Shown here: piece after piece, positions 1 to 64,000 of the stretch
How positions within the stretch are numbered: position 1 is the first letter of the stretch
Layout: each line of letters begins with the position of its first letter
Origin: Patescibacteria group bacterium
Lineage (GTDB): Bacteria > Patescibacteriota > Minisyncoccia > Moranbacterales > GWC2-37-73
Assembly: GCA_022709545.1 (NCBI GenBank)
Contig: JAKLIP010000002.1
Span: forward strand, 124,001-188,000
Reading direction: 5' to 3'
DNA length: 64,000 bases
Position numbers and translations under genes: made by a program
The notes under the pieces: model-generated
Seen by the model: only the letters and a program-made list of their open reading frames with translations
What the model was told of the DNA's origin: nothing
Database searches by the model: none

Positions 1-101
1 ATTTGTTTTTGCCTTAAAAAAGCCTTTTTTATGTTTACATTGGTACGTGCTATTTTTAGAACAATTGCTTTAGTAATATCTTTACACATACCTATTTGAC
101 A

Positions 102-130
102 TTAACAAAATATTTTATTTTACTTATTAT
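102..130 (+). promoter_or_regulatory. promoter of histidine phosphatase gene
   Basis: TTAACA at 102-107 and TATTAT at 125-130 are separated by 17 bases. This predicts a start near 137, a short leader and the AAGGAGG ribosome site at about 147-153. Read by eye from consensus only. Confidence 0.5.
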
Positions 131-158
131 AGTACCAAAAAAAATAAAGGAGGGTTTT

Positions 159-626
159 ATGGAAAAAAGCGATACTGTTTTTATAGCAATACGACATGGG
201 AGTTATGATGACAGTAGAAATTTAAGTGAAAGGGGTCGGGAACAGATGATAAAAGTTGCTCAGCAAATAAAAGAAATGAATGTTAATAATTTTCCTGTGA
301 CCCTTATTTGTTCAACGGCGCCAAGAGCCCAACAGGGAGGGCAACTTATTGCAGAAGAACTGGGTATTCCTGCTGCAATGGTAATTTTTAAAGAGTGCCT
401 CTGGGAAGACAATGGCCATTTCCCAAATATTGATGAGGTCAAAAAACTTCTGGACGAAAATCTTCGTGAAAATACTATTCTTCTCGGAATATCACATCTT
501 GACCTCGTTCCGGCACTAGCTTCTCATGTAGCAAAAAAATTTGGTCATAAAGGTTATTTAAGTGAAACAAGCTATGGTCAGGGATGGCTTGTAAGCAAAG
601 CGATTTATCACCCATTTCCCAAGTGA
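159..626 (+). CDS. histidine phosphatase family protein
   Basis: A 155-residue cytosolic protein of the phosphoglycerate-mutase-like histidine phosphatase superfamily. The N-terminal RHG motif (IRHGSYDD) supplies the phosphorylated histidine. A second arginine lies in STAPRAQ and the second catalytic histidine in LGISHLDL. These enzymes remove phosphate from small molecules or proteins through a phosphohistidine intermediate; the substrate cannot be read from sequence. I start at ATG 159 because AAGGAGG lies just upstream; the frame is open to 96, but that extension has no ribosome site and crosses the predicted promoter. It is monocistronic, convergent with fusA and followed by a terminator. 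A SixA-like or general phosphatase role are both possible. Confidence 0.85.
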   Translation: MEKSDTVFIAIRHGSYDDSRNLSERGREQMIKVAQQIKEMNVNNFPVTLICSTAPRAQQGGQLIAEELGIPAAMVIFKECLWEDNGHFPNIDEVKKLLDENLRENTILLGISHLDLVPALASHVAKKFGHKGYLSETSYGQGWLVSKAIYHPFPK

Positions 627-668
627 TAAAAAAGGCTTTATTGTTAAATACTTATAAAGAACAAAATT

Positions 669-700
669 AAAAAGGAGCACAAATAATTGTGTTCCTTTTT
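669..700. terminator. bidirectional terminator between phosphatase gene and fusA
   Basis: AAAAAGGAGCACAA and TTGTGTTCCTTTTT pair through a four-base loop with one G-T pair. A-rich and T-rich flanks let it serve both the plus-strand gene and the str operon arriving from the right. Confidence 0.75.
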
Positions 701-775
701 CTATATTCAAAAAGTCATGATTTTTTACTTTAAAAAACAACCTCATGTGAAGTTGCTTTTATGAAATATTTAAGT

Positions 776-2851
776 TTATTTCTTCGTGATTATCCCCTCA
801 GCTACATTTTTTGGGACTTCACTGTAGCGTGAAAATTCCATGTAGTAACTGGCTCGTCCCTGAGTCATGCTTCTCATTTGTGTTGCATATCCAAACATAT
901 TTGCCAATGGAACCTCTGATTCAATTTCTTTAACTCTCGCATTACCTTCTCCACGATCATTGATCTCTTTTATCATTCCCCTTCGTGAGTTTATGTCTCC
1001 TACTACATCTCCCATGAATTGTTCTGGCGTTGTAACTACAACTTTCATAATTGGCTCTAAGATAACTGGATTAGCTCTTTTTACAGCTTCTTGCACAGCC
1101 ATAGACCCAGCAATTTTAAAAGCTGCTTCAGAAGAATCGACTTCATGGAAAGATCCGTCATATAATGTAACTTTAACATCTACCATTGGATAACCAGCTA
1201 AGACTCCATTTTCTAAAGCTTCTTTAACTCCAGCATTAACTGGCTTAATATATTCTTGGGGAATAACTCCACCTTTGATTTCATCAACAAATTCATAACC
1301 CTTACCTGGTTCTTGCGGTTCAACTTTTAGCCAGCAATGACCATATTGTCCACGTCCTCCAGATTGACGAATATATTTTCCTTCCGCCTGCGCTTCTGTT
1401 TTAATCGTTTCCCTATAAGCAACTTGCGGCTGACCGATATTGGCTTCAACATTAAATTCCCGTTTCATGCGATCAATAATGATATCTAGGTGAAGTTCTC
1501 CCATTCCAGAGATAATTGTCTGTCCGCTTTCTTCATCAGTTCTAAGACGTAGGGTTGGATCTTCACCGGCCAATTTTCTGAGAGCCATTCCCATTTTCTC
1601 CTGATCAGCTTTAGTTTTTGGTTCAACAGCAATATCAATAACTGGTTCTGGAAAAGTAATATTTTCCAATATAATCTGGTTTTGTTCATCGCAAAGAGTA
1701 TCTCCGGTTGTCGTATTTTTGAGTCCAACAAGCGCGCCGATTCCACCCGCAGAAATTTCCTGAATTTCTTCGCGGTGATTAGCATGCATCTGCAGTATGC
1801 GTCCGATCCTTTCTTTTTCTCCTTTGGTTGAATTTATAACATATGACCCAGCCTTTAATGTTCCTGAATAAACACGGAAGAAAGTCAGCTGACCCACGAA
1901 AGGATCTGTAGCAATTTTAAAAGCTAAAGCTGAAAATGGTTCACTGTTATCGGCTTTTCTTTCAATTTCTATTCCATCTTTCGGACTATTCCCCTTAACT
2001 GGAGGAATATCAATAGGTGATGGCAAATATTCTACAACTGCATCTAGAACTAACTGAACCCCCTTGTTACGAAGAGCTGTTCCTGTAAGCACAGGTACAA
2101 TTTTTACGTCAATAACCGCTTTGCGAAGCGCCGTCTTGAGTTCTTCAATAGAAATTTCTTCTCCATTCAGATATTTTTCAGTTAGCGCATCATCTGTTTC
2201 TGAAATTTTTTCAATCATCTTTTCTCGCATTTCTTTGGCTTTTTCCAAAAGCTCTGCTGGAACTTCATTCTCTACAACTTTTTCTCCCATATTACCTTCG
2301 AATGTGTAGGATTTCATTTTGATAAGATCAACAACACCACTAAATTCACTTCTTTCTCCGATCGGAATTTGAATGGCTACTGCATTCGGAGTCAAACGAT
2401 TCCAGATTGATTTCATGACAAAATTAAAATCAGCCCCTTCCTTATCAATCTTATTTACGAAACACATGCGCGGGACATGATATTTGTCAGCTTGGCGCCA
2501 AACAGTTTCAGATTGTGGTTCTACTCCTTCTTTTCCGTCAAAAATAACCACTGCGCCATCAAGCACCCGCAGCGATCTTTCTACTTCAACTGTAAAATCC
2601 ACATGTCCGGGAGTATCAATTATATTAATTTGATGCTCTTTCCAGAAACAAGTCGTAGCCGCACTGGTAATTGTAATTCCACGTTCGCGTTCCTGTTCCA
2701 TCCAGTCCATTGTTGCTTCACCCTCATGTACTTCTCCGATTTTATGAGTAATTCCAGTATAAAATAAAATACGCTCTGTGGTTGTTGTTTTCCCGCCGTC
2801 TATGTGAGCTATAATACCTATATTTCTCAGTTTAGAAATGTCCTTGGCCAT
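776..2851 (-). CDS. fusA: elongation factor G
   Basis: A 691-residue translational GTPase that drives ribosomal translocation and, with RRF, recycling. The P-loop is AHIDGGKTT (residues 15-23), DTPGH is at 79-83 and NKID near 135, followed by domains II-V at full family length. The residue before the P-loop GK pair is Gly where most EF-G have Ala (AHIDAGKT), a mild variant. It is the last gene of the rpsL-rpsG-fusA operon; no tuf follows. ATG start at 2851 is fixed by the conserved N-terminus. Confidence 0.97.
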
Positions 2852-2898
2852 ACTTAATTAACTTTTACTTTTATATTAAAAAAGTTCTTGTATAAAAA

Positions 2899-3366
2899 TT
2901 ATGCAAAATGAGCAAAAGCTTTGTTGGCTTCAGCCATTCTGTGCGTATCGTCACGCTTTTTTATTGCACTTCCAACTTTATTTGATGCATCAATAAGTTC
3001 ATCAGCCAATTTTTCTGCCATTTTTTTACCTTTACGTGAACGTACAGCAGTCAATATCCAGCGAATTGCAAGAGTTTGCCTTCTTTCTCCGCTAACCTGT
3101 ATTGGCACTTGATAATTTGCTCCTCCTATTCTTTTTGATTTAAGCTCTAAAAGTGGCGAAACGTTTTTAATTGCCTGTTCAAAAATATTAAGTCCGCCCT
3201 TTTTAGTTCGATCATGAATAATATCAAAGCAATCGTAAATAATTTTTTCAGCAATATTACGCTTTCCATTTTTCACTAAATTGCCTATAAAACGACCCAC
3301 TAAAATATTTCCATATCTTGAGTCCGCTTTCCACTTTTTCTGAAATGTTCTTTTTCTTCTTGCCAT
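2899..3366 (-). CDS. rpsG: 30S ribosomal protein S7
   Basis: A 155-residue primary 16S rRNA-binding protein of the small-subunit head. The basic N-terminus and the motifs RYGN, GGANYQVP, RR.T.A.RW and HRMAEANKAFAHF are all present and the length is normal. It lies 20 bases after rpsL and 47 before fusA in the str operon. In other bacteria S7 represses this operon by binding its mRNA; no specific site was identified here. Confidence 0.97.
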   Translation of the reverse strand: MARRKRTFQKKWKADSRYGNILVGRFIGNLVKNGKRNIAEKIIYDCFDIIHDRTKKGGLNIFEQAIKNVSPLLELKSKRIGGANYQVPIQVSGERRQTLAIRWILTAVRSRKGKKMAEKLADELIDASNKVGSAIKKRDDTHRMAEANKAFAHFA

Positions 3367-3386
3367 TTTCTTCTTAAATTAAAATA

Positions 3387-3809
3387 TTATTCAGCTTTTA
3401 TTTTTGGTTTTTTAGTTCCATATTTACTACGGCTTCTGTTTCTTTTATCTGTTCCGGCACTATCAAGTACTCCGCGAACAATATGATAACGCACTCCAGA
3501 AAGATCTTTAACGCGTCCTCCTCGAATCATAACAATTGAATGCTCTTGGAGATTATGTCCAATTCCTGGAATGTATGCTGTTACTTCCATGCCATTTGTA
3601 AGTTTTACGCGAGCTATTTTTCGAAGCGCTGAATTTGGCTTTTTAGGTGTTGTAGTACCAACCTTAATGCAAACTCCGCGCTTAAAAGGATTGACTGTTT
3701 TTTTTGGTTTATTTTTAAGCGTGTTAAAAGTCATCATTATAGCAGGTGATTTTGTTTTTTTGGATGTAGATTTCCTTTTTTTCTTCATTAACTGATTTAT
3801 TGTTGGCAT
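3387..3809 (-). CDS. rpsL: 30S ribosomal protein S12 with internal insertion
   Basis: A 140-residue decoding-centre protein, about 16 residues longer than the usual ~124. [42 protein letters not shown]-like [13 protein letters not shown] and [10 protein letters not shown] are conserved. The extra length sits between SPA (near residue 23) and KRGVC, where [19 protein letters not shown] replaces a short linker. The lysine in TTTPKKPNS that is mutated in streptomycin-resistant strains is wild type. It is the first gene of the str operon, behind a strong promoter. Confidence 0.96.
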
Positions 3810-3852
3810 ATTCTAAAAAATCAAAAACTTAAAGTTTAAAAATTAAAACCTA

Positions 3853-3870
3853 GGTGCTACAAGTAGCATC
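3853..3870 (-). promoter_or_regulatory. small hairpin in str-operon leader
   Basis: GATGCTAC and GTAGCACC (minus strand) pair through two bases in the transcribed leader between promoter and rpsL. It has no T-run, so it is not a terminator. It could help ribosomal-protein feedback or mRNA stability; that is a guess. Confidence 0.35.
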
Positions 3871-3909
3871 TTCGTCTTATATAAAAACGGCTTTTTGAAT
3901 AGCAAAATT

Positions 3910-3938
3910 ATAATAAACGATATTTTAAAACGTGTCAA
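3910..3938 (-). promoter_or_regulatory. promoter of rpsL-rpsG-fusA
   Basis: On the minus strand TTGACA (3933-3938) and TATTAT (3910-3915) are 17 bases apart, followed by a ~95-base leader to rpsL. A near-consensus sigma-70 promoter, as expected for a ribosomal operon. Confidence 0.8.
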
Positions 3939-3952
3939 TATTAAAATAAAAC

Positions 3953-3977
3953 GGGATGCCCACTTAAAAGACATCCC
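3953..3977 (-). terminator. terminator after MTH1-like Nudix gene
   Basis: GGGATG and CATCCC (minus strand) form a stem followed by GTTTTATTTT, 16 bases past the Nudix stop codon and just before the str promoter. Confidence 0.7.
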
Positions 3978-3992
3978 TATTAATTATTTAAA

Positions 3993-4487
3993 TTAACGAA
4001 GAAAGCGAGGACTGGCGAATTTAACTTTAATATCGAGAAAATTAAGATTTTCATCCCGAAATATTGTTCCGGTCAAATATTCTCCAGCAAGAATCCCAGG
4101 AACCCAAAACTCATCCCCTTTGATCATTTTATGAATAGGAAGATTCCTAAAGGAAAACCATTTTGGGTGCATTTCTTCAGTGCACTTACCTCCTCCTGAA
4201 AATTTATCAATGGTATAGACATGAAGTGTTTTTGGTTCTTTTCCTTTTATATCAATAAAAAATTTAGCTTTCTTTATAAGATCCGTTTCTTTAGCTATTA
4301 TTACTGCTTCCTGTTCAAGTTCAAGAATCTGTCTTTGGCAAGGATTCTCATCACCTTCTTCCATATTTCCTCCGAAACCGGAAAATAGATTTTTCCATGG
4401 ATCTTTTTGTCTTTCTCCGAGCAACACAAATTTTTCGGATACAAAATCAATTATAGGAAAAACAACAACCATTTCTTTGTTTCGCAT
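3993..4487 (-). CDS. MTH1-like Nudix family protein with degenerate Nudix box
   Basis: Best read as a relative of MTH1/8-oxo-dGTP diphosphatase. It shares FVLLGERQ, NLFSGFGGNMEEGDE and a C-terminal EEMHPKWFSF..LPIHKM..GDEFWVPGIL block that matches the MTH1 substrate pocket. The Nudix signature GX5EX7REUXEE is damaged: the region around residues 40-63 (from the GTG at 4490) reads GGNMEEGDENPCQRQILELEQEA, so the RE pair is LE and the EE pair is QE, and one residue is inserted. Metal-dependent hydrolysis may be weak or lost. The reading frame opens with GTG at 4490 followed at once by ATG at 4487; both lie behind GGAGGGAAGGAG. Monocistronic with its own terminator. Oxidised-nucleotide clean-up or a binding-only role are both possible. 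Confidence 0.75.
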   Translation of the reverse strand: MRNKEMVVVFPIIDFVSEKFVLLGERQKDPWKNLFSGFGGNMEEGDENPCQRQILELEQEAVIIAKETDLIKKAKFFIDIKGKEPKTLHVYTIDKFSGGGKCTEEMHPKWFSFRNLPIHKMIKGDEFWVPGILAGEYLTGTIFRDENLNFLDIKVKFASPRFLR

Positions 4488-4524
4488 CACTCCTTCCCTC
4501 CTTTTTAATGTACTATTTTTATAT

Positions 4525-5223
4525 TTATATTGCTATACCGAAAAATATATTCAACATAGTATTAATAAAATAACCTAAAGGCGCTGAAAAAATTATAACG
4601 CACAAAATTAACAACATAAAACCGTATTGCTCCATCATCATTATAGTTTCTGTCTTAAATGAAAAAATAGTAAAAAGCAGTTTAGAACCATCCAGTGGCG
4701 GAAAGGGGATGAGATTAAAAAAGGCTAGAAGCACATTCCAAAAAATTACAATCATTAAAAAAGCGAAAAATATTGAACCAAATGATCCTGAAACTATAGC
4801 AGATATTTGTTCCCATGAGGCAGTTTTTACTCCGTTAATTATGGCTGTTTTTACTGCCATGGGAATAAAAATAATCTTAGCTGCAATAGCAGCAACAAGA
4901 GCAATAAATATATTTGATCCTGGACCACCCAAGGCTACTGCCAGTGGCCCCCATTTATGATCTTTAAGGTTATATGGATTATAAGGAACAGGCTTTGCCC
5001 ATCCGAATGCAAAACCTGACATAACAAACATCGCTACAGGAACAATAATTGATCCCCATATATCTACATGCTTAACCGGATTTAAATTTAATCGGCCTGC
5101 ATATTTTGCAGTAGGATCTCCAAGCCAAAGCGCTACAAAGCCATGAGAAACTTCGTGTATTATTATTGAATACACTAATATTGCAATGTAAAAACCTATA
5201 AATATTATAGAATTTAAATCCAT
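4525..5223 (-). CDS. site-2-protease-type zinc metalloprotease (M50 family)
   Basis: A 232-residue integral membrane protease of the short S2P/RseP-like group without PDZ domains. HEVSH at residues 23-27 in the first membrane helix is the HEXXH zinc site, and NLIPFPPLDG in a late helix provides the third ligand. About five to six hydrophobic helices are visible. These enzymes cut substrates within the membrane, often anti-sigma factors; the target is unknown here. It is divergent from rpmB. ATG 5223 gives a helix-first N-terminus typical of the group. Confidence 0.88.
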   Translation of the reverse strand: MDLNSIIFIGFYIAILVYSIIIHEVSHGFVALWLGDPTAKYAGRLNLNPVKHVDIWGSIIVPVAMFVMSGFAFGWAKPVPYNPYNLKDHKWGPLAVALGGPGSNIFIALVAAIAAKIIFIPMAVKTAIINGVKTASWEQISAIVSGSFGSIFFAFLMIVIFWNVLLAFFNLIPFPPLDGSKLLFTIFSFKTETIMMMEQYGFMLLILCVIIFSAPLGYFINTMLNIFFGIAI

Positions 5224-5250
5224 ATTCTTTCAAATTATACAAATCCACTC

Positions 5251-5279
5251 TTGCCAAAACCCTTTGTGCATGATACAAT
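5251..5279 (+). promoter_or_regulatory. promoter of rpmB
   Basis: TTGCCA (5251-5256), 17 bases, then TACAAT (5274-5279), about 35 bases before the rpmB ATG. Confidence 0.65.
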
Positions 5280-5319
5280 GAAATGCGTAACAAATCAAAT
5301 TATTATTATAAAAAAACAT

Positions 5320-5493
5320 ATGAGTCGAGCATGTAATATATGCGGCCGCGGAACAACTTTTGGAAATTCACGAAGCCATTCAAATATAGCTACCCGAAGA
5401 AAATTTGCAATCAATATTCAAACTAAAAAAATTGACGGCAAAAAAGTAAAAATTTGTACAAAATGTATAAAAACCAAAAGTAAAAGCAAATAA
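5320..5493 (+). CDS. rpmB: 50S ribosomal protein L28, zinc-ribbon form
   Basis: A 57-residue large-subunit protein. MSRACNICGRGTTFGN, RRKFAINIQ and KVKICTKCIK match L28, and two CxxC pairs (near residues 5-8 and 47-50) give the zinc-binding form. I take ATG 5320; the in-frame extension back to 5251 is covered by the promoter. Single gene with its own promoter and a perfect terminator. Confidence 0.93.
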   Translation: MSRACNICGRGTTFGNSRSHSNIATRRKFAINIQTKKIDGKKVKICTKCIKTKSKSK

Positions 5494-5509
5494 ATATTTC
5501 TATTATTTT

Positions 5510-5553
5510 AAGAAAAATTCCTTCGCTCAGAAGCTTAGGAATTTTTCTTTTTT
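5510..5553 (+). terminator. terminator of rpmB
   Basis: A perfect 12-base inverted repeat, AAGAAAAATTCC and GGAATTTTTCTT, with a 16-base loop and a T-run. It can also stop minus-strand transcripts leaving the DUF378 gene. Confidence 0.8.
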
Positions 5554-5568
5554 GGATCCAAAAAACAT

Positions 5569-5781
5569 TTAGTCAGATTTTTTGCCCAACATATTCACTA
5601 TAAAAATAAAGTATACTCCTGAAAGTCCAACCAGACCATATACAATTCTAGACAATAATGACATACTGCCAAAAATGGCGGCCACTAAGTCAAAACCAAA
5701 TAAACCTAACAAACCCCAGTTCACAGCCCCTACAATTACAAGCACGAGAGCAACCCAATCCAACACATTTAATTTTTTCAT
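5569..5781 (-). CDS. DUF378 family small membrane protein
   Basis: A 70-residue protein with two hydrophobic helices. VGAVNWGLLGLFGFDLVAAIFG is close to the DUF378 signature. The function of the family is unknown. I start at ATG 5781, which follows GGAGGTGAT at good spacing; the frame is open further upstream but overlaps the exonuclease gene. It follows that gene on the same strand by about 70 bases and may be co-transcribed. Confidence 0.85.
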   Translation of the reverse strand: MKKLNVLDWVALVLVIVGAVNWGLLGLFGFDLVAAIFGSMSLLSRIVYGLVGLSGVYFIFIVNMLGKKSD

Positions 5782-5854
5782 AAATATCACCTCCTCTAGT
5801 TTTAATACTTGCAGACAATAATACAAAATATCTATGATTTTATAACAAATTTTC

Positions 5855-6517
5855 TCAAAATAATGTTTTTGACGTCTTTTCAAAAGTCATTTTTTTGTAT
5901 ATTTCCCGAGCAGTTTCAACATCTCTTTTACAATATTCAAGAATATCATTTATTTTTCCTTGTTTGTAGAATTCAGCAACTTGTGATCCATCAATTCCAT
6001 CTTTCGGTGAGGGTACGCCAAGTGCTAAAGCCAAATATTCCAAACCAACACCATTATTGCTCCATTTAACCCACTCTTTCATAGTATCGAAAATCGGATA
6101 ATTTCTGTATCGCGCAAAATTTATTTCATAAGCCGGCTTTACTCCGAGAACTATGGAACGCTGATAAATAAATCTTAGATCGAAATCCATGACGTTATGA
6201 CCGACAAAAATAAGTCCGTAATCTGGATACTGTACGTTGCGCGGAGCTATACTGAGCGCATTCACTAAATCCCAGAATTCCTGCAATGTCTTTTTTTCAT
6301 TATTTTCATTGTAAAAATTCTTAGGCTTTTCATCATCCACTGCATAGCCAATGCAAAGTATGCGACCATAAGCGCCGTCAAAACTGGTCTTGACCAGAAA
6401 GTCATCGAATTTTTCCTGGCTAAATTCATCATGCTTTTTGTCAAAAAGAATTTTTAAAGTTTCTTTTTTTTCTTCATCTGCTGGTAAGGTTTCAATATCT
6501 AAGAATAATTTATGCAT
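5855..6517 (-). CDS. 3'-5' exonuclease, RNase H-like DEDDy family
   Basis: A 220-residue stand-alone exonuclease related to the proofreading domain of B-family polymerases. Motif I is LFLDIETLP (D7, E9), motif II is GHNVMDFD, and motif III is YCKRDVE near residue 198, the Y-x3-D form that marks DEDDy enzymes. It should remove 3' nucleotides with two metal ions. No polymerase domain is attached. First gene of a short minus-strand run; likely repair or RNA processing. Confidence 0.85.
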   Translation of the reverse strand: MHKLFLDIETLPADEEKKETLKILFDKKHDEFSQEKFDDFLVKTSFDGAYGRILCIGYAVDDEKPKNFYNENNEKKTLQEFWDLVNALSIAPRNVQYPDYGLIFVGHNVMDFDLRFIYQRSIVLGVKPAYEINFARYRNYPIFDTMKEWVKWSNNGVGLEYLALALGVPSPKDGIDGSQVAEFYKQGKINDILEYCKRDVETAREIYKKMTFEKTSKTLF

Positions 6518-6575
6518 ATTTTTTATAAATATATTATATTAAAAAATGAATAACTTAAGCGAATTATCAATAACT

Positions 6576-7181
6576 TTAGAAAGCTTTCTGCAGAGCTTTT
6601 ATTTGCTTTTTTATTTTTTTGTATTCTGGAATATTATGCATTACTAAATTCCAAAATTTTTCAGAATGATTAAATTCCCGAAGATGGCAAAGTTCGTGAA
6701 CAATAATATAATTTACACATTCTTCCGGCAAAAATATTATTTTGTAATTGAAATTCAAATTTCCCTTGGAACTACAGCTCCCCCATCTTGTTTTTTGATT
6801 TCTGATAATTATTTTTTTATATTCAAATTTATAAACTTCATTAAGTTTCTCGATTTTTTTTATGACAAAATCTCTAGCATATTCTTTAAGTTTAAGATAT
6901 TCTTTCCTATTTTGCTGAAAAAGCAGGTTATTGTTGCTGATTTTTTTTATTTTTTCTGTTTTCTCTAAAATCCATTTGGAATTTTGCCGGATAAAATCGT
7001 CTGCATTCCATAAGCCTAAGCGCCAGGGCAAGGTTACTGTACAATTTCCATCACAAGATATGGCTATTTTTAATCTTATTGCTTTTCTATGCCTGCGAAT
7101 TGTATACTTAATTTTTTCATTATTAAGAATAATATTTTTAGTAACAATTGTATATTTATTTTTAGGTTTTAAAAAAGTCAT
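6576..7181 (-). CDS. YgjP-like (DUF45) metallopeptidase
   Basis: A 201-residue protein with the YgjP signature: RRHRKAIRLKIAIS N-terminal block, RWGSCSSKGNLNFN, and HELCH (162-166) with a following NHSEKFW that supplies the third zinc ligand. The fold is a minigluzincin-type zinc peptidase; substrates are not well defined. Its ATG overlaps the stop of the upstream Nudix gene by four bases (ATGA), so translation is probably coupled. Confidence 0.88.
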   Translation of the reverse strand: MTFLKPKNKYTIVTKNIILNNEKIKYTIRRHRKAIRLKIAISCDGNCTVTLPWRLGLWNADDFIRQNSKWILEKTEKIKKISNNNLLFQQNRKEYLKLKEYARDFVIKKIEKLNEVYKFEYKKIIIRNQKTRWGSCSSKGNLNFNYKIIFLPEECVNYIIVHELCHLREFNHSEKFWNLVMHNIPEYKKIKKQIKALQKAF

Positions 7182-7570
7182 ATAAATTTTTCGATAATTT
7201 TTTGCTTTACTTCAACTGGTAAAAGATTGGCTTCAGAAAGTTTGGATAATTCTACCCATTTCAATTCATAATGATTTTCTTCGCTATTTCTTTCAAGTTC
7301 TTCTCCGCCAAAAGTAGCCTCGCCTTTTATGTTTTTTGCCATGAAAAAATAATTATGCCATCCATTGCCTTCATTTTCCAAAAAAAGATAGTCAATTTCA
7401 GCATTCAAATTTGTTTCTTCTCTCAATTCACGGATAGCAGCAATTTCCGGAGATTCTCCATTTTCAATATGTCCGCCCAGCACTGCAAAATATTCAGAGT
7501 TGTTTCTTCTTCGATATATGAGAAGTATTTTATTGTTTTTTATCACAATAACTGCTGCGCGCTGAATCAT
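7178..7570 (-). CDS. Nudix hydrolase
   Basis: A 130-residue hydrolase with an intact Nudix box, GGHIENGESPEIAAIRELRE followed by ETNL, around residues 32-56. It should cleave a nucleoside diphosphate linked to another group (X), with Mg2+. It contrasts with the damaged box of the other Nudix protein at 3993-4487. Coupled by ATGA overlap to the YgjP-like gene downstream. Substrate not predictable. Confidence 0.9.
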   Translation of the reverse strand: MIQRAAVIVIKNNKILLIYRRRNNSEYFAVLGGHIENGESPEIAAIRELREETNLNAEIDYLFLENEGNGWHNYFFMAKNIKGEATFGGEELERNSEENHYELKWVELSKLSEANLLPVEVKQKIIEKFI

Positions 7571-7586
7571 AGTTTTATTTTTAATG

Positions 7587-7657
7587 TCGGGATGCCGGGA
7601 ATTGAACCCGGTCTACATCCACCCCATGGACGCGTACTACCGGTATACTACACCCCG
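7587..7657 (-). tRNA. tRNA-Pro (GGG)
   Basis: Read on the minus strand, the acceptor CGGGGTG pairs with CATCCCG (one G-T). The D-arm is GTAT/GTAC. The anticodon arm CGTCC-ATGGGGT-GGATG gives anticodon GGG, and the T-arm CCGGG-TTCAATT-CCCGG is perfect. C1 at the acceptor end fits tRNA-Pro. CCA is not encoded. It lies between ndk and the Nudix gene. Confidence 0.93.
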
Positions 7658-7753
7658 CCTTATCCAAGCTTTAGCTAGGATTCGGCGTGTCAATGCCCAC
7701 GAGAATAAAAGCAAAGCTGGCTTATGCCTAAAGCATATCAGAATTGGAGCAAT

Positions 7754-7786
7754 AAAAAAAGCTCCTATAAATTGGAGCTTTTTTAT
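7754..7786. terminator. bidirectional terminator after ndk
   Basis: AAAAAAGCTCC and GGAGCTTTTTT flank an eight-base loop. It ends ndk (minus strand) and has A/T runs on both sides. Confidence 0.8.
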
Positions 7787-7799
7787 ATTAAAAGCAAAG

Positions 7800-8405
7800 T
7801 TATTCAATTATACCGTCCAGATTTACATCATATAAAATTTGATCCTGTACTAATCTGTATTTTAATATTTCATTTTCATTAAACCAAAGAGCGATTTCTC
7901 TTTCTGCTTCTTCTGGACTTTCTGAACAATGAACTAAGTTTCTTACAGCCCTTCCGTCAATTCCAGACAAGGCATAAGAATCTATTGTTAAATCTCCACG
8001 AATAGTTCCAATATCTGAAGACAATGGTTCTGTTCCACCAACAATCTTTCTGACAATTCCAACCGCTTGATTGCCTTCAACAATCATTACTATGACAGGA
8101 CCTGAAGTCATAAAAGCTACTAAATGACGCAGAATGTCCTTGCCATATTCAATGGCTGGTTTTTCCACTGGTAGCCTTTTGGCTTCAATTTCTTTAGCTA
8201 TATTTCCTCCCTTTTTTTCAAACCATTCATCATTCTTATTGTAATGTTTCCATAATTTATCTTCATCTAATACAACAAGCTTCATAGCTGTGAACTTTAA
8301 ACCCGTTCTTTCGATTCTTCTTATAATTTCTCCTATTAATGATCTTTGTATGCCATCAGGTTTTATGATGACAAATGTCCTTTCTTTTATGGCTGGATTT
8401 TTCAT
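7800..8405 (-). CDS. ndk: nucleoside diphosphate kinase with insertion
   Basis: A 201-residue enzyme that passes phosphate from ATP to nucleoside diphosphates through a phosphohistidine. FVIIKPDGIQRSLIGEII, the TSGPVIVMIVEG block, IRGD and NLVHCSES (H159) are all present. Usual length is ~140; about 45 extra residues lie after KLWKHY (from about residue 54, rich in Lys/Glu, containing WFEKKGGNIAKEIEAKRLP), plus a longer C-terminus. Similar inserted NDKs are known in some archaea and candidate phyla. Its own terminator follows. Confidence 0.93.
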   Translation of the reverse strand: MKNPAIKERTFVIIKPDGIQRSLIGEIIRRIERTGLKFTAMKLVVLDEDKLWKHYNKNDEWFEKKGGNIAKEIEAKRLPVEKPAIEYGKDILRHLVAFMTSGPVIVMIVEGNQAVGIVRKIVGGTEPLSSDIGTIRGDLTIDSYALSGIDGRAVRNLVHCSESPEEAEREIALWFNENEILKYRLVQDQILYDVNLDGIIE

Positions 8406-8453
8406 ATTTAAAAAAATTAATCTTTATTAGAATTTAATTTATCACAAAAAAAA

Positions 8454-9323
8454 TCAGTTGGCAACTTGCATGCATTGCGCTTCCGCATTTGCGCATTTAT
8501 ATACAATATCCCCTATTTCATCAGTCCGGAAAATTTTTATTTTATGCTGCAATAAACGGTTTAAAACTTCCTGATTCGGATGACCATATTGATTATTTTT
8601 ACCAACAGAAATAATAGCGTCAGCTGGATTTACAACACCCAAAAAATTATTTTCAGTTGCATATTTTGAACCATGATGTGAAACTTTTAAAACTTGAGCA
8701 TTTAAATCTTGACCTGAATTTATAATTTTTGTTTCCTGAGTATTTGGAAGATCGCCAGTAAAAAGAAATTTGTTTATGCCGTAAGTTAATTTAACTACAA
8801 CGCTGTTGTCATTGCTGGCTCCATCAATCGTATCAGTAAGCGAATCAATTGGAAAAAGTACGTCGGCAGTAACACTGTCAGACAATTTTATGCTTATACC
8901 TTTTTTGGCCTCAATTTTTTGCGATTTTTCTTTTGCAATTTCTTCTTCAAGTTTTTTATATGTCTCTGATTCGCTTTCTGCATTTGTCTTAAAAATCAAA
9001 TCTACATGATATGAATTCAAAATTTCAATAAGCCCTCCTATATGGTCCTGGTCTGGATGAGTTGCAACTATCATTTCGACATTCCGATCCCAAAATGGAA
9101 TATATTTTCCAAGCTTTTCCAAAAGCAATTTTCCATCTTTACCACCGTCAATAAGAATTTGATTTTTTCCTTGTGAAATCAGAATGGCATCACCTTGGCC
9201 AATATTTAGAAAAACTACCTGCAAATTATTTTTTTGCACTGAAAAAATAATTCCAGTTAAAATTAAAAATAATACAAGCAACCCAATTATAATTCCATAA
9301 ATTATTTTTCTGTTATTTTGCAT
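8454..9323 (-). CDS. ComEC C-terminal-type metallo-beta-lactamase protein, separate gene
   Basis: A 289-residue protein: one N-terminal membrane helix (residues 8-27), then a beta-lactamase fold with VVFLNIGQGDAILI, THPDQDHIGG (88-97), LFTGD and KVSHHGSKYAT. This is the domain that ends full-length ComEC/Rec2 proteins and is thought to trim or process DNA at the uptake channel. I start at ATG 9323; the frame is open to 9386, but 9323 gives a proper membrane anchor. It overlaps the stop of the ComEC channel gene by 22 bases, so the two halves are made from one transcript. Confidence 0.85.
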   Translation of the reverse strand: MQNNRKIIYGIIIGLLVLFLILTGIIFSVQKNNLQVVFLNIGQGDAILISQGKNQILIDGGKDGKLLLEKLGKYIPFWDRNVEMIVATHPDQDHIGGLIEILNSYHVDLIFKTNAESESETYKKLEEEIAKEKSQKIEAKKGISIKLSDSVTADVLFPIDSLTDTIDGASNDNSVVVKLTYGINKFLFTGDLPNTQETKIINSGQDLNAQVLKVSHHGSKYATENNFLGVVNPADAIISVGKNNQYGHPNQEVLNRLLQHKIKIFRTDEIGDIVYKCANAEAQCMQVAN

Positions 9324-10765
9324 GTGCGTTTTTTTAAATAATATATCCCTCCTAATAAGGAACAATAATATATTATAAACCACCAAATATTAATTTTTTC
9401 TATTTTTATGCTTGCCCATGGCAGTCCGGCTAATATCTGCACAATTTTTATTTCATACAACAGAGGAACGAAAGCCAGCCAAGCGAAAACCAAGGATACT
9501 CCATAGAAAATAAATCCGCAGATAGATGCAAGAAAAACCAGCAACATGGAAAGTGGAATTATGGGCAAAATCAAAACATTTGCTAAAAGCGAAATTAGGG
9601 ACGTTATATGAAAATTATACGCGATAATTGGCAAAACAAAAATCTGAGCACTGAGCGACATTGCGATTATTTCCGAAATTCCCAAGGCTTTATGTTTTTT
9701 GATGAAACTTTTTTCCCAAAAAGTGGATGTTTCTACAATTCCTAAAGTTGCTAAAAAAGAAAGCTGAAAGCCAATATCCCATCTCAGAAGCAATGGATTA
9801 ATCAACAGCATTACTGTTGCCGCAAAAACAATGGCGTTTTGGGAGTTAGCTAATCGTCCGTTTTTCATAGCCCAAAGCAATATGCCTCCCATAACTCCAG
9901 CCCTGACTGCTGAAGAAGGAAAACCGATCATAATTACGAAAACAATTATTCCAATAATTGCAAGCCAAACAGCGTTTTTTCTCCACATTCCCAGCCAAAG
10001 ACCAAGAAAGATTAAGTACTCTGCGATAATTGTAACGTTATATCCAGAAACAGCCACGATATGCGTCATACCGGTTCGAGAAAAATCATTTTGTATTTCC
10101 TTAGACAATTCACTGCTACCACCGAATAAAAGTCCGCTTGCTAAAGATCCTTCAGGCTGCGGGATAACAGCACGGATATTATTTTCAAAAAGGATTTTTA
10201 TTTTTAGAATATTGCCCAAAAGAATATTTCCTTTATTTTCACCTATTTTTTTTATTTTTGTTTTTTCACAAGAATAAAAAACGTCTTCTTTGGCCATGTA
10301 CATTCTGTAGTCAAATTCTTTATTTCTATTTTCTATTTTATTGACAATGCAATAAATTTCCATTTCATCGCCATAGAAATATTCGGGATATTTTGGAATC
10401 TGGATTAGTAAAGAAATTCCTGCTTTATCAGAAAGCGAATCTTCTACTTTTACTATTAAATTATGACCAAAAGTATTCGGAGAAACTTTTTCAACAATTC
10501 CTTTCCCATAAAATTCAACATTGTCAAGCAGCAAATAATTTATTTTTTTAAGCTTATTATCCGTGTACCAGGCTCCAAACGTAAAAAATAATAAAACAAA
10601 GGGAACTACGATTATTATTTTATTTTTATAAAAGACCCCCAAGAATATTATAGAGAAAATCAGCAGTAAGAAATATACACTTTGATTTAATTCAAAAAAA
10701 GAGCGGATAAAAATTCCTACTAAGAAAGAAATTAGGACAATAAAAAAGACGCGTGATTTGGTCAT
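9302..10765 (-). CDS. comEC: ComEC/Rec2 competence channel (N-terminal and channel domains)
   Basis: A 487-residue membrane protein with an N-terminal helix pair, an OB-like soluble stretch (DUF4131-type, about residues 60-170) and a multi-helix competence domain containing HIVAVSGYNVTII and FPSSAVRAGVMGGI. It forms the inner-membrane channel for single-stranded DNA during transformation. The usual C-terminal beta-lactamase domain is missing here and encoded by the next gene. Start ATG 10765 overlaps the DUF167 stop by four bases. Confidence 0.9.
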   Translation of the reverse strand: MTKSRVFFIVLISFLVGIFIRSFFELNQSVYFLLLIFSIIFLGVFYKNKIIIVVPFVLLFFTFGAWYTDNKLKKINYLLLDNVEFYGKGIVEKVSPNTFGHNLIVKVEDSLSDKAGISLLIQIPKYPEYFYGDEMEIYCIVNKIENRNKEFDYRMYMAKEDVFYSCEKTKIKKIGENKGNILLGNILKIKILFENNIRAVIPQPEGSLASGLLFGGSSELSKEIQNDFSRTGMTHIVAVSGYNVTIIAEYLIFLGLWLGMWRKNAVWLAIIGIIVFVIMIGFPSSAVRAGVMGGILLWAMKNGRLANSQNAIVFAATVMLLINPLLLRWDIGFQLSFLATLGIVETSTFWEKSFIKKHKALGISEIIAMSLSAQIFVLPIIAYNFHITSLISLLANVLILPIIPLSMLLVFLASICGFIFYGVSLVFAWLAFVPLLYEIKIVQILAGLPWASIKIEKINIWWFIIYYCSLLGGIYYLKKRTCKITEK

Positions 10766-10986
10766 GCGTCAATTATATCAATTATTTTTATTTTTGCACT
10801 TTTCCCTCCGACAATTTTAATTATTTTTTTCGGAATTTTAAAATATTTAGCCAAAACTTCTATTAGCATTAGGTTAGCCCGTCCATTAATCGGCGCAGCT
10901 TTCAATTTTACTTTATATTCCCCTTCGGAAATTTGTACAACCTCATTCTTGGAGGATCGTGGGGAAGCTTTTATGTATATACGCAT
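10762..10986 (-). CDS. DUF167 (YggU) family protein
   Basis: A 74-residue protein with the DUF167 pattern: IKASPRSSKNEV, YKVKLKAAPINGRANLMLIEVLA and IVGGKSAKIKI. The family is a small conserved fold of unknown role, possibly nucleic-acid related. It leads the comEC pair with an ATGA overlap. Confidence 0.9.
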   Translation of the reverse strand: MRIYIKASPRSSKNEVVQISEGEYKVKLKAAPINGRANLMLIEVLAKYFKIPKKIIKIVGGKSAKIKIIDIIDA

Positions 10987-11004
10987 TGATATATAGCTAA
11001 TCTT

Positions 11005-11028
11005 AAAGCATAAAATATTTTATGCTTT
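11005..11028 (-). terminator. perfect palindromic terminator after nrdG
   Basis: Two 12-base arms (AAAGCATAAAAT and its complement) form a perfect palindrome directly after the nrdG stop codon region. It should end the nrd operon. Confidence 0.7.
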
Positions 11029-11034
11029 ATGCAT

Positions 11035-11739
11035 TTAATTATTCTCTCTTATCCCTATTTTCTTGAAATTCTTCTCAATTGATTTTTTTATTTTTTTCAA
11101 ATCCAGCGTTTTACCTTTAGTTTTATTTTTCAATTTCGGATCTAAAATAATTTTTTCCCTGTATTCCTGCAAATAATAAGCCTCTGCCCCCTTGATCCAT
11201 TTGGCAATTTCCAGAAAATCTTCTTCGTTGTGAATTCCCGGCACAGCTGTAGTTCGAAATTCATATGGAACCCTGCTATTCAATATCAGATTAACGCTTA
11301 GTTTTATTCTTTTTTTATCAACCTTCATTCCTACTGTTTTATCATATTTTTTAAGCTGATTTTTAATATCCATAGCCACAAAATCCAAAAGCTTCAAGTC
11401 TAAAAGTTTTTTTAGGATATCCGGCCGAGTCCCATTAGTATCAAATTTAACTAAGAATCCAAATTCTTTTATTTTTTTTATGAAATCAATAATATCCGGC
11501 TGGATTGTTGGTTCTCCTCCGGTAATGCATACTCCTTCAATTTTTCCTTTTCTTTTTTTCAAAAATTCAAAAAATTCCTTTTCTTTTTTCTCTGTACCTG
11601 AAACAAAATTTGATCTAAGCACTAATTCAGGATTATGACAGAAAGGACAGCGAAAGCTACAGCCTACAGTAAAGAGGGTGGTTGCAATAATCCCCGGATA
11701 ATCAATAAGCGTTAATTTTTGATAGCCTCCGATTTTCAT
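11035..11739 (-). CDS. nrdG: anaerobic ribonucleotide reductase activating enzyme (radical SAM)
   Basis: A 234-residue radical SAM enzyme. C27, C31 and C34 (CSFRCPFC) bind the 4Fe-4S cluster, and ITGGEPT binds SAM. It installs the glycyl radical on NrdD. Here it may also activate the small glycyl-radical protein encoded just upstream. MKIGGYQKLTLIDYPG is the usual N-terminus. A hairpin separates it from that gene. Confidence 0.92.
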   Translation of the reverse strand: MKIGGYQKLTLIDYPGIIATTLFTVGCSFRCPFCHNPELVLRSNFVSGTEKKEKEFFEFLKKRKGKIEGVCITGGEPTIQPDIIDFIKKIKEFGFLVKFDTNGTRPDILKKLLDLKLLDFVAMDIKNQLKKYDKTVGMKVDKKRIKLSVNLILNSRVPYEFRTTAVPGIHNEEDFLEIAKWIKGAEAYYLQEYREKIILDPKLKNKTKGKTLDLKKIKKSIEKNFKKIGIRENN

Positions 11740-11762
11740 AAATAAAATTTAAAGTCAATTCA

Positions 11763-11788
11763 GGGCAATACCCCCTAAGATATTGCCC
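11763..11788. terminator. hairpin between mini-NrdD gene and nrdG
   Basis: GGGCAATA and TATTGCCC pair around a 10-base loop. On the minus strand no T-run follows at once, so it may be a partial terminator or RNA-stability element that changes the ratio of mini-NrdD to NrdG. Confidence 0.5.
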
Positions 11789-11811
11789 CGCTATCTTTTT
11801 TCTTTTTATTT

Positions 11812-12072
11812 CTAACAACAGGCCACATTGTCAACAGCATATTCTTTCCTGTCTTTAAATTCGGCTTGTTTACCCTTATTCCACTGCTGCACTGGGCGGA
11901 TATAACCCACTACCCTAGAGTAAATTTCTGTTTTCCTAAAATTGTGCAAAGCTGGATCTTTTTGGTGGCAATTCTTGCATTTATTGTATACTTCATTATT
12001 AATTTTATAAGGCATATACTCTTCATTGTTTTCTATTATGCGACCGCAGTCATGGCATATATATTTTTTCAT
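11812..12072 (-). CDS. stand-alone glycyl-radical domain protein (mini-NrdD)
   Basis: An 86-residue protein with two parts. Residues 1-46 hold a zinc-ribbon-like Cys set (C6, C9, C32, C35) unlike the NrdD ribbon in sequence. Residues 47-77 are identical over 31 residues to NrdD residues 692-722, including the radical loop RVVGY (G56) and IRPVQQWNKGKQ. The tail is new and ends in two cysteines (C85, C86). By family knowledge, this Gly carries the radical in class III reductases. GrcA/YfiD is a comparable stand-alone spare part for pyruvate formate-lyase. I infer a replacement or accessory radical domain for NrdD. It sits between nrdD and nrdG; no clear ribosome site lies within 20 bases of the ATG. 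A recent partial duplicate without function is the alternative. Confidence 0.75.
   Translation of the reverse strand: MKKYICHDCGRIIENNEEYMPYKINNEVYNKCKNCHQKDPALHNFRKTEIYSRVVGYIRPVQQWNKGKQAEFKDRKEYAVDNVACC
11841..11935 (-). repeat. direct repeat, copy 1 (inside mini-NrdD gene)
   Basis: This 95-base stretch matches 12130-12224 with only two mismatches (11851 and 11854). Bases 11855-11935 are identical. It encodes the glycyl-radical loop. Confidence 0.95.
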
Positions 12073-12106
12073 ATTTTTTTTATTATTATTTTTTATTAAT
12101 ATCCCC

Positions 12107-14296
12107 TTAGCTTATTTCTGTAACTATAAATTCTTTCCTATCCTTAAATTCGGCTTGTTTACCCTTATTCCACTGCTGCACTGGGCGGATATAACCCACT
12201 ACCCTAGAGTAAATTTCTGTTTTCTGTTCAACCACGCATTTAGGACAAATTGGCTGTTCTCCTGGAAGGTAACCGTGTACCGGACAGATGCTGAAAGTAG
12301 GCGATAAAGTAAAGTAAGGAAGTGCATAGTTTTCTGCAATTTTCCTTACAAGTTTTTTTACCATTCCTATGTCCCAAATACGTTCTCCTAAAAACCCATG
12401 CAAAACTGTTCCTCCTGTATATTTTGTCTGCAAATTTTCCTGCAGATCAAGAGCTTCGAAAATATCTTTTGTAAATTGAACAGGCAGCTGTGATGAATTT
12501 GTATAATAAGGTTCCAACCCATTGTTTTTAACAGCATCATTATTAGCGAAAATAACTTTCGGATATTTTTCTCTGTCTATACGTGCTAAACGATATGCTG
12601 TTCCTTCAGCTGGAGTTGCTTCTAAATTATATAAATTACCTGTTTCTTCCTGGTAGCTAACAATCCTTTCGCGCATATGCACAAGTATTTCTTCAGCTAA
12701 TTTCTGGCCATCTTTAGTTGTTACATCTTTCCCAATCAAATTCATTAGGGCTTCGTTCATGCCTACCAAACCAATAGTAGAAAAGTGATTAGCCCAATAT
12801 TGGCCACGACGCATTTTTATTGCATCAAGATAAAACTTGGTATATGGATATAAACCTCTTTCTGTCAGGCCCTCGACTAACTTTCTTTTAGTTTCCAGAC
12901 TGTTTTTTGCTAAATCCATAAGATCATCAAGTCTTTTGAAAAATTCTTTTTTGTTTTTAGAAAGATATCCTAAGCGCGGCATATTAATAGTAACCACACC
13001 TACTGAACCTGTCAGAGGATTAGCACCGAATAATCCACCTCCGCGCTTATGAAGCTCTCTGTTATCTAATCTTAATCGACAGCACATTGAACGCGCATCA
13101 TCAGGATCCATGTCTGAATTTACGAAATTCGCAAAATACGGGATTCCATATTTGGCTGTCATTTCCCAAATAGCATCAAATCTATTATCATTCCAATCAA
13201 AATTTTTGCCTATGTTATATGTCGGGATGGGAAAAGTAAAAATTCTGCCACTGGCATCGCCTTCTGTCATAACTTCCGCAAAAGCACGATTAATCATATT
13301 CATCTCTTCCTGAAAATCAGCATAAGTTTCTTTTTGTGCTACTCCTCCTATAATTACAGCTTCTTTAGCTAATGTTTTTGGAGGCGTAATATCCATAGTT
13401 ATATTTGAAAAAGGAGTTTGAAAACCAACGCGTGTAGAAACATTCATATTGAACACAAAAGACTGTATTTGTTGCTTGACTTCTGTATAAGTCAATTTAT
13501 CATAACGTACAAAAGGAGCTAGCAAAGTGTCAAAATTAGAAAATGCCTGAGCTCCAGCAACCTCTCCTTGAAGAGTATAAATAAAATTAACCATCTGTCC
13601 CAAGAGACTACCAAAATGTTTAGCTGGTTTACAGGCTACTTTACCTGGAACACCCGTAAAACCACGACGGATTAGATCTTGAAGGTCCCAGCCACAGCAA
13701 TAAGCCGCGATTAGTTGCAGATCATGAATATGGAAATCTCCCCCTTCATGTGCTTCTCTTATTTCTTTTGTATATACACGATTCATCCAATACTTACTGC
13801 TAACTATGGATGCTATGTAATTATTAAGACCTTGGAGAGAGTAAGCCATGTTAGCATTTTCTTTGACTTTCCAGTCTATTTCTTGAATATATTTATCTAC
13901 CAAACTTACGGCTTCATCTAGAGATTCTTCTGTTTCACGGATTTTTCTGTGCTGTTCGCGGTAAAGGATATAAGCTTTTGCAGTTTCCTCAAAATCAAGA
14001 ACCATTAAAACCCTTTCTATAACATCCTGCACTTGTTCCACGCTGGGAATGTAACCTTTTTTGTAATTCTTATTTAAAAGCCGTAAAACTTTTTCTGTTA
14101 CTTTTTTTGCATCTTTAGCGCTTCCTTCTCCAGTTGCGACAAAAGCTTTACTTATAGCAATTATGATTTTTTTCTTATCAAAAGAAACTACGGTTCCACT
14201 GCGCTTTACAATTTTCTTGATCTGATTCTTCACTCTTGTTTTTTTCACCTTTATTTCAGCTTCTTTTGTTTTTTTTACTTTTTTTTGTTTTTTCAT
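12107..14296 (-). CDS. nrdD: anaerobic (class III) ribonucleoside-triphosphate reductase
   Basis: A 729-residue enzyme that makes dNTPs from NTPs without oxygen. It has a Lys-rich N-terminus, an ATP-cone (about 35-125, VVKRSGTVVSFDKKKI-like start) for allosteric control, the 10-stranded barrel with DARSMCCRLRLDNRE and GSVGVVTINMPRLGY, and a C-terminal zinc ribbon (CPVHGYLPGEQPICPKC). The radical loop RVVGY follows with Gly701. The ATG at 14296 follows GGGGAG. It lies 73 bases after nrdR and 34 before the mini-NrdD gene, whose second half copies its C-terminus. It needs NrdG for activation. Oxygen cleaves such proteins at the radical glycine. Confidence 0.96.
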   Translation of the reverse strand: MKKQKKVKKTKEAEIKVKKTRVKNQIKKIVKRSGTVVSFDKKKIIIAISKAFVATGEGSAKDAKKVTEKVLRLLNKNYKKGYIPSVEQVQDVIERVLMVLDFEETAKAYILYREQHRKIRETEESLDEAVSLVDKYIQEIDWKVKENANMAYSLQGLNNYIASIVSSKYWMNRVYTKEIREAHEGGDFHIHDLQLIAAYCCGWDLQDLIRRGFTGVPGKVACKPAKHFGSLLGQMVNFIYTLQGEVAGAQAFSNFDTLLAPFVRYDKLTYTEVKQQIQSFVFNMNVSTRVGFQTPFSNITMDITPPKTLAKEAVIIGGVAQKETYADFQEEMNMINRAFAEVMTEGDASGRIFTFPIPTYNIGKNFDWNDNRFDAIWEMTAKYGIPYFANFVNSDMDPDDARSMCCRLRLDNRELHKRGGGLFGANPLTGSVGVVTINMPRLGYLSKNKKEFFKRLDDLMDLAKNSLETKRKLVEGLTERGLYPYTKFYLDAIKMRRGQYWANHFSTIGLVGMNEALMNLIGKDVTTKDGQKLAEEILVHMRERIVSYQEETGNLYNLEATPAEGTAYRLARIDREKYPKVIFANNDAVKNNGLEPYYTNSSQLPVQFTKDIFEALDLQENLQTKYTGGTVLHGFLGERIWDIGMVKKLVRKIAENYALPYFTLSPTFSICPVHGYLPGEQPICPKCVVEQKTEIYSRVVGYIRPVQQWNKGKQAEFKDRKEFIVTEIS
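12130..12224 (-). repeat. direct repeat, copy 2 (3' end of nrdD)
   Basis: Partner of 11841-11935, offset 289 bases, 93 of 95 bases identical. Perfect identity at third codon positions across 81 bases points to recent copying or gene conversion. Confidence 0.95.
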
Positions 14297-14369
14297 ATCA
14301 TTTTTCTCCCCTAAGAATTATGTAGGTTACAAATAATTTTTTTGTTTTTTATATTATAAAGATAAAAAT

Positions 14370-14819
14370 TTAAGTCTCCAGCTTTTCCGCTTCTTTTCGG
14401 AAGCTATCTGCACTTTTGAAATCTTTATATACACTGGCGAAACGCATATAAGCCACATCATCTATTTCCTTAAGTTTTTCTAGAACTATCTTACCTATTT
14501 CTTTACTAGTGATTTCACTTGATTCTTTAGCTTGAATCTCGTATTCTATGTCACCAACCAATTTCTCGATTTTATCTTCACTGACTGGTCTTTTTTCGAT
14601 AGATTTACGAATACCGATTTCAATCTTACTACGATCATATTCTTGTTTACTTCCGTCGCGCTTAATGACAGTCAATTTCATAATCTCCATTTCTTCATAG
14701 GTACTGAAACGAGTTTCACATTTTTCGCATTCTCTGCGCCGACGAATGGCTTTTCCGTCATTAGTGTCGCGGGAATCAACGACTTTAGTCTCGCTATGTC
14801 CGCAAAATGGACAAATCAT
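14370..14819 (-). CDS. nrdR: transcriptional repressor NrdR
   Basis: A 149-residue zinc-ribbon/ATP-cone repressor of ribonucleotide reductase genes. C3, C6, C31 and C34 form the DNA-binding ribbon (MICPFCG, RRRECEKC). The ATP-cone (IKRDGSKQEYDRSKIE onward) senses ATP/dATP. Full family length. It is the first gene of the nrdR-nrdD-mini-nrdG run, and an NrdR box lies just upstream, so it should repress itself and the operon when dATP is plentiful. Confidence 0.96.
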   Translation of the reverse strand: MICPFCGHSETKVVDSRDTNDGKAIRRRRECEKCETRFSTYEEMEIMKLTVIKRDGSKQEYDRSKIEIGIRKSIEKRPVSEDKIEKLVGDIEYEIQAKESSEITSKEIGKIVLEKLKEIDDVAYMRFASVYKDFKSADSFRKEAEKLET

Positions 14820-14856
14820 ATGTTTATTTAGTTATTTTAATGATTTAATAGTTTTT

Positions 14857-14872
14857 ACACTATATATTGTGT
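14857..14872 (-). promoter_or_regulatory. NrdR box
   Basis: ACACTATATATTGTGT matches the known NrdR-box consensus ACACWATATATWGTGT exactly. It lies 12 bases downstream of the predicted -10 element, across the expected transcription start region. Only one box was found, while most characterised promoters have two. Confidence 0.88.
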
Positions 14873-14883
14873 ACTATTAATTC

Positions 14884-14912
14884 ATTATACCACAAGTCAA
14901 AAATCCATGCAA
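14884..14912 (-). promoter_or_regulatory. promoter of nrdR-nrdD operon
   Basis: On the minus strand TTGCAT (14907-14912), 17 bases, TATAAT (14884-14889), with an extended -10 TGG before TATAAT. The NrdR box directly downstream would block it when bound. Confidence 0.8.
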
Positions 14913-15002
14913 GACCCAACCTTTATGTAAATTAATAATGTCTAAACATATTACTTTTTATTTTTATTGTAAAAATCACAACGGCATGAATTTAACATAA
15001 AT

Positions 15003-15030
15003 AAAAAACAGGAGTTTATTGCTCCTGTTT
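15003..15030 (-). terminator. terminator of ftsZ
   Basis: AAACAGGAG and CTCCTGTTT form a perfect 9-base stem; the minus strand runs into TTTTTT. It ends about 20 bases past the ftsZ stop. Confidence 0.85.
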
Positions 15031-15049
15031 ATATATTTATTGTATATAG

Positions 15050-16261
15050 TTACTTTTCCATTTTTCTTCTTATAAAAGCCGGGATTTCCAATTCATCCTC
15101 ATTATTATTTTCTTTAGATTCAGCGGGAGAATTGCTTGAACGTGGCTGTATTTTCTCTTCAATTATCATTTTTGATTCAAATATATTTTTTGAGGGAAAA
15201 GTTACGGTTTCTTTAAATTCACCTGTTTCTTCTTTTTTATTATTCGTTTCTATGTTTGTTCGATTTGGTAATGTCTTCTGAAACAAAGATTTACTGCTAG
15301 CCTGTTCGGCATCAAAACCTGTGGCGACAACAGTCACATTGATTTCTCCTTTTTTAACTTGATCATCAATAACTGCTCCAAAGATAACTTTTGCATTAGG
15401 ATCTATGCTTTCTGTTATTATATTTGCAGCCTCATTTATTTCAAGCATTCCTAAATCGCTTGAACCAGAAATATTAAATAAAACTCCTTTTGCTCCATCA
15501 ATAGACAATTCTAAAAGAGGACTATTAATTGCCATCCTAGCTGCTTCAGCCGCTCTGTTTTCTCCACTGGCCGTTCCAATTCCCATCAAGGCACTTCCTG
15601 AATCTTGCATAATTGCGCGAACGTCAGCGAAATCTACATTAACAATTCCTGGCTTAGTTATAAGATCTGAAATACCCTGTACACCTTGTCTTAATACATC
15701 ATCCACTATTCTAAAAGCATTAATCAGGGTAGTTTTACGATCAATAATAGAAAGTAGTTTATCATTTGGAATTGTTATAAGAGTATCTACCCTATCTTTT
15801 AAATTTTGCAGTCCTTCTTCTCCAATAACTCTCCTCTGTGCTCCCTCAAAAGCAAAAGGTTTTGTTACAACTGCTACAGTAAGTGCGCCGAGCTCTTTAG
15901 CTGTTTCTGCAACAACAGGCGCTGCACCAGTACCTGTTCCTCCACCTAAGCCACAAGTCACAAAAACCATGTCAGCTCCTTTAAGAACATCTTGTATTTC
16001 ATCTCTATTTTCTTCTGCTGCTTGACGCCCAATCTCAGGATTCATTCCTGCACCCAAACCTTTGGTTAGATTTTTCCCAATATGAACTTTCTCTGAAGCT
16101 TTTGAATGATGTAAAGCCTGCGCATCAGTATTAATTGCAACAAATTCAACGCCCTTTATCTTAGAATCAATCATTCTACTGATAGCGTTATTTCCTGATC
16201 CTCCAACTCCTACAACTTTTATCCTAGCAAATGTTTCAATATCTGGTTTTATTTCCGCCAT
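15050..16261 (-). CDS. ftsZ: cell division GTPase FtsZ
   Basis: A 403-residue tubulin-like GTPase that forms the division ring. GVGGSGNNA near residue 18, the tubulin signature GGGTGTG at 106-112, and NxDFADV motifs are present. A variable linker follows from about 320. The C-terminal peptide [12 protein letters not shown] is the conserved tail that binds FtsA. Follows ftsA, with its own promoter in the 226-base gap. Confidence 0.97.
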
Positions 16262-16432
16262 ATTTTTTTAGTGATCAGTGGCTTATAGCCAATAATCAAA
16301 ATAAATTTAAAGTTATTTTTAACCGAAAATGCAACCTTTTATTTTTATTTACCCATTAAAATAGCTAATTTAACAAAAAACCCACAAAACACTAACGAAT
16401 GGGAATATTTTTATATTTGTTTTAGTAATTTA

Positions 16433-16461
16433 ATTTATCACAATTACCTATTTTATGTCAA
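16433..16461 (-). promoter_or_regulatory. promoter of ftsZ
   Basis: Minus strand TTGACA (16456-16461), 17 bases, ATAAAT (16433-16438). A long leader of about 165 bases follows before ftsZ. Below it, GGCTTATAGCC near 16280 can form a small hairpin. Confidence 0.55.
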
Positions 16462-16487
16462 GAGTCAATTTTAAATACTTCTTGCCT

Positions 16488-17756
16488 CTAGGGCAGAAAT
16501 TTTTCAAATAAATTTTTTATTCTTTCAAAAGTTTCTCCACCTTTACTGGAAAAAGGATCGAGCTTTTTTAATTTATTAGATAATCCACCTTCTTTATATT
16601 CTCTCTGCTCTTGATTCCACAAAACAAGACCTAACACCGTAGAAAAAGAAGGGTCATCTACTTTGTCCAATATTCCTCCAAATCCTGATGGAAATCCTAC
16701 CTGGACTGGAAGTCCTAATTTTTCTTTTGCTAAATCTATGACATGTACCATCTTAGCACCTCCGCCGACCAAAACTGCACCTGATGGAAGAAGTTCTGAT
16801 CTGCCTATTAAAATTAATTCTTTTTTTATTAACAAAAATATTTCTTCAAGTCTAGCTTCGATAATTTCTGCAACATGATAACGCGATATTATACCTTCTT
16901 CATTGGAGCCTATTTGTGCAAGATCTATTCCTTCTTTTTTGCTAATATCTCGAGTAACAGCGCTGCCATATTCAAGCTTTATTTTCTCTGCCATATCTAT
17001 TGGAATTCTTAGTCCAATTGCTATATCGTTAGTTATATGTCCTGCTCCTATAGGTAAAATTGCAGTATGGATAAGATCTCCTTCTTCATATACAGCCATA
17101 GATGTTGTACCTCCTCCCATATTGATAAGCACTACGCCAAGTTCCTTTTGTTTCTTGCTAAGTACAGATTTTGCTGCAGATAAAGGTTCTAAAATAACAT
17201 CCTCTATTTCAATATTTGTCTGATATAAACATTTACTTATATTCTTTATATTAGTAGTGCTATTTTCAATAACTAGAGCATCAACCTCTAAACGAACTCC
17301 TTTCATGCCTAATGGATTTTTTATATTATCCTGATCATCAAGCCTATATTTTCGGGGAATTATATGAACTATTTCCTTGTTTATTGGCAATGAAATATTT
17401 TGGGCTTCAGAAATAACTCTATTGATGTCATCTTCTACTACTTCGCCATCAGCCCTACCTATAGCAATAACCCCCTTAGAATCTTGAAATTCAATGTCAC
17501 AGCCTCCGATGTTTACAATAGCTTTTCTAATTTTAATTCCTGCCATATTTTGGGCCATTTCTACTGACTCATTTATTGATTTCGCAACATCATCTGGATC
17601 AATAATGACTCCTTTCCTCATACCCAGAGAAGGGATTGAACCAACACCAATAATACGAAGCTGATCCTCTCCTTTTAATTGCTGGGATATAATAGTTCGA
17701 ATATTAGATGAACCTATATCAATGCCTACAATAATAGAATTTCTATCTCTGGACAT
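16488..17756 (-). CDS. ftsA: cell division protein FtsA
   Basis: A 422-residue actin-like protein that tethers FtsZ to the membrane. GIDIGSSNIRT (phosphate 1), GGCDIEF, INMGGGTTSMAVY (phosphate 2), LVGGGAKM (adenosine) and a C-terminal KNLFEKFLP amphipathic tail that should bind the membrane are visible. Preceded by a near-consensus promoter and followed by ftsZ. Confidence 0.95.
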   Translation of the reverse strand: MSRDRNSIIVGIDIGSSNIRTIISQQLKGEDQLRIIGVGSIPSLGMRKGVIIDPDDVAKSINESVEMAQNMAGIKIRKAIVNIGGCDIEFQDSKGVIAIGRADGEVVEDDINRVISEAQNISLPINKEIVHIIPRKYRLDDQDNIKNPLGMKGVRLEVDALVIENSTTNIKNISKCLYQTNIEIEDVILEPLSAAKSVLSKKQKELGVVLINMGGGTTSMAVYEEGDLIHTAILPIGAGHITNDIAIGLRIPIDMAEKIKLEYGSAVTRDISKKEGIDLAQIGSNEEGIISRYHVAEIIEARLEEIFLLIKKELILIGRSELLPSGAVLVGGGAKMVHVIDLAKEKLGLPVQVGFPSGFGGILDKVDDPSFSTVLGLVLWNQEQREYKEGGLSNKLKKLDPFSSKGGETFERIKNLFEKFLP

Positions 17757-17833
17757 AATTTTTAAGCTAAATAGTAATTTTACAGCTTAAGCGACAATAT
17801 TCTTTTATTAATATTAATATTGCCCTGCGATTC

Positions 17834-17862
17834 ATTATATATAAATATTACCTTTATTGCAA
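17834..17862 (-). promoter_or_regulatory. promoter of ftsA
   Basis: Minus strand TTGCAA (17857-17862), 17 bases, TATAAT (17834-17839), giving a leader of about 70 bases. Confidence 0.75.
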
Positions 17863-17885
17863 AGCAAATAATAGCTTGGCCATGT

Positions 17886-18257
17886 TTATGAAAAAAATAA
17901 ATTGCTAAAATAAGGATAAAAAATTATTACACCAATGACTACTGAAACTATGGAAGATATAAGCACCACCGCTGCCATGAGATCTTTTATAAGACGCGCA
18001 TACGGATGGATTCTTGGTTTTAAGATGTCGACTACGCGCTCAAAAACCGTATTTACTAATTCCAAAACAAGAACCCACATAATCATTAAAATTAGCACTA
18101 TAATTTCCCAGCTCTTTAAATTGAGAGCAAACATGAGGATCATTACAAAAACTGCTACCATAATTTCTATACGGAAATTTTTTTCTTTTTTAGCAGCGTA
18201 AAATAATCCATCTAAGGCATGCTTCATGCTTTTTTTGAACCTATTCCACTCTTCCAT
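17886..18257 (-). CDS. dgkA: diacylglycerol/undecaprenol kinase family protein
   Basis: A 123-residue membrane kinase with three hydrophobic helices. LELVNTVFERVVDIL and HPYARLIKDLMAAVVLI match the DgkA active-site signature (E-x2-NTA-x-E and AKD). In Gram-positive-type cells this family phosphorylates undecaprenol for peptidoglycan carrier recycling. It lies 18 bases after ybeY, an arrangement common in bacteria. Confidence 0.9.
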   Translation of the reverse strand: MEEWNRFKKSMKHALDGLFYAAKKEKNFRIEIMVAVFVMILMFALNLKSWEIIVLILMIMWVLVLELVNTVFERVVDILKPRIHPYARLIKDLMAAVVLISSIVSVVIGVIIFYPYFSNLFFS

Positions 18258-18275
18258 AATATTTTTTATTTTTTA

Positions 18276-18734
18276 TTATTTAAAATTATCTTTAATTTTA
18301 TTTTGTATAGTAAACATTTTTATTCCATGTCTAAAGCCTAAAATATGCAATATCCCATGCGATAAAACATCGGATAATTCCATATTTAAATTTAGATTAT
18401 TCATACGAACATATTTCCTTATATAATCATAGCACAAAATTAATTCACCTAAAAATAGCTCTGCGTCTGATTTTTCCTTTATGGTTCTTTTTATTTTTTC
18501 TATGTTTTTATATTCAGAAAAAGACAAAATATCAGTCACTTCATCCCGTTTCCTATACTTCTTATTTAATTTTCTTATTTCTTTAGGCGTAACTATGGCT
18601 ATACTTATTATAATATTTTTGTTTTTTAGGAAACCATAATTCAAGCTACTAAAAGTTTTTTTCACTACAGATTTTATAAAACTTATCTGAACAAAATTGC
18701 TCGTAATATTATTCACCTCTATATTGGTTTTCAT
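18276..18734 (-). CDS. ybeY: endoribonuclease YbeY
   Basis: A 152-residue zinc-dependent RNase of 16S rRNA maturation and ribosome quality control. NKKYRKRDEVTDILSF and the metal site HGILHILGFRHG (H-x3-H-x5-H) are conserved. Followed by the dgkA-type kinase gene. ATG 18734. Confidence 0.92.
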   Translation of the reverse strand: MKTNIEVNNITSNFVQISFIKSVVKKTFSSLNYGFLKNKNIIISIAIVTPKEIRKLNKKYRKRDEVTDILSFSEYKNIEKIKRTIKEKSDAELFLGELILCYDYIRKYVRMNNLNLNMELSDVLSHGILHILGFRHGIKMFTIQNKIKDNFK

Positions 18735-18754
18735 ATCTTAATTCAATACTTTTC

Positions 18755-19219
18755 TTAAATTTTAGCAATAAATTTTTCTAATTTTTCAATAAATTTGTCC
18801 CTCGCAACATCTTTAGTTAATAATGCTAAGGTAGCAATTGGTTTTAAGCCAATAATTTCTGCAATCTCTGAAAAAACCTTAACATCTCCCGATCCTCCCA
18901 TCGTACAAAATATAGCTATTTTTTTAAAACTATTTTTTTTCTCTGTTATATAGGTTCTCACTGGAGCCGAAATACTCCAGGCCCAAATTGGTGTTCCTAT
19001 GATAACAAGATCAAATTCGGCCGGATTTTTTAAAGATTGCTTTAAAATAGTAAGCTTTTTTTGCATAGCATCACGTCCAGAAATAAGATACCCTTTAATT
19101 CCATCCCTATTTATTGTATCTTTTATTTCTTCAACCTCTGCGCCTATTCTTTTAGCTACCGCCAAAGCTATCTTTTTTGTTGTTCCTGTTCGAGAATAAT
19201 AAATAATTAATATTTTCAT
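18755..19219 (-). CDS. flavodoxin family protein
   Basis: A 154-residue FMN-binding protein. YYSRTGTTKKIA (residues 7-18) is the phosphate-binding loop, and GTPIWAWSISAPVRTYI and FCTMGGSGD form the other flavin contacts. It is an electron carrier or quinone/NADPH-type reductase. In this strictly fermentative-looking setting it might reduce NrdG, which commonly uses flavodoxin; that link is inference. Confidence 0.88.
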   Translation of the reverse strand: MKILIIYYSRTGTTKKIALAVAKRIGAEVEEIKDTINRDGIKGYLISGRDAMQKKLTILKQSLKNPAEFDLVIIGTPIWAWSISAPVRTYITEKKNSFKKIAIFCTMGGSGDVKVFSEIAEIIGLKPIATLALLTKDVARDKFIEKLEKFIAKI

Positions 19220-19235
19220 GATTTTAAAATTATAT

Positions 19236-19814
19236 TTATTTTTTATTGTCTGATGGTGGATTAATTAAATCAAAAGGGAAAAATATTTTTTTATTTTTAC
19301 TATAATTTTTTACACCTCCCGCTTTCACACAAGCATCGATTTGAAGCTTTTGAATAGAAGCAGCTAATGGAAATTTAATGACATTAGAATTCTTATTTAC
19401 CTCATAAACACATTCGTTATAAATATTTTTCTCATTTCTTGGTTTTACATAAAAATAATAAGCAGATAAAATAATAATGATAAAAATGGTAGCAGATATT
19501 AATATGATTAACTTATTTTTACTACTAATTTTTTTCCATATGTTATAATTTTTAATTCGAATATCTTGATTTGATATATTCATAGCTACATTATATTCAC
19601 CCCTCAATCGCTCTGACCTTTTTTTTGCTTCAGATACAAAATTCATCCACATAATTATTAAGATGAAAAATAAAACCGCCATAATAAAAGCAGCCAAAAA
19701 CATTCCTGAAAATCCAATTAGTTTTTCTCCTAATATGTGGATAAATGGGTCGATTATTATTAAAACAAAAAATCCAACCATAAATTGCCATATTTTTGTT
19801 AACTTGAGTTTCAT
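19236..19814 (-). CDS. hypothetical membrane protein
   Basis: I do not recognise this 192-residue protein. It has three hydrophobic helices (about residues 8-28, 33-56 and 100-122) with a basic loop between the second and third, then a C-terminal outside or inside domain of ~70 residues with two cysteines (NECVYEV and DACVKAGG). It lies 16 bases upstream of the flavodoxin gene and is probably co-transcribed. The codon and base use look like its neighbours. Confidence 0.7.
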   Translation of the reverse strand: MKLKLTKIWQFMVGFFVLIIIDPFIHILGEKLIGFSGMFLAAFIMAVLFFILIIMWMNFVSEAKKRSERLRGEYNVAMNISNQDIRIKNYNIWKKISSKNKLIILISATIFIIIILSAYYFYVKPRNEKNIYNECVYEVNKNSNVIKFPLAASIQKLQIDACVKAGGVKNYSKNKKIFFPFDLINPPSDNKK

Positions 19815-19901
19815 TCTTTTTGCTTCTAATTATATTTTTATTAATACTTAGTATAATTCTATGTCAAAGAATTGTTTTTATCAAATATTCTGTCAAATTA
19901 G

Positions 19902-19927
19902 AAAGGCTGATTAGTTCACCAGCCTTT
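19902..19927 (-). terminator. terminator-like hairpin after the 95-aa gene
   Basis: AAAGGCTG and CAGCCTTT pair around ten bases, just past the stop of the 19936-20223 gene. The following T-tract is short. Confidence 0.5.
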
Positions 19928-19935
19928 TAATAGAA

Positions 19936-20223
19936 TTATTTAGTAATAAATATTTTTTTTGACTCAAGAATTTTTCTGATATTTACTCCTAGTTTTGTCT
20001 TTTTATTAGATACCCTGTATTCAATAATATGGATTCTTCCATCTTTAATATACACAGTAGCTGCTTCATCTTTGAAGCCAAAGGTGCAATGGCTGCCCCT
20101 AAACATACTGCTCTTTGTCCCCCAACATCTCCCAGAAAAGCCTAAATTTTTTATCTCTTTTAAAAATTCCTTAAGGGCAATACCCATAAATGCTTCTTTT
20201 TCCTTCATTTCCTTTGATGTCAT
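19936..20223 (-). CDS. hypothetical protein, 95 aa
   Basis: Not recognised. A soluble protein with a helical, charged N-terminus (KEMKEKEAFMGIALKEFLKEI) and a beta-rich C-terminus (SHCTFGFKDEAATVYIKDGRIHIIEYRVS). ATG 20223 follows AGGAGG at good spacing, so it is very likely translated. It stands alone, with a terminator-like hairpin 40 bases upstream of its start and another after it. Confidence 0.65.
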   Translation of the reverse strand: MTSKEMKEKEAFMGIALKEFLKEIKNLGFSGRCWGTKSSMFRGSHCTFGFKDEAATVYIKDGRIHIIEYRVSNKKTKLGVNIRKILESKKIFITK

Positions 20224-20261
20224 TTTATCCTCCTATACATTATTTTTGTTAAAAAACAAAT

Positions 20262-20286
20262 AAAAAACCCCTCGGGGGGGTATTTT
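20262..20286 (-). terminator. GC-rich hairpin in front of the 95-aa gene
   Basis: CCCC and GGGG around a tiny loop within a run of seven Gs, followed on the minus strand by TTTTTT. It is 39 bases before the ATG of the next gene and 110 bases past the previous terminator, so it may attenuate rather than simply end a transcript. Confidence 0.5.
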
Positions 20287-20394
20287 CTAATATTAAAATT
20301 AGTTTCAGTTTTTTATTCATTTTTTTGTCTGCTTATCCAGTTCCTGGTCCATTATAATCTTATAAAAATATCCGTCAAGACAAGTTTAGATATG

Positions 20395-20426
20395 AAAAAA
20401 GGGGCGACACTATTTAGTGTTGCCCC
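20395..20426 (-). terminator. terminator of the 124-aa gene
   Basis: GGGGCAACAC and GTGTCGCCCC (minus strand; one G-T pair) followed by TTTTTT. A strong intrinsic terminator. Confidence 0.85.
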
Positions 20427-20451
20427 TCAAGAAAATATTTTGCTGAAAGTT

Positions 20452-20826
20452 TTAATATGGCGCTCTTTGCACTTCGCTTTTTTCTCTCTTTTTTTTCTCA
20501 CATTCCTTGGCAAGTTTCATCTGTTTTGCTTTTTTCCGCACAATCGGATCTAAGAATTTAAAAATTTGAAGCGTGTAATTGATTTCCTCATAAGCAACAA
20601 ACAGGAGATTGAAATTATGTTGCTTTTTATACAACATTTTTACGAAGGATGAGGTTACTTTCCACACATTAATAGGTGTGCCTTTGTATTCTTTGCGTTC
20701 ATGTTCTGTGGATAAATTTGCATCCACAAGAGCTTTATACAAAATTTCATTAGTGTTAGCATCTCCTCCCCCTTTAATTCCAATGTAAATCCCACCAAAC
20801 ACAGTTTTTCGCGACCTTCTTTGCAT
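20452..20826 (-). CDS. hypothetical basic protein, 124 aa
   Basis: Not recognised. A soluble basic protein beginning MQRRSRKTVFGGIYIGIKGGGDAN and ending in a Lys/Arg-rich helix (KKAKQMKLAKECEKKKREK). I use ATG 20826, behind AAAGGGGG at good spacing; the frame is open 12 codons further but without a ribosome site. Monocistronic with a strong terminator. The basic tail suggests nucleic-acid or ribosome contact, without proof. Confidence 0.65.
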   Translation of the reverse strand: MQRRSRKTVFGGIYIGIKGGGDANTNEILYKALVDANLSTEHERKEYKGTPINVWKVTSSFVKMLYKKQHNFNLLFVAYEEINYTLQIFKFLDPIVRKKAKQMKLAKECEKKKREKSEVQRAPY

Positions 20827-20937
20827 AAAAATTACCCCCTTTAATATAGCTTTATTTATCAATTTATGTTAAGGTTCTTTTTTAACCAATGCCGTCAGAT
20901 CGTTATACTACCAGCTAAGATTAAAAAATGCAAACAT

Positions 20938-20970
20938 AAAAACACCCCAATGAATTGTCGAGGTGCTTTT
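20938..20970 (-). terminator. terminator of yqeY
   Basis: AAAAGCACC and GGTGTTTTT (minus strand, one G-T) end the rpsU-yqeY pair, followed by a T-rich tail. Confidence 0.75.
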
Positions 20971-20991
20971 ATAAAATTGAATATTTATAAC

Positions 20992-21444
20992 CTATTGTAA
21001 TTCCTCACTGACAATCCTCTTTACAATATTTCCATCAGCCTTACCTTTAAGTTTTGCCATAGCTTGTCCCATCACCTTTCCAATTTCAGATGCGCCAACT
21101 GCACCCATAATAGAAATAATTTCCTTAACAGCTTTCCTAATTTCATCTTCACTTATCTGTTCCGGCATATAAGTTTTTAGTATTTCCAGTTCCATTTTTT
21201 CTTTCTCGGCCAATTCCGGACGTTCACCATTTATGTATTGCTGAATACTGTCTTTTCTTTGTTTTACTGAACGACTAATAACTTCCAAAATTTCTTCATC
21301 ACTTAGTCCAGAGTCTTTTTTCTTTTTTTCAATCTCAAAGTTCTTTATAGCACTATCCAAAAAACGCAACGTGTCTCTGCGAACCGTGTCACCAGAAAGC
21401 ATTGCATTCTTAATATCTGAAGTTATTTTTTCCTTTAGATTCAT
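20992..21444 (-). CDS. yqeY: GatB/YqeY domain protein
   Basis: A 150-residue helical protein related to the tail domain of the GatB amidotransferase subunit. MNLKEKITSDIKNAMLSGD, RRDTLRFL, IQQYINGERPELAEKE and the C-terminal MGAVGASEIGKVMGQAM are typical. The role in cells is not well established; tRNA contact is likely. It lies 5 bases after rpsU, the common rpsU-yqeY pair. Confidence 0.92.
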   Translation of the reverse strand: MNLKEKITSDIKNAMLSGDTVRRDTLRFLDSAIKNFEIEKKKKDSGLSDEEILEVISRSVKQRKDSIQQYINGERPELAEKEKMELEILKTYMPEQISEDEIRKAVKEIISIMGAVGASEIGKVMGQAMAKLKGKADGNIVKRIVSEELQ

Positions 21445-21449
21445 AAGCT

Positions 21450-21704
21450 TTATTCGCTCATTTTACGCTTGATATTTTTCAAAGCTTCATCATCAAACTT
21501 TCCAAGCTTTTTTAATTTGTCAATTTCTTTTCTTATTTTAACTTTGTACAAAGCTTCTTGTCTTTTTTCTGGTTTACTCTTTTCTTCAGACCTGAATCTG
21601 GTTTTACGGGCACGGACTAAAATACCGCTTTGTTGGATGCGGCGAGAAAATCTCCTCATCAGACTTTCTGCAGTTTCTTTGTCTTTTTTTCTAACTTCTA
21701 TCAT
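21450..21704 (-). CDS. rpsU: 30S ribosomal protein S21
   Basis: An 84-residue basic protein of the 30S platform near the anti-Shine-Dalgarno region. MIEVRKKDKETAESLMRRFSRRIQQSG and the Arg/Lys-rich tail match S21; it is a little longer than the usual ~60-70. ATG 21704 follows GAGGAGG. Translated with yqeY. Confidence 0.93.
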   Translation of the reverse strand: MIEVRKKDKETAESLMRRFSRRIQQSGILVRARKTRFRSEEKSKPEKRQEALYKVKIRKEIDKLKKLGKFDDEALKNIKRKMSE

Positions 21705-21746
21705 AAATTCCTCCTCTCTATATTTTAACCAAATATACTTATATAT

Positions 21747-21775
21747 AATTTATCATGTAGTATAAATAAGTTCAA
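21747..21775 (-). promoter_or_regulatory. promoter of rpsU-yqeY
   Basis: Minus strand TTGAAC (21770-21775), 17 bases, TAAATT (21747-21752). Confidence 0.5.
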
Positions 21776-21852
21776 CCCCTATAAAAAACATTGAACAACT
21801 ATCAATACTTTTGCATTAAATTATAATTTTTCTGATTTCTTAAAAGATTTAA

Positions 21853-23265
21853 TTATTCTCCTTCATGCGAAACAATTACATTGTTTTTCAAAATTTTCTT
21901 AACAGCTGTTATTAATTTTTCTTTAGTCACGGTTTCTTGCGTACCACTCACCATGTCTTTAACTATTATTGTCTCGTCAAGTGCTTCTTTTTGCCCAACA
22001 ATAAGAGTGATTTCAACACCCAAACGATCAGCTAATCTGAGTTGTGATTTTAGACTTCCCCTACCAAAACTTTCGGCTGTAAGAATACTATTTTTTTGCA
22101 ATTCAGCGAATACTTTAAGGCTTTTTTTCTTCGCTAACTCACCAAGCTGTGCCAGAAATACGCGTGGTTTTGGTTCTATGTACATTTTTGCATGTACTCT
22201 TTTCATTTCAAATATGATCCTATCCATTCCAATTCCGAACCCAACAGCAGGAGTGTGCTCACCTCCAAATTCCTCTATTAAATAATCATATCTTCCTCCT
22301 CCACCTAAAGAATATTTTCTCTGTTCTTCATCTCCAGACCAAATTTCAAATACAGTTTTTGTATAATAGCTAAGGCCTCTTACGAGACGCGGATTAATAA
22401 CATATGGCAAATCCAATTCATCTAAATATTCCAAAAGACTCTTAAAATGTACCCGGCATTCACTACATAAACGATCAACTGATTGGGGAGCAGTCGATGC
22501 AACCTGAATGCATTTATCTTCCTTGCAATCTAGAATGCGCAATGGATTTGTTTCTAATCTTTTTTTACAATTTTGACATAATTTCTGCTTCTTGGATTCA
22601 AAATAAGCTACTAAAAGTTCTTGATATTCCTTTCTACACTTTGGACAACCTATAGAATTAACTTGAAATTGAACATTTTTAATACCAAGCGTTGTAATAA
22701 TGCGGTGTGCTAATTGAATAATCTGAGCATCAAGAATCGGATCTTGCTCGCCAAATGCATCGAAATTAGCTTGAAAATGCTCCCTATAGCGACCTTCTTG
22801 TGGACGGTCATAACGGTATACTGGTCCAGTTGAAAATAATTTTACTGGTTTTGAAAGAACATTCATACCGTGCTGTATATAAGCACGTCCTATGCTAGCT
22901 GTCATTTCGGGTCTTAGGGCAACACGGTCTCCTCCTTTAGTGTTAAAGATATACATTTCTTTATCTATAATATCGGTTCCCTTGCCAATTGAACGTATGA
23001 AAAGATTAGCATATTCAACAATAGGAGTGTCTATTCTCCCGAATCCGTATTCGAGTGCTATCCTGGAAAGCACACGCCTAAGCTGATTCCAATATGATTG
23101 ATCGCCAGGCAACAAATCACGCATGCCTCTTGGTGGCTGCATTAAAATTTCTTCCTCTATTTTTTGACTTTTCTGTTTCTTAGATGAACTAACTGATTTT
23201 TTTAATGATGCATTTTTACTTTTCTTTTTTTTAATAGTCCTTTTGGTTTTCTTTCTTTTCAACAT
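21853..23265 (-). CDS. hisS: histidyl-tRNA synthetase with Lys-rich N-terminal extension
   Basis: A 470-residue class II synthetase. PPRGMRDLLP (from about residue 44), the motif 2 region with RYDRPQEGRYREHFQ, the His signatures LVRGLSYYTKTVFEIW and GGGGRYD, and the C-terminal anticodon domain are intact. Four CxxC-like pairs around residues 205-260 suggest a structural zinc insert. The first ~42 residues are almost all Lys/Ser/Thr/Arg and precede the normal start. An internal ATG at MQPPRGMRDL has a GAGG upstream and may be the real or a second start. Confidence 0.95.
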   Translation of the reverse strand: MLKRKKTKRTIKKKKSKNASLKKSVSSSKKQKSQKIEEEILMQPPRGMRDLLPGDQSYWNQLRRVLSRIALEYGFGRIDTPIVEYANLFIRSIGKGTDIIDKEMYIFNTKGGDRVALRPEMTASIGRAYIQHGMNVLSKPVKLFSTGPVYRYDRPQEGRYREHFQANFDAFGEQDPILDAQIIQLAHRIITTLGIKNVQFQVNSIGCPKCRKEYQELLVAYFESKKQKLCQNCKKRLETNPLRILDCKEDKCIQVASTAPQSVDRLCSECRVHFKSLLEYLDELDLPYVINPRLVRGLSYYTKTVFEIWSGDEEQRKYSLGGGGRYDYLIEEFGGEHTPAVGFGIGMDRIIFEMKRVHAKMYIEPKPRVFLAQLGELAKKKSLKVFAELQKNSILTAESFGRGSLKSQLRLADRLGVEITLIVGQKEALDETIIVKDMVSGTQETVTKEKLITAVKKILKNNVIVSHEGE

Positions 23266-23297
23266 ATTTTTCTAAAAATTAAAGATAAATATTAATG

Positions 23298-23924
23298 CTA
23301 TAATATTTCAGCTTTTGAAATTGGCCATGCCCTAATAAAAACCTTGCCGATTACATCGCTTTTATGAACAGCGCCCCATGCACGTGAATCATAGCTGGCT
23401 TTTCTATTATCTCCCAATACAAAATATTGATCTTGCTCTAATTTAACCTCTGAATCACCTACAGTAAAAACAGTCTGAGAAAGATATTCGCTTTCATCAA
23501 GAATAAACCCCTCTGGATTTTTATCGTTATATATTCTGATTTTGCCATTTTCAACTTTCACCTTCTCTCCGGGAAGTCCTATCACACGCTTAATAAAAAA
23601 TTGTTTTTGATTTAAAGGATAACGAAATACAGCAATATCATATCGTTTTAATTCCTTGAAAGATCCTGCCGAAAGAACGCTAACACCTGCAACCTTTATA
23701 TCAGTTTCTTTATAGCCTAGTTCATTTATAATAAGATAATCTCCATTTTCAAAATTTGGTTGCATACTTGCGCCTTGCACAAAAAATGGCTGAAAAAGGA
23801 ATACCCTAATAGGAACAATGATTACCAGTGCCCAAAAAAATACTTTTATAACTTCCCAAAGAAAATTGCCAACACCGTATATTTCTTCATTGTTTTCGAT
23901 TTTTATATTGTTCTGATAATTCAT
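23298..23924 (-). CDS. lepB: signal peptidase I
   Basis: A 208-residue membrane serine protease that removes signal peptides. One N-terminal helix (25-45), catalytic Ser53 in GASMQPN, Lys112 in FFIKRVIGLPGE, and GDNRKASYDSRAWG near the end complete the family motifs. It is divergent from the LCP gene with its own promoter. Confidence 0.95.
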   Translation of the reverse strand: MNYQNNIKIENNEEIYGVGNFLWEVIKVFFWALVIIVPIRVFLFQPFFVQGASMQPNFENGDYLIINELGYKETDIKVAGVSVLSAGSFKELKRYDIAVFRYPLNQKQFFIKRVIGLPGEKVKVENGKIRIYNDKNPEGFILDESEYLSQTVFTVGDSEVKLEQDQYFVLGDNRKASYDSRAWGAVHKSDVIGKVFIRAWPISKAEIL

Positions 23925-23999
23925 AAATTATTAAAAGATTATTTCATACTAGCTAATAAACACCAAATAAATAGCGTTTTTAGAGGATAAAACAAAGCA

Positions 24000-24028
24000 A
24001 TAATAGCACGTATTTTTGCTTAATGCAA
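24000..24028 (-). promoter_or_regulatory. promoter of lepB
   Basis: Minus strand TTGCAT (24023-24028), 17 bases, TATTAT (24000-24005). Confidence 0.65.
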
Positions 24029-24059
24029 GGGTTGTTTTATAGCTTAAAATAAGTATTTT

Positions 24060-24089
24060 TTGACATTTAGCCTTTTATTGGGCTATCAT
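24060..24089 (+). promoter_or_regulatory. promoter of LCP-pth-dprA-topA run
   Basis: TTGACA (24060-24065), 18 bases, TATCAT (24084-24089), about 35 bases before the LCP ATG. Confidence 0.65.
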
Positions 24090-24124
24090 TAACACATATT
24101 AATACCTTTTGTTGCCCTTTCTCT

Positions 24125-25726
24125 ATGGATAGCATTAAAAGAAATCTTTTTAAAGATTCTCAAAATTCACTAAAATGCTTAAAAAATAATACTCGCAATA
24201 ATCAGGGCAAGGAAGAAGTTTTTATTTCCTGCGATGAATCTGAAGTTATGGATAAAAAGGAAAAAGAATTTCGTACAATAATTATATTTAAAAAAAGCAT
24301 TGCTTTATTGGCAGTTTTAGTTTTAATATTTTCAGTATCATACGGATTATACTTCTCTTGGAAAACATATACTATAAGTAAAAAAATCAATTCGGAATAT
24401 TTTTCTGCAGAGAAAAAAACTTTGTCGCAATATGCACGTGCAATTATTTCTCCAATTATTCCAAGTAGTCATAATCAATTAAAAGGAGAAGAAAATGGAC
24501 GTATAAATATATTACTATTGGGAACGGCAGGAGAGCATAAGCCCGGGGGAAATCTTACTGATACGGTTATTATTATGAGTGTTGATACGAAAAATAAAAA
24601 AGTAGCCATGTTTTCTTTGCCGCGCGACCTTTATGTTAAGATCCCGGACACGCAATCCCACGCGAAAATAAACAGTCTTTATCCAATTGGGATAAAGATG
24701 AATGAGGGAGTCAATATCATAAAAAAATCTGTCGAAGAAATTACAGGAATTGAATTAAATTATTATTTAGTAATTAATTTTGAAGGATTCAAGAAAATTA
24801 TCGATCAGATTGGCGGAATAAACATAATTTCCCAGCGAGACATTTACGACACCCAATATCCTGGACAAAATTATAGCTATGAAACATTCTCATTATCCAA
24901 GGGTTTTCATGTTTTAGACGGAGAAACTGCTCTGAAGTATGTTCGCCAAAGACATGGCGATCCTGAAGGTGATTTTGGCAGAGCTAAAAGACAACAGCAA
25001 GTTATCCAAGCGGTGAAAAATAAATTATTTTCTGTAAAAACACTTCTTAATGTTATAACGCTTAATAATATCCTTAACACACTTGAAGAAAGTATTAAAA
25101 CAGATATTACTTTTGAAGATATTGATGGATTTATAAAGCTTAGCCAGGAAGTTGATATGCAAAACATCAATAATATAGTTGCAGATGCTTGGAAAAAAGA
25201 TAGCTTATTGAAAGTATCCCATGTAACATTAGGAAACGCTTCAGCTTTTATACTCATACCTCGCATCGGAAATTATAGCGAGATCCATGATTTAGAAAAA
25301 AATATTTTTAATTTAGATGAACTTAAAAAACGTCAGGATGCAATAGTTGAAGAAAAAGCTAAAATAGGTATCATAAATAACAGTGGAGAAAGTCAATTAA
25401 ATACAAAAATTAAAAATTTATTGACTGAAAAATTAAATATAAAAAATGTTTACTATATACAAAAATCACAAGATATAGTAGTTTCACAAACAAAAATAAC
25501 AGATAATTCAAATGGTATAAAAATATTTACACTAGATGAACTTATTAAAAAACTGCCTGCAACTTTATCCAATGAACCTATAGATACGACAACTCCCGCA
25601 TATGATATTATAATTACATTAGGTAGTGACTTGGCTAATATTTATAAATACGAGGAAGATACGATGCAGGATTTGGAAAATGCTGAAGATAAACAAGAAA
25701 TTTTTTATATAAATAATACCAAATAA
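24125..25726 (+). CDS. LytR-CpsA-Psr (LCP) family glycopolymer transferase
   Basis: A 533-residue membrane-anchored enzyme that attaches undecaprenyl-linked glycopolymers to peptidoglycan. After a charged cytosolic ~55 residues comes one helix (about 56-80), then the LCP domain: NILLLGTAGE, TDTVIIMSVD, MFSLPRDLYV, KINSLYPIG, YLVINFEGF and DGETALKYVRQRHGDPEGDFGRAKRQQ. The C-terminal third (from about 415, IGIINNSGESQLNTKIKNLL) is a LytR_C-type domain. First gene of a plus-strand run with pth 6 bases behind. No ribosome site is seen at ATG 24125; ATG 24248 before the helix is a possible second start. Confidence 0.92.
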   Translation: MDSIKRNLFKDSQNSLKCLKNNTRNNQGKEEVFISCDESEVMDKKEKEFRTIIIFKKSIALLAVLVLIFSVSYGLYFSWKTYTISKKINSEYFSAEKKTLSQYARAIISPIIPSSHNQLKGEENGRINILLLGTAGEHKPGGNLTDTVIIMSVDTKNKKVAMFSLPRDLYVKIPDTQSHAKINSLYPIGIKMNEGVNIIKKSVEEITGIELNYYLVINFEGFKKIIDQIGGINIISQRDIYDTQYPGQNYSYETFSLSKGFHVLDGETALKYVRQRHGDPEGDFGRAKRQQQVIQAVKNKLFSVKTLLNVITLNNILNTLEESIKTDITFEDIDGFIKLSQEVDMQNINNIVADAWKKDSLLKVSHVTLGNASAFILIPRIGNYSEIHDLEKNIFNLDELKKRQDAIVEEKAKIGIINNSGESQLNTKIKNLLTEKLNIKNVYYIQKSQDIVVSQTKITDNSNGIKIFTLDELIKKLPATLSNEPIDTTTPAYDIIITLGSDLANIYKYEEDTMQDLENAEDKQEIFYINNTK

Positions 25727-25732
25727 ATAATT

Positions 25733-26248
25733 ATGAAAATTATCATAGGCCTAGGAAATCACGGCAAAAAATATTTAGGAACACGTCATAACATAGGTTT
25801 TGAATTTCTGGATAATTTTAAAGAAGAACTGGCTTTCCCTGAATTTGAATTTAATAAAAAATTCAACGCTGAAATTTCTGCAAAAGAAAAAGTTATTTTA
25901 GTGAAACCGCAAACATTCATGAATCTTTCTGGTGAAGCATTACGCAAAATTTTGGATTTTTATAAATTGTCTGCTGATGATATTTTGGTTATCCATGACG
26001 ACAAAGATATTGCGCTTGGAGAATACCGCCTCGCAGAAGATTCCTCTTCAGCTGGACATAATGGCGTGCAAAATATCATTGACAACCTCGGCACACAGAA
26101 ATTTAAAAGGATTAGAATTGGCATTGGAACAAACACAAATTTGCCTGCTGAGGATTTTGTTCTGCAAAAATTTTCCGATAAAGAAAAAGAAAAAATTGAG
26201 AAAGTTTTAAAAGAAATAAAAAAGTTTTTGTCGAAAATTTTTAAATAA
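25733..26248 (+). CDS. pth: peptidyl-tRNA hydrolase
   Basis: A 171-residue enzyme that releases tRNA from stalled peptidyl-tRNA. GLGNHGKKYLGTRHNIGFEFLD (H19), KPQTFMNLSGEA, IHDDKDIALG and SAGHNGVQNI carry the conserved N, H and D residues. It overlaps dprA by one base (TAATG), so the two are translationally coupled. Confidence 0.95.
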   Translation: MKIIIGLGNHGKKYLGTRHNIGFEFLDNFKEELAFPEFEFNKKFNAEISAKEKVILVKPQTFMNLSGEALRKILDFYKLSADDILVIHDDKDIALGEYRLAEDSSSAGHNGVQNIIDNLGTQKFKRIRIGIGTNTNLPAEDFVLQKFSDKEKEKIEKVLKEIKKFLSKIFK

Positions 26249-27330
26249 TGAAGTACTTAAACGCTTTAAATAAAATTGACGGGCTCGGATGCAAGAAACT
26301 GAAACAGCTCATGAATTTTTTCAATTCCTCGGAAATAGTCTGGGAAGCCGATTTTTCTTCCTTGGTTAAATCCGGCATCGGCGAATTAGTAGCCGAAAAA
26401 ATTGTTACCCAGCGCCCAAATATAAATCCAAATGAGGAGTGGGATAAGCTTAAAAAAGAAAACGTAAAGGTTTTCACTATTCAAGACGAAGAATATCCGG
26501 AACTTCTCAAGCAAATACCTGACAGCCCTTACCTTATATACATGAAAGGTAATTTAAATTGCCTTAAACTTCCAATGGTGGCTGTTGTCGGTTCGCGTAA
26601 ATTGACAGAATATGGAAGTCGAGTTACAAGAGTATTTGCCAGAGATTTAGCTAATAATGGAATTTGCGTAGTCAGCGGGCTAGCTTTTGGCATTGACTCT
26701 GCTGCTCACCAGGGCGCGCTTGATGCTAAAGGAAAAACTATTGCAGTGTTAGGTAACAGCTTAGATGCAGAAAGTATTTATCCGCGTTCTAATTTCCAAC
26801 TAGCACAAGATATAATAGAAAATGATGGGCTACTTATTAGTGAGTTCGCTATGAAAACCCAGGCAGCCAATTGGACATTTCCGGCACGCAACAGGATTAT
26901 GGCCGGAATGAGTTTGGGTACACTTGTGATTGAAGCTGCTTTAGAAAGCGGCAGCCTTATTACTGCTAATCTGGCACTAGATTATAATCGCGAAGTTTTT
27001 GCTGTACCGGGATCAGTTTTCTCTCCGCAGTCAGCAGGCACACATATGCTGATAAAATCATCGGGAGCTAAATTAGTATCCTGCGCTACTGATATCTTAA
27101 GTGAATTAAGAATAGAACAAGATATTAAACCGGCTACAGAAAAAATAAATTTAGAACTGACAGAAGAAGAAAAAAATATACTTTCCGTACTGTCGCATGA
27201 AAAAATATATATTGACAGAATAACTAAACTGACTAAACTTGAAACAGCGACAGTTTCTTCTACACTTTCTCTTTTAGAAATAAAAGGGTTAGTGAAAAAT
27301 ATAGGAGGACAGCAGTATATAAAATTATAA
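26248..27330 (+). CDS. dprA: DNA-processing protein DprA
   Basis: A 360-residue protein that protects incoming single-stranded DNA and loads RecA during transformation. It has an N-terminal helix-hairpin-helix region (1-60), a Rossmann core with VAVVGSRKLTEYG, VVSGLAFGIDSAAHQGAL, AVLGNSLD, ISEFAM, FPARNRIMAGMS and AALESGSLITANLA, and a C-terminal winged helix. Together with the split ComEC it supports DNA uptake ability. Confidence 0.95.
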   Translation: MKYLNALNKIDGLGCKKLKQLMNFFNSSEIVWEADFSSLVKSGIGELVAEKIVTQRPNINPNEEWDKLKKENVKVFTIQDEEYPELLKQIPDSPYLIYMKGNLNCLKLPMVAVVGSRKLTEYGSRVTRVFARDLANNGICVVSGLAFGIDSAAHQGALDAKGKTIAVLGNSLDAESIYPRSNFQLAQDIIENDGLLISEFAMKTQAANWTFPARNRIMAGMSLGTLVIEAALESGSLITANLALDYNREVFAVPGSVFSPQSAGTHMLIKSSGAKLVSCATDILSELRIEQDIKPATEKINLELTEEEKNILSVLSHEKIYIDRITKLTKLETATVSSTLSLLEIKGLVKNIGGQQYIKL

Positions 27331-27343
27331 TTTAAAAAAATAA

Positions 27344-29578
27344 ATGAAACTTGTAATAGTAGAGTCACCTACTAAAGCCAAAACGATTTCAAAATTTCTA
27401 GGTAAAGGATTCACCGTAAAATCATCTTTTGGCCATGTTCGCGATTTGCCAAAAAGCGAAATGGGAATTGATATTGAAAATAATTTTGCTCCTCATTATA
27501 TTATTCCGACTAAGTCGCGCATAAAAGTAACTGAACTTAAAAAGGCCTCTGTCAAAGCTAAAGAAATAATTTTAGCATCTGACGAAGACCGAGAAGGAGA
27601 AGCAATTTCCTGGCATCTGGTTGAGGCTTTAGATTTAGAAAATAAAAATAAAAAACCATATTCCAGAATTGTCTTTCATGAAATTACTAAGAGCGCTATA
27701 GAAAAAGCTCTGCAAAATCCCAGAAAAATAGATTTAAACCTCGTTGATGCACAGCAGGCGCGCCGCGTGCTTGACCGCTTGGTCGGTTATGAACTTTCTC
27801 CGTTTCTTTGGAAAAAAATACGCAGGGGTTTAAGCGCTGGACGCGTGCAATCAGTGGCCTTAAGATTAATCGTGGAACGTGAAAGGGAAATAGAAAAATT
27901 TAAAGCAGAAGAATTTTGGACTATTAATGCAAAGTTGCAGAAACATAACGAAAAACAAGAGTTTGATGCCAACCTTACGGAAAAGAATGGCAATAAAATA
28001 GAAGAAAATGTAACCCTGAAGCTTTTCGCCGGAGATTATAAGACAAAAAAGAGCATAATCACTGATAAAAAATCAGCTGAAGAAATTGCTACAGAAATAA
28101 ATCAGGCAAAATTCGCTGTTTTCTCTGTTGAAGAAAAAGAAACCTTGCGCAATCCAGCTGCACCATTCACGACCTCGACTTTACAACAGGCAGCTATCAA
28201 TAATTTTGGTTTTTCCGCTAAACAAACTATGGCCACCGCGCAAAAACTTTACGAACAGGGATATATTACCTACATGCGAACTGATAGTTTGAATTTGTCA
28301 TTGGAGTCACTCGTGAGTGCACGTAAAGTAATTGAAAAAAAATTTGGAAAGAAATATTCACTTTCAAGCCCGCGTTATTATAAAAATAAATCTAAGTCAG
28401 CACAAGAAGCACATGAAGCCATACGTCCGACAAACCTAGAAACGTCTCCTGATAAACTTGAGTCGGATCTGGAATCAAGCCAATACAAATTATATCGTTT
28501 AATTTGGAATCGTACCATTGCTTGTCAGATGCAAAGTGCCAAATTAAATTCAGTTAAAGTTGATATTGAAGCAAAGGGAATAAAAAATAATTATTTGTTT
28601 AAGGCAACTGGTTCAATTATAGTTTTTGATGGATTTATGAAAGTCTATAATGGAAAAGCTGCGAAAGCAGAATCGTTTTTACCTAAACTCAAAGAGGGGG
28701 ATATTTTGGATATTAAAAAAATTGAAACCCAACAAAAATTTACTTCTGCTCCTCCAAGATATAATGAAGCAACGCTAGTAAAAGTCTTAGAGGAAAATGG
28801 AATAGGTAGGCCTTCTACATATGCTCCGACAATTTCTACCATAATTGAACGTAAGTACGTAGAAAAGAACGAGGAAAAAAGATTATATCCTGTGGAAATT
28901 GGTTTACTAGTTAACGACATTTTAGTTGAACATTTTCCAGAAATAGTCAGCATAGATTTTACTGCTACCATTGAAAAGGATTTTGACGAAATTGCCGAAG
29001 GGCAGAGGCAGTGGGTTCCAATAATCCGTGAATTTTATGAACCTTTCCATAGCCACTTAGAAATTAAAATAGAAACGGTTGAAAAAAAGGAAGAAAAAAT
29101 TGATCAGAAATGCCCCGAATGTGGAGGAGATTTGATTATAAAATTTGGACGCTTTGGAAAATTTATTGCCTGTTCTAATTTTCCAACCTGTAAATATACA
29201 GGGAAAACAGAAGAAGAAAAAAAAGAAGATGAGAAAAACTCCGGGATTATTTGCGATAAATGCGGAGCTTTAATGGTAGTAAAACGAGGGAGATTTGGAT
29301 CTTTTTTAGGATGCTCAAAATATCCTGAATGCAAAAATATAATGAAAATAGAACAAAAAACAGGATTGAAATGTCCTAAGTGCAAAACTGGAGATATAGT
29401 AGCCCGTAAATCTAGAAATGGAAAAATATTTTATGGATGCAATAAATATCCGGAGTGTGATTTTGCCATGTGGAATAAACCTACAGGTGATTTTTGTCCT
29501 AATTGCGGACAACCACTTGCCTTTGCTGCTAAGGGAAAAATTAAGTGTTCTGGCAAGGGATGCAAATTTGAAAAGTAA
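27344..29578 (+). CDS. topA: DNA topoisomerase I
   Basis: A 744-residue type IA topoisomerase that relaxes negative supercoils. TOPRIM residues lie in LVIVESPTKAKTI and ASDEDREGEAI. The catalytic Tyr is Y310 in GYITYMRTDS. Four C-terminal zinc ribbons (CPECGG, CDKCGA, CPKCKT, CPNCGQ with paired CSNFPTC, CSKYPEC, CNKYPEC, CSGKGC) bind single-stranded DNA. It follows dprA by 13 bases, a common pairing, and ends at a strong terminator. Confidence 0.97.
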   Translation: MKLVIVESPTKAKTISKFLGKGFTVKSSFGHVRDLPKSEMGIDIENNFAPHYIIPTKSRIKVTELKKASVKAKEIILASDEDREGEAISWHLVEALDLENKNKKPYSRIVFHEITKSAIEKALQNPRKIDLNLVDAQQARRVLDRLVGYELSPFLWKKIRRGLSAGRVQSVALRLIVEREREIEKFKAEEFWTINAKLQKHNEKQEFDANLTEKNGNKIEENVTLKLFAGDYKTKKSIITDKKSAEEIATEINQAKFAVFSVEEKETLRNPAAPFTTSTLQQAAINNFGFSAKQTMATAQKLYEQGYITYMRTDSLNLSLESLVSARKVIEKKFGKKYSLSSPRYYKNKSKSAQEAHEAIRPTNLETSPDKLESDLESSQYKLYRLIWNRTIACQMQSAKLNSVKVDIEAKGIKNNYLFKATGSIIVFDGFMKVYNGKAAKAESFLPKLKEGDILDIKKIETQQKFTSAPPRYNEATLVKVLEENGIGRPSTYAPTISTIIERKYVEKNEEKRLYPVEIGLLVNDILVEHFPEIVSIDFTATIEKDFDEIAEGQRQWVPIIREFYEPFHSHLEIKIETVEKKEEKIDQKCPECGGDLIIKFGRFGKFIACSNFPTCKYTGKTEEEKKEDEKNSGIICDKCGALMVVKRGRFGSFLGCSKYPECKNIMKIEQKTGLKCPKCKTGDIVARKSRNGKIFYGCNKYPECDFAMWNKPTGDFCPNCGQPLAFAAKGKIKCSGKGCKFEK

Positions 29579-29581
29579 ATT

Positions 29582-29610
29582 AAAATCCGCAACCAGCGGA
29601 TTTTAATTTT
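29582..29610 (+). terminator. terminator of topA
   Basis: AAAATCCGC and GCGGATTTT, five-base loop, then TAATTTT. It begins right after the topA stop. Confidence 0.85.
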
Positions 29611-29615
29611 AAAAC

Positions 29616-29644
29616 TTGCCACTTGTTTATTGCTTATTTATACT
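29616..29644 (+). promoter_or_regulatory. promoter of rel
   Basis: TTGCCA (29616-29621), 17 bases, TATACT (29639-29644), about 28 bases before the ATG. Confidence 0.65.
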
Positions 29645-29672
29645 ATATATATCAATTAAATTCATATAAAAA

Positions 29673-31166
29673 ATGAAACCGTTAATTTTAAAAGATATTT
29701 TAAGCATTCTTAGGGATCCTACAGAAGAAAAAGTTAAATTAATAACTAAGGCTTTTAACTTTGCCAGCAAGGCGCATTTGGGACAAAAGAGGCGCAGTGG
29801 TGAAGAATATATACAGCACCCCATTGCAGTAGCAAAAATACTGGCAGAAATAGGTATGGGTTCAAAGACCATTGCTGCTGGATTACTTCATGATGTTCCG
29901 GAAGATACACCAGTGACATTGGATGAAATTGAAAAAATTTTTGGCAGAGAAATTTCTGGAATGATTGATGGAATCACAAAATTAGGAAAAATAAAGCTGC
30001 GTGGATCTCATGAGGAATATTTTCTGGAAAATTTACGCAAGATGTTTATTGCAATGGCTACTGATATCCGGGTAATAATAATCAAATTGGCTGACCGTTT
30101 GCATAATATGCAGACACTTAAATATAATCCTTCGGAAAAACAAATACGTATTGCCCGCGAAACCATGGAAGTTTTCGCACCAATAGCCAACCGGCTTGGG
30201 ATGGGAGATATTAAAAGCAGACTTCAGGATCTTGCTTTTGAATACCTTGATAATGAAAATTTTACATTAGTAAAGAATTTAGAAGAAAAAAATTATAAAC
30301 AGCAAGAAAAATATGTCTACCAGGCCATTAGTGAACTCAGCGAAGAGATAAAGAAGGAAGGGATAAATATAATAAAAATAGATGGGCGAGCTAAAAGCCT
30401 CTACAGTCTTTTTCTAAAGCTTAAAAAATATGACATGGATATCAGTCGCATTCATGACTTAGTTGCTGTACGAATTATAGTTTCTGAAATTGCCGACTGT
30501 TATGAAGTTTTAGGTATAGTACACAAAAAATACCGCCCAATGATTGGACGAATCAAGGATTACATCTCCCTGCCAAAGCCTAACGGTTACCAATCTATTC
30601 ACACTACAGTTTTCGGACCAGATGGAAAAATAATTGAAGTACAGATTAGGACACTAAAAATGCATAATGAAGCAGAATTCGGAATAGCTGCTCATTGGAT
30701 TTACAGCGAGCAAAAAAAGAAAAAGAACTGGAAAGATTATATAACGTTTAAAAAGAAAGAGGTAATTCCAGAAAAGGAAGTTGAATGGGTCAAACAACTC
30801 CGTGAATGGCAAAATGAAATAGGACGCGATGATGAAGAATTTATGCAAAGTCTAAAAATTGATTTTTTTAAAAACCATATTTTTGCCTTTACGCCTAAAG
30901 GTGACATAATAGACCTGCCTGAAGAAGGAACACCTATTGACTTTGCTTATGCTATTCATGGAGAAATAGGTAATCATGCTACAGGTGCTAAAGTTAATGG
31001 CAATATGGTTCCGCTGGATTATAAAATCAAAAATGGAGACGTTTTAGAAATTTTGACTTCTAAGGATCGCAAAAATCCCAATCAGGACTGGCTGAAATTT
31101 GTAAAAACTACCGTCGCTAAATCGCACATCAGGAGAGAACTACGGAAAGAAAATATTATAAAATAG
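29673..31166 (+). CDS. rel: RelA/SpoT family (p)ppGpp enzyme without C-terminal regulatory domains
   Basis: A 497-residue protein; long Rel/SpoT enzymes have ~700-750 residues. Domains in order are an HD hydrolase (EYIQHPIAVA, LLHDVPEDT, KLADRLHNMQTL), a synthetase (RIHDLVAVRIIV, KDYISLPKPNGYQSIHT, EVQIRT, HNEAEFGIAAHW) and a TGS domain (IFAFTPKGDIIDLPEEGTPIDFAYAIH). The helical, zinc-finger/CC and ACT domains are absent. The HD motif HDVPED is intact, so hydrolysis is expected. The synthetase activity is probable, but its ribosome-linked control must differ. Single gene with promoter and terminator. Confidence 0.92.
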   Translation: MKPLILKDILSILRDPTEEKVKLITKAFNFASKAHLGQKRRSGEEYIQHPIAVAKILAEIGMGSKTIAAGLLHDVPEDTPVTLDEIEKIFGREISGMIDGITKLGKIKLRGSHEEYFLENLRKMFIAMATDIRVIIIKLADRLHNMQTLKYNPSEKQIRIARETMEVFAPIANRLGMGDIKSRLQDLAFEYLDNENFTLVKNLEEKNYKQQEKYVYQAISELSEEIKKEGINIIKIDGRAKSLYSLFLKLKKYDMDISRIHDLVAVRIIVSEIADCYEVLGIVHKKYRPMIGRIKDYISLPKPNGYQSIHTTVFGPDGKIIEVQIRTLKMHNEAEFGIAAHWIYSEQKKKKNWKDYITFKKKEVIPEKEVEWVKQLREWQNEIGRDDEEFMQSLKIDFFKNHIFAFTPKGDIIDLPEEGTPIDFAYAIHGEIGNHATGAKVNGNMVPLDYKIKNGDVLEILTSKDRKNPNQDWLKFVKTTVAKSHIRRELRKENIIK

Positions 31167-31171
31167 ATTAC

Positions 31172-31200
31172 AAAAAACAACCCTGCGTAGGATTGTTTTT
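31172..31200. terminator. bidirectional terminator between rel and parB
   Basis: AAAACAA-CCCT and AGG-TTGTTTT pair with small mismatches, with A and T runs on each side. Confidence 0.7.
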
Positions 31201-31234
31201 GATTTTGTTACTTAACGTGTTAAATAATAATTTT

Positions 31235-32137
31235 TTATTTTCTTTGTGAAAGTTTTTCTAGAAGTATTTCTAGATCTTCCTTGGAATAATATTCAATGAC
31301 GATTTTTCCGCCGTCGCCGGCCTTAGAAATTTTAACTTTCGTGCCCAATATTTCTACCAGCCTATTTTCCAATTGTTTAATCTGCGGATCGATTGAAACA
31401 ACCCGCTTATGTGATCTAACTGAAACTTCCCGGCTTTTATCTTCAATTTGCCTAACTGTTAAATTATTTTTGAGAATTAGTTCATATAAAGCCCGCTGTT
31501 TTTCAGAATTTTCAATTGACAAAATTGCTTTGGCATGACCTTCATTTATTTTTCCTTCCACTAAACCTTTCTGAATTTCAATTGGGAGACTTAAAAGCCT
31601 AATCTTGTTAGCTACTAAGCTACGGCTTTTACCTATTTTCGTGGCAATTTCTTCCTGCCCCATCTGAAATTCATCACTTAATTTTTGGTAAGCAATTCCT
31701 TCTTCAATTGGATTCAAATCATGGCGTTGCACATTTTCTACAATTGCCAATTCAAGTTTTTGAAGTTCATCGGCTTCACGCAAAATAACTGGAATCTTTT
31801 TAAGCCCAATTTTATGAGCAGCCTGGAATCTTCGCTCCCCAGCAATAATTTCATAGTAATTTTCTTTTTTAGTAGCAATTAGGGGCTGTATTATGCCATG
31901 TATCTTTATAGATTGTGCTAAATTTTCTAACTTATCGTCATCAAATTGCATTCTCGGCTGGTAAGGATTAGCAATTACTTGATTTATATCTACTTCAACT
32001 ATATATTTATCTCCCCGAATTGAATCAACCGCTGGACTAGAAATAGTTCCAGAAAATTCTTCCATATTTTTGGGCCTAGATTGTTTGTTAGGAATAAGCG
32101 AAGAAAGCCCTCTCCCCAAACCAAATTGTTGTACCAT
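31235..32137 (-). CDS. parB: chromosome partitioning protein ParB (Spo0J)
   Basis: A 300-residue CTPase clamp that loads at parS sites. The N-terminal nuclease-like domain has NPYQPR, SIKIHGIIQPL and the CTP motif AGERRFQAA. The central helix-turn-helix follows (NVQRHDLNPIEEGIAY, ATKIGKSRSLVANKIRLL) and a C-terminal dimer domain ends it. It lies 23 bases after parA. No parS sequence was noticed in this window. Confidence 0.95.
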   Translation of the reverse strand: MVQQFGLGRGLSSLIPNKQSRPKNMEEFSGTISSPAVDSIRGDKYIVEVDINQVIANPYQPRMQFDDDKLENLAQSIKIHGIIQPLIATKKENYYEIIAGERRFQAAHKIGLKKIPVILREADELQKLELAIVENVQRHDLNPIEEGIAYQKLSDEFQMGQEEIATKIGKSRSLVANKIRLLSLPIEIQKGLVEGKINEGHAKAILSIENSEKQRALYELILKNNLTVRQIEDKSREVSVRSHKRVVSIDPQIKQLENRLVEILGTKVKISKAGDGGKIVIEYYSKEDLEILLEKLSQRK

Positions 32138-32160
32138 AATATATTTTCTAAATTTTATAT

Positions 32161-32949
32161 TTATATTGTAAATTTTTTGCTATTTTTTTCTTCTTTTTCT
32201 AAAATTTCTTTGACTAAATTTTTATAAGATCTCGCCCCCTTTGAAAGACTGTCGAAATTCAAAATTGATTTTCCATAACTTGGAGCTTCAGCTAACCTGA
32301 CGCTCCTTGGGATTACACTATCGAAAACATGCCCTGGAAAATGATTGCGCATTTCTCTAACAACTTGCTTAGCTAAACGATTGCGCTTGTCATACATGGT
32401 AAGCACAGCACCCATTATCTTTAGATTTGGTTGCAAATGTTTTTGTACCAATTCAATTGTCTGCAATAACTGACTTAAACCTTCCAAGGCATAGTATTCC
32501 GTTTGAACTGGAATTAAAATTTCATCACTTGCAACAAGTCCGTTAATTGTAAGCAATCCTAGGCTTGGCGGACTATCAATAATAATATAATCATAATCAG
32601 TGCGAATCTGTCTAAGAACATCATAGAGCTTGAATTCCCTATTATCAAAATTTACTAATTCAATACCTGCACCTGCTAGATCCTGAGAGGATGGCAAGAT
32701 ATCGTGTCCAGAACCTTCTGCTTTTATAATTATATTCCTTGGATGTTCTCCGCCAACCAGAGAATTATATAAACCTTTATTAAGATTGCGTACATCAATA
32801 CCTAGGCCTGATGAAGCATTTCCTTGAGGGTCAAGATCGACCAAAAGTACCAGTTTTCCAGCACTTGCTAGGTAAGTTGCGATATTGATCGCTGTCGTGG
32901 TTTTTCCTACTCCGCCCTTTTGATTTATGAGTGAAATTATTTTAGCCAT
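32161..32949 (-). CDS. parA: chromosome partitioning ATPase ParA (Soj)
   Basis: A 262-residue deviant Walker ATPase. NQKGGVGKTTTAINIA (8-23) is the P-loop, LVDLDPQGNAS is Walker A', and IIDSPPSLGLLT is Walker B. It drives ParB-DNA segregation. The extended -10 element sits so close to the ATG that the mRNA should be leaderless. Confidence 0.96.
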   Translation of the reverse strand: MAKIISLINQKGGVGKTTTAINIATYLASAGKLVLLVDLDPQGNASSGLGIDVRNLNKGLYNSLVGGEHPRNIIIKAEGSGHDILPSSQDLAGAGIELVNFDNREFKLYDVLRQIRTDYDYIIIDSPPSLGLLTINGLVASDEILIPVQTEYYALEGLSQLLQTIELVQKHLQPNLKIMGAVLTMYDKRNRLAKQVVREMRNHFPGHVFDSVIPRSVRLAEAPSYGKSILNFDSLSKGARSYKNLVKEILEKEEKNSKKFTI

Positions 32950-32957
32950 AACCTAAT

Positions 32958-32966
32958 ATTATCACA
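32958..32966 (-). promoter_or_regulatory. extended -10 element of parA, probably leaderless
   Basis: Minus strand TGTGATAAT (32958-32966): an extended TG followed by GATAAT. The -10 hexamer ends 8 bases before the ATG at 32949, so transcription should start within about two bases of the start codon. It overlaps the tRNA-Leu promoter on the other strand. Confidence 0.5.
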
Positions 32967-32995
32967 TTGACAAATGACTTTCAAATATCTATCAT
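32967..32995 (+). promoter_or_regulatory. promoter of tRNA-Leu
   Basis: TTGACA (32967-32972), 17 bases, TATCAT (32990-32995), about 26 bases before the tRNA. Confidence 0.75.
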
Positions 32996-33021
32996 TAAGA
33001 AGTTATTATGGCTTAAATAAT

Positions 33022-33103
33022 GCCCGAGTGGTGAAATTGGTATACACGCACGACTCAAAATCGTGTGGCGCAAGCCATGAGAGTTCGAGTCTCTCTTCGG
33101 GCA
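33022..33103 (+). tRNA. tRNA-Leu (CAA)
   Basis: Acceptor GCCCGAG pairs with TTCGGGC. The anticodon arm CACGA-CTCAAAA-TCGTG gives anticodon CAA (codon UUG). A long variable arm (TGGCGCAAGCCA) marks a class II tRNA. The T-arm AGAGT-TCGAGTC-TCTCT closes it. CCA is not encoded. Followed directly by a terminator. Confidence 0.94.
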
Positions 33104-33104
33104 C

Positions 33105-33133
33105 AAAATCCCTAATTTAAATAGGGATTTTAT
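33105..33133 (+). terminator. terminator of tRNA-Leu
   Basis: AAAATCCCTA and TAGGGATTTT form a perfect 10-base stem starting two bases after the tRNA. It also faces the carbonic-anhydrase-like gene from the other side. Confidence 0.85.
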
Positions 33134-33148
33134 GTTTGAATAATTTTT

Positions 33149-33592
33149 TTATTTTACTATTATAAATTCAATATTTTCTTTTTCGCTGTCCAATGCAGCA
33201 TATACTAAAAATATTTCTTTATCTGCATATTTGCTAACTAATTTTTCCTTGGCTTTTTGGAGCTCAGATATATGGAATTCTTGTTCAGCATCAGCATTGC
33301 CTGCAAATTTTTTTGACCCGCCATAGGCGCCACAGTCTTCGTGATTGATAATAATAATTTTATTTACATGATGCAGCTCAACCGGCACGTTGATACATTG
33401 TGAAACAATGTCTCCTTCCTGGCTTTCATTGATGGCTTTAGCTGATCCAGGTAGTGAGGGAAAATCAAAACTTTTAATATTTAGCTCTTTTTCAATAAAT
33501 TCAGCAGTTTCTTTCCAGAACCTGAAATCTATGCATGATAAAACCACTGCTTCACAATGGTGTGTATTTTTAAATTTAAATAGTGTTTTCAT
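33149..33592 (-). CDS. small beta-carbonic-anhydrase-like protein
   Basis: A 147-residue protein with the zinc signature of beta carbonic anhydrases: SCIDFRF (C-x-D-x-R near residue 20) and HEDCGAYGG (H-x2-C, near 84-87). It is shorter than most (~200). These enzymes interconvert CO2 and bicarbonate, but minimal members of this fold are poorly studied. It lies 26 bases after atpC at the end of the ATP synthase operon and is likely co-transcribed. A different small-molecule role is possible. Confidence 0.78.
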   Translation of the reverse strand: MKTLFKFKNTHHCEAVVLSCIDFRFWKETAEFIEKELNIKSFDFPSLPGSAKAINESQEGDIVSQCINVPVELHHVNKIIIINHEDCGAYGGSKKFAGNADAEQEFHISELQKAKEKLVSKYADKEIFLVYAALDSEKENIEFIIVK

Positions 33593-33618
33593 ATTTTTTA
33601 AAAAAATATTTTATAAGT

Positions 33619-34053
33619 TTAGTTAATTTTCATTCCTTGCCTGCTACGATGTTTTTTAGCAACCTTGACACGTGCCAGTTCTTTTTCAATTAAAGATGCT
33701 ATTCGTGCATATTCAATTTCGCTCATAGCAACTTTTTCTTTCTTAAGTTCTTCTGCTCTTTTTCTGGCCGTTTCTTCAGCGCGCTGGAGATCTATTTCTG
33801 AAGCGCGTTCAGCCGTATCGGCTAATACAACAAGTGTATTTTTATTAAATTCAATAAAACCTCCTGAAGTTGCCAGAAATTTTTCATTTTTTCCCATTTT
33901 TAGCCTTATTTCTCCGGGTTTAAGAGAAGCTATATAGCTACGATGATTGGGAAGAATTGTAATCTCTCCATCAGACACTGGCATTGTTGCTTGGTCAACT
34001 TCATCTTCATAGACAATTTTCTCTGGAGTTATAATTTTAAAATTTATTTTCAT
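33619..34053 (-). CDS. atpC: ATP synthase epsilon subunit
   Basis: A 144-residue F1 stalk protein. FKIITPEKIVYEDEVDQATMPVSDGEITILPNHRS is the N-terminal beta-sandwich signature, followed by a two-helix C-terminal domain that can inhibit rotation. Nine bases after atpD. The C-terminal helix ends in a basic stretch (KVAKKHRSRQG). Confidence 0.94.
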   Translation of the reverse strand: MKINFKIITPEKIVYEDEVDQATMPVSDGEITILPNHRSYIASLKPGEIRLKMGKNEKFLATSGGFIEFNKNTLVVLADTAERASEIDLQRAEETARKRAEELKKEKVAMSEIEYARIASLIEKELARVKVAKKHRSRQGMKIN

Positions 34054-34062
34054 ATTAGTAAA

Positions 34063-35457
<1,395 letters not shown>

Positions 35458-35474
35458 TTATAGCAAAAAATAAA

Positions 35475-36434
35475 TTACTCTAACGCCGCTCTTCCTGCGC
35501 TGATCTCCGCTATTTCCTGTGTAATCTTTCCTTGTCTTATCTGATTGTATGCTAAAGTCAGATCTTCAGACATTTCTGCCGCCGCATCACTAGCATTCCT
35601 CATGGCCATCATCCGCGCGCTTTGTTCTGAAGCTTGTGATTCCAAAATTGCATGAAAAAGCTGCATTTCAATAAGGCGTGGCAATATAAACTCCAGAACT
35701 TCCCTGGGACTTGGTTCAATTTTATATTCCAAAATTGGTTCTTCTAAGCCATACTCTTTGGCTAGCACATCCATTTCCGCGATTTGTTTTTCTATATCAA
35801 CTTTAGAAATAGGCAACACCTGACGTATGCACGTCCTTTGTATAATTGTAGAAACATAATCAGTATAAACCACAACTATTTTGTCATACTTTTTCGCCAA
35901 ATAATCATTAGCTACGATTTTAAAAAGAGGTTCTATGTCTCCAACCTTAGCAAAAGCTCCTGCGTCAGTGAAAGAAGCAATTATATCCCTGCGCAATTTG
36001 CGTACTATATTCTCTCCTTTCTTTCCGACGGTTATAAAATCAATTTTTAAATCTTCATTTTTGATTATTGACTCTATTTTTCTATTTCCAAACCTGTTAA
36101 TCTTCAACCTCTCTGGATTTGAAATTTCTTCTTTTATTTTTTTAGATATTTGCGTATTAAAAGATCCGCATAGACCTCTATCAGAAGCAATAACCACCAT
36201 TAATATGCTTCTTACTTCACGTACATCCAAAAACCCTTTTGTATTGGAAGATTCAAAAGCTCTAGCTAAATTGGTCAGAACACTCCAAGCAGCATGCGCA
36301 TAGGGTCTGACATTAAGCACGCTAGCCACAGACCTACGCATTTTGGCAGCAGAAACCATCTCCATGGCACGGGTTATTTTCCTTGTAGAATTTATTGATT
36401 TTATTCGACGTCTTATGTCTTTTGAGCTAGGCAT
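35475..36434 (-). CDS. atpG: ATP synthase gamma subunit
   Basis: A 319-residue rotor shaft. RRIKSINSTRKITRAMEMVSAAKM at the N-terminus and SDRGLCGSFNTQI, ARMMAMRNASDAAAEM and YNQIRQGKITQEI at the C-terminal coiled coil are typical. It is ~25-30 residues longer than many, in the central globular region. Confidence 0.95.
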   Translation of the reverse strand: MPSSKDIRRRIKSINSTRKITRAMEMVSAAKMRRSVASVLNVRPYAHAAWSVLTNLARAFESSNTKGFLDVREVRSILMVVIASDRGLCGSFNTQISKKIKEEISNPERLKINRFGNRKIESIIKNEDLKIDFITVGKKGENIVRKLRRDIIASFTDAGAFAKVGDIEPLFKIVANDYLAKKYDKIVVVYTDYVSTIIQRTCIRQVLPISKVDIEKQIAEMDVLAKEYGLEEPILEYKIEPSPREVLEFILPRLIEMQLFHAILESQASEQSARMMAMRNASDAAAEMSEDLTLAYNQIRQGKITQEIAEISAGRAALE

Positions 36435-36443
36435 TTTATTGTA

Positions 36444-37943
36444 TTATTGATAGATTTCTTTAAATTCTTTAATCGTTTTCTCAAGCGCATTTATAACTTC
36501 CTCTGTTAATTCTTTTTTATCTTCAATTAATTTGATTAAATTTTTAGCCTGCGCATCTAAATACTTATGGAAACCATTTTCCCATTCTTTTACTTTTTCG
36601 ACAGCCACATCATCTAAAAATCCATTAGTCAACGCATACAAAATTGCAACCTGGTGTTCGACAGCCATCGGTTCATATTGCCCTTGTTTAACAATTTCGA
36701 TTGTTCTTAATCCTCTTTCGATTTGTGCTTTTGTTTTTTCATCGAGATCGGATCCAAATTGGGCAAAAGCTTCTAGCTCTCTGAATTGCGCCAAATCCAA
36801 TCTCAATTTTCCAGCTACTTTTTTCATAGCTTTAATCTGCGCAGATGAACCAACACGTGAAACTGAAATTCCTATGTTAAGTGCCGGCCTTACACCTTTA
36901 TAAAACAGATCTGATTCCAAAAAAATCTGCCCGTCAGTAATGGAAATAACATTGGTCGGAATATAGGCTGAAACATCCCCAGCCTGCGTTTCAATAATAG
37001 GCAGCGCTGTCAAGCTTCCTCCGCCAAAATCATCATTAAGTTTCGCACTTCTTTCCAGGAGACGTGAATGCAGATAAAAAACATCACCAGGATAAGCTTC
37101 ACGTCCCGGCGGACGTTTTAAGATAAGAGAAACTTGTCGATAAGCCCAAGCGTGCCTAGAAAGATCATCAAAAATTATCAGCACATCCTCACCTTTATCC
37201 ATAAAATATTCTCCCAATGCGCACCCCGAGTAAGGAGCAATATAAGAAAGCGCTGCACTGTCTGATGCACCAGCTATAATAACTGTGGTATATTCCATAG
37301 CACCTCTTTTTTCAAGCTCACCAACAATCCTGGCAATTTTTGATTCTTTTTGACCAATCGCAACATAAATACATTTCATATTGTGCCCCTTTTGGTTGAT
37401 AATAGTATCAATAGCAATGGCTGTTTTTCCGGTCTGGCGATCACCGATAATAAGTTCGCGTTGTCCACGTCCAATAGGAATCATAGCGTCAATGGCTTTT
37501 ATTCCCGTCTGAACAGGCTGATTGACTGATTTTCTGGTTATAACTCCGGGAGCAATTTTTTCAACTGGATAATATTTTTCAGCCCTGATATCGCCCTTAC
37601 CATCCATGGGCATCCCCAGAGAATTAATAACACGACCAACCATAAAATCGGAAACAGGAATAGAAAGTACTTTGCCAGTAGCCCTTACTTCATCCCCCTC
37701 TTTAATTCCAGAGAAGCTTCCTAAAATCATGACACCTACATAGTCTTCTTCAAGATTAAGAGCCACACCGATTTCTCCATTGGGAAATTCAACCATTTCT
37801 GAAGCCATGATATCGCTAAGCCCTGAAATGCGGGCGACTCCGTCACTAACTTCGATAACTTTACCGGTTTTTTCAATTTGCATTTCGACCTTAAAATTTT
37901 CTATCTGCTTTTTAAGTTGTTCTACAATAAAATCTTTATTCAT
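36444..37943 (-). CDS. atpA: ATP synthase alpha subunit
   Basis: A 499-residue non-catalytic nucleotide-binding F1 subunit. [15 protein letters not shown] is its P-loop, and [34 protein letters not shown]... and [11 protein letters not shown] complete the signature. Normal length. Confidence 0.98.
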
Positions 37944-37965
37944 ATTATTTATAATGAAATGAAAA

Positions 37966-38367
37966 TTAATTACTCAATACTTTTTTAATTTTTTTCAATT
38001 TGCTGGATACACTTCCGTCTAAAATTTCGTCTCCTATTTTTATAATTATTCCTCCTTTTATTTTTTCATCGATAGTGTTTTTAATGATAACTTTTTTTGC
38101 TTTGCATTTATTTTTTATAAAATCCTCAATATCTTTCAATTCTTTGCCCAGAATTCCAAACTTCGTGGTGACGCTTACTTCCACGATTCCATGTTCTGAA
38201 TTATAAAATTCAGAGAATTTTTCAATTATTTTTTGTATATTTTTAAATTGTCCCTCTTTTTTCAGAATTTCAGCAAAATGCGCAACAATACCGCTGATTT
38301 CTTTTTCAGTTTTATCTGCTGTAATCTCCGATAATGTTTTAGCATATTGCTGAATTGTAGCTTTCAT
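37966..38367 (-). CDS. atpH: ATP synthase delta subunit
   Basis: A 133-residue peripheral-stalk protein, shorter than the usual ~175. [11 protein letters not shown] and the C-terminal [22 protein letters not shown] and [29 protein letters not shown] match the OSCP/delta tail. Only one base separates it from atpF. Confidence 0.9.
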
Positions 38368-38368
38368 T

Positions 38369-38854
38369 TTATTTTAGTGCCTTTTCTATTAAATTCTTAT
38401 CCTTTTCATAATTCATTTTCTCATCAATAATTTTCTCTGTCGCAGCCACAACTAGTTCTGCCGCCTGTTTTTTTATTTCCTGGAACATTAGTGTCCTTTC
38501 TGATTCAATTTTTCTGTTCGAATCGGCTATAATTTTCTCTGATTGTTCTTTAGCAGAAGCAATTATTTCCTCTTTATTTTTTATGGCTATTTCTTCTGCT
38601 TTAGCTACAATTTCTTGAGCTTGTTTTTTAGCTTTAATCAAAATTTCTTTTTCCTTTCCAGAGATTTCAGACAGTTTTTTTTGTGCATCTTCAGCATCTT
38701 TCAAGCCTCTTTCAATTTTTTTGGTTCTTTCATCAAGCAATTTTAATACTGGGCCATAAGCAAATTTATACAATACAAATAACAATATTAAAAAATTAAC
38801 AATTTGCGCAATAAGCAGTTTGGCGTTAATTCCGAGATTATTTAACAGTTCCAT
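38369..38854 (-). CDS. atpF: ATP synthase b subunit
   Basis: A 161-residue stator with one N-terminal membrane helix (LLIAQIVNFLILLFVLYKFAYGP) and a long charged coiled coil rich in Lys/Glu/Ala. FxPVLxLLDERTKKIE-type start of the helix matches the family. Confidence 0.93.
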   Translation of the reverse strand: MELLNNLGINAKLLIAQIVNFLILLFVLYKFAYGPVLKLLDERTKKIERGLKDAEDAQKKLSEISGKEKEILIKAKKQAQEIVAKAEEIAIKNKEEIIASAKEQSEKIIADSNRKIESERTLMFQEIKKQAAELVVAATEKIIDEKMNYEKDKNLIEKALK

Positions 38855-38919
38855 ATTTTTATAATTATTAGTTGATAGTTTACAGCCCGCAATATTACGA
38901 GCTGCTGACTATAAACCAA

Positions 38920-39213
<294 letters not shown>

Positions 39214-39231
39214 TTAAAAAATTAACCAATT

Positions 39232-39987
39232 TTAGTGTGCCACTTCTGTCACTGCCATTTTCAGAAAGACCAATGTCAACATTGCAAAAACCAGTGCCTG
39301 GATAAATCCGACAAATAATTCCAAAAATAAAAAAGGAAGTGGTACAAAATATGGAACCAGATTTAGCATCACAATAAGCAACACCTCTCCAGCAAAAATA
39401 TTTCCGAATAAACGAAAAGAGAATGAAATTATTTTTGCAATTTCACTGATAAGTTCCAAACCTCCGACAAATGTTCCTATAAAATATGGCTTATGGAATG
39501 GGTTTACAAAAAACTTTCCTGCATATTTAGCAGCACCAATAGCAGCAATACCCATGAATTGAATGGTAAAAACGGAAATAAGAGCTATAGCTAGAGTAAC
39601 ATTAAGATCAGCTGAAGTACTGCGGATAAATGGAACTAAAACTGTTTCTCCATGTTTGTTAATTTCATTTATTCCAATAGTTCCAAGTCCAGGAATTATC
39701 TCTATCCAATTAGATAAGATGATAAATATAAAAATCGTAGTGACAATTGGAAAAAATTTTTTTGTCTGTTCTCTGTTTTGTGTCACACTGTCTACCAAGT
39801 CTAAAATAGCCTCGACTATATATTCAAAAACATTTTGAAAACCACGCGGAATAAGCTTAAGCTTATTCCGTAAAACAAGCGAGGTAATTATAATCAGCGT
39901 ACTAAGCAAAAAAGTCATCACTAGTGTGTTAGTAATCGGGAAACTGCCAATGTGAAAGAGTGATTCTGCTGATAATGAAATCTCCAT
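39232..39987 (-). CDS. atpB: ATP synthase a subunit
   Basis: A 251-residue membrane channel subunit with about six helices. The essential arginine is in ISFSFRLFGNIFAGE, and PFLFLELFVGFIQALVFAMLTLVFLK forms the last helix pair. Seven bases after atpZ. Confidence 0.96.
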   Translation of the reverse strand: MEISLSAESLFHIGSFPITNTLVMTFLLSTLIIITSLVLRNKLKLIPRGFQNVFEYIVEAILDLVDSVTQNREQTKKFFPIVTTIFIFIILSNWIEIIPGLGTIGINEINKHGETVLVPFIRSTSADLNVTLAIALISVFTIQFMGIAAIGAAKYAGKFFVNPFHKPYFIGTFVGGLELISEIAKIISFSFRLFGNIFAGEVLLIVMLNLVPYFVPLPFLFLELFVGFIQALVFAMLTLVFLKMAVTEVAH

Positions 39988-39994
39988 TATTTTT

Positions 39995-40258
39995 TTATTC
40001 TTTTTTATTATCTTTTAAGTCTTTATTTGAGGATTCTTGATCATTGATTATCGCCATCAATTTCTGATAAACGATGTAGAACGTAACTATAATTGAAATA
40101 AACAATCCTGCTAAAAGCAACCACGGAGATGTTTCAAGTTTTTTATCCAATATTCTTCCTCCCAGAGTAAAAACTGCAAGTGGGATAGAAATTGAATATC
40201 CCAACTCCCATGCGAAACCAATTGCAGACCATGAATCTTGTTTCTTACTTTTTTCCAT
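39995..40258 (-). CDS. atpZ: AtpZ/AtpI-type small membrane protein
   Basis: An 87-residue two-helix protein at the head of the ATP synthase operon. GFAWELGYSISIPLAVFTLGGRILDKKLETSPWLLLAGLF fits the AtpI/AtpZ family (with the family's basic-acidic pair around RILDKK), which helps ring assembly or ion supply. I start at ATG 40258; a TTG at 40267 in the same frame is possible. Neither has a convincing ribosome site. Confidence 0.82.
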   Translation of the reverse strand: MEKSKKQDSWSAIGFAWELGYSISIPLAVFTLGGRILDKKLETSPWLLLAGLFISIIVTFYIVYQKLMAIINDQESSNKDLKDNKKE

Positions 40259-40267
40259 AAAAAACAA

Positions 40268-40283
40268 CGGCCTTTAGCCGGTT
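40268..40283 (-). promoter_or_regulatory. hairpin before atpZ start
   Basis: Minus strand AACCGGC-TAAA-GGCCGTT region with a CGGC/GCCG core, then GTTTTTT running into the ATG. It looks like a weak terminator in the leader and could attenuate the ATP operon or hide the start. Weak evidence. Confidence 0.3.
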
Positions 40284-40306
40284 TATTTGATCAACCATTA
40301 GTATCT

Positions 40307-40335
40307 ATTATCTCTCAAAAGCCCAGTAAAGTCAA
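40307..40335 (-). promoter_or_regulatory. promoter of the ATP synthase operon
   Basis: Minus strand TTGACT (40330-40335), 17 bases, GATAAT (40307-40312), between tatD and atpZ. Leader about 40 bases. Confidence 0.75.
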
Positions 40336-40348
40336 GCATAAAAAATTT

Positions 40349-41182
40349 TTATATACCAAGCAAATCCTTAGAGTTTTTGGTCGTTATTTCTGCCACTTCC
40401 TCAACAGAAATTTCCTTTACTACAGCTATTTTTTCAGCCACAATTTTCACAAAAACCGGTTCGTTGCGTTTTTCTCTTTCGAGCGGACGCGGAGTCAGAT
40501 ATGGGCAATCAGTCTCAATAACAATATTCTTTAGATCTATTTCTTTTATCAATCGATCATAACCTTCACCATACGTGACAATTCCATTGAGACCGATTTT
40601 ATATCCAAGTTCAATAAATTTATTAGCTGTTTTATAACTCCCGATAAAACTATGCAATATACCTTTCTTTTTTACTGGATGTTTTTCCAAAATTTCCAAC
40701 AGATCATCATATGCATCCCAACAATGCAACATAACTGGCTTACCAACTGAATTGGCAAGTTCGATAAATTTTATAAAAACTTCTTTCTGTTTATTTTTCA
40801 AAAATTCAACATCATCTCCCTCTGTAAAATGATGGTAATCTAAACCGATTTCACCTATAGCCACAACTTTTTCGTTTCTAGCTAATTCTAAATATTTTTC
40901 TGCATCATAATCCTCGCCATTGGCTTCTATTTCTATAGTTGAATCCAATTCATCGGAGTCTATATGAACTGTTTTTTTATTAAGATGAATTGGATGAATT
41001 CCAACGGCTGCATATACTCCCTTCAGTTTGTGTGCATATTTAACTGCACGCTGACTGGTCGAATACTGCGAACCGACATTAACAACAAGCACTCCTTTGT
41101 TGAGTGCTTCTTTCAGAACTTCTTCGCCATCATTTTTATAGGCATTGAAGTTTACATGCGCATGACTATCAATAAACTGCAT
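40349..41182 (-). CDS. tatD: TatD family metal-dependent hydrolase
   Basis: A 277-residue TIM-barrel nuclease. FIDSHAHVNF, VAIGEIGLDYH, PVMLHCWDA, GILHSF and IETDCPYLTPRP carry the metal ligands. Longer than usual by an acidic insertion (KTVHIDSDELDSTIEIEANGEDYD) near residue 75. Follows metG and the deoxyribosyltransferase-like gene; metG-tatD linkage is common. Confidence 0.93.
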   Translation of the reverse strand: MQFIDSHAHVNFNAYKNDGEEVLKEALNKGVLVVNVGSQYSTSQRAVKYAHKLKGVYAAVGIHPIHLNKKTVHIDSDELDSTIEIEANGEDYDAEKYLELARNEKVVAIGEIGLDYHHFTEGDDVEFLKNKQKEVFIKFIELANSVGKPVMLHCWDAYDDLLEILEKHPVKKKGILHSFIGSYKTANKFIELGYKIGLNGIVTYGEGYDRLIKEIDLKNIVIETDCPYLTPRPLEREKRNEPVFVKIVAEKIAVVKEISVEEVAEITTKNSKDLLGI

Positions 41183-41189
41183 AATTTAT

Positions 41190-41576
41190 CTATCTTATTT
41201 TGTTTAAGTTTCCATTTAATACAATTGGTTTCATAGCCATAATTTCGTCCTTATATGATAAATCAGGAATGTCTTGCAAAATAAATATCTTTTTTCCTAA
41301 GGCGTGTGCAAATCCCATTTCCAGAAAAGAACTTCCGCTAATATAATTTTCACGACCCTTTTTTAGCGAATTATTAACCACTAAAAGCGCGTCGCATTTT
41401 TTCAGTTTATCAAAAAAAGATGTCCTGTTTTTAGTTCTTTTTTTTTCATTTATTTCCTCTAGCTGATCCAAATATTCAAAAGTAGGAATGACTTTATGTT
41501 TACGCTCCTCTAACAATTCCTGCATCTCTATTATGTCTGGCAACATATAAATATTGCCACTAATTGCTATCTTCAT
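41190..41576 (-). CDS. nucleoside 2-deoxyribosyltransferase-like protein
   Basis: A 128-residue Rossmann-like protein. KIAISGNIY at the N-terminus, KCDALLVVNN and SGSSFLEMGFAHALGKKIFIL, with the conserved Glu before GFA, match the deoxyribosyltransferase fold. Its middle is unusually charged. Base exchange or salvage is the expected role; DNA/nucleotide signalling enzymes of the same fold are alternatives. It lies between metG and tatD. Confidence 0.68.
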   Translation of the reverse strand: MKIAISGNIYMLPDIIEMQELLEERKHKVIPTFEYLDQLEEINEKKRTKNRTSFFDKLKKCDALLVVNNSLKKGRENYISGSSFLEMGFAHALGKKIFILQDIPDLSYKDEIMAMKPIVLNGNLNKIR

Positions 41577-41645
41577 ATTATTTATACAGGTTAAATTTTA
41601 TCTATTGCCATATAATACAAACAATATGAATTCTTATTTCTTAAA

Positions 41646-43061
41646 CTACTTTATTCTTTGGAAAAGAGGCTCAACCTGCTTTGTTTCCAATGCTTTTTTG
41701 ATTTTTTCTGATGTTTCAGGCAAAAAAGGCGCTAGAAATTGAGATATGAGATGAAGATCTGAGATTAATTTTTCCATAACTTCTTTAAACTTATTCTCGT
41801 CATTTTTAGAAAGTTCCCATGGTTTATTATCTTCAATATATTTATTATCTTCTTTTACAATATCCCATATATATTCCAACGCCTTATTTATCTCTAAATT
41901 TTTTAAGAAATTAGATATTTTTTCATTAGGACTTGATCTGAAATCTGAAATTTTAAATTTAAAATTTTTAGCAAGTTTTATAACTCGTGAAGTTAGATTG
42001 CCTAGTCCATTTGCCAAATCAGCATTATATTTTTCTACCATCCAGCCCCAATTAATATCCACATCATCCCCAAAGCTATTAAGGATAAGCAAAAGATAGC
42101 GCGTGCCATCGACATCGAATTTTTCAACCATTTCATAGGGTGAAATAACATTTCCTAATGACTTGGACATTTTTTGCCCATTACTGGTTATGAAACTGTT
42201 TATAAAAATCTGCTTGGACGGAGGCAGTTTATTTGACAAAAGCATCGCCTGCCACATAGCTGACTGCTGGCGAATGTTGTCCTTGCCGGCTACTTGAATT
42301 CCCGGCCACCAAGAATTAAATTTCTCCAGATCATCTGGCCAACCAATAGCCGAAATATAGTTAACTAGAGCGTCAAACCAGACATAAATTACATGGTTTT
42401 CATCGCCTGGAACTGGTACACCCCAAGGCATCTTTTCTTTTATCCTGGAAATACTGAAGTCCATGAGACCCATCTCTACAAATTTTTTAATTTCATTAAA
42501 ACGATGTTTTGGCACTACAAATTCAGGATTTATTTCATATAAATCCAACAATTCTTTCTGAAAAGCTGAAAATTTAAAGAAATAATTTTCCTCCTCTACA
42601 ATTTGAATTTTTCTGTCAGGATGCAATGGACAGCAATCGTCAATAAGCTCTGAATCTGTCTTCTCCATCTCACAACCTATGCAATATTTAGTCTTGTAAT
42701 TTTTCTTGTAAATATAACCATTGGCATCAGCCTGTTTCCAGAATTTCTGGGCTGCCTGAATATGATGTTCATCGGTTGTACGAATAAAATTATCGAAGCT
42801 TAAATTTAAAATATTTTTCAATTCTTTGAATTTTTCTACCTGTTGATCGCAATAGGCCTGCGTATCAATGCCTAGCTCCTTGGCACGCTCATAAATTTTA
42901 GCCCCATGTTCATCTGTCCCGATATTGAAAAAAACTTCATGGCCTGAAAGTCTTTGAAATCTTGCCCAGGCATCTGCCCTAACCACCTCCCAAGCATAAC
43001 CAATATGAGGCTGAGCATTAACGTATGGTAAAGTAGTTGTTATGTAAAGTTTATTATTCAT
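41646..43061 (-). CDS. metG: methionyl-tRNA synthetase
   Basis: A 471-residue class I synthetase. HIGY (19-22) and KMSKSLGN near 297 bind ATP. The zinc knuckle region has CIGCEMEK and DDCCPLHPDR. The C-terminal tRNA-binding (EMAP-type) domain found in many bacteria is absent. It starts 7 bases after the transglycosylase gene. Confidence 0.96.
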   Translation of the reverse strand: MNNKLYITTTLPYVNAQPHIGYAWEVVRADAWARFQRLSGHEVFFNIGTDEHGAKIYERAKELGIDTQAYCDQQVEKFKELKNILNLSFDNFIRTTDEHHIQAAQKFWKQADANGYIYKKNYKTKYCIGCEMEKTDSELIDDCCPLHPDRKIQIVEEENYFFKFSAFQKELLDLYEINPEFVVPKHRFNEIKKFVEMGLMDFSISRIKEKMPWGVPVPGDENHVIYVWFDALVNYISAIGWPDDLEKFNSWWPGIQVAGKDNIRQQSAMWQAMLLSNKLPPSKQIFINSFITSNGQKMSKSLGNVISPYEMVEKFDVDGTRYLLLILNSFGDDVDINWGWMVEKYNADLANGLGNLTSRVIKLAKNFKFKISDFRSSPNEKISNFLKNLEINKALEYIWDIVKEDNKYIEDNKPWELSKNDENKFKEVMEKLISDLHLISQFLAPFLPETSEKIKKALETKQVEPLFQRIK

Positions 43062-43067
43062 AACTCA

Positions 43068-44366
43068 TTAATTAAAAAGCCGCTTGTAATTCTTAGACCA
43101 ATAAACTATGCCATTGTAATAATTTGCATAGAATGTTCCCAGATAATTGATTGAAGCTTTTTTAATTGCAGTTTTACTGTCTGAAGTTGCTCCAGCTTCC
43201 CTCAATTTTATAGCCATAGCCATAACACCGTCAGTTAAATCCCATGGATCCGGCGTTTTATGCCCAGTCTTGGCAGTTATCCTTGATTTATATCCTTGCC
43301 ACGTGTCAGACATGAATTGTGGGACACCCATAGCTCCTCCTTGTCCGATATAACCACTTGGCGAACAGGAAACTTTTTTACTTTTACTGTATCCTAAATC
43401 GTCCACTAAATCATAAAAAAGGTCCCTCCTTTTATAAAGCAATGCAATTGAGTTCTTGTATTTTGATCCGTATTTCTTATACCTTGCAATTGCCACTTTT
43501 TCAACTTCTTTATAAGTACACTGTCCCGTATTGGCCCCTAAATTCGTTTCCATTTTCAAAAATCCATAAAGAACCCCCTTTGGAACTCCCGTCTTATCAC
43601 TAGCATATTCGACCGCTTCTTTAATGTCTTTAGCGTTGAATGATTTTCCGGTTAAAACATTTAAATCGCTTTCCAATTCTGCTAATTTCGCCTGTAATTC
43701 TTCAATTGTTGCTTCTTTTTCTGCTACATCTGATGCAGCTTCTGCTTTATCTGCAAGTAAGCCCTGCTTTTCATCAATTCTTTTTTCTAAAACATCCTCA
43801 TGTTTTTCTTTTATATCGGCTAGCTCAATTTTGTCTTGTTCAACCTGTTTTTTTGTTTCTGAAATTTTATTTGTCATATCCATAATCTTATCTTCAAGAG
43901 TCAGGATATTATCAACACTAGAAAACATGCCCGTGAAACTTTCTTCAGATAGAACCACTTCCAGAATAGCCTTATTTTTTATATAATAAATTTTTTGTAA
44001 AAAACTTTTCAGTGCTTCTTCACTCAATTTTATCTGATCATTCAAATTTACTATTTCCATTTCCTTACGAGAAATTGTTTCTTTAACTTTATTCAAATCA
44101 GACTGGGTCTTATTTATGGCTGATTGAGTTGAATTAACTGCGCCTTGTATTTGTGAAAGTTCCTGTTGGCTTTTTTGCAGGGCTTTTTGTTCTCTTTCGA
44201 TTTTGTCTTCAATTTCTTCTTTTTCTTCTTCAATATTGGATATACTGTCTGCTGCATAAACAACAATGACTGGAGCCTGCCAAAAAGAAATCTGGGACAC
44301 TAAAAATACAGGAACTGTTAAAGCCCAGGCCATTATTAAAGCCAATTTTTTTGTTTTTTTATTCAT
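43068..44366 (-). CDS. coiled-coil lytic transglycosylase (MltB-like domain)
   Basis: A 432-residue exported protein. A signal peptide (LALIMAWALTVPVFLVSQISF, with a basic start) ends near VYAADS. Residues ~42-235 form a long coiled coil like the PcsB/EnvC/CwlO N-terminus. Residues ~245-432 resemble the SLT_2/MltB fold: YGFLKMETNLGANTG (catalytic Glu), GAMGVPQFMSDTW and the Asn/Tyr-rich end. It should cut peptidoglycan glycan strands, with the coiled coil acting in regulation, maybe with FtsEX-like partners not seen here. The combination is unusual. Confidence 0.85.
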   Translation of the reverse strand: MNKKTKKLALIMAWALTVPVFLVSQISFWQAPVIVVYAADSISNIEEEKEEIEDKIEREQKALQKSQQELSQIQGAVNSTQSAINKTQSDLNKVKETISRKEMEIVNLNDQIKLSEEALKSFLQKIYYIKNKAILEVVLSEESFTGMFSSVDNILTLEDKIMDMTNKISETKKQVEQDKIELADIKEKHEDVLEKRIDEKQGLLADKAEAASDVAEKEATIEELQAKLAELESDLNVLTGKSFNAKDIKEAVEYASDKTGVPKGVLYGFLKMETNLGANTGQCTYKEVEKVAIARYKKYGSKYKNSIALLYKRRDLFYDLVDDLGYSKSKKVSCSPSGYIGQGGAMGVPQFMSDTWQGYKSRITAKTGHKTPDPWDLTDGVMAMAIKLREAGATSDSKTAIKKASINYLGTFYANYYNGIVYWSKNYKRLFN

Positions 44367-44386
44367 CTTCCCTTATTTTAGCACAG

Positions 44387-44423
44387 AAAAAGGCATAAGC
44401 AAACATAAAGCATTGCCTTTTTT
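44387..44423. other. inverted repeat in the transglycosylase-obg divergent region
   Basis: AAAAAGGCA (44387-44395) and TGCCTTTTT (44414-44422) pair and could form a terminator-like RNA in the transglycosylase leader (minus). The obg -35 element lies inside its right arm. Confidence 0.4.
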
Positions 44424-44441
44424 GAGATTTTATTTTATACT
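44413..44441 (+). promoter_or_regulatory. promoter of obg, probably leaderless
   Basis: TTGCCT (44413-44418), 17 bases, TATACT (44436-44441). Start is expected near 44448, three bases before ATG 44451, leaving no room for a ribosome site. Confidence 0.6.
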
Positions 44442-44450
44442 TATTCAGTT

Positions 44451-45413
44451 ATGCTGATTGATGACGTAAAAATTGAAATAACTGCCGGGCATGGCGGAAA
44501 AGGATGCGCGAGTTTTAACAAGAATCTTATGAGTCTTGGGCCTGCTGGTGGAAGCGGCGGTAATGGAGGAAATATAATTTTCATTGGTGTTTCTGATCTT
44601 AATGCGCTTGGCCAGTTCCGCTATAAAAAGCAGCTTAGCGCTCAAAACGGCCGCGATGGCAAGGGCCAGTTTTGCGATGGTCCAGATGGTGAAAATTTAG
44701 CCATAAAAGTTCCTATCGGAACTGTTATCCATAATCTAGACACCAAGGAAGATTTAGAAATAACTAAAGTCGGACAAGAAATTTTGGTTGCCAAGGGCGG
44801 CAAAGGCGGCCGCGGAAATTTTCTTTTCAGGTCTTCAACCAACACAACTCCGGAAGAATTTGAAGAAGGAAAACTTGGCGAGCATTTCAATTTGCGTCTG
44901 GAGCTAAAATTGATTGCCGATGTTGGATTTGTCGGACTTCCCAATGCTGGAAAATCAAGCCTGCTCAATGAGATCACCAATGCCAGCGCCAAAGTCGCCA
45001 ATTATCAATTCACCACACTTGAACCAAATTTAGGCGTCTACTATGGGCTTATTTTAGCTGATATTCCGGGACTGATTGAAGGAGCTTCTGAGGGCAAGGG
45101 CTTAGGCATAAAATTTTTGCGGCACGTTGAACGCACAAAAATTCTTTTTCACTTTTTATCAGTTGAATCTGAAGACCCAATCAAAGATTATAAAACCATA
45201 AGAAAAGAATTGGAGAAATACAACCCAATTTTACTTAAAAAACCGGAATATATTTTCATTAGCAAAACCGATATTGTTTCGCCGGAAGAGCTTAAGAAAA
45301 AAATTAAGAAGCTGGAAAAAATTTCTTCCAATATTTTGCCAATCTCAATCCATGACTGGGATAGCATCCAAAAAGTCAAAGAATTGCTGAATAAGATTGA
45401 GAAGGAAAAATAA
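44451..45413 (+). CDS. obg: GTPase Obg (CgtA)
   Basis: A 320-residue ribosome-assembly GTPase. The Gly-rich Obg fold (DVKIEITAGHGGKGCASF, GGSGGNGG, KGGKGGRGN) fills residues 1-158. The GTPase has GLPNAGKSSLLN near 163, DIPGLIEGAS and a G4 of SKTD instead of NKxD. The C-terminal OCT domain is absent. Expression appears leaderless. Confidence 0.95.
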   Translation: MLIDDVKIEITAGHGGKGCASFNKNLMSLGPAGGSGGNGGNIIFIGVSDLNALGQFRYKKQLSAQNGRDGKGQFCDGPDGENLAIKVPIGTVIHNLDTKEDLEITKVGQEILVAKGGKGGRGNFLFRSSTNTTPEEFEEGKLGEHFNLRLELKLIADVGFVGLPNAGKSSLLNEITNASAKVANYQFTTLEPNLGVYYGLILADIPGLIEGASEGKGLGIKFLRHVERTKILFHFLSVESEDPIKDYKTIRKELEKYNPILLKKPEYIFISKTDIVSPEELKKKIKKLEKISSNILPISIHDWDSIQKVKELLNKIEKEK

Positions 45414-45448
45414 AAACACCACTTGATTTATTTAAGCAGTGTTTTTAT
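45412..45448. terminator. bidirectional terminator after obg
   Basis: AAAAACACC-ACTT and AAG-CAGTGTTTTT pair with one mismatch, then a T-rich tail. Confidence 0.65.
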
Positions 45449-45520
45449 TTATCTTAATTTGGAAATTGCACAAAATATATCATTCTCACAAAAACAAATA
45501 AATTTGCTTTTTAAATCTTT

Positions 45521-46708
45521 TTAAATTTTTATATCGTAAGATCGGAGCAATGTTTCCATTTTTTCTAGTTCAGAGCTATGCATTTGATAAGTCGGCCCAG
45601 TCGTAACATTAGGATCGCGATTATCAATCCGATGCAGTCCAGTTGAAATAAAATTCTTCCATTGACCATCTGTTTTTTCCATAAGAGAAAACTCATTTCC
45701 CTCCAAGGAACCCTTTGAATTACGTCTAATAGCATAATATCGAAGTTTGCTATCAGGTCCCTGACATAAAAAAATCTTACTACCCTCAAATTGCTCTGAA
45801 GTCATTGGACCCTGCAATACTTTTCCGAATATTTTTTCGGCACTTTCTATATCTTCTGCAGATGGCATTGGTTTTTCTTGTTGCACTTCATTCTTTTTCT
45901 TTGATGATCCATCTATCTTTTCCCAGATAGAATTCCTTTCTTCTTCTTTCATCCCACCTTGTTTTCTCCACATCAGCTCTTTTAATTTAAATTTATCTAA
46001 GCTACTGATTGTTCCATTTTCAATTTGACCAACTAATTCATTTATTTGATTCATTTCATCATTATGAAGTTGTTTCATTGTTTTTTGGTATGATTCTTGG
46101 TCATGATATGCATATTTTAAAAAGGGATTTTCTTGTTGCGCTTCATTCTTATTTTTATCCTCCTCTCCTCCATTTATTTTTTTTCGTATTTCCTCAATTT
46201 TTTTAGTAGTATCTTCACTATCTTTCGATTTTAATTCTTCTATAGTTGTAATTTTCTCCCCTGTTTCCTCTTTTTGCGAACCTCCTTCAATTTCTTTCTT
46301 TTTTTCTTCAATCTCCTTTAATTGTTTTGCAATCTCTATCATCTCATCGGCAGATTTTGCTTGGTTTAATTGTTCTTTTAAATTTTTGGAAGTCTCTTCG
46401 AGCTGATTTATATTTTTAGCTTTTTCAAATTCCTTATTTTCGTCTTCCGCTTCTTCGTACATTGTTTTTTCCGAACCACTTTCCTTTAACTCGCCCCTCT
46501 GCATTCTTGCTTGATTTTCAGCCAAAGCTTCATCATAAGCGGCATCATGAAGTTCTTGTTTGTTGCTCTCGATTTCTTTGAGTTTCGTGGCGATTTCTAT
46601 CATTTCATCGGCAGATTTTGCGTTACCTATCTGTTGCTTTAGATTTGCCTCATCCTCTTGGGTTTTATCATAAGATTCTCTTGAATAATTTCCTTCAATT
46701 TTTGACAT
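45521..46708 (-). CDS. repeat-containing charged coiled-coil protein
   Basis: A 395-residue soluble protein not assigned to a family. Residues 1-290 are highly charged and helical with two copies of a 26-residue unit (22-47 and 109-134, core AKSADEMIEIA..LKEIE, 20 of 26 identical) and further related stretches such as NEAQQENPF and NEVQQEKPM. The last ~110 residues (from AEDIESAEKIF) look like a globular domain with a GPDSKLRYYAIRR beta segment. No signal peptide. It could be a scaffold or cell-shape/defence accessory protein; function unknown. A terminator-like hairpin stands just before its start. Confidence 0.6.
   Translation of the reverse strand: MSKIEGNYSRESYDKTQEDEANLKQQIGNAKSADEMIEIATKLKEIESNKQELHDAAYDEALAENQARMQRGELKESGSEKTMYEEAEDENKEFEKAKNINQLEETSKNLKEQLNQAKSADEMIEIAKQLKEIEEKKKEIEGGSQKEETGEKITTIEELKSKDSEDTTKKIEEIRKKINGGEEDKNKNEAQQENPFLKYAYHDQESYQKTMKQLHNDEMNQINELVGQIENGTISSLDKFKLKELMWRKQGGMKEEERNSIWEKIDGSSKKKNEVQQEKPMPSAEDIESAEKIFGKVLQGPMTSEQFEGSKIFLCQGPDSKLRYYAIRRNSKGSLEGNEFSLMEKTDGQWKNFISTGLHRIDNRDPNVTTGPTYQMHSSELEKMETLLRSYDIKI
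46307..46384 (-). repeat. internal gene repeat, copy 2
   Basis: DNA encoding residues 109-134 of the coiled-coil protein; the tract for ADEMIEIA is close to copy 1 at base level. Confidence 0.8.
46568..46645 (-). repeat. internal gene repeat, copy 1
   Basis: DNA encoding residues 22-47; shares KSADEMIEIA and KEIE with copy 2. Confidence 0.8.
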
Positions 46709-46730
46709 ATGTTTGTTTTTTAAAATTAAT

Positions 46731-46752
46731 AAAAAAAGACGGTCACCCGTCT
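46731..46752 (-). terminator. terminator of dus-holin operon or leader attenuator
   Basis: AGACGG and CCGTCT, four-base loop, then TTTTTTT on the minus strand. It ends only 23 bases before the ATG of the coiled-coil gene, which leaves no room for a promoter in between; a TATAAT at about 46766-46800 upstream would make it an attenuator. Confidence 0.75.
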
Positions 46753-46838
46753 AAAAAGCTAACAAAATTATAGAAATAGAGCTTATTTTTAGCCTATCTA
46801 AGTCGATTATAGCACATATTTCACTAATTGTCCATTTT

Positions 46839-47201
46839 TTATTCATGATTATGCTTTTTGCTTGGTTCGAAAAAATGAAGAAACGTGTTGACTAACCAAA
46901 GCACAAGACTGAAAGCCAACGCCCACCAAAAATCTTGCACGTGAAAACCATCGACAATCCGGCTAGTTAGCAAAACCAGTCCGGCATTAATTACGAAAGT
47001 AAATAAGCCTAATGTTAATATTTGAAAAGGTAATGATAATAGGATTAGAATCGGCTTTATTATGGTATTTAAAAATCCCAAAACCACAGCCACTACCAGA
47101 GCCACAAAAAAACTTTGAACAAAAATTGCTTCTGTCGGCAACAGATAGGCCGTTATAACAATAGCTACCGCTGACAAAAACCAATGAATGATAATTTTCA
47201 T
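46839..47201 (-). CDS. phage-holin-like (YvlD/PF04020) membrane protein
   Basis: A 120-residue four-helix membrane protein. LSAVAIVITAYLLPT, FLNTIIKPILILLSLPFQILTLGLFTFVIN and WWALAFSLVLWLVNTFL match the mycobacterial holin superfamily IV/YvlD family, whose members occur widely in bacteria without phage. Role unknown. It overlaps dus by four bases. Confidence 0.85.
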   Translation of the reverse strand: MKIIIHWFLSAVAIVITAYLLPTEAIFVQSFFVALVVAVVLGFLNTIIKPILILLSLPFQILTLGLFTFVINAGLVLLTSRIVDGFHVQDFWWALAFSLVLWLVNTFLHFFEPSKKHNHE

Positions 47202-48196
47202 ATTTTTATATTTATCTTATTTATATTATACAACTTTTTTAAAAAATCTTGCACAACCTTTTCTGTTTGCTTAGCATTCCTGGTTTTCATAAGTTCCATG
47301 CGGAGTTCTTTGGCGCCGTCAAAACCCCTAGCATAAGTGGCGTAATGTTTTTTTATTACATCATAGTTTTTTATTCCTTTTAGCTCTTTCTCAAAAATTT
47401 TCACATGTTCTATCATAGCCTGTAGCCTTTCTTTGACAGAAATTTTTTCTATTTTTATTTTACGGTTAAAAAACCAAGGATTTCCAAGTATTCTCCGCCC
47501 AACCATAATACCGCTAATTTTCGCTTTTCTAGCTTTCAAGATTCCATCTTTAATGCTTTCTACATCACCATTTCCTATAATTATGACTCCGAGCCCCTTG
47601 GCAATTTCTGCAGCTTGCGCAATCGCATCCCAATCTGCTTTGCCGGTAAACATTTGCTTTTTTGTCCGTCCATGAACTGTTATTGCCGCCGGTTCTTCGG
47701 CCAATAGTTCAGGAAGCCACTTTTTAATTTCATTTTCATTATATCCAATTCGGGTTTTCACGGAAACAGGCAAACTACCAGCTCCTTCTTTGGTAGCACG
47801 TATAATTTCTCTGGCTCTTTTCGGATTTTTTATAAGCGCCGCGCCAGCTCCCTGATCTACTATGCTTTTGTCAGGACAACCCATGTTTATATCAATACCA
47901 TCAAAACCAAGTTTGCGGGCAATTTTTGCGCATTCGCGGAAATTTTCTGGCTTGGCTCCAAAAAATTGGGCGACAAGCGGATGTTCATTTTCAAAAAAAC
48001 GCAAAGTTTTCATTAATACTTTTCTTCCTTTTTTGTCTACCAACCCATCACAAGCTACGAATTCGGTATACAGAACATCAGGTTTGCCATATTTAACAAG
48101 CATCTGCCTTTGGGCAATGTCAGTGATATCATGCATTGGTGCTAATGCAAAAAAAGTTTTTTTTTCTTTCGCTAATTTTTGCCAGAAATTTTTCAT
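47198..48196 (-). CDS. dus: tRNA-dihydrouridine synthase
   Basis: A 332-residue FMN enzyme that reduces uridine in tRNA D-loops. FALAPMHDITD, INMGCPDKSIVDQGAGAALIKNP (catalytic Cys), VSVKTRIGY, TVHGRTKKQ, IIGNGDVES and GIMVGRRILGNPWFF follow the family order. ATGA overlap with the holin-like gene. Confidence 0.95.
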   Translation of the reverse strand: MKNFWQKLAKEKKTFFALAPMHDITDIAQRQMLVKYGKPDVLYTEFVACDGLVDKKGRKVLMKTLRFFENEHPLVAQFFGAKPENFRECAKIARKLGFDGIDINMGCPDKSIVDQGAGAALIKNPKRAREIIRATKEGAGSLPVSVKTRIGYNENEIKKWLPELLAEEPAAITVHGRTKKQMFTGKADWDAIAQAAEIAKGLGVIIIGNGDVESIKDGILKARKAKISGIMVGRRILGNPWFFNRKIKIEKISVKERLQAMIEHVKIFEKELKGIKNYDVIKKHYATYARGFDGAKELRMELMKTRNAKQTEKVVQDFLKKLYNINKINIKI

Positions 48197-48241
48197 ATCT
48201 TTATGTTACCAAAAAAACAAATAAAGAAGAAATTTTATAGT

Positions 48242-48265
48242 AAAAAGAGGACTAATGTCCTCTTT
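48242..48265. terminator. terminator-like hairpin before dus
   Basis: AAAGAGGA and TCCTCTTT around six bases, 46 bases upstream of the dus start, with T-runs on both sides. A second stop for rarA transcripts or a dus attenuator. Confidence 0.55.
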
Positions 48266-48374
48266 CCAAACCTATGACAAATAACTTTGTTAATTTTATG
48301 CTGTTAGTAGCATGATTTCTGAGGTTTGTTTTTGTTTTTGTATTAAATTGTGCTTATTGAGCTTAGAATAAAAC

Positions 48375-48395
48375 AAAAACGGGGTTCACCCGTTT
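48375..48395 (-). terminator. terminator of rarA
   Basis: AAACGGG and CCCGTTT around five bases, followed on the minus strand by TTG and a T-rich tail. Confidence 0.7.
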
Positions 48396-48454
48396 CTGCT
48401 CTATCTATTTCAATACGTTAATTATACACCCAATCGAGAAAAAAATCAAGCCTT

Positions 48455-49696
48455 TTAAATGTATTTTTTGTTTTTTAATTTATCCGGCAAGTATTGTTGT
48501 CCTGTGCTGTCTTCAAGTGGTGTATATTTATAACCTTTTCCATAACCTAATTTTTCCATAAGTTTTGTCGGCGCATTGCGGATGTGCATCGGCACCGGCA
48601 GATTTCCATATTGTTCAACGTCCCTCTTGGCTTTTCCGTATGCCATATAGGCGCTTACGCTTTTCTTGGCATTGGAAAGATATATTACCAATTGCGCTAG
48701 ATGCACGCTACATTCCGGCATACCGATTTTATGGCAGGCATCAAAGACACTATTAGCTAAGACCACAGCAAAATTATCCGCCAAGCCAACGTCCTCGGAA
48801 GCAAAACGGAACAGTCTCCTGGCGACATATCTTGGTTCTTCTCCACCCTCCAGCATCCGTGCCAGCCAATACAAAGCCGCATTGGCATCTCCGCCGCGCA
48901 TAGATTTATGCAGCGCTGAAATTATATTATAATGTTCTTCCCCAGTTTTGTCATAATAAAGATGCGATTTCTGCAATATTTTTTTTATGAGTTCCGAAGT
49001 TACATTTGTATTCTGCTGAGTAGCTGCTTCCAGAGTATTCAACGCCATGCGCGCGTCACCATTAGCAAAAGCTGCAATATGAGAAATAACTTCCTTGGAA
49101 ATTTTTATTTTTTGTTTGCCAAAACCATTTTCTTTGTCACTTAAAGCATGCTCAATAATTTTTTGGATATCTTTAGCTTCCAGTTTATTCAGAACCAGTA
49201 CACGCGATCTGGAAATTAAAGCTGAAATTACTTCAAAGCTTGGATTTTCTGTCGTCGCTCCGATTAAAGTTACAACCCCATGCTCCACATGAGGCAGCAA
49301 TGCATCCTGCTGAGCCTTGTTCCAACGGTGGATTTCATCAATGAATAAAATAGTTTTGATATTTTTTTCTTTGTTTTCCTTGGCAGTTTTAATCACAGCC
49401 ATTAGATCTTTTTTTCCACTGGCAACACCGCTAAGAACCACAAATTCTGAATTAGTTTCATGGGCAATGATTGAAGCTAAGGTTGTTTTTCCGCTACCCG
49501 GAGGTCCCCAAAAAATCAGCGATGGAACTTTGTCATCCTGAATGGCTTTTCGGAGGAAAGAATCTTTTCCAACCAATTCTTCCTGCCCGAAAAAATCCTC
49601 AAGTTTTTTGGGACGCATCCTGTCCGCCAATGGCCTTGCCTCGCCAAAACTTGGTGACGGCGGAGCATATTGAAGATTGTTCGATTTATTAATCAT
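48455..49696 (-). CDS. rarA: replication-associated recombination protein RarA
   Basis: A 413-residue AAA+ ATPase of stalled-fork repair. PLADRMRPKKLEDFFGQEELVG, FWGPPGSGKTTLA (Walker A), LFIDEIHRWNKAQQD (Walker B), GATTENPSFEV and the C-terminal GGDANAALYWLARMLEGGEEPRYVARR domain are typical. I use ATG 49696; a GTG at 49705 in frame is possible. Confidence 0.95.
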   Translation of the reverse strand: MINKSNNLQYAPPSPSFGEARPLADRMRPKKLEDFFGQEELVGKDSFLRKAIQDDKVPSLIFWGPPGSGKTTLASIIAHETNSEFVVLSGVASGKKDLMAVIKTAKENKEKNIKTILFIDEIHRWNKAQQDALLPHVEHGVVTLIGATTENPSFEVISALISRSRVLVLNKLEAKDIQKIIEHALSDKENGFGKQKIKISKEVISHIAAFANGDARMALNTLEAATQQNTNVTSELIKKILQKSHLYYDKTGEEHYNIISALHKSMRGGDANAALYWLARMLEGGEEPRYVARRLFRFASEDVGLADNFAVVLANSVFDACHKIGMPECSVHLAQLVIYLSNAKKSVSAYMAYGKAKRDVEQYGNLPVPMHIRNAPTKLMEKLGYGKGYKYTPLEDSTGQQYLPDKLKNKKYI

Positions 49697-49863
49697 AGGA
49701 AGCACCTACATCCCCACACCAATTAAGCAATTACACATTCTCTTTTTATATAAGTACCACATATTTCATTACTAAAGCAAGCTAAAACAATCTTTGTTTT
49801 TTGTTTTAAATTAGTGTGGAGATATACACTGTAATACTCCCTGTAAAAGTAAAGAGGGTTCTT

Positions 49864-50313
49864 TTATTGCTGTGGCAAAGGGCGGATTTGGATATTTTGG
49901 GCAGTAATACTGCCATCAGCATTCGTTTTTCCATTGACCATTACATCTTGCCCGGCATTCAAATCAGAAAGTGACCCATCGATTGTTTTTCCGACTATTG
50001 TTGAGTCAGAAAAGAAAATTATTTTAGAATTTCCCTTTCTGTCTTTTACTGTAATACTCTTATCATCTTTGGATAATATTTCTCCGCCCATAAATCCGCC
50101 TTCACTCATATTGCCGCCGCCCATGCCCATTCCTGGCCTGTTTTGCACCGGAATCTGTCTATTGCCGCGCTGCCCTCCATTAAAACTTCCTTTTGTGTCA
50201 AACTGCCCGGTTTTCTCTTTTTTAATTTCATACTTCATCCCGGCATAAAACATACCGACTCCCACAGCCACAACTGCAATTGCTGCAAGAATTATAATTT
50301 TTTTGTTGTTCAT
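49864..50313 (-). CDS. DUF5666-like exported protein
   Basis: A 149-residue protein: one N-terminal helix (5-25), a Gly/Met/Asn-rich linker (GQRGNRQ..MGMGGGNMSEGG) and a C-terminal ~70-residue OB-like DUF5666-type domain (GGEILSKDDKSITVKDRKGNSKIIFF..VNGKTNADGSITAQNIQI). It lies 35 bases after the MacB-like permease. The C-terminus resembles that of the 53493-54299 protein, so both may act outside the membrane in the same export system. Confidence 0.72.
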   Translation of the reverse strand: MNNKKIIILAAIAVVAVGVGMFYAGMKYEIKKEKTGQFDTKGSFNGGQRGNRQIPVQNRPGMGMGGGNMSEGGFMGGEILSKDDKSITVKDRKGNSKIIFFSDSTIVGKTIDGSLSDLNAGQDVMVNGKTNADGSITAQNIQIRPLPQQ

Positions 50314-50348
50314 TTTTTTAAAATTAATTTTTTAGTTTTAAATTTCTA

Positions 50349-51566
50349 TTATTCATACCTAAGCGCTTCTATCGGACTGAGATTGGCAGCGCGGCGGGCT
50401 GGGTAAAAGCCGAAAATAATCCCGACTCCAGCTGAAACTCCGAATGCCAACAAAATTGATGAGAGTGATATGCTAGTCGTCAGATTGCTGACAAAATGAG
50501 CGATAGCCAAAGACATTATCCATCCAACAATAACCCCCAATATTCCTCCGATAAAAGTTAGCGCTACCGCTTCAGCCAAGAACTGCAGGTTTATATATTT
50601 TTTCCTGATGCCTACAGCTTTTCTCAGTCCGATTTCACGAGTTCTTTCGGTAACAGTTGTCAGCATCATATTCATAATTCCGATTCCTCCGACTAAGAGC
50701 GAAATGCCGGCAATAGAAGAAAGCAGCATTGTAAAAGTTCCGGTTATGCTGGTAGCTGTAGCGATAATATCATTCTGATTCATGATATTAAAATCAGCAT
50801 TGTTCGGATCGGAAATTTTGTGGCGCGTCAAAAGCAAAGTGGAAATCTGATCCTGCACGGCAGCCATGGAATTCTGATCGGCAGCTGCCACACTTATATT
50901 ATTAAGATAATCATTTCCTGACAGATAGTGCTGGGCTGTAGTTATCGGAACATAGATAACATCATCTTGATTATTAAATCCGCTTCCGCCCTTGGAAACC
51001 GTCATACCTATCACCGTAAAATCCATTTTATTAATGTTTATTGTTTTTCCAACCGGATCAGCATTTTCTCCGAAAAGATCGTCCCTGACAGAAGGGCCAA
51101 CGACAGCTACTTTGGATGATCCTTTGAGCTGTTGTTCACTGAAAAACGAGCCACTGTCCATACTTACATTTCTGATTGTCAAATAGTCTTCTGTGGTACC
51201 GATAACCTGCGTGTTCGTATTGTTGCCTTTGGCAGTCACTTGATAACGCCTGGAAATTGACGGCGCAACTGCTTTGATATTTTCAATTTCGTCTTTGATT
51301 GCATCAGCGTCTTCAACTGTGAGCGTTTGAATACTTCCTATTCCTTGGCTTACTCCACCAACTCTTTGCGAGCCAGGACTTATCATAATAAGGTTTGATC
51401 CGATTGCCTCAATATTTTTTTCGATTGAACTTTGCGCGCCTTGACCTACTGCAACAAGCGCAATCACCGAAGCAATTCCAATCACAATACCTAAAATAGT
51501 GAGGCCTGATCTCACTTTGTTTGCAGCCAATGACCAAATTGTTTCTTTAAACAAATCTTTTAGCAT
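50349..51566 (-). CDS. MacB-like ABC transporter permease
   Basis: A 405-residue type VII ABC permease: N-terminal helix, a large outside domain with the MacB periplasmic core pattern (ISPGSQRVGG, VVGPSVRDDLFGENADPVGK) and three C-terminal helices in the FtsX-like fold (ISLLVGGIGIMNMMLTTVTERTREIGLRKAVG). Such systems drive extracytoplasmic mechanical work to release peptides or lipids. Next to its ATPase and adaptor. Confidence 0.93.
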   Translation of the reverse strand: MLKDLFKETIWSLAANKVRSGLTILGIVIGIASVIALVAVGQGAQSSIEKNIEAIGSNLIMISPGSQRVGGVSQGIGSIQTLTVEDADAIKDEIENIKAVAPSISRRYQVTAKGNNTNTQVIGTTEDYLTIRNVSMDSGSFFSEQQLKGSSKVAVVGPSVRDDLFGENADPVGKTININKMDFTVIGMTVSKGGSGFNNQDDVIYVPITTAQHYLSGNDYLNNISVAAADQNSMAAVQDQISTLLLTRHKISDPNNADFNIMNQNDIIATATSITGTFTMLLSSIAGISLLVGGIGIMNMMLTTVTERTREIGLRKAVGIRKKYINLQFLAEAVALTFIGGILGVIVGWIMSLAIAHFVSNLTTSISLSSILLAFGVSAGVGIIFGFYPARRAANLSPIEALRYE

Positions 51567-51611
51567 CGATTTATGAATGAAATTAAAATTTTAATTTCAT
51601 TTTATTTTATC

Positions 51612-52289
51612 CTATTTAACATCATCCTTCTCAATCATTCCATCACGTATATGGATTATCCTGTTAGCATAATTCGCAACATCTATTTCATGCGTAATGA
51701 GAATTATAGTGTGTCCTTTTTCATTCAGCTCCTTTAGAGCATCCATAACAAGATGACTTGTTTTCGTGTCCAAATTTCCAGTTGGTTCGTCAGCAAGAAT
51801 TATGGCAGGATTATTAATGAGCGCTCTCGCTATCGCGACTCTCTGCATTTGTCCTCCAGAAAGTTGATTGGAAAGATTCATGAATTTTTCTTTCTCCATA
51901 CCCGCATATTCCAAGCATTCGCGCGCGCGCGATTCTCTCTCTTCTTCACTAAGCCCGGAATACAGCATCGGAAGCATGACATTTCTAAGCACAGTTGTTC
52001 TTGGGAGTAGATTAAAAGATTGGAAAACAAATCCTATTTTATTCCTTCTCAGATCAGAAAGTTCATCATCATTAAGACGAGAAACTTCATGGCTGTCGAG
52101 AAAATATTTTCCGCTGGTCGGAACATCGAGGGCTCCGATAATATGCATCAGGGTTGACTTTCCGCTTCCGGAAGGACCTACAATAGAAACAAATTCTCCT
52201 TTCTCCGCGTGGAAAGAAATGTTGCGAAGAGCAACCGTTTCAATTCCTCCATTGTTATAGACTTTTGTAATATTTTTACAATCAATCAT
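51612..52289 (-). CDS. MacB/LolD-type ABC transporter ATPase
   Basis: A 225-residue ATPase. GPSGSGKSTLMHIIG is Walker A, LSGGQMQRVAIARAL is the ABC signature and ILADEPTGNLD is Walker B; the GNLD extension is typical for MacB-class pumps. Powers the adjacent permease. Confidence 0.95.
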   Translation of the reverse strand: MIDCKNITKVYNNGGIETVALRNISFHAEKGEFVSIVGPSGSGKSTLMHIIGALDVPTSGKYFLDSHEVSRLNDDELSDLRRNKIGFVFQSFNLLPRTTVLRNVMLPMLYSGLSEEERESRARECLEYAGMEKEKFMNLSNQLSGGQMQRVAIARALINNPAIILADEPTGNLDTKTSHLVMDALKELNEKGHTIILITHEIDVANYANRIIHIRDGMIEKDDVK

Positions 52290-52295
52290 AGAAAA

Positions 52296-53465
52296 TTAGT
52301 CAAAGCGCCCTCCTTCGCCCAAACCTGGGATTCTAACACTACTTCCAGATCTTGAACTTGGAGAAGATGAAGATGAATTTACACTATCAGAACTGACTGT
52401 TTGTGTAATAATATTTTCTCCTTCGCTCATACCGCTTATTATTTCCGTTTGTACATCATTCGATAAACCAATTTCTACTGTTTTTCTCTCCGGAGTTTCT
52501 CCTAAAAGCACTTGCACATAAAAACTTCCATTTTGCGTTTTCACTGAGCTGTTCGGAACAAGAAGAACATCCTGTTTAACGTTTGTGATTATGGCAGCAG
52601 ACACACTCATCTCCGGTTTTATTCTTTCATCGAGCGAATCAAGTCCTATAGTCACGTTATATGAAACAACTCCTGAGCTCGAAATACCCAAGGAATCTAT
52701 CTTCTCCACTTTGCCAGTTGAAGTAAGACCATCAATGGCGTTAAATGTGAGCGATACTTTTTGACCAATACTAACATTGGCGATATCAACTTCATTAACT
52801 TCAACTTGCGCTTTCAGCGTGTCCATGTTTCCAATTATTATTGGTGCGGAAGAATTACTATTTGACGAAAGTCTGCCTAAATCATCTCCGTTTTTTATAT
52901 TAACCGCATTAATTGTTCCTTCTATCGGAGAAACAACTTTTCTTTTTGAAGCATCAGTTAAAGCATTTTGGTATGAGCTCCAGTTTGTTTCTACATTTTT
53001 TTCCGCCACTTCTAATGAAATTTCAGCAGCTTTATATTTATATTTTAAAGATTTTTCCTCTTCCGAACTTGCATCTTCATAATTATTTTTAGCGTCTCTT
53101 CTGTTAGCCTTAGCTGTTTCCAGGGAAGATTTTGCCTGAAGATATGAAGAATAAGCTTTATTGGCATCAATTCCCAGATCGTTATTTTCAATCATAAAAA
53201 GTAGCTGGCCTTTTTTAACAGTATCGCCAACGCTTACTGCTAAACCATAGACTGTTCCGGTTATAGTTGGATCGACTGTGGCGCTATCGTCAACAATAAC
53301 ATTTCCGCTAGCAGAAATTGAGGTTGTTAACGTTCCTTTTTCTGCTACAGCCGTTTTATATGTAACAGATATTGAGGAAGATTTTGATTTGCTGTACCAA
53401 TAATAACCTCCTCCGATTATTACGAGTGCTATAGCTAACCAAAAATATTTTTTCTTAAATTTCAT
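52296..53465 (-). CDS. MacA-like efflux adaptor (HlyD family)
   Basis: A 389-residue membrane-fusion protein: one N-terminal helix, lipoyl half (GTVYGLAVSVGDTVKKGQLLFMIEN), a charged coiled coil (~110-165), lipoyl half (VSPIEGTINAVNIKNGDDL), a beta-barrel and a Ser-rich C-terminus. It should gather substrate for the MacB-like pump. I start at ATG 53465; the longer frame begins with TTG. No outer-membrane TolC partner is seen, as expected for a monoderm cell. Confidence 0.9.
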   Translation of the reverse strand: MKFKKKYFWLAIALVIIGGGYYWYSKSKSSSISVTYKTAVAEKGTLTTSISASGNVIVDDSATVDPTITGTVYGLAVSVGDTVKKGQLLFMIENNDLGIDANKAYSSYLQAKSSLETAKANRRDAKNNYEDASSEEEKSLKYKYKAAEISLEVAEKNVETNWSSYQNALTDASKRKVVSPIEGTINAVNIKNGDDLGRLSSNSNSSAPIIIGNMDTLKAQVEVNEVDIANVSIGQKVSLTFNAIDGLTSTGKVEKIDSLGISSSGVVSYNVTIGLDSLDERIKPEMSVSAAIITNVKQDVLLVPNSSVKTQNGSFYVQVLLGETPERKTVEIGLSNDVQTEIISGMSEGENIITQTVSSDSVNSSSSSPSSRSGSSVRIPGLGEGGRFD

Positions 53466-53492
53466 CTGATTGATTGTCAAAAATATTAAAAG

Positions 53493-54299
53493 TTATGGAT
53501 GCATGTTTTCAAAAGGCGAAAAATTTTCAGGTGGAGGTAAATGCTCTGGATTGTTTTTCCCCTGCCGATTAAAACGCTGATTGCGCGGAGTTTTTCCGTC
53601 CCAGTCTTCCGGAAAAGTTCTTATTGAAAACGCACTTATTGAAAAGTCATTATTTTTTTTGCCTATAATTCCTACTTTATCGCCCACAGAAAATTCAGAT
53701 GGATTATTTTTCTCTGTTCTATCGTTATAAACTATCTTCCATTCTTCACCATCAAAACTTTTTATTGAAAATTCATTTGTCCCAATGTTTATAATTTCCC
53801 CACCAATGAGACCGTCCCCAGGTCTTGTCCAGCGTCCTTCCCTAGGAGCGACCAATCTTTTTAAATTAGGTGTATTTTTTGAAAATGCTCCGTGCATTTT
53901 ATTGTCTATCTTGAGAAAATGACTAATAAAAGCCAAGATGGAAATTATAAGCACAACCAGGCTAGTTATAAAAAGTGTACTGTGCCTATAACCTTTATGG
54001 GTTCCCCTGAAAGCTTTTATGCCGAAATAAAGAGCCGCCAAAGAAAGGATTATCCATAAATAAGGAGCGGTAACAGTAATAATTCTGACAAATTTAAATA
54101 ATTCCATGTGGCGTATAAATCTTGGATCTATATCAGAAACATTCAAAATAGCTAGCGACAGAGATAGTGCTCCTATAAGTATCATCACTACCATTAAAAT
54201 CCAAAACAAATAGCTTTTCCATTGCAACTTTAATTTTGATTCGGGAATAATGTGTCCTTCTTTGATTTTTTCTATGATTTTTTTAGAGATGTCTTTCAT
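53493..54299 (-). CDS. membrane protein with DUF5666-like tail, possible anti-sigma partner
   Basis: A 268-residue protein four bases after an ECF sigma gene. A ~28-residue basic cytosolic N-terminus, three helices (about 30-53, 70-97 and 103-128), then an outside region whose ~75 residues GGEIINIGTNEFSIKSFDGEEWKIVY..VGDKVGIIGKKNNDFSISAFSIR resemble the DUF5666 gene at the other end of the operon. Its position and topology suit an anti-sigma or sensor role; I cannot see a known anti-sigma motif. Confidence 0.6.
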   Translation of the reverse strand: MKDISKKIIEKIKEGHIIPESKLKLQWKSYLFWILMVVMILIGALSLSLAILNVSDIDPRFIRHMELFKFVRIITVTAPYLWIILSLAALYFGIKAFRGTHKGYRHSTLFITSLVVLIISILAFISHFLKIDNKMHGAFSKNTPNLKRLVAPREGRWTRPGDGLIGGEIINIGTNEFSIKSFDGEEWKIVYNDRTEKNNPSEFSVGDKVGIIGKKNNDFSISAFSIRTFPEDWDGKTPRNQRFNRQGKNNPEHLPPPENFSPFENMHP

Positions 54300-54303
54300 A
54301 TGT

Positions 54304-54882
54304 TTAATTATTTATTCCAAATTTATTACTGGCCTCTTTAAGAAGCATTTTTCTTCCGCGGTTTATAAGTGCCGCCACCGTCCCCTTGGGTTTCTGGATA
54401 ATATCCATTATTTCCTCATAATTTTTGTCTTCCAAAAACCTTAGCACCAGCACTTCTTTATATTTATACGGCAGCTCGTCTATTATCTTGCGTATGATAT
54501 CCAGATGATTTCTTGCTTCCGCCTGTATATGCACATCTATGTCTGACTGAAAAAATTTAAGCACATCATTTTCTTCGAAATACATAGCCTGTGGCCGCGC
54601 CTGTTTTTTTCTTATGGCATCAATCGTTGCATTCCTGGCTATTTGATATATCCACGAAGAAAATTTTAAATCATTATCAAATATATTCAAGCTTTTATAC
54701 GCTTTTATAAATGTCTCCTGTATAATGTCTTCTATATCTTCATCGGCAAAATAAGAAATTCTTTTAATATAGCGAAACAGGCGATCTTGATATCGCAATA
54801 CGATTTCACTGAAAGCATCTGGACTTCTTTTTGAAAACTGAACCAATTCATTATCTGTCATTTCGGCTGATTTTTCTGGCAT
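54304..54882 (-). CDS. ECF-type RNA polymerase sigma factor
   Basis: A 192-residue group 4 sigma factor. Region 2 is AFSEIVLRYQDRLFRYIKRI..IEDIIQETFIKAYKSL and FSSWIYQIARNATIDAIRKKQ. Region 4 is IIDELPYKYKEVLVLRFLEDKNYEEIMDIIQKPKGTVAALINRGRKML. First gene of the operon with the MacAB-like pump. A 16-base palindrome lies just upstream. Translation start at ATG 54882 or the downstream ATG before TDNELVQ; neither has a clear ribosome site. Confidence 0.93.
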   Translation of the reverse strand: MPEKSAEMTDNELVQFSKRSPDAFSEIVLRYQDRLFRYIKRISYFADEDIEDIIQETFIKAYKSLNIFDNDLKFSSWIYQIARNATIDAIRKKQARPQAMYFEENDVLKFFQSDIDVHIQAEARNHLDIIRKIIDELPYKYKEVLVLRFLEDKNYEEIMDIIQKPKGTVAALINRGRKMLLKEASNKFGINN

Positions 54883-54896
54883 ATAAATTTTAGCTT

Positions 54897-54912
54897 AACC
54901 AACCGGTTAGTT
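54897..54912. promoter_or_regulatory. operator-like palindrome before ECF sigma gene
   Basis: AACCAACCGGTTAGTT is an imperfect palindrome (one mismatched pair, 14 of 16 bases) located 15 bases before the sigma ATG and beside a TATAAC that can be its -10. It could bind a regulator. Not a known motif to me. Confidence 0.4.
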
Positions 54913-55037
54913 ATACGGCTAATTAACTTTTTAGTTTGCAATTCTTAATGTTTCTATTTTAGCACAGATATTAATTGAAAACATAAAATACACCTTTATT
55001 ATTAATGCTTAACGATTTGACAAATCTCTTTGTTTGG

Positions 55038-55066
55038 TTGACAAATGAGAGCACGTGTTGTACGAT
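55038..55066 (+). promoter_or_regulatory. promoter of NYN-sigma pair
   Basis: TTGACA (55038-55043), 17 bases, TACGAT (55061-55066). A second TTGACAAAT lies 21 bases upstream (55017), so the region may hold an alternative -35 or a repeat for a regulator. Leader of about 75 bases with two ribosome-site-like tracts. Confidence 0.65.
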
Positions 55067-55147
55067 CCATTTAAAACATTTAGGAAAGGAGGTTAAAAAA
55101 AGCATTAATATTAGTAGTTTAAAATCAGAATAAAAAAGGAGTATTTT

Positions 55148-55705
55148 ATGCCAAAAAATGCAATAGTAGCAGTAGATTTCTCTAATATAACTTCAGCTTT
55201 TGAAGATATTAGAAGAAAGTCTGGTTTGGATCCAAGAAGTAAACTTGATTTGGAGAAGCTTGTCAATATTGCAACGATGGGCTCAAATGTTGCCTCAAAA
55301 ACAGTGTATGTAGAAACAAGAAGCACGGATGACCAGGTTGGCCAGCGAAAATTCTTGTATCAGTTCTCCGTTAAAGGCTTTAACGTTGTTACGAAAGAAG
55401 TAAAACGTATATGGACCGGGGTCGGTACAAAAGAGAAGGCTAATTTTGATGTAGAAATTACGACAGACATCAGCGACAGCTTCTGGCGAAGAGATTGTGA
55501 TGAAATTATACTTCTTTCCGGCGATTCAGATTTTGAATATCTTCTCAGCAAAATAAAAAAAAGAGGAGGAATCAGCGTAACAATCGTGTCTTCAGATGAT
55601 ACAGTTTCAAGAGAACTGAGAGCATTGGCCGACAGACTAATTCTTATTGGCCATGATGTAAAAATGGAGGAAATATCTTTTATAAACTCAAAATCTGCAC
55701 AATAG
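55148..55705 (+). CDS. NYN/LabA-like (DUF88) domain protein
   Basis: A 185-residue PIN-like nuclease-fold protein. AIVAVDFSN, a central FDVEITTDI and IILLSGDSDFEYLL carry the acidic metal-binding residues of NYN domains. These act as RNases in several systems; LabA members act in clock and gene regulation. ATG follows AAGGAG. It is 20 bases upstream of a truncated sigma factor gene, and the two are probably one unit. Confidence 0.88.
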   Translation: MPKNAIVAVDFSNITSAFEDIRRKSGLDPRSKLDLEKLVNIATMGSNVASKTVYVETRSTDDQVGQRKFLYQFSVKGFNVVTKEVKRIWTGVGTKEKANFDVEITTDISDSFWRRDCDEIILLSGDSDFEYLLSKIKKRGGISVTIVSSDDTVSRELRALADRLILIGHDVKMEEISFINSKSAQ

Positions 55706-55725
55706 CATAAAAATCGAGGTGAATA

Positions 55726-56466
55726 ATGGCAAAAAATCAAAATGAAGAAACGGCTTGCTTGCGTTTTCTCATAAAACAAGCACAAAAATGCCCACGATTA
55801 TCTAGAACAGAAGAGAGCGAGCTCCTGGAAAAAATATGCGAACAAAGAAATGAAGGCGAAGAAAAGAAAAAATTAACGGAGATGGAGAAAAAAATAGTCG
55901 AATCGAATATGGCTTTTGCCATTTTTTTCGCCAGAAAAAATTGGAATAGTGGATTAGCAATTGAAGATTTAATCCAAACGGCAAATATCGGATTAATCTT
56001 GGCTGTTAAAACATTTAAGTCTGATTGCGGTTGCGGGTTTGCAAGATGGGCCGGGTTTTACATCAAGACCAGGATAGACGTTGAGTTGGCTTATCAATCA
56101 GATAATATTTCTGTTTCGCGCCAATTAAGGAGGGCAATAATAGAAATTGAAAAAACTGAGAAGAATTTTTTGCAGAATTACAAGCGGTTACCAACTCATG
56201 AAGAGCTGGCAGAGTGTTTGGGCCTTACTAAGGAGAAAATCTCTGAAGTACAGGTTATAAGGAAAAGAGGAAAAACATTCTCCTTTTCTAAACTAGTCAA
56301 CGAAGATGATGACTCGACGATCGATTGCGTTATACCAGACTCTAAAAATATTTCTTCCGAAGAGACAGTGCAAGACAAAGATATGGCTGATCAAATTCAT
56401 AAGGTTTTGACTACATTGAAAGCTAGTGAAGAAAAAGTCATCAGATTACGTTTTGGCCTAAGATAA
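55726..56466 (+). CDS. sigma-70 family factor ending before region 4.2
   Basis: A 246-residue protein. Region 1.2-like ETACLRFLIKQAQKCPRLSRTEESEL, region 2 (NMAFAIFFARKNWNSGLAIEDLIQTANIGLILAVKTF..FARWAGFYIKTRI), region 3 (LPTHEELAECLGLTKEKISEVQ) and only the start of region 4 (ASEEKVIRLRFGLR) are present. The stop TAA comes exactly where the -35-binding helix-turn-helix should begin, and other frames after it do not encode it. It is a natural-looking truncation, followed at once by a terminator. It could bind core RNA polymerase with weak or no -35 reading. Confidence 0.82.
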   Translation: MAKNQNEETACLRFLIKQAQKCPRLSRTEESELLEKICEQRNEGEEKKKLTEMEKKIVESNMAFAIFFARKNWNSGLAIEDLIQTANIGLILAVKTFKSDCGCGFARWAGFYIKTRIDVELAYQSDNISVSRQLRRAIIEIEKTEKNFLQNYKRLPTHEELAECLGLTKEKISEVQVIRKRGKTFSFSKLVNEDDDSTIDCVIPDSKNISSEETVQDKDMADQIHKVLTTLKASEEKVIRLRFGLR

Positions 56467-56484
56467 GAACAAGATACTATTTAC

Positions 56485-56520
56485 AAAAACCATGCAATTA
56501 ACAAATTGCGTGGTTTTTTC
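56485..56520 (+). terminator. terminator after truncated sigma gene
   Basis: A near-perfect 15-base stem, AAAAACCATGCAATT and AATTGCGTGGTTTTT, four-base loop, then T-run. It also faces mscL. Confidence 0.88.
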
Positions 56521-56544
56521 TTTTTGTATTTTATTTTTTTAAGT

Positions 56545-56946
56545 TTATGAAGTAATCTGTGCACAATGTGAGCAGCGTTTGGCCTCAGTGGGAATTTCAC
56601 TCAGACATTCCGGGCATTTCTTGGTAGTCGGATCTGCCGGCGCTTCTTTGCGAGAACGCGCAACAAGCATATTCATCGGTTTTATTATAAAAAAGAAAAT
56701 GGCAGCCGCAACTAATATAAATGAAATGAGAGCATTAATAAAATGTCCAATCATAAATTTGCTGTCATTGATTGTAAAAATTAAACCAGAAAAATCAGGT
56801 ACTTTAGCAATGGCTGCAATCATTGGAGTCAGCAAATCAGACACAAGAGCTGAAACTACTGACCCAAAAGCGGCACCAACTACAACTCCTACGGCCAGAT
56901 CAACGACATTTCCGCGAAGAAGAAATTGTTTGAATTCTTTTAACAT
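56545..56946 (-). CDS. mscL: large-conductance mechanosensitive channel with zinc ribbon
   Basis: A 133-residue channel that opens under hypo-osmotic stress. FLLRGNVVDLAVGVVVGAAFGSVVSALV is helix 1 and the second helix (FINALISFILVAAAIFFFII) follows. After the usual C-terminus comes CPECLSEIPTEAKRCSHC, a zinc ribbon not in standard MscL. Monocistronic. Confidence 0.93.
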   Translation of the reverse strand: MLKEFKQFLLRGNVVDLAVGVVVGAAFGSVVSALVSDLLTPMIAAIAKVPDFSGLIFTINDSKFMIGHFINALISFILVAAAIFFFIIKPMNMLVARSRKEAPADPTTKKCPECLSEIPTEAKRCSHCAQITS

Positions 56947-57066
56947 AATTTTTTAAAATTAATAATTATTTTTAAAGCTAAATAAAAAAATATTTATTAT
57001 TCTAAGGATATTTTTGCCATATTCTTACTATATTTAAAATAGCATGTTTTTTGTCCTTTGATAATT

Positions 57067-57765
57067 TCATATATATTCTTGAATTTTTATACCTCCATCG
57101 TTAATAGTTATATAACTACATGGAGTGTCATCCCAACAGCCCGAATTAAAATATTTTATTTTATGATTTTTTCTTTGAATAGACTTATGTGTATGTCCAC
57201 AGAAAACAAAATCGGCTCCATTTTCTTTACCATAAATAATTGCAGAACGGGCTACTTTTTCAGAAAGTCTTAGCCAACCTTTGCTTTTTTTCTTAAGATA
57301 ATGACTAAATTTTTTTTCATTAGAATCAATTCTTTGTATAAAATTATAAATTTTATTCGCCAAATAACTAATCATAGCATTATTAACTAAAAAACGGTCG
57401 AATTGATGTCCATGTATGGCAAGATATTTTTTCTGCTTATAATGCCAAACGTATGTTTCATATATTTTGGCATCCATTAGAGATTTAAAAATATTTACCA
57501 ATCCCTCATCATGGTTTCCAATAACCCACCTGACTTTCTTATTTTTAGATATTTTTCCAATATAAGTAAGCAGATTCCAGCATTCTTTAGAAAGATTGCG
57601 GAAATCCATGTTGTCAAAAACATCTCCCAAGAGTATAAGCTTTTGGAAAGAATAATTTTCCAGCATTGCCAAAGTTTTTTCCGGTTGGCTCACTTTTGAT
57701 CCCAGGTGAAGGTCAGAAATTATTATTGTATGTGTTTTTGTTTTTTTAGTTTTTTCTTTTTTCAT
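57067..57765 (-). CDS. calcineurin-like metallophosphoesterase (LpxH/UshA-like)
   Basis: A 232-residue phosphoesterase. ISDLHLGS, LLGDVFDN, VIGNHD, AIHGHQFD and GHTHKS form the dimetal site. The group includes UDP-diacylglucosamine hydrolases, but no lipid A genes are here, so another phosphate ester is likely. It is divergent from murJ. Confidence 0.88.
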   Translation of the reverse strand: MKKEKTKKTKTHTIIISDLHLGSKVSQPEKTLAMLENYSFQKLILLGDVFDNMDFRNLSKECWNLLTYIGKISKNKKVRWVIGNHDEGLVNIFKSLMDAKIYETYVWHYKQKKYLAIHGHQFDRFLVNNAMISYLANKIYNFIQRIDSNEKKFSHYLKKKSKGWLRLSEKVARSAIIYGKENGADFVFCGHTHKSIQRKNHKIKYFNSGCWDDTPCSYITINDGGIKIQEYI

Positions 57766-57904
57766 CTATTACATTTTATCACTTATGGGCATTATTACAA
57801 TTTTAGATAAAAATATGGTTTGCAAGATTTACTAAACCAAACAAAATAAGTTTATTCCAAAAAAACAAGGAATATATTTGGTAATTTCAAATCTTTCTGT
57901 TTGG

Positions 57905-57913
57905 TGATATAGT
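57905..57913 (+). promoter_or_regulatory. extended -10 of murJ, probably leaderless
   Basis: TG at 57905-57906 followed by one base and TATAGT at 57908-57913. Start is expected at about 57920, which is the A of the ATG, so the mRNA should be leaderless. The -35 (TTTCAA at 57885) is poor. Confidence 0.5.
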
Positions 57914-57919
57914 ATTTAT

Positions 57920-59242
57920 ATGAAGAAATGGACAAATATAATCCCCAAGGGTAGCGTGATACTTGCAATTACATCTTTTGCTTCCTATGTTCTTGGATTG
58001 GCGCGAGATCACTTTTTTGCGCAGACTTTTGGCGCTTCAAGACCATTAGATGCTTATAACGCTGCTTTTCTTTTTCCTGATCTTTTATTTAATATTCTTA
58101 TCGCCGGAGGGATTACTGCTGCCTTTGTGCCAATACTTTCAGAACTTTTGCACTCAGACAAAGAAAAGGCTAAAGAATATGTCAATTCCATAATAACAGC
58201 CGCTACTGGCATCATGTTTATAATCGCCGTAATTATTATAATATTTGCAAATTATATAAGTGTCATCGTGGCTCCTGGTTTTAATGAAGCTGATAGACTT
58301 TTAGTAGCAAAGATTGTACGAATTCTGGCACTGTCTCCTATCTTTTTTGCAGCTTCCAACGCTATTGGTGCCATGTTGATAACTCAAAGGCGATTTCTTT
58401 TTTATGGAATGTCCCCAGTTCTTTACAATTTTGGGATAATTCTTGGAACATTATTTTTGGCTCCATTTTTTGGTATAACGGGCGTAGCTGTAGGCACAGT
58501 TTTTGGGGCTTTTCTTCATCTTTTAGCAAGATTTGGTGATGCTTGGTGGCATGGTTTCAGATTTAGAACAGCATATGATTTCAAATCCGCTCCTTTTCGT
58601 AAAACCATCAGAATGATGATACCCAAGATGTTTGGACATCCTATTGAACTTGCGACTTTTTGGGGTTTTACAGCTATAGCTTCAATGCTTCAGCCTGGAT
58701 CAGTAACAGCAATAAGCTTTGCGCGTAATTTTCAAAGTGTCCCGATAAGCCTTATTGGCATAACTATTGCCACAACCAGTTTTCCTTTGCTAGCTAACGC
58801 TATTAATGATAACGCTAAGGATAATTTTTTAAAAACACTAAAGAATTCTTTTCTCTTGATACTTTTGGCAAGCTTATTATCTGCATCCATTATTTTTTTA
58901 ATTCGTGATGAACTAATAAGTATTTTTTTGGGTGGTGGAGCATTCGAATCTTCTGACATAATCCGCACATCTGCTGCCCTTGGAGTATTTTGTCTGAGTA
59001 TTCCTACCGAGTCATTAGTCCACCTTATGGCCAGAGCTTTCTATGCAACAAAAAATACAACCATTCCAGTTGTAATCAGCATATTAGGAATTATAATCGC
59101 TATACCAGGGGGATATTTTATGAGTTTTCATTATGGATTAGTAGCTTTGCCATTCGCTTTTTTCCTGGGTAGTGCTTTTGAATTATTAATCCTATTGATC
59201 TTACTTCCACTGCGTTTACGTAAGATAAATAACGGCCACTAG
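57920..59242 (+). CDS. murJ: lipid II flippase MurJ (MviN)
   Basis: A 440-residue membrane protein, shorter than the usual ~510. SVILAITSFASYVLGLARDHFFAQTFGASRPLDAYNAAFLFPDLLFNIL is the family start. About 12 helices are visible, with conserved charged residues in the loops. It moves the peptidoglycan precursor across the membrane. It ends four bases into the opposing C39-type gene. Confidence 0.92.
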   Translation: MKKWTNIIPKGSVILAITSFASYVLGLARDHFFAQTFGASRPLDAYNAAFLFPDLLFNILIAGGITAAFVPILSELLHSDKEKAKEYVNSIITAATGIMFIIAVIIIIFANYISVIVAPGFNEADRLLVAKIVRILALSPIFFAASNAIGAMLITQRRFLFYGMSPVLYNFGIILGTLFLAPFFGITGVAVGTVFGAFLHLLARFGDAWWHGFRFRTAYDFKSAPFRKTIRMMIPKMFGHPIELATFWGFTAIASMLQPGSVTAISFARNFQSVPISLIGITIATTSFPLLANAINDNAKDNFLKTLKNSFLLILLASLLSASIIFLIRDELISIFLGGGAFESSDIIRTSAALGVFCLSIPTESLVHLMARAFYATKNTTIPVVISILGIIIAIPGGYFMSFHYGLVALPFAFFLGSAFELLILLILLPLRLRKINNGH

Positions 59243-60048
59243 CCTGCTATTATCACAGCTTTTTTCCCATTATACACATCTCCATTATTCCAATCATGAA
59301 TAGCATTCATTATTATTCCTGTTTTATACCTATAATTAGCACCTTTTCTGGTTCCCGGTTCATTCGTTATAAAATTATCATTCTTATCATAACCTTTAAT
59401 TACCAGCATATGATATAGCGGGCCAGGACTACGAAAATTAGGATTTTTTAATTCTCGGCCAGCCAATGGAACTACTACGGCTTTCCCTTCAGCCAAAGCA
59501 ATTTTAATTTCATTCACGCTTGGATTATAAACTATTTCAATCTTTTGCAAATTATATAACTCACGAAGAATAGTTGCTGTTTCTTCTATGTTTGTGTCTT
59601 TGTGATATCCAAATTTTTTCATTTCGAAATCCATAATAGAAAGAAGTTTTGCATCAGCATCGTTAGAATTGAGTATTGGGCTGTTTTTTAAATAACTAGC
59701 TGCCATTAAAACCGATGCTTCTTCACAGAAATCTTCATAGGGATAGACCCAATTCTGGTTTGGCGCTTGCAGAACAAATGGTATAGATAGATTTGTTTCT
59801 TCAGGCAAAACAATCTCTTTTTTAGGTGATGCTTTTTCATCTAATTTTATTGATTTATCTGAAGCTTTTTTTTCATTTTGAGTCGGGATTTTTACAGCTT
59901 CATCATAAGTGTGAGCAGGTGGCAAGGGAGTTGCAGTTTGTTTTTTACTTTCCAAAAACGCCAAAAACCAACCGCCGCCTCCGGCTGTGATTATCCAAAT
60001 AATAATAATGACTAGAGTTAAAACAATGCTACCTTTTTTATTTTTCAT
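59239..60048 (-). CDS. C39-like cysteine peptidase
   Basis: A 269-residue exported enzyme: one N-terminal helix (8-30), a Lys/Pro-rich linker, then a papain-like C39_2 domain with SIPFVLQAPNQNWVYPYEDFCEEASVLMAASY (catalytic Cys in FCEEAS), YHMLVIKGYD (His) and FITNEPG (Asn/Asp). It likely cleaves a peptide or processes a surface protein. Its end overlaps murJ by four bases. Confidence 0.82.
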   Translation of the reverse strand: MKNKKGSIVLTLVIIIIWIITAGGGGWFLAFLESKKQTATPLPPAHTYDEAVKIPTQNEKKASDKSIKLDEKASPKKEIVLPEETNLSIPFVLQAPNQNWVYPYEDFCEEASVLMAASYLKNSPILNSNDADAKLLSIMDFEMKKFGYHKDTNIEETATILRELYNLQKIEIVYNPSVNEIKIALAEGKAVVVPLAGRELKNPNFRSPGPLYHMLVIKGYDKNDNFITNEPGTRKGANYRYKTGIIMNAIHDWNNGDVYNGKKAVIIAG

Positions 60049-60078
60049 TTGTTTTTTTTCTTTTCTATCTATTGCTGT

Positions 60079-60531
60079 TTATTTATCGTTCAAATAGAAT
60101 TTACTGATAAAATAATAAAATACGAAATAAGACAGTAGACTTGCAATAATGATAGTAAATTGCATTTTTTCTTGACTAATAACTTCCGGCGAAAAAGTTC
60201 CTGTTTGAAATAACAAAATCAATTCAAGAAAAACAAGCAGTGTTGTGGCCGTAATAACAATAACATTGGGCTGATCTATGGAAAAAAATTTTTTAATAAA
60301 ATTTGAAACCACCATAATAAGAATCCAAGTTATAAATATATTTGCCAATATCCTGATAACAAACAATATACTCATCATAGATTTATAACTTATATCAGTA
60401 TCAGATATTATGCTGTTGAAAACAAAATTACTCAAAATTGCAGAAATATAAATAGAAGGAACAATTGTGATAAAAAAGAAAACCAACGATGCTTTGAAAT
60501 TACTTAATGTGTTTTTCATAATAATATTCAA
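60079..60531 (-). CDS. hypothetical four-helix membrane protein
   Basis: A 150-residue protein with about four hydrophobic helices (about 15-37, 47-75, 88-112 and 123-145) and no recognisable family motif. It lies 30 bases upstream of the peptidase gene on the same strand and may be co-transcribed. Confidence 0.6.
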   Translation of the reverse strand: MNIIMKNTLSNFKASLVFFFITIVPSIYISAILSNFVFNSIISDTDISYKSMMSILFVIRILANIFITWILIMVVSNFIKKFFSIDQPNVIVITATTLLVFLELILLFQTGTFSPEVISQEKMQFTIIIASLLSYFVFYYFISKFYLNDK

Positions 60532-60673
60532 AAAAATTATTACTAGGTTTATTATAACATAAATTCTATCATCCTACTCTGGTATAAAAAATAACCCCAT
60601 AAAAAGTGTGTTTTATTTGGTTCAATTTAGTAAAAAAATTATAACTTTTAATTATAGATAATTTGGTGAATTA

Positions 60674-60725
60674 TTGGAAGAATTTAATTTAAGTTGGATA
60701 TAAAAACAGAAAACCCACCAAAGCA
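60674..60725 (-). repeat. 3'-region repeat, copy 1
   Basis: 52 bases, 51 identical to 61413-61464, differing at one base (ttgg/tttg). It runs into the left arm of a terminator. Each copy lies just past a different small gene. Confidence 0.95.
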
Positions 60726-60745
60726 AGTTTCCTTGCTGGTGGGTT
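60710..60745 (-). terminator. terminator of the 152-aa gene
   Basis: AACCCACC and GGTGGGTT with an inner AGCAAG/CTTGCT stem; the minus strand goes on TTTTCTGTTTTTA. Confidence 0.85.
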
Positions 60746-60768
60746 ATATTATAATAAAGTAACTTTAC

Positions 60769-61227
60769 TTAATCCTTCAGACTCACATGAATTATGGAGA
60801 TGCCTCCAAGATCAGGAAAACCGGCCCCGAGCAGATTTTTGCTCATCTTGATGACTTTATAGCCATCTCTTATGCCGGTGCCGCAGTCCCAAACGCCAAA
60901 TCTTCCCCTTATCGAATTCCACATGAGCTCATTGGAAATCTCAAAATTTTCCCTGATAGTTTTAAGCTCATTATGCTTCGGCTTGAATTCCGGCGACTCC
61001 TGCTCGTTTTTTTCTTTCATCTTATTGAGCTGTTCTACCAGTTCTTCTTCTTTTTTACCGCAGAAATCTGCGTAAGCTAGCAAGCCTTTTTCGAAAAGAC
61101 TCATATCGCCGATTACCTCTTCATTCTCCTTTACGGCTGCTCCAACGCTAGGAAAAACTCCTTTGCCAATAAAGCCCAAAACATCAGCCAAAAATGAACC
61201 CTTTACCGCTTCGATTGCTTTTTCCAA
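60769..61227 (-). CDS. hypothetical protein, 152 aa, TTG start
   Basis: Not recognised. A soluble protein with a Gly/Ala-rich start (MEKAIEAVKGSFLADVLGFIGKGVF), a charged helical middle (KKEEELVEQLNKMKEKNEQE) and a C-terminus SIRGRFGVWDCGTGIRDGYKVIKMSKNLLGAGFPDLGG. The start codon is TTG at 61227, behind AGGAGGT at ideal spacing, and no ATG fits better. Its own terminator follows. Part of an accessory stretch. Confidence 0.65.
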   Translation of the reverse strand: MEKAIEAVKGSFLADVLGFIGKGVFPSVGAAVKENEEVIGDMSLFEKGLLAYADFCGKKEEELVEQLNKMKEKNEQESPEFKPKHNELKTIRENFEISNELMWNSIRGRFGVWDCGTGIRDGYKVIKMSKNLLGAGFPDLGGISIIHVSLKD

Positions 61228-61328
61228 GTTACTACCTCCTAATTATAATATTTCTGATCCATAATGAATCAGATTTTTTATTATACATAAATTAAACTTT
61301 ATGTCAACAAGCAATTAATAAATTAAAT

Positions 61329-61350
61329 AAAAAAAGGCTTAAATAAGCCA
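61329..61350 (-). terminator. second terminator after the 98-aa gene
   Basis: GGCTTA and TAAGCC, short loop, then TTTTTTT on the minus strand, about 140 bases past the stop. Confidence 0.75.
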
Positions 61351-61412
61351 TTAAAATATGATGCCCATACTAAAAATTGAGCACTTTTAAGTGAGTAAAG
61401 TTTTGGAAAATT

Positions 61413-61464
61413 TTGGAAGAATTTAATTTAAGTTTGATATAAAAACAGAAAACCCACCAAAGCA
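61413..61464 (-). repeat. 3'-region repeat, copy 2
   Basis: Partner of 60674-60725, 51 of 52 bases identical; the sequence then diverges inside the terminator stem. Confidence 0.95.
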
Positions 61465-61482
61465 GATTTTCTGCCGGCGGGT
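61451..61482 (-). terminator. first terminator of the 98-aa gene
   Basis: ACCCACC and GGCGGGT with an inner GCAG/CTGC stem, just after the stop codon. Left arm lies in the repeat. Confidence 0.8.
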
Positions 61483-61486
61483 ATTA

Positions 61487-61783
61487 TTATCCAATGATTC
61501 TTTCTTCCGAGAAATGACGAACGGTTATACCCTTGTCACCAGCCTGAAGGTTAAGTTGACTACCAGGAATAACTTGAAATCCGTTTTCATCATCAGGAGT
61601 TTCCTGACAAATAACTTCTCCTTCAATGGCTATACAGCAACTTCCGCCGCCCATTTCGCCAATATATGAACCAGAAATATCAGCGAATTGGCCTGTTTTT
61701 ATTTCCACATCATTTCCGTAGCCATACTTTGTGTGCCAACCGAATGCAATTAGATTAAAAGAAGTTTTGTTAATGATTCTCAT
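61487..61783 (-). CDS. hypothetical protein, 98 aa
   Basis: Not recognised. A small beta-rich soluble protein (MRIINKTSFNLIAFGWHTKYGYG.. with ISGSYIGEMGGGSCCIAIEGEVICQETPDD) with three cysteines. I use ATG 61783, behind AAAGGAGGAAAC; the frame is open 13 codons further without a ribosome site. Monocistronic with two terminators. Confidence 0.65.
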   Translation of the reverse strand: MRIINKTSFNLIAFGWHTKYGYGNDVEIKTGQFADISGSYIGEMGGGSCCIAIEGEVICQETPDDENGFQVIPGSQLNLQAGDKGITVRHFSEERIIG

Positions 61784-61904
61784 TGTTTCCTCCTTTTTAA
61801 TAGAACAATTTTTGTATAACAAAAAATCATATACCCAGGCTATATTTTTGTCAATATATAATTCGCTAATTATAAAAATTTAGAATTATGAATTGAACAA
61901 ATAT

Positions 61905-61931
61905 AAAAAACAGGGCTTTAAATAAGTCCTG
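61905..61931 (-). terminator. terminator of the 307-aa gene region
   Basis: AGGACTT and AAGCCCT pair with a G-T, then TTTTTT on the minus strand. It is ~125 bases past the 307-aa gene stop. Confidence 0.65.
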
Positions 61932-62058
61932 AAAATCGTTGCTCCCGCTAGCTAATATGTTCAGAAACTTGAATTTAGGAAGACTTATGCAAGAAATGGA
62001 ATTGTTGCCAGCATTTGCAGAGCTATAACAGGACATCACAGGACAAATCAGAGGAATG

Positions 62059-62982
62059 CTATTTGTCTTCTTGCATTTTTTTACGTCTTGGAGTTCTTTT
62101 TGCTAATTCTGGCACGCCGGGACCGGGAGTAATATAGCTAGTCGCTTTAATGTTTGGTAATTTTTGAATAAGTCGTGCCATTGGAATTCCTGTTCGTTTA
62201 TGCTCCTCTACTAAATCAGCGATGACTGAACCTGATATTGTAGTTCCGGGATCAGCCTCGACAAGCGTAGAGGTATGAAATTGAGCATTTTCTTCATCGT
62301 CAGCCTTTACCATTTGCTCAAGAATTTCTTCTGGAGAAAAATTATCAAGAAGTTCTTGCATTCCCGCACCGTGAATATGTTTATAGCCTAGTCTGGGAAT
62401 TTTTCCTTCACTCAATGCAAATGAAAAAAAATCTTCATCGTGAAAAGGAATATGGAAGCCGGCATAGTTTATTATTACATTGCCAGCTTTCTTCATCTGA
62501 AAATGATAGTGAGGCATTTTTCCTTCTCGTTTGTCTTGATGTCCTTGATAATCAGACCTAGAACAGGAAAATGACCATTCTAAATCTTTATAGACCACTG
62601 TTAGCTCAATTTTTTTTGAAGATGTTTTTTCTTCAACTAAATCGTTTATATTTTTAAGGGGTATATCAGTATTTGCCACCCAGCGTAAATATGCCTCCAT
62701 TCTACGAAAACTATATTTTTTATATAGCAAGGGAAAGTGTCTTTTCTTAAAGCCATTCGGTTTTAAAAGCCAATGAAAACACGGTTTCTTTTCAGAAAAA
62801 TGAGAAATAGAATTTCCGCAGAAACTACATTTTCCTTCCGCAAGAGCTTCTTTTAATTCCTTAAAATCCTTTTCCGCCTTGGCATATTCTTCATCACCTT
62901 TTTTTCTAAGCTCCTCATCGCTAATACCTTCTAGGTATTTATTTACAGAAGCATTTCTTTTTTCAATTTCAGATAAGTCCAT
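62059..62982 (-). CDS. hypothetical protein, 307 aa, zinc-finger-like N-terminus
   Basis: Not recognised. Residues ~1-48 are a charged helix. CSFCGNSISHF..KKPCFHW (about 52-70) is a Cys/His cluster that may hold zinc. The middle (KYSFRRMEAYLRWV..SSKKIELTVVYKDLEW) and HHFQ/GFHIPFHDEDFF stretches are His-rich. The C-terminus is basic (AKRTPRRKKMQEDK). It sits in the accessory end of the window and may be part of a mobile element; no integrase motif is seen. Confidence 0.55.
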   Translation of the reverse strand: MDLSEIEKRNASVNKYLEGISDEELRKKGDEEYAKAEKDFKELKEALAEGKCSFCGNSISHFSEKKPCFHWLLKPNGFKKRHFPLLYKKYSFRRMEAYLRWVANTDIPLKNINDLVEEKTSSKKIELTVVYKDLEWSFSCSRSDYQGHQDKREGKMPHYHFQMKKAGNVIINYAGFHIPFHDEDFFSFALSEGKIPRLGYKHIHGAGMQELLDNFSPEEILEQMVKADDEENAQFHTSTLVEADPGTTISGSVIADLVEEHKRTGIPMARLIQKLPNIKATSYITPGPGVPELAKRTPRRKKMQEDK

Positions 62983-63047
62983 TTTATTAAAATATTATGA
63001 GTTTCTTTTATAAAGTATATAAAAATTAAAAATTTATCACAAATTAT

Positions 63048-63263
63048 ATGAGGTTTACGAAGAAACTATTACTGCCAAGAATTCAGAGAAGAGAGAACGC
63101 CAAGCTGGAAAAATTCGTAGTTAAAAGCATCAACAAAGAGCTGAAAAGTGTAAATTTAGACTATAATTTAGTTCAAATGCAATACTTCTTTGAAAGCGTT
63201 TTTTTAAACAAAAGCGAAAGAAAAAAATTTCTAAAGAAAATTACTGAAAGTAAGAAAAAGTAA
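63048..63263 (+). CDS. hypothetical small basic protein, 71 aa
   Basis: Not recognised. A Lys/Arg-rich helical protein (MRFTKKLLLPRIQRRENAKLEKFVVKSINKELKSV..KKFLKKITESKKK). No clear promoter or ribosome site. Followed by an inverted repeat (TTAAGCCA/TGGCTTAA, 63291-63311). Confidence 0.45.
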   Translation: MRFTKKLLLPRIQRRENAKLEKFVVKSINKELKSVNLDYNLVQMQYFFESVFLNKSERKKFLKKITESKKK

Positions 63264-63341
63264 TGAATGTTCAGCTGCGCGACAGCTTATTTAAGCCATT
63301 TTTTGGCTTAAAAATTAAATTTATAACAAAATAACTACACC

Positions 63342-63371
63342 TTGACAAAGTCTATTTTTGTATGATATTGT
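63342..63371 (+). promoter_or_regulatory. promoter of replication-gene leader
   Basis: TTGACA (63342-63347), 18 bases, TATTGT (63366-63371). Start near 63378, giving a ~165-base leader that ends at the terminator 63489-63542. Confidence 0.6.
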
Positions 63372-63488
63372 ATATATAAGCCTTAAAAAGTTAATAAAGT
63401 TTTGATTTAGCTCAATATAAGACTTGGAACGTTAATACTATAAGTCGCCCTAGGGCACTACAGCAATCTTAACCTGCATACAGCCTTT

Positions 63489-63542
63489 GAGATAACAAAG
63501 CATTCAACTTTAAGTTGATTAGCCTCTGTTGTCTCTTTTTTT
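63489..63542 (+). terminator. large terminator within the leader
   Basis: GAGATAACAAAG (63489-63500) and CTCTGTTGTCTC (63524-63535) pair at 11 of 12 positions. Inside lies the palindrome CAACTTTAAGTTG (63505-63517). Seven Ts follow. It stands between the promoter and the genes it should serve, so read-through must be conditional or another promoter exists. Confidence 0.8.
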
Positions 63543-63551
63543 GTCTTCAGA

Positions 63552-63576
63552 AGCCAGCAATTTAAAGTTGCTGGTT
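63552..63576 (+). promoter_or_regulatory. hairpin at start codon of the 63-aa gene
   Basis: AGCCAGCAA and TTGCTGGTT form a stem that ends two bases before ATG 63579 and is followed by TTTT. It may be a second weak terminator or may hide the start codon. Confidence 0.6.
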
Positions 63577-63578
63577 TT

Positions 63579-63770
63579 ATGTTATCTGACAAGGAATTCT
63601 ATGAGAAATTAAGCAAAAAGACGCTTTCTAACAAGGAAGTATTTGAAGCAAAGCACAATTTTGTGGGATTTTTTGACTTGCTTTTTAGAATTGACAAACG
63701 AATAAATGAACAACAAAAGGAAAATAGCTCAAATAAGACGAATAATGAAAATAACGCAAAATTATGCTAG
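63579..63770 (+). CDS. hypothetical small protein upstream of replication gene
   Basis: A 63-residue charged protein (MLSDKEFYEKLSKKTLSNKEVFEAKHNFVGFFDLLFRIDKRINEQ then an Asn/Ser-rich tail). No family known to me. Its stop overlaps the next ATG at 63764 by several bases, so it is translated together with the replication gene; its start lies in a hairpin. A copy-number or translation-coupling leader protein is a plausible role. Confidence 0.55.
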   Translation: MLSDKEFYEKLSKKTLSNKEVFEAKHNFVGFFDLLFRIDKRINEQQKENSSNKTNNENNAKLC

Positions 63771-64000
63771 ACACAGTAATCTTGAATTTTCCACTTGATA
63801 AGTTTGATATTTGGACGCCAGAAATGTTTTTTCCTAACGCGAAAGACTTTTTATCTGATGCCGGATATGGCAAAGCCGTTAACAATCCTTCAAAGGAAGA
63901 ATCAAAATGGGAATATTATCCAAGAATGACACTCTATAGACGACCTTCAAGAATGGGAATAAATATCGGTTTAAGAGTTGAATTTTCAGTTCCAAAGTTA
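63764..64000 (+). CDS. phage/plasmid replication initiator, gene II/X-like (partial)
   Basis: Open from ATG 63764 to the window end (79 residues seen). MLDTVILNFPLDKFDIW, YPRMTLYRRPSRMGINIGLRVEFSVPKL resembles the N-terminus of replication proteins of filamentous phages and related plasmids found integrated in candidate-phyla genomes. Rolling-circle nicking would be the role, but the HUH and Tyr motifs are beyond the edge. The overlap with the preceding small gene and the terminated leader support a mobile replicon. Confidence 0.55.
   Translation, partial: MLDTVILNFPLDKFDIWTPEMFFPNAKDFLSDAGYGKAVNNPSKEESKWEYYPRMTLYRRPSRMGINIGLRVEFSVPKL

Follow-up and report, generated by a model that had tools for sequence, protein, structure and literature searches.

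A short sigma factor homologue encoded beside an RNase-like protein in a genome of the Moranbacterales is probably, judging from its sequence and predicted fold, a sigma relic or antagonist that binds the core polymerase and does not initiate. It has lost region 4.2, which reads the −35 element and binds the β-flap, and also the residues of regions 2.4 and 3.0 that read the bases of the −10 and extended −10 elements. Most of the region 2.2 helix, predicted to dock on the β′ coiled-coil, is retained, as is, in the predicted structure, the sigma2/sigma3 fold. Such a protein would bind the core polymerase and would be unable to form a normal open complex; as a competitor for, or holder of, the core enzyme, it would lower RpoD-dependent initiation or redirect the polymerase to unusual sites. 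It would probably act when the neighboring NYN gene is expressed, given their likely co-transcription. Our leading, still tentative reading is that of a fast-diverged, lineage-specific paralogue of the RpoD type that may bind core without forming a normal open complex and thereby compete with RpoD.

The apparent two-gene unit

The window, by which we mean the whole 64,000-nucleotide stretch of DNA that was analyzed, is part of a 375-kb contig in a genome of 1.02 Mb. The relatives that carry names are Moranbacteria and other Parcubacteria, which makes its source, a small uncultured bacterium, a Moranbacteria-type member of the Patescibacteria. On its forward strand, a 185-residue NYN-domain (LabA-like, PIN-fold) RNase-like protein, assigned by Pfam NYN, is encoded at 55148..55705 (+), followed at 55726..56466 (+) by a 246-residue protein of the sigma-70 family, recognized with NCBIfam RpoD_Cterm, AlphaFold2, and Foldseek, that has a weak region 1.2 and regions 2, 3, and 4.1, without region 4.2. 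A preliminary description of this DNA had placed the two genes 20 bases apart, behind one strong promoter and before one terminator. Both open reading frames and the 20-nt gap between them, on the same strand, are confirmed. The unit is indeed closed by an intrinsic terminator-like hairpin with a T tract at 56485..56518 (+; 15 pairs, −20 kcal/mol, z −6.5), beyond which, 3′ of the sigma gene, lies a divergently encoded mscL-like gene. The strong promoter is plausible only: the promoter-like element upstream of the NYN gene, TTGACA-17-TACGAT at 55038..55066 (+) and without TGn, matches the pattern at 10 of 12 positions, but promoter-type matches in the region are not above chance (17 against a shuffle mean of 14.3). 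Ribosome-binding sites, likewise plausible, precede both frames (AAAGGAG and GAGGTGA). The NYN protein and the short sigma form an apparent two-gene unit that is likely co-transcribed.

Two further features of the neighborhood deserve mention. The leader of the NYN gene contains a second Shine-Dalgarno-like stretch (AGGAAAGGAGG; window 55082-55092) with no suitably spaced ATG, GTG, or TTG; it may be a feature of the leader or be due to chance. Divergent to the NYN gene, at window 53493-54882 (−), are encoded an ECF-type sigma and a 268-residue membrane protein, which are adjacent in 10 of 11 related loci and likely constitute a sigma/anti-sigma-like pair.

The NYN protein and its pairing with a sigma

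By its sequence, the RNase-like NYN protein is ordinary; elsewhere it occurs without a sigma, and a physical partnership between the two products is not assumed. It matches the full Pfam domain (PF01936) with an E value of 9e-21 and a score of 75.3 bits, the cut-off being 24.2; N13, D101, E103, D107, D126, and D128 are invariant among nine homologues, and a relative in the PDB is 2qip (6e-8). Set against the NYN (LabA-like) proteins of PF01936, it shares the full domain, the conserved acidic residues, and the SGDSDF motif, and is unlike them only in having a sigma as its neighbor.

Of 142 relatives, 8 encode homologues of 38–49% identity, and members of the wider NYN family are common. Conservation of the pairing, to which the preliminary description had pointed as a check, is contradicted by their surroundings: a sigma profile detects no sigma in the 696 kb that flank NYN homologues at 111 loci, and in 18 further such loci of the class it finds only the window's own pair, which served as the positive control of that scan. 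Viewed from the sigma side, the linkage has no orthologue of the short sigma with which to be compared. As far as tested, the pairing is specific to one genome. Nor does PADLOC reveal a link to defense, its matches being only to general NYN and the MzaA sigma. A dedicated RNA polymerase antagonist, co-expressed with the RNase-like protein in a unit that would lower both transcription and RNA levels, strikes us as a long shot.

A sigma factor that ends before region 4.2

The short sigma matches NCBIfam RpoD_Cterm at 3.2e-37, with the match ending at position 191 of 238, and the Pfam models Sigma70_r3 at 8.8e-9 and Sigma70_r2 at 2.8e-6, the latter over only positions 2-58 of 71. Its C-terminal end, EEKVIRLRFGLR, falls between regions 4.1 and 4.2 and carries no added tail, in agreement with the earlier statement that the protein stops where region 4.2 begins. 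A search of the whole genome with Sigma70_r4 finds nothing downstream of the stop, which rules out a simple frameshift or split gene. With regions 2 and 3 present and a complete region 4 (4.1 and 4.2) absent, the protein is, on these domain matches, a sigma-70 homologue and not a complete sigma-70 factor. Its AlphaFold2 model has a mean pLDDT of 86.6 and a confident sigma2-sigma3 portion, with which Foldseek retrieves solved SigA chains, the best being Staphylococcus aureus SigA (3.8e-13). The regions 1.2 to 3 assigned previously stand insofar as regions 2 and 3 are matched; region 1.2 is poor (2 of 12 RpoD invariants), as are regions 2.3, 2.4, and 3.0.

Loss of the promoter-reading residues

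From approximately residue 54 to residue 178, the short sigma aligns without gaps to solved sigmas, such that its residues can be mapped to Escherichia coli numbering. The readers of the −10 and extended −10 elements were taken from the literature, with H455 and E458 reading the TGn of the extended −10 (PMC2613000). Replaced among the readers are R436K, Q437T, T440D, R441V, R451S, H455Q, and E458R, and the aromatics of region 2.3 have been swapped conservatively (Y430W, W433F, and W434Y). A single residue, F427, is kept of 11 that contact DNA in this way, the lowest number for any of 66 sigmas, with two kept in each of the next two, although this set of 11 was picked from the literature after the short-sigma sequence had been seen. 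The loss of −10 and extended −10 readers constitutes a second change, absent from the preliminary description.

The columns that are at least 95% conserved in 39 RpoDs delimit this loss along the protein. Of such columns, the short sigma retains 8 of 11 in region 2.2, 4 of 13 in region 2.3, 3 of 14 in region 2.4, and 2 of 12 in region 3.0; regions 2.3–3.0 together retain 9 of 39, against the 8 of 11 in region 2.2 (Fisher p 0.004). Within the core-binding helix, D403, Q406, and N409 are kept, and two core contacts are changed, L402E and E407T, E402 being present in many viral sigmas.

Given that most of the core-binding helix survives, the simplest working model is a protein that binds core but does not initiate productively. 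The intact open reading frame, its ribosome-binding site, the adjacent terminator, and the confident sigma2-sigma3 model all lend it support; L402E and E407T, the low codon adaptation of the gene, and the aromatic changes of region 2.3, whose conservative nature means that some DNA melting may remain, weaken it. Also counting against it are group-3 sigmas, which remain functional despite differences at several of these positions. A laboratory benchmark is provided by E. coli sigma70 deprived of region 4.2, which is inactive at the −10/−35 promoter lacUV5, weak at an extended −10 promoter, and defective in initial transcription (PMC7948647); lacking the −10 and extended −10 readers in addition to region 4.2, the short sigma should do worse. 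Among the three ideas advanced in the preliminary description, an anti-activator, an extended −10 reader, and a sigma in need of a partner, the first, taken as a core binder that does not initiate, is the best, and the other two fare poorly for reasons that follow.

An orphan: divergence or decay

Besides the short sigma, the genome encodes a single RpoD-like protein, the full-length RpoD (C10:193625, a 449-residue frame), with which it is 31% identical. No orthologue of the short sigma was found in 142 relatives, 384 genomes of the class, or 380 genomes of the phylum, where the best matches are longer, ordinary sigmas of approximately 30–34% identity; those whose C-termini were read keep region 4, except for one (L202) with an ambiguous C-terminus. 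Viral, genome, phage, and plasmid collections contained no closer relative, and a literature search on Moranbacteria sigma factors found nothing. The short sigma is an orphan in everything searched, and conservation of its truncation cannot be demonstrated. In the tree, it joins two divergent sigmas of one genome of the Moranbacteria order (G019) with an SH-aLRT of 92, all on long branches, a join that may be false for that very reason; both of these sigmas keep region 4. A viral origin was considered and rejected, as the tree gives no supported grouping with viral sigmas. Native codon usage spans 0.053–0.228 in 36 long open reading frames of the window, and the short sigma, at 0.053, lies at its lower limit; its third-position GC is 0.35 versus 0.28. 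These values would also fit a foreign or decaying gene.

Unusual RpoD-like genes were encountered elsewhere in the survey. One locus of G019 (L037; G019:C23:10444-13393) has three in tandem, RpoD and two strongly diverged copies with region 4, and two other loci (L033 and L206; G045:C1 and G034:C6) encode RpoD-like sigmas in frames of 862 and 893 residues, in which the sigma domain is flanked on either side by long stretches.

The main rival to the core-binder reading is decay, whereby a sigma gained by duplication or acquisition lost its region 4.2, drifted most visibly at its DNA-reading residues, and has no present role. The lack of an orthologue in any collection searched and the low codon adaptation are what such a history would leave, and the retention of region 4 by the two G019 sigmas on its branch also favors it. 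An intact frame of 246 codons with a ribosome-binding site, an adjacent terminator, and a confident fold is harder to reconcile with decay, as is the retention of region 2.2 above its surroundings, since drift should not spare the core-binding helix. On balance, decay appears somewhat unlikely.

A possible role at promoters of another type

Extended −10 promoters, several of which had been noticed in the window (parA, murJ, nrdR), are indeed enriched there: the motif occurs in 9 of 37 upstream regions, compared to 3.9 in shuffles (maximum 8). The abundance of these motifs, the chemically kept aromatic face of region 2.3, and the partial activity of sigma70 without region 4.2 at extended −10 promoters (PMC7948647, PMC2613000) would suit a sigma that serves a small regulon of another promoter type, through a non-canonical −10 or activator guidance, or as an extended −10 reader. 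However, the residues that read the extended −10, H455 and E458 (PMC2613000), are Q and R in the short sigma, Q437, T440, R441, and R451 are gone as well, and the promoter-like match of its own unit, with a perfect −35 and no TGn, suits RpoD. As the genome's full-length RpoD keeps both H455 and E458, the extended −10 promoters of the window need no special sigma. The substitutions H455Q and E458R disfavor the extended −10 reader envisaged previously, and a role at other promoter types in general is improbable.

A possible split sigma and the sigmas of viral contigs

Split sigmas are real, as exemplified by SigO/RsoA in Bacillus subtilis (PMC8103513) and gp55/gp33 in phage T4 (PMC2988020), and these precedents lend some credit to the notion that a separate protein supplies region 4 to the short sigma. 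A candidate is encoded in the same genome. Scans with Sigma70_r4 return RpoD, ECF sigmas, two DUF134 proteins, and a 351-residue protein that combines sigma-70 region 4 with HARE-HTH and lacks region 2, the only free Sigma70_r4 protein (G000:C1:224946-225998; L076:1417-2472). A search of 96 genomes of the order and nearby finds this protein in 93, almost all of them without the short sigma, and it is probably, from this distribution, an important transcription protein of the Moranbacteria order and its vicinity. Such ubiquity argues that it is not the dedicated partner of an orphan, as the earlier idea of a region-4 partner would have it; it is also encoded on another contig, and no region-4 gene stands beside the short sigma. 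A partner, moreover, would not restore the lost −10 reading.

Viral contigs offer a further analogy. Among 80 loci obtained by scanning IMG/VR with a sigma alignment, 11 have RpoD-like sigmas that end at region 4.1 or soon after it. A single group unites eight of them (SH-aLRT 90; L215, L219, L239, L264, L270, L281, L282, and L290, at approximately 2450-3560 of each locus and up to approximately 4040 in L219), and all eight have downstream of the sigma a conserved frame of about 95 residues (roughly 90–100). This frame lies directly after the sigma in six loci, one gene farther on in L219, and in L239 it was seen as an open frame only. Its pattern is MSMPKG...YREIAEKMT..G.KMNHSTARNVFL.AM.K.A. 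The phage sigma and its small frame are possibly a split sigma, which would favor the same arrangement for the short sigma, but the small protein, HTH-like by eye, is not detectable as a region 4 and was rejected as one (hhalign probability 0.2%, no Foldseek match, re-examined candidates with Z below 4), and the genome of the short sigma encodes no homologue of it. Unlike the short sigma, the eight-member group keeps 6–11 of the 11 −10 readers. A split sigma is, in sum, quite improbable here. Three other viral sigmas of 228–232 residues (L221, L234, and L256) end right after region 4.1, retain every −10 and extended −10 reader, and lack a downstream frame of this kind; they are natural versions of the sigma70 construct without region 4.2.

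Finally, the short sigma might act as a mimic that sequesters an anti-sigma factor or some other protein that binds sigmas, a highly improbable reading. PhyR offers a precedent for a sigma-like domain with no remaining part in initiation (PMC8103513). However, no anti-sigma candidate adjoins the short sigma, and PhyR is described as having lost its contacts with both promoter and core, whereas most of region 2.2 survives in the short sigma.

Significance and comparison with known systems

Most known sigma-like proteins that lack region 4 come from phages and a handful of two-subunit systems. If the core-binder reading is true, a cell-encoded sigma that also lacks the −10 readers would represent a natural dominant-negative sigma, a case of limited weight as it comes so far from a single genome. 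More broadly, the recurrence of sigmas without region 4.2, in at least 11 of 80 viral loci and at several places in the tree, makes the role of this region testable in nature.

Compared with RpoD and SigA (sigma-70 groups 1–2), to which it is 27–34% identical, the short sigma shares the sigma2/sigma3 fold, the region 2.2 helix, region 3.2, and region 4.1 up to LRFGL; it differs in having no region 4.2, a poor region 1.2, and replaced DNA-reading residues in regions 2.3–3.0. The E. coli sigma70 construct without region 4.2 ends at nearly the same point, with 4.1 kept and 4.2 absent, but keeps all the −10 and extended −10 readers that the short sigma does not (PMC7948647). With gp55/gp33 of phage T4, the short sigma has in common a sigma without the sigma4 domain and, presumably, docking on the β′ coiled-coil; gp55, however, reads a late promoter of the −10 type together with gp33 and the sliding clamp, and no such partner is found here (PMC2988020). 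With SigO/RsoA, it shares a polypeptide that contains sigma2 and no sigma4, but the operon partner there is the sigma4 half (PMC8103513), whereas here the neighbor is an NYN protein.
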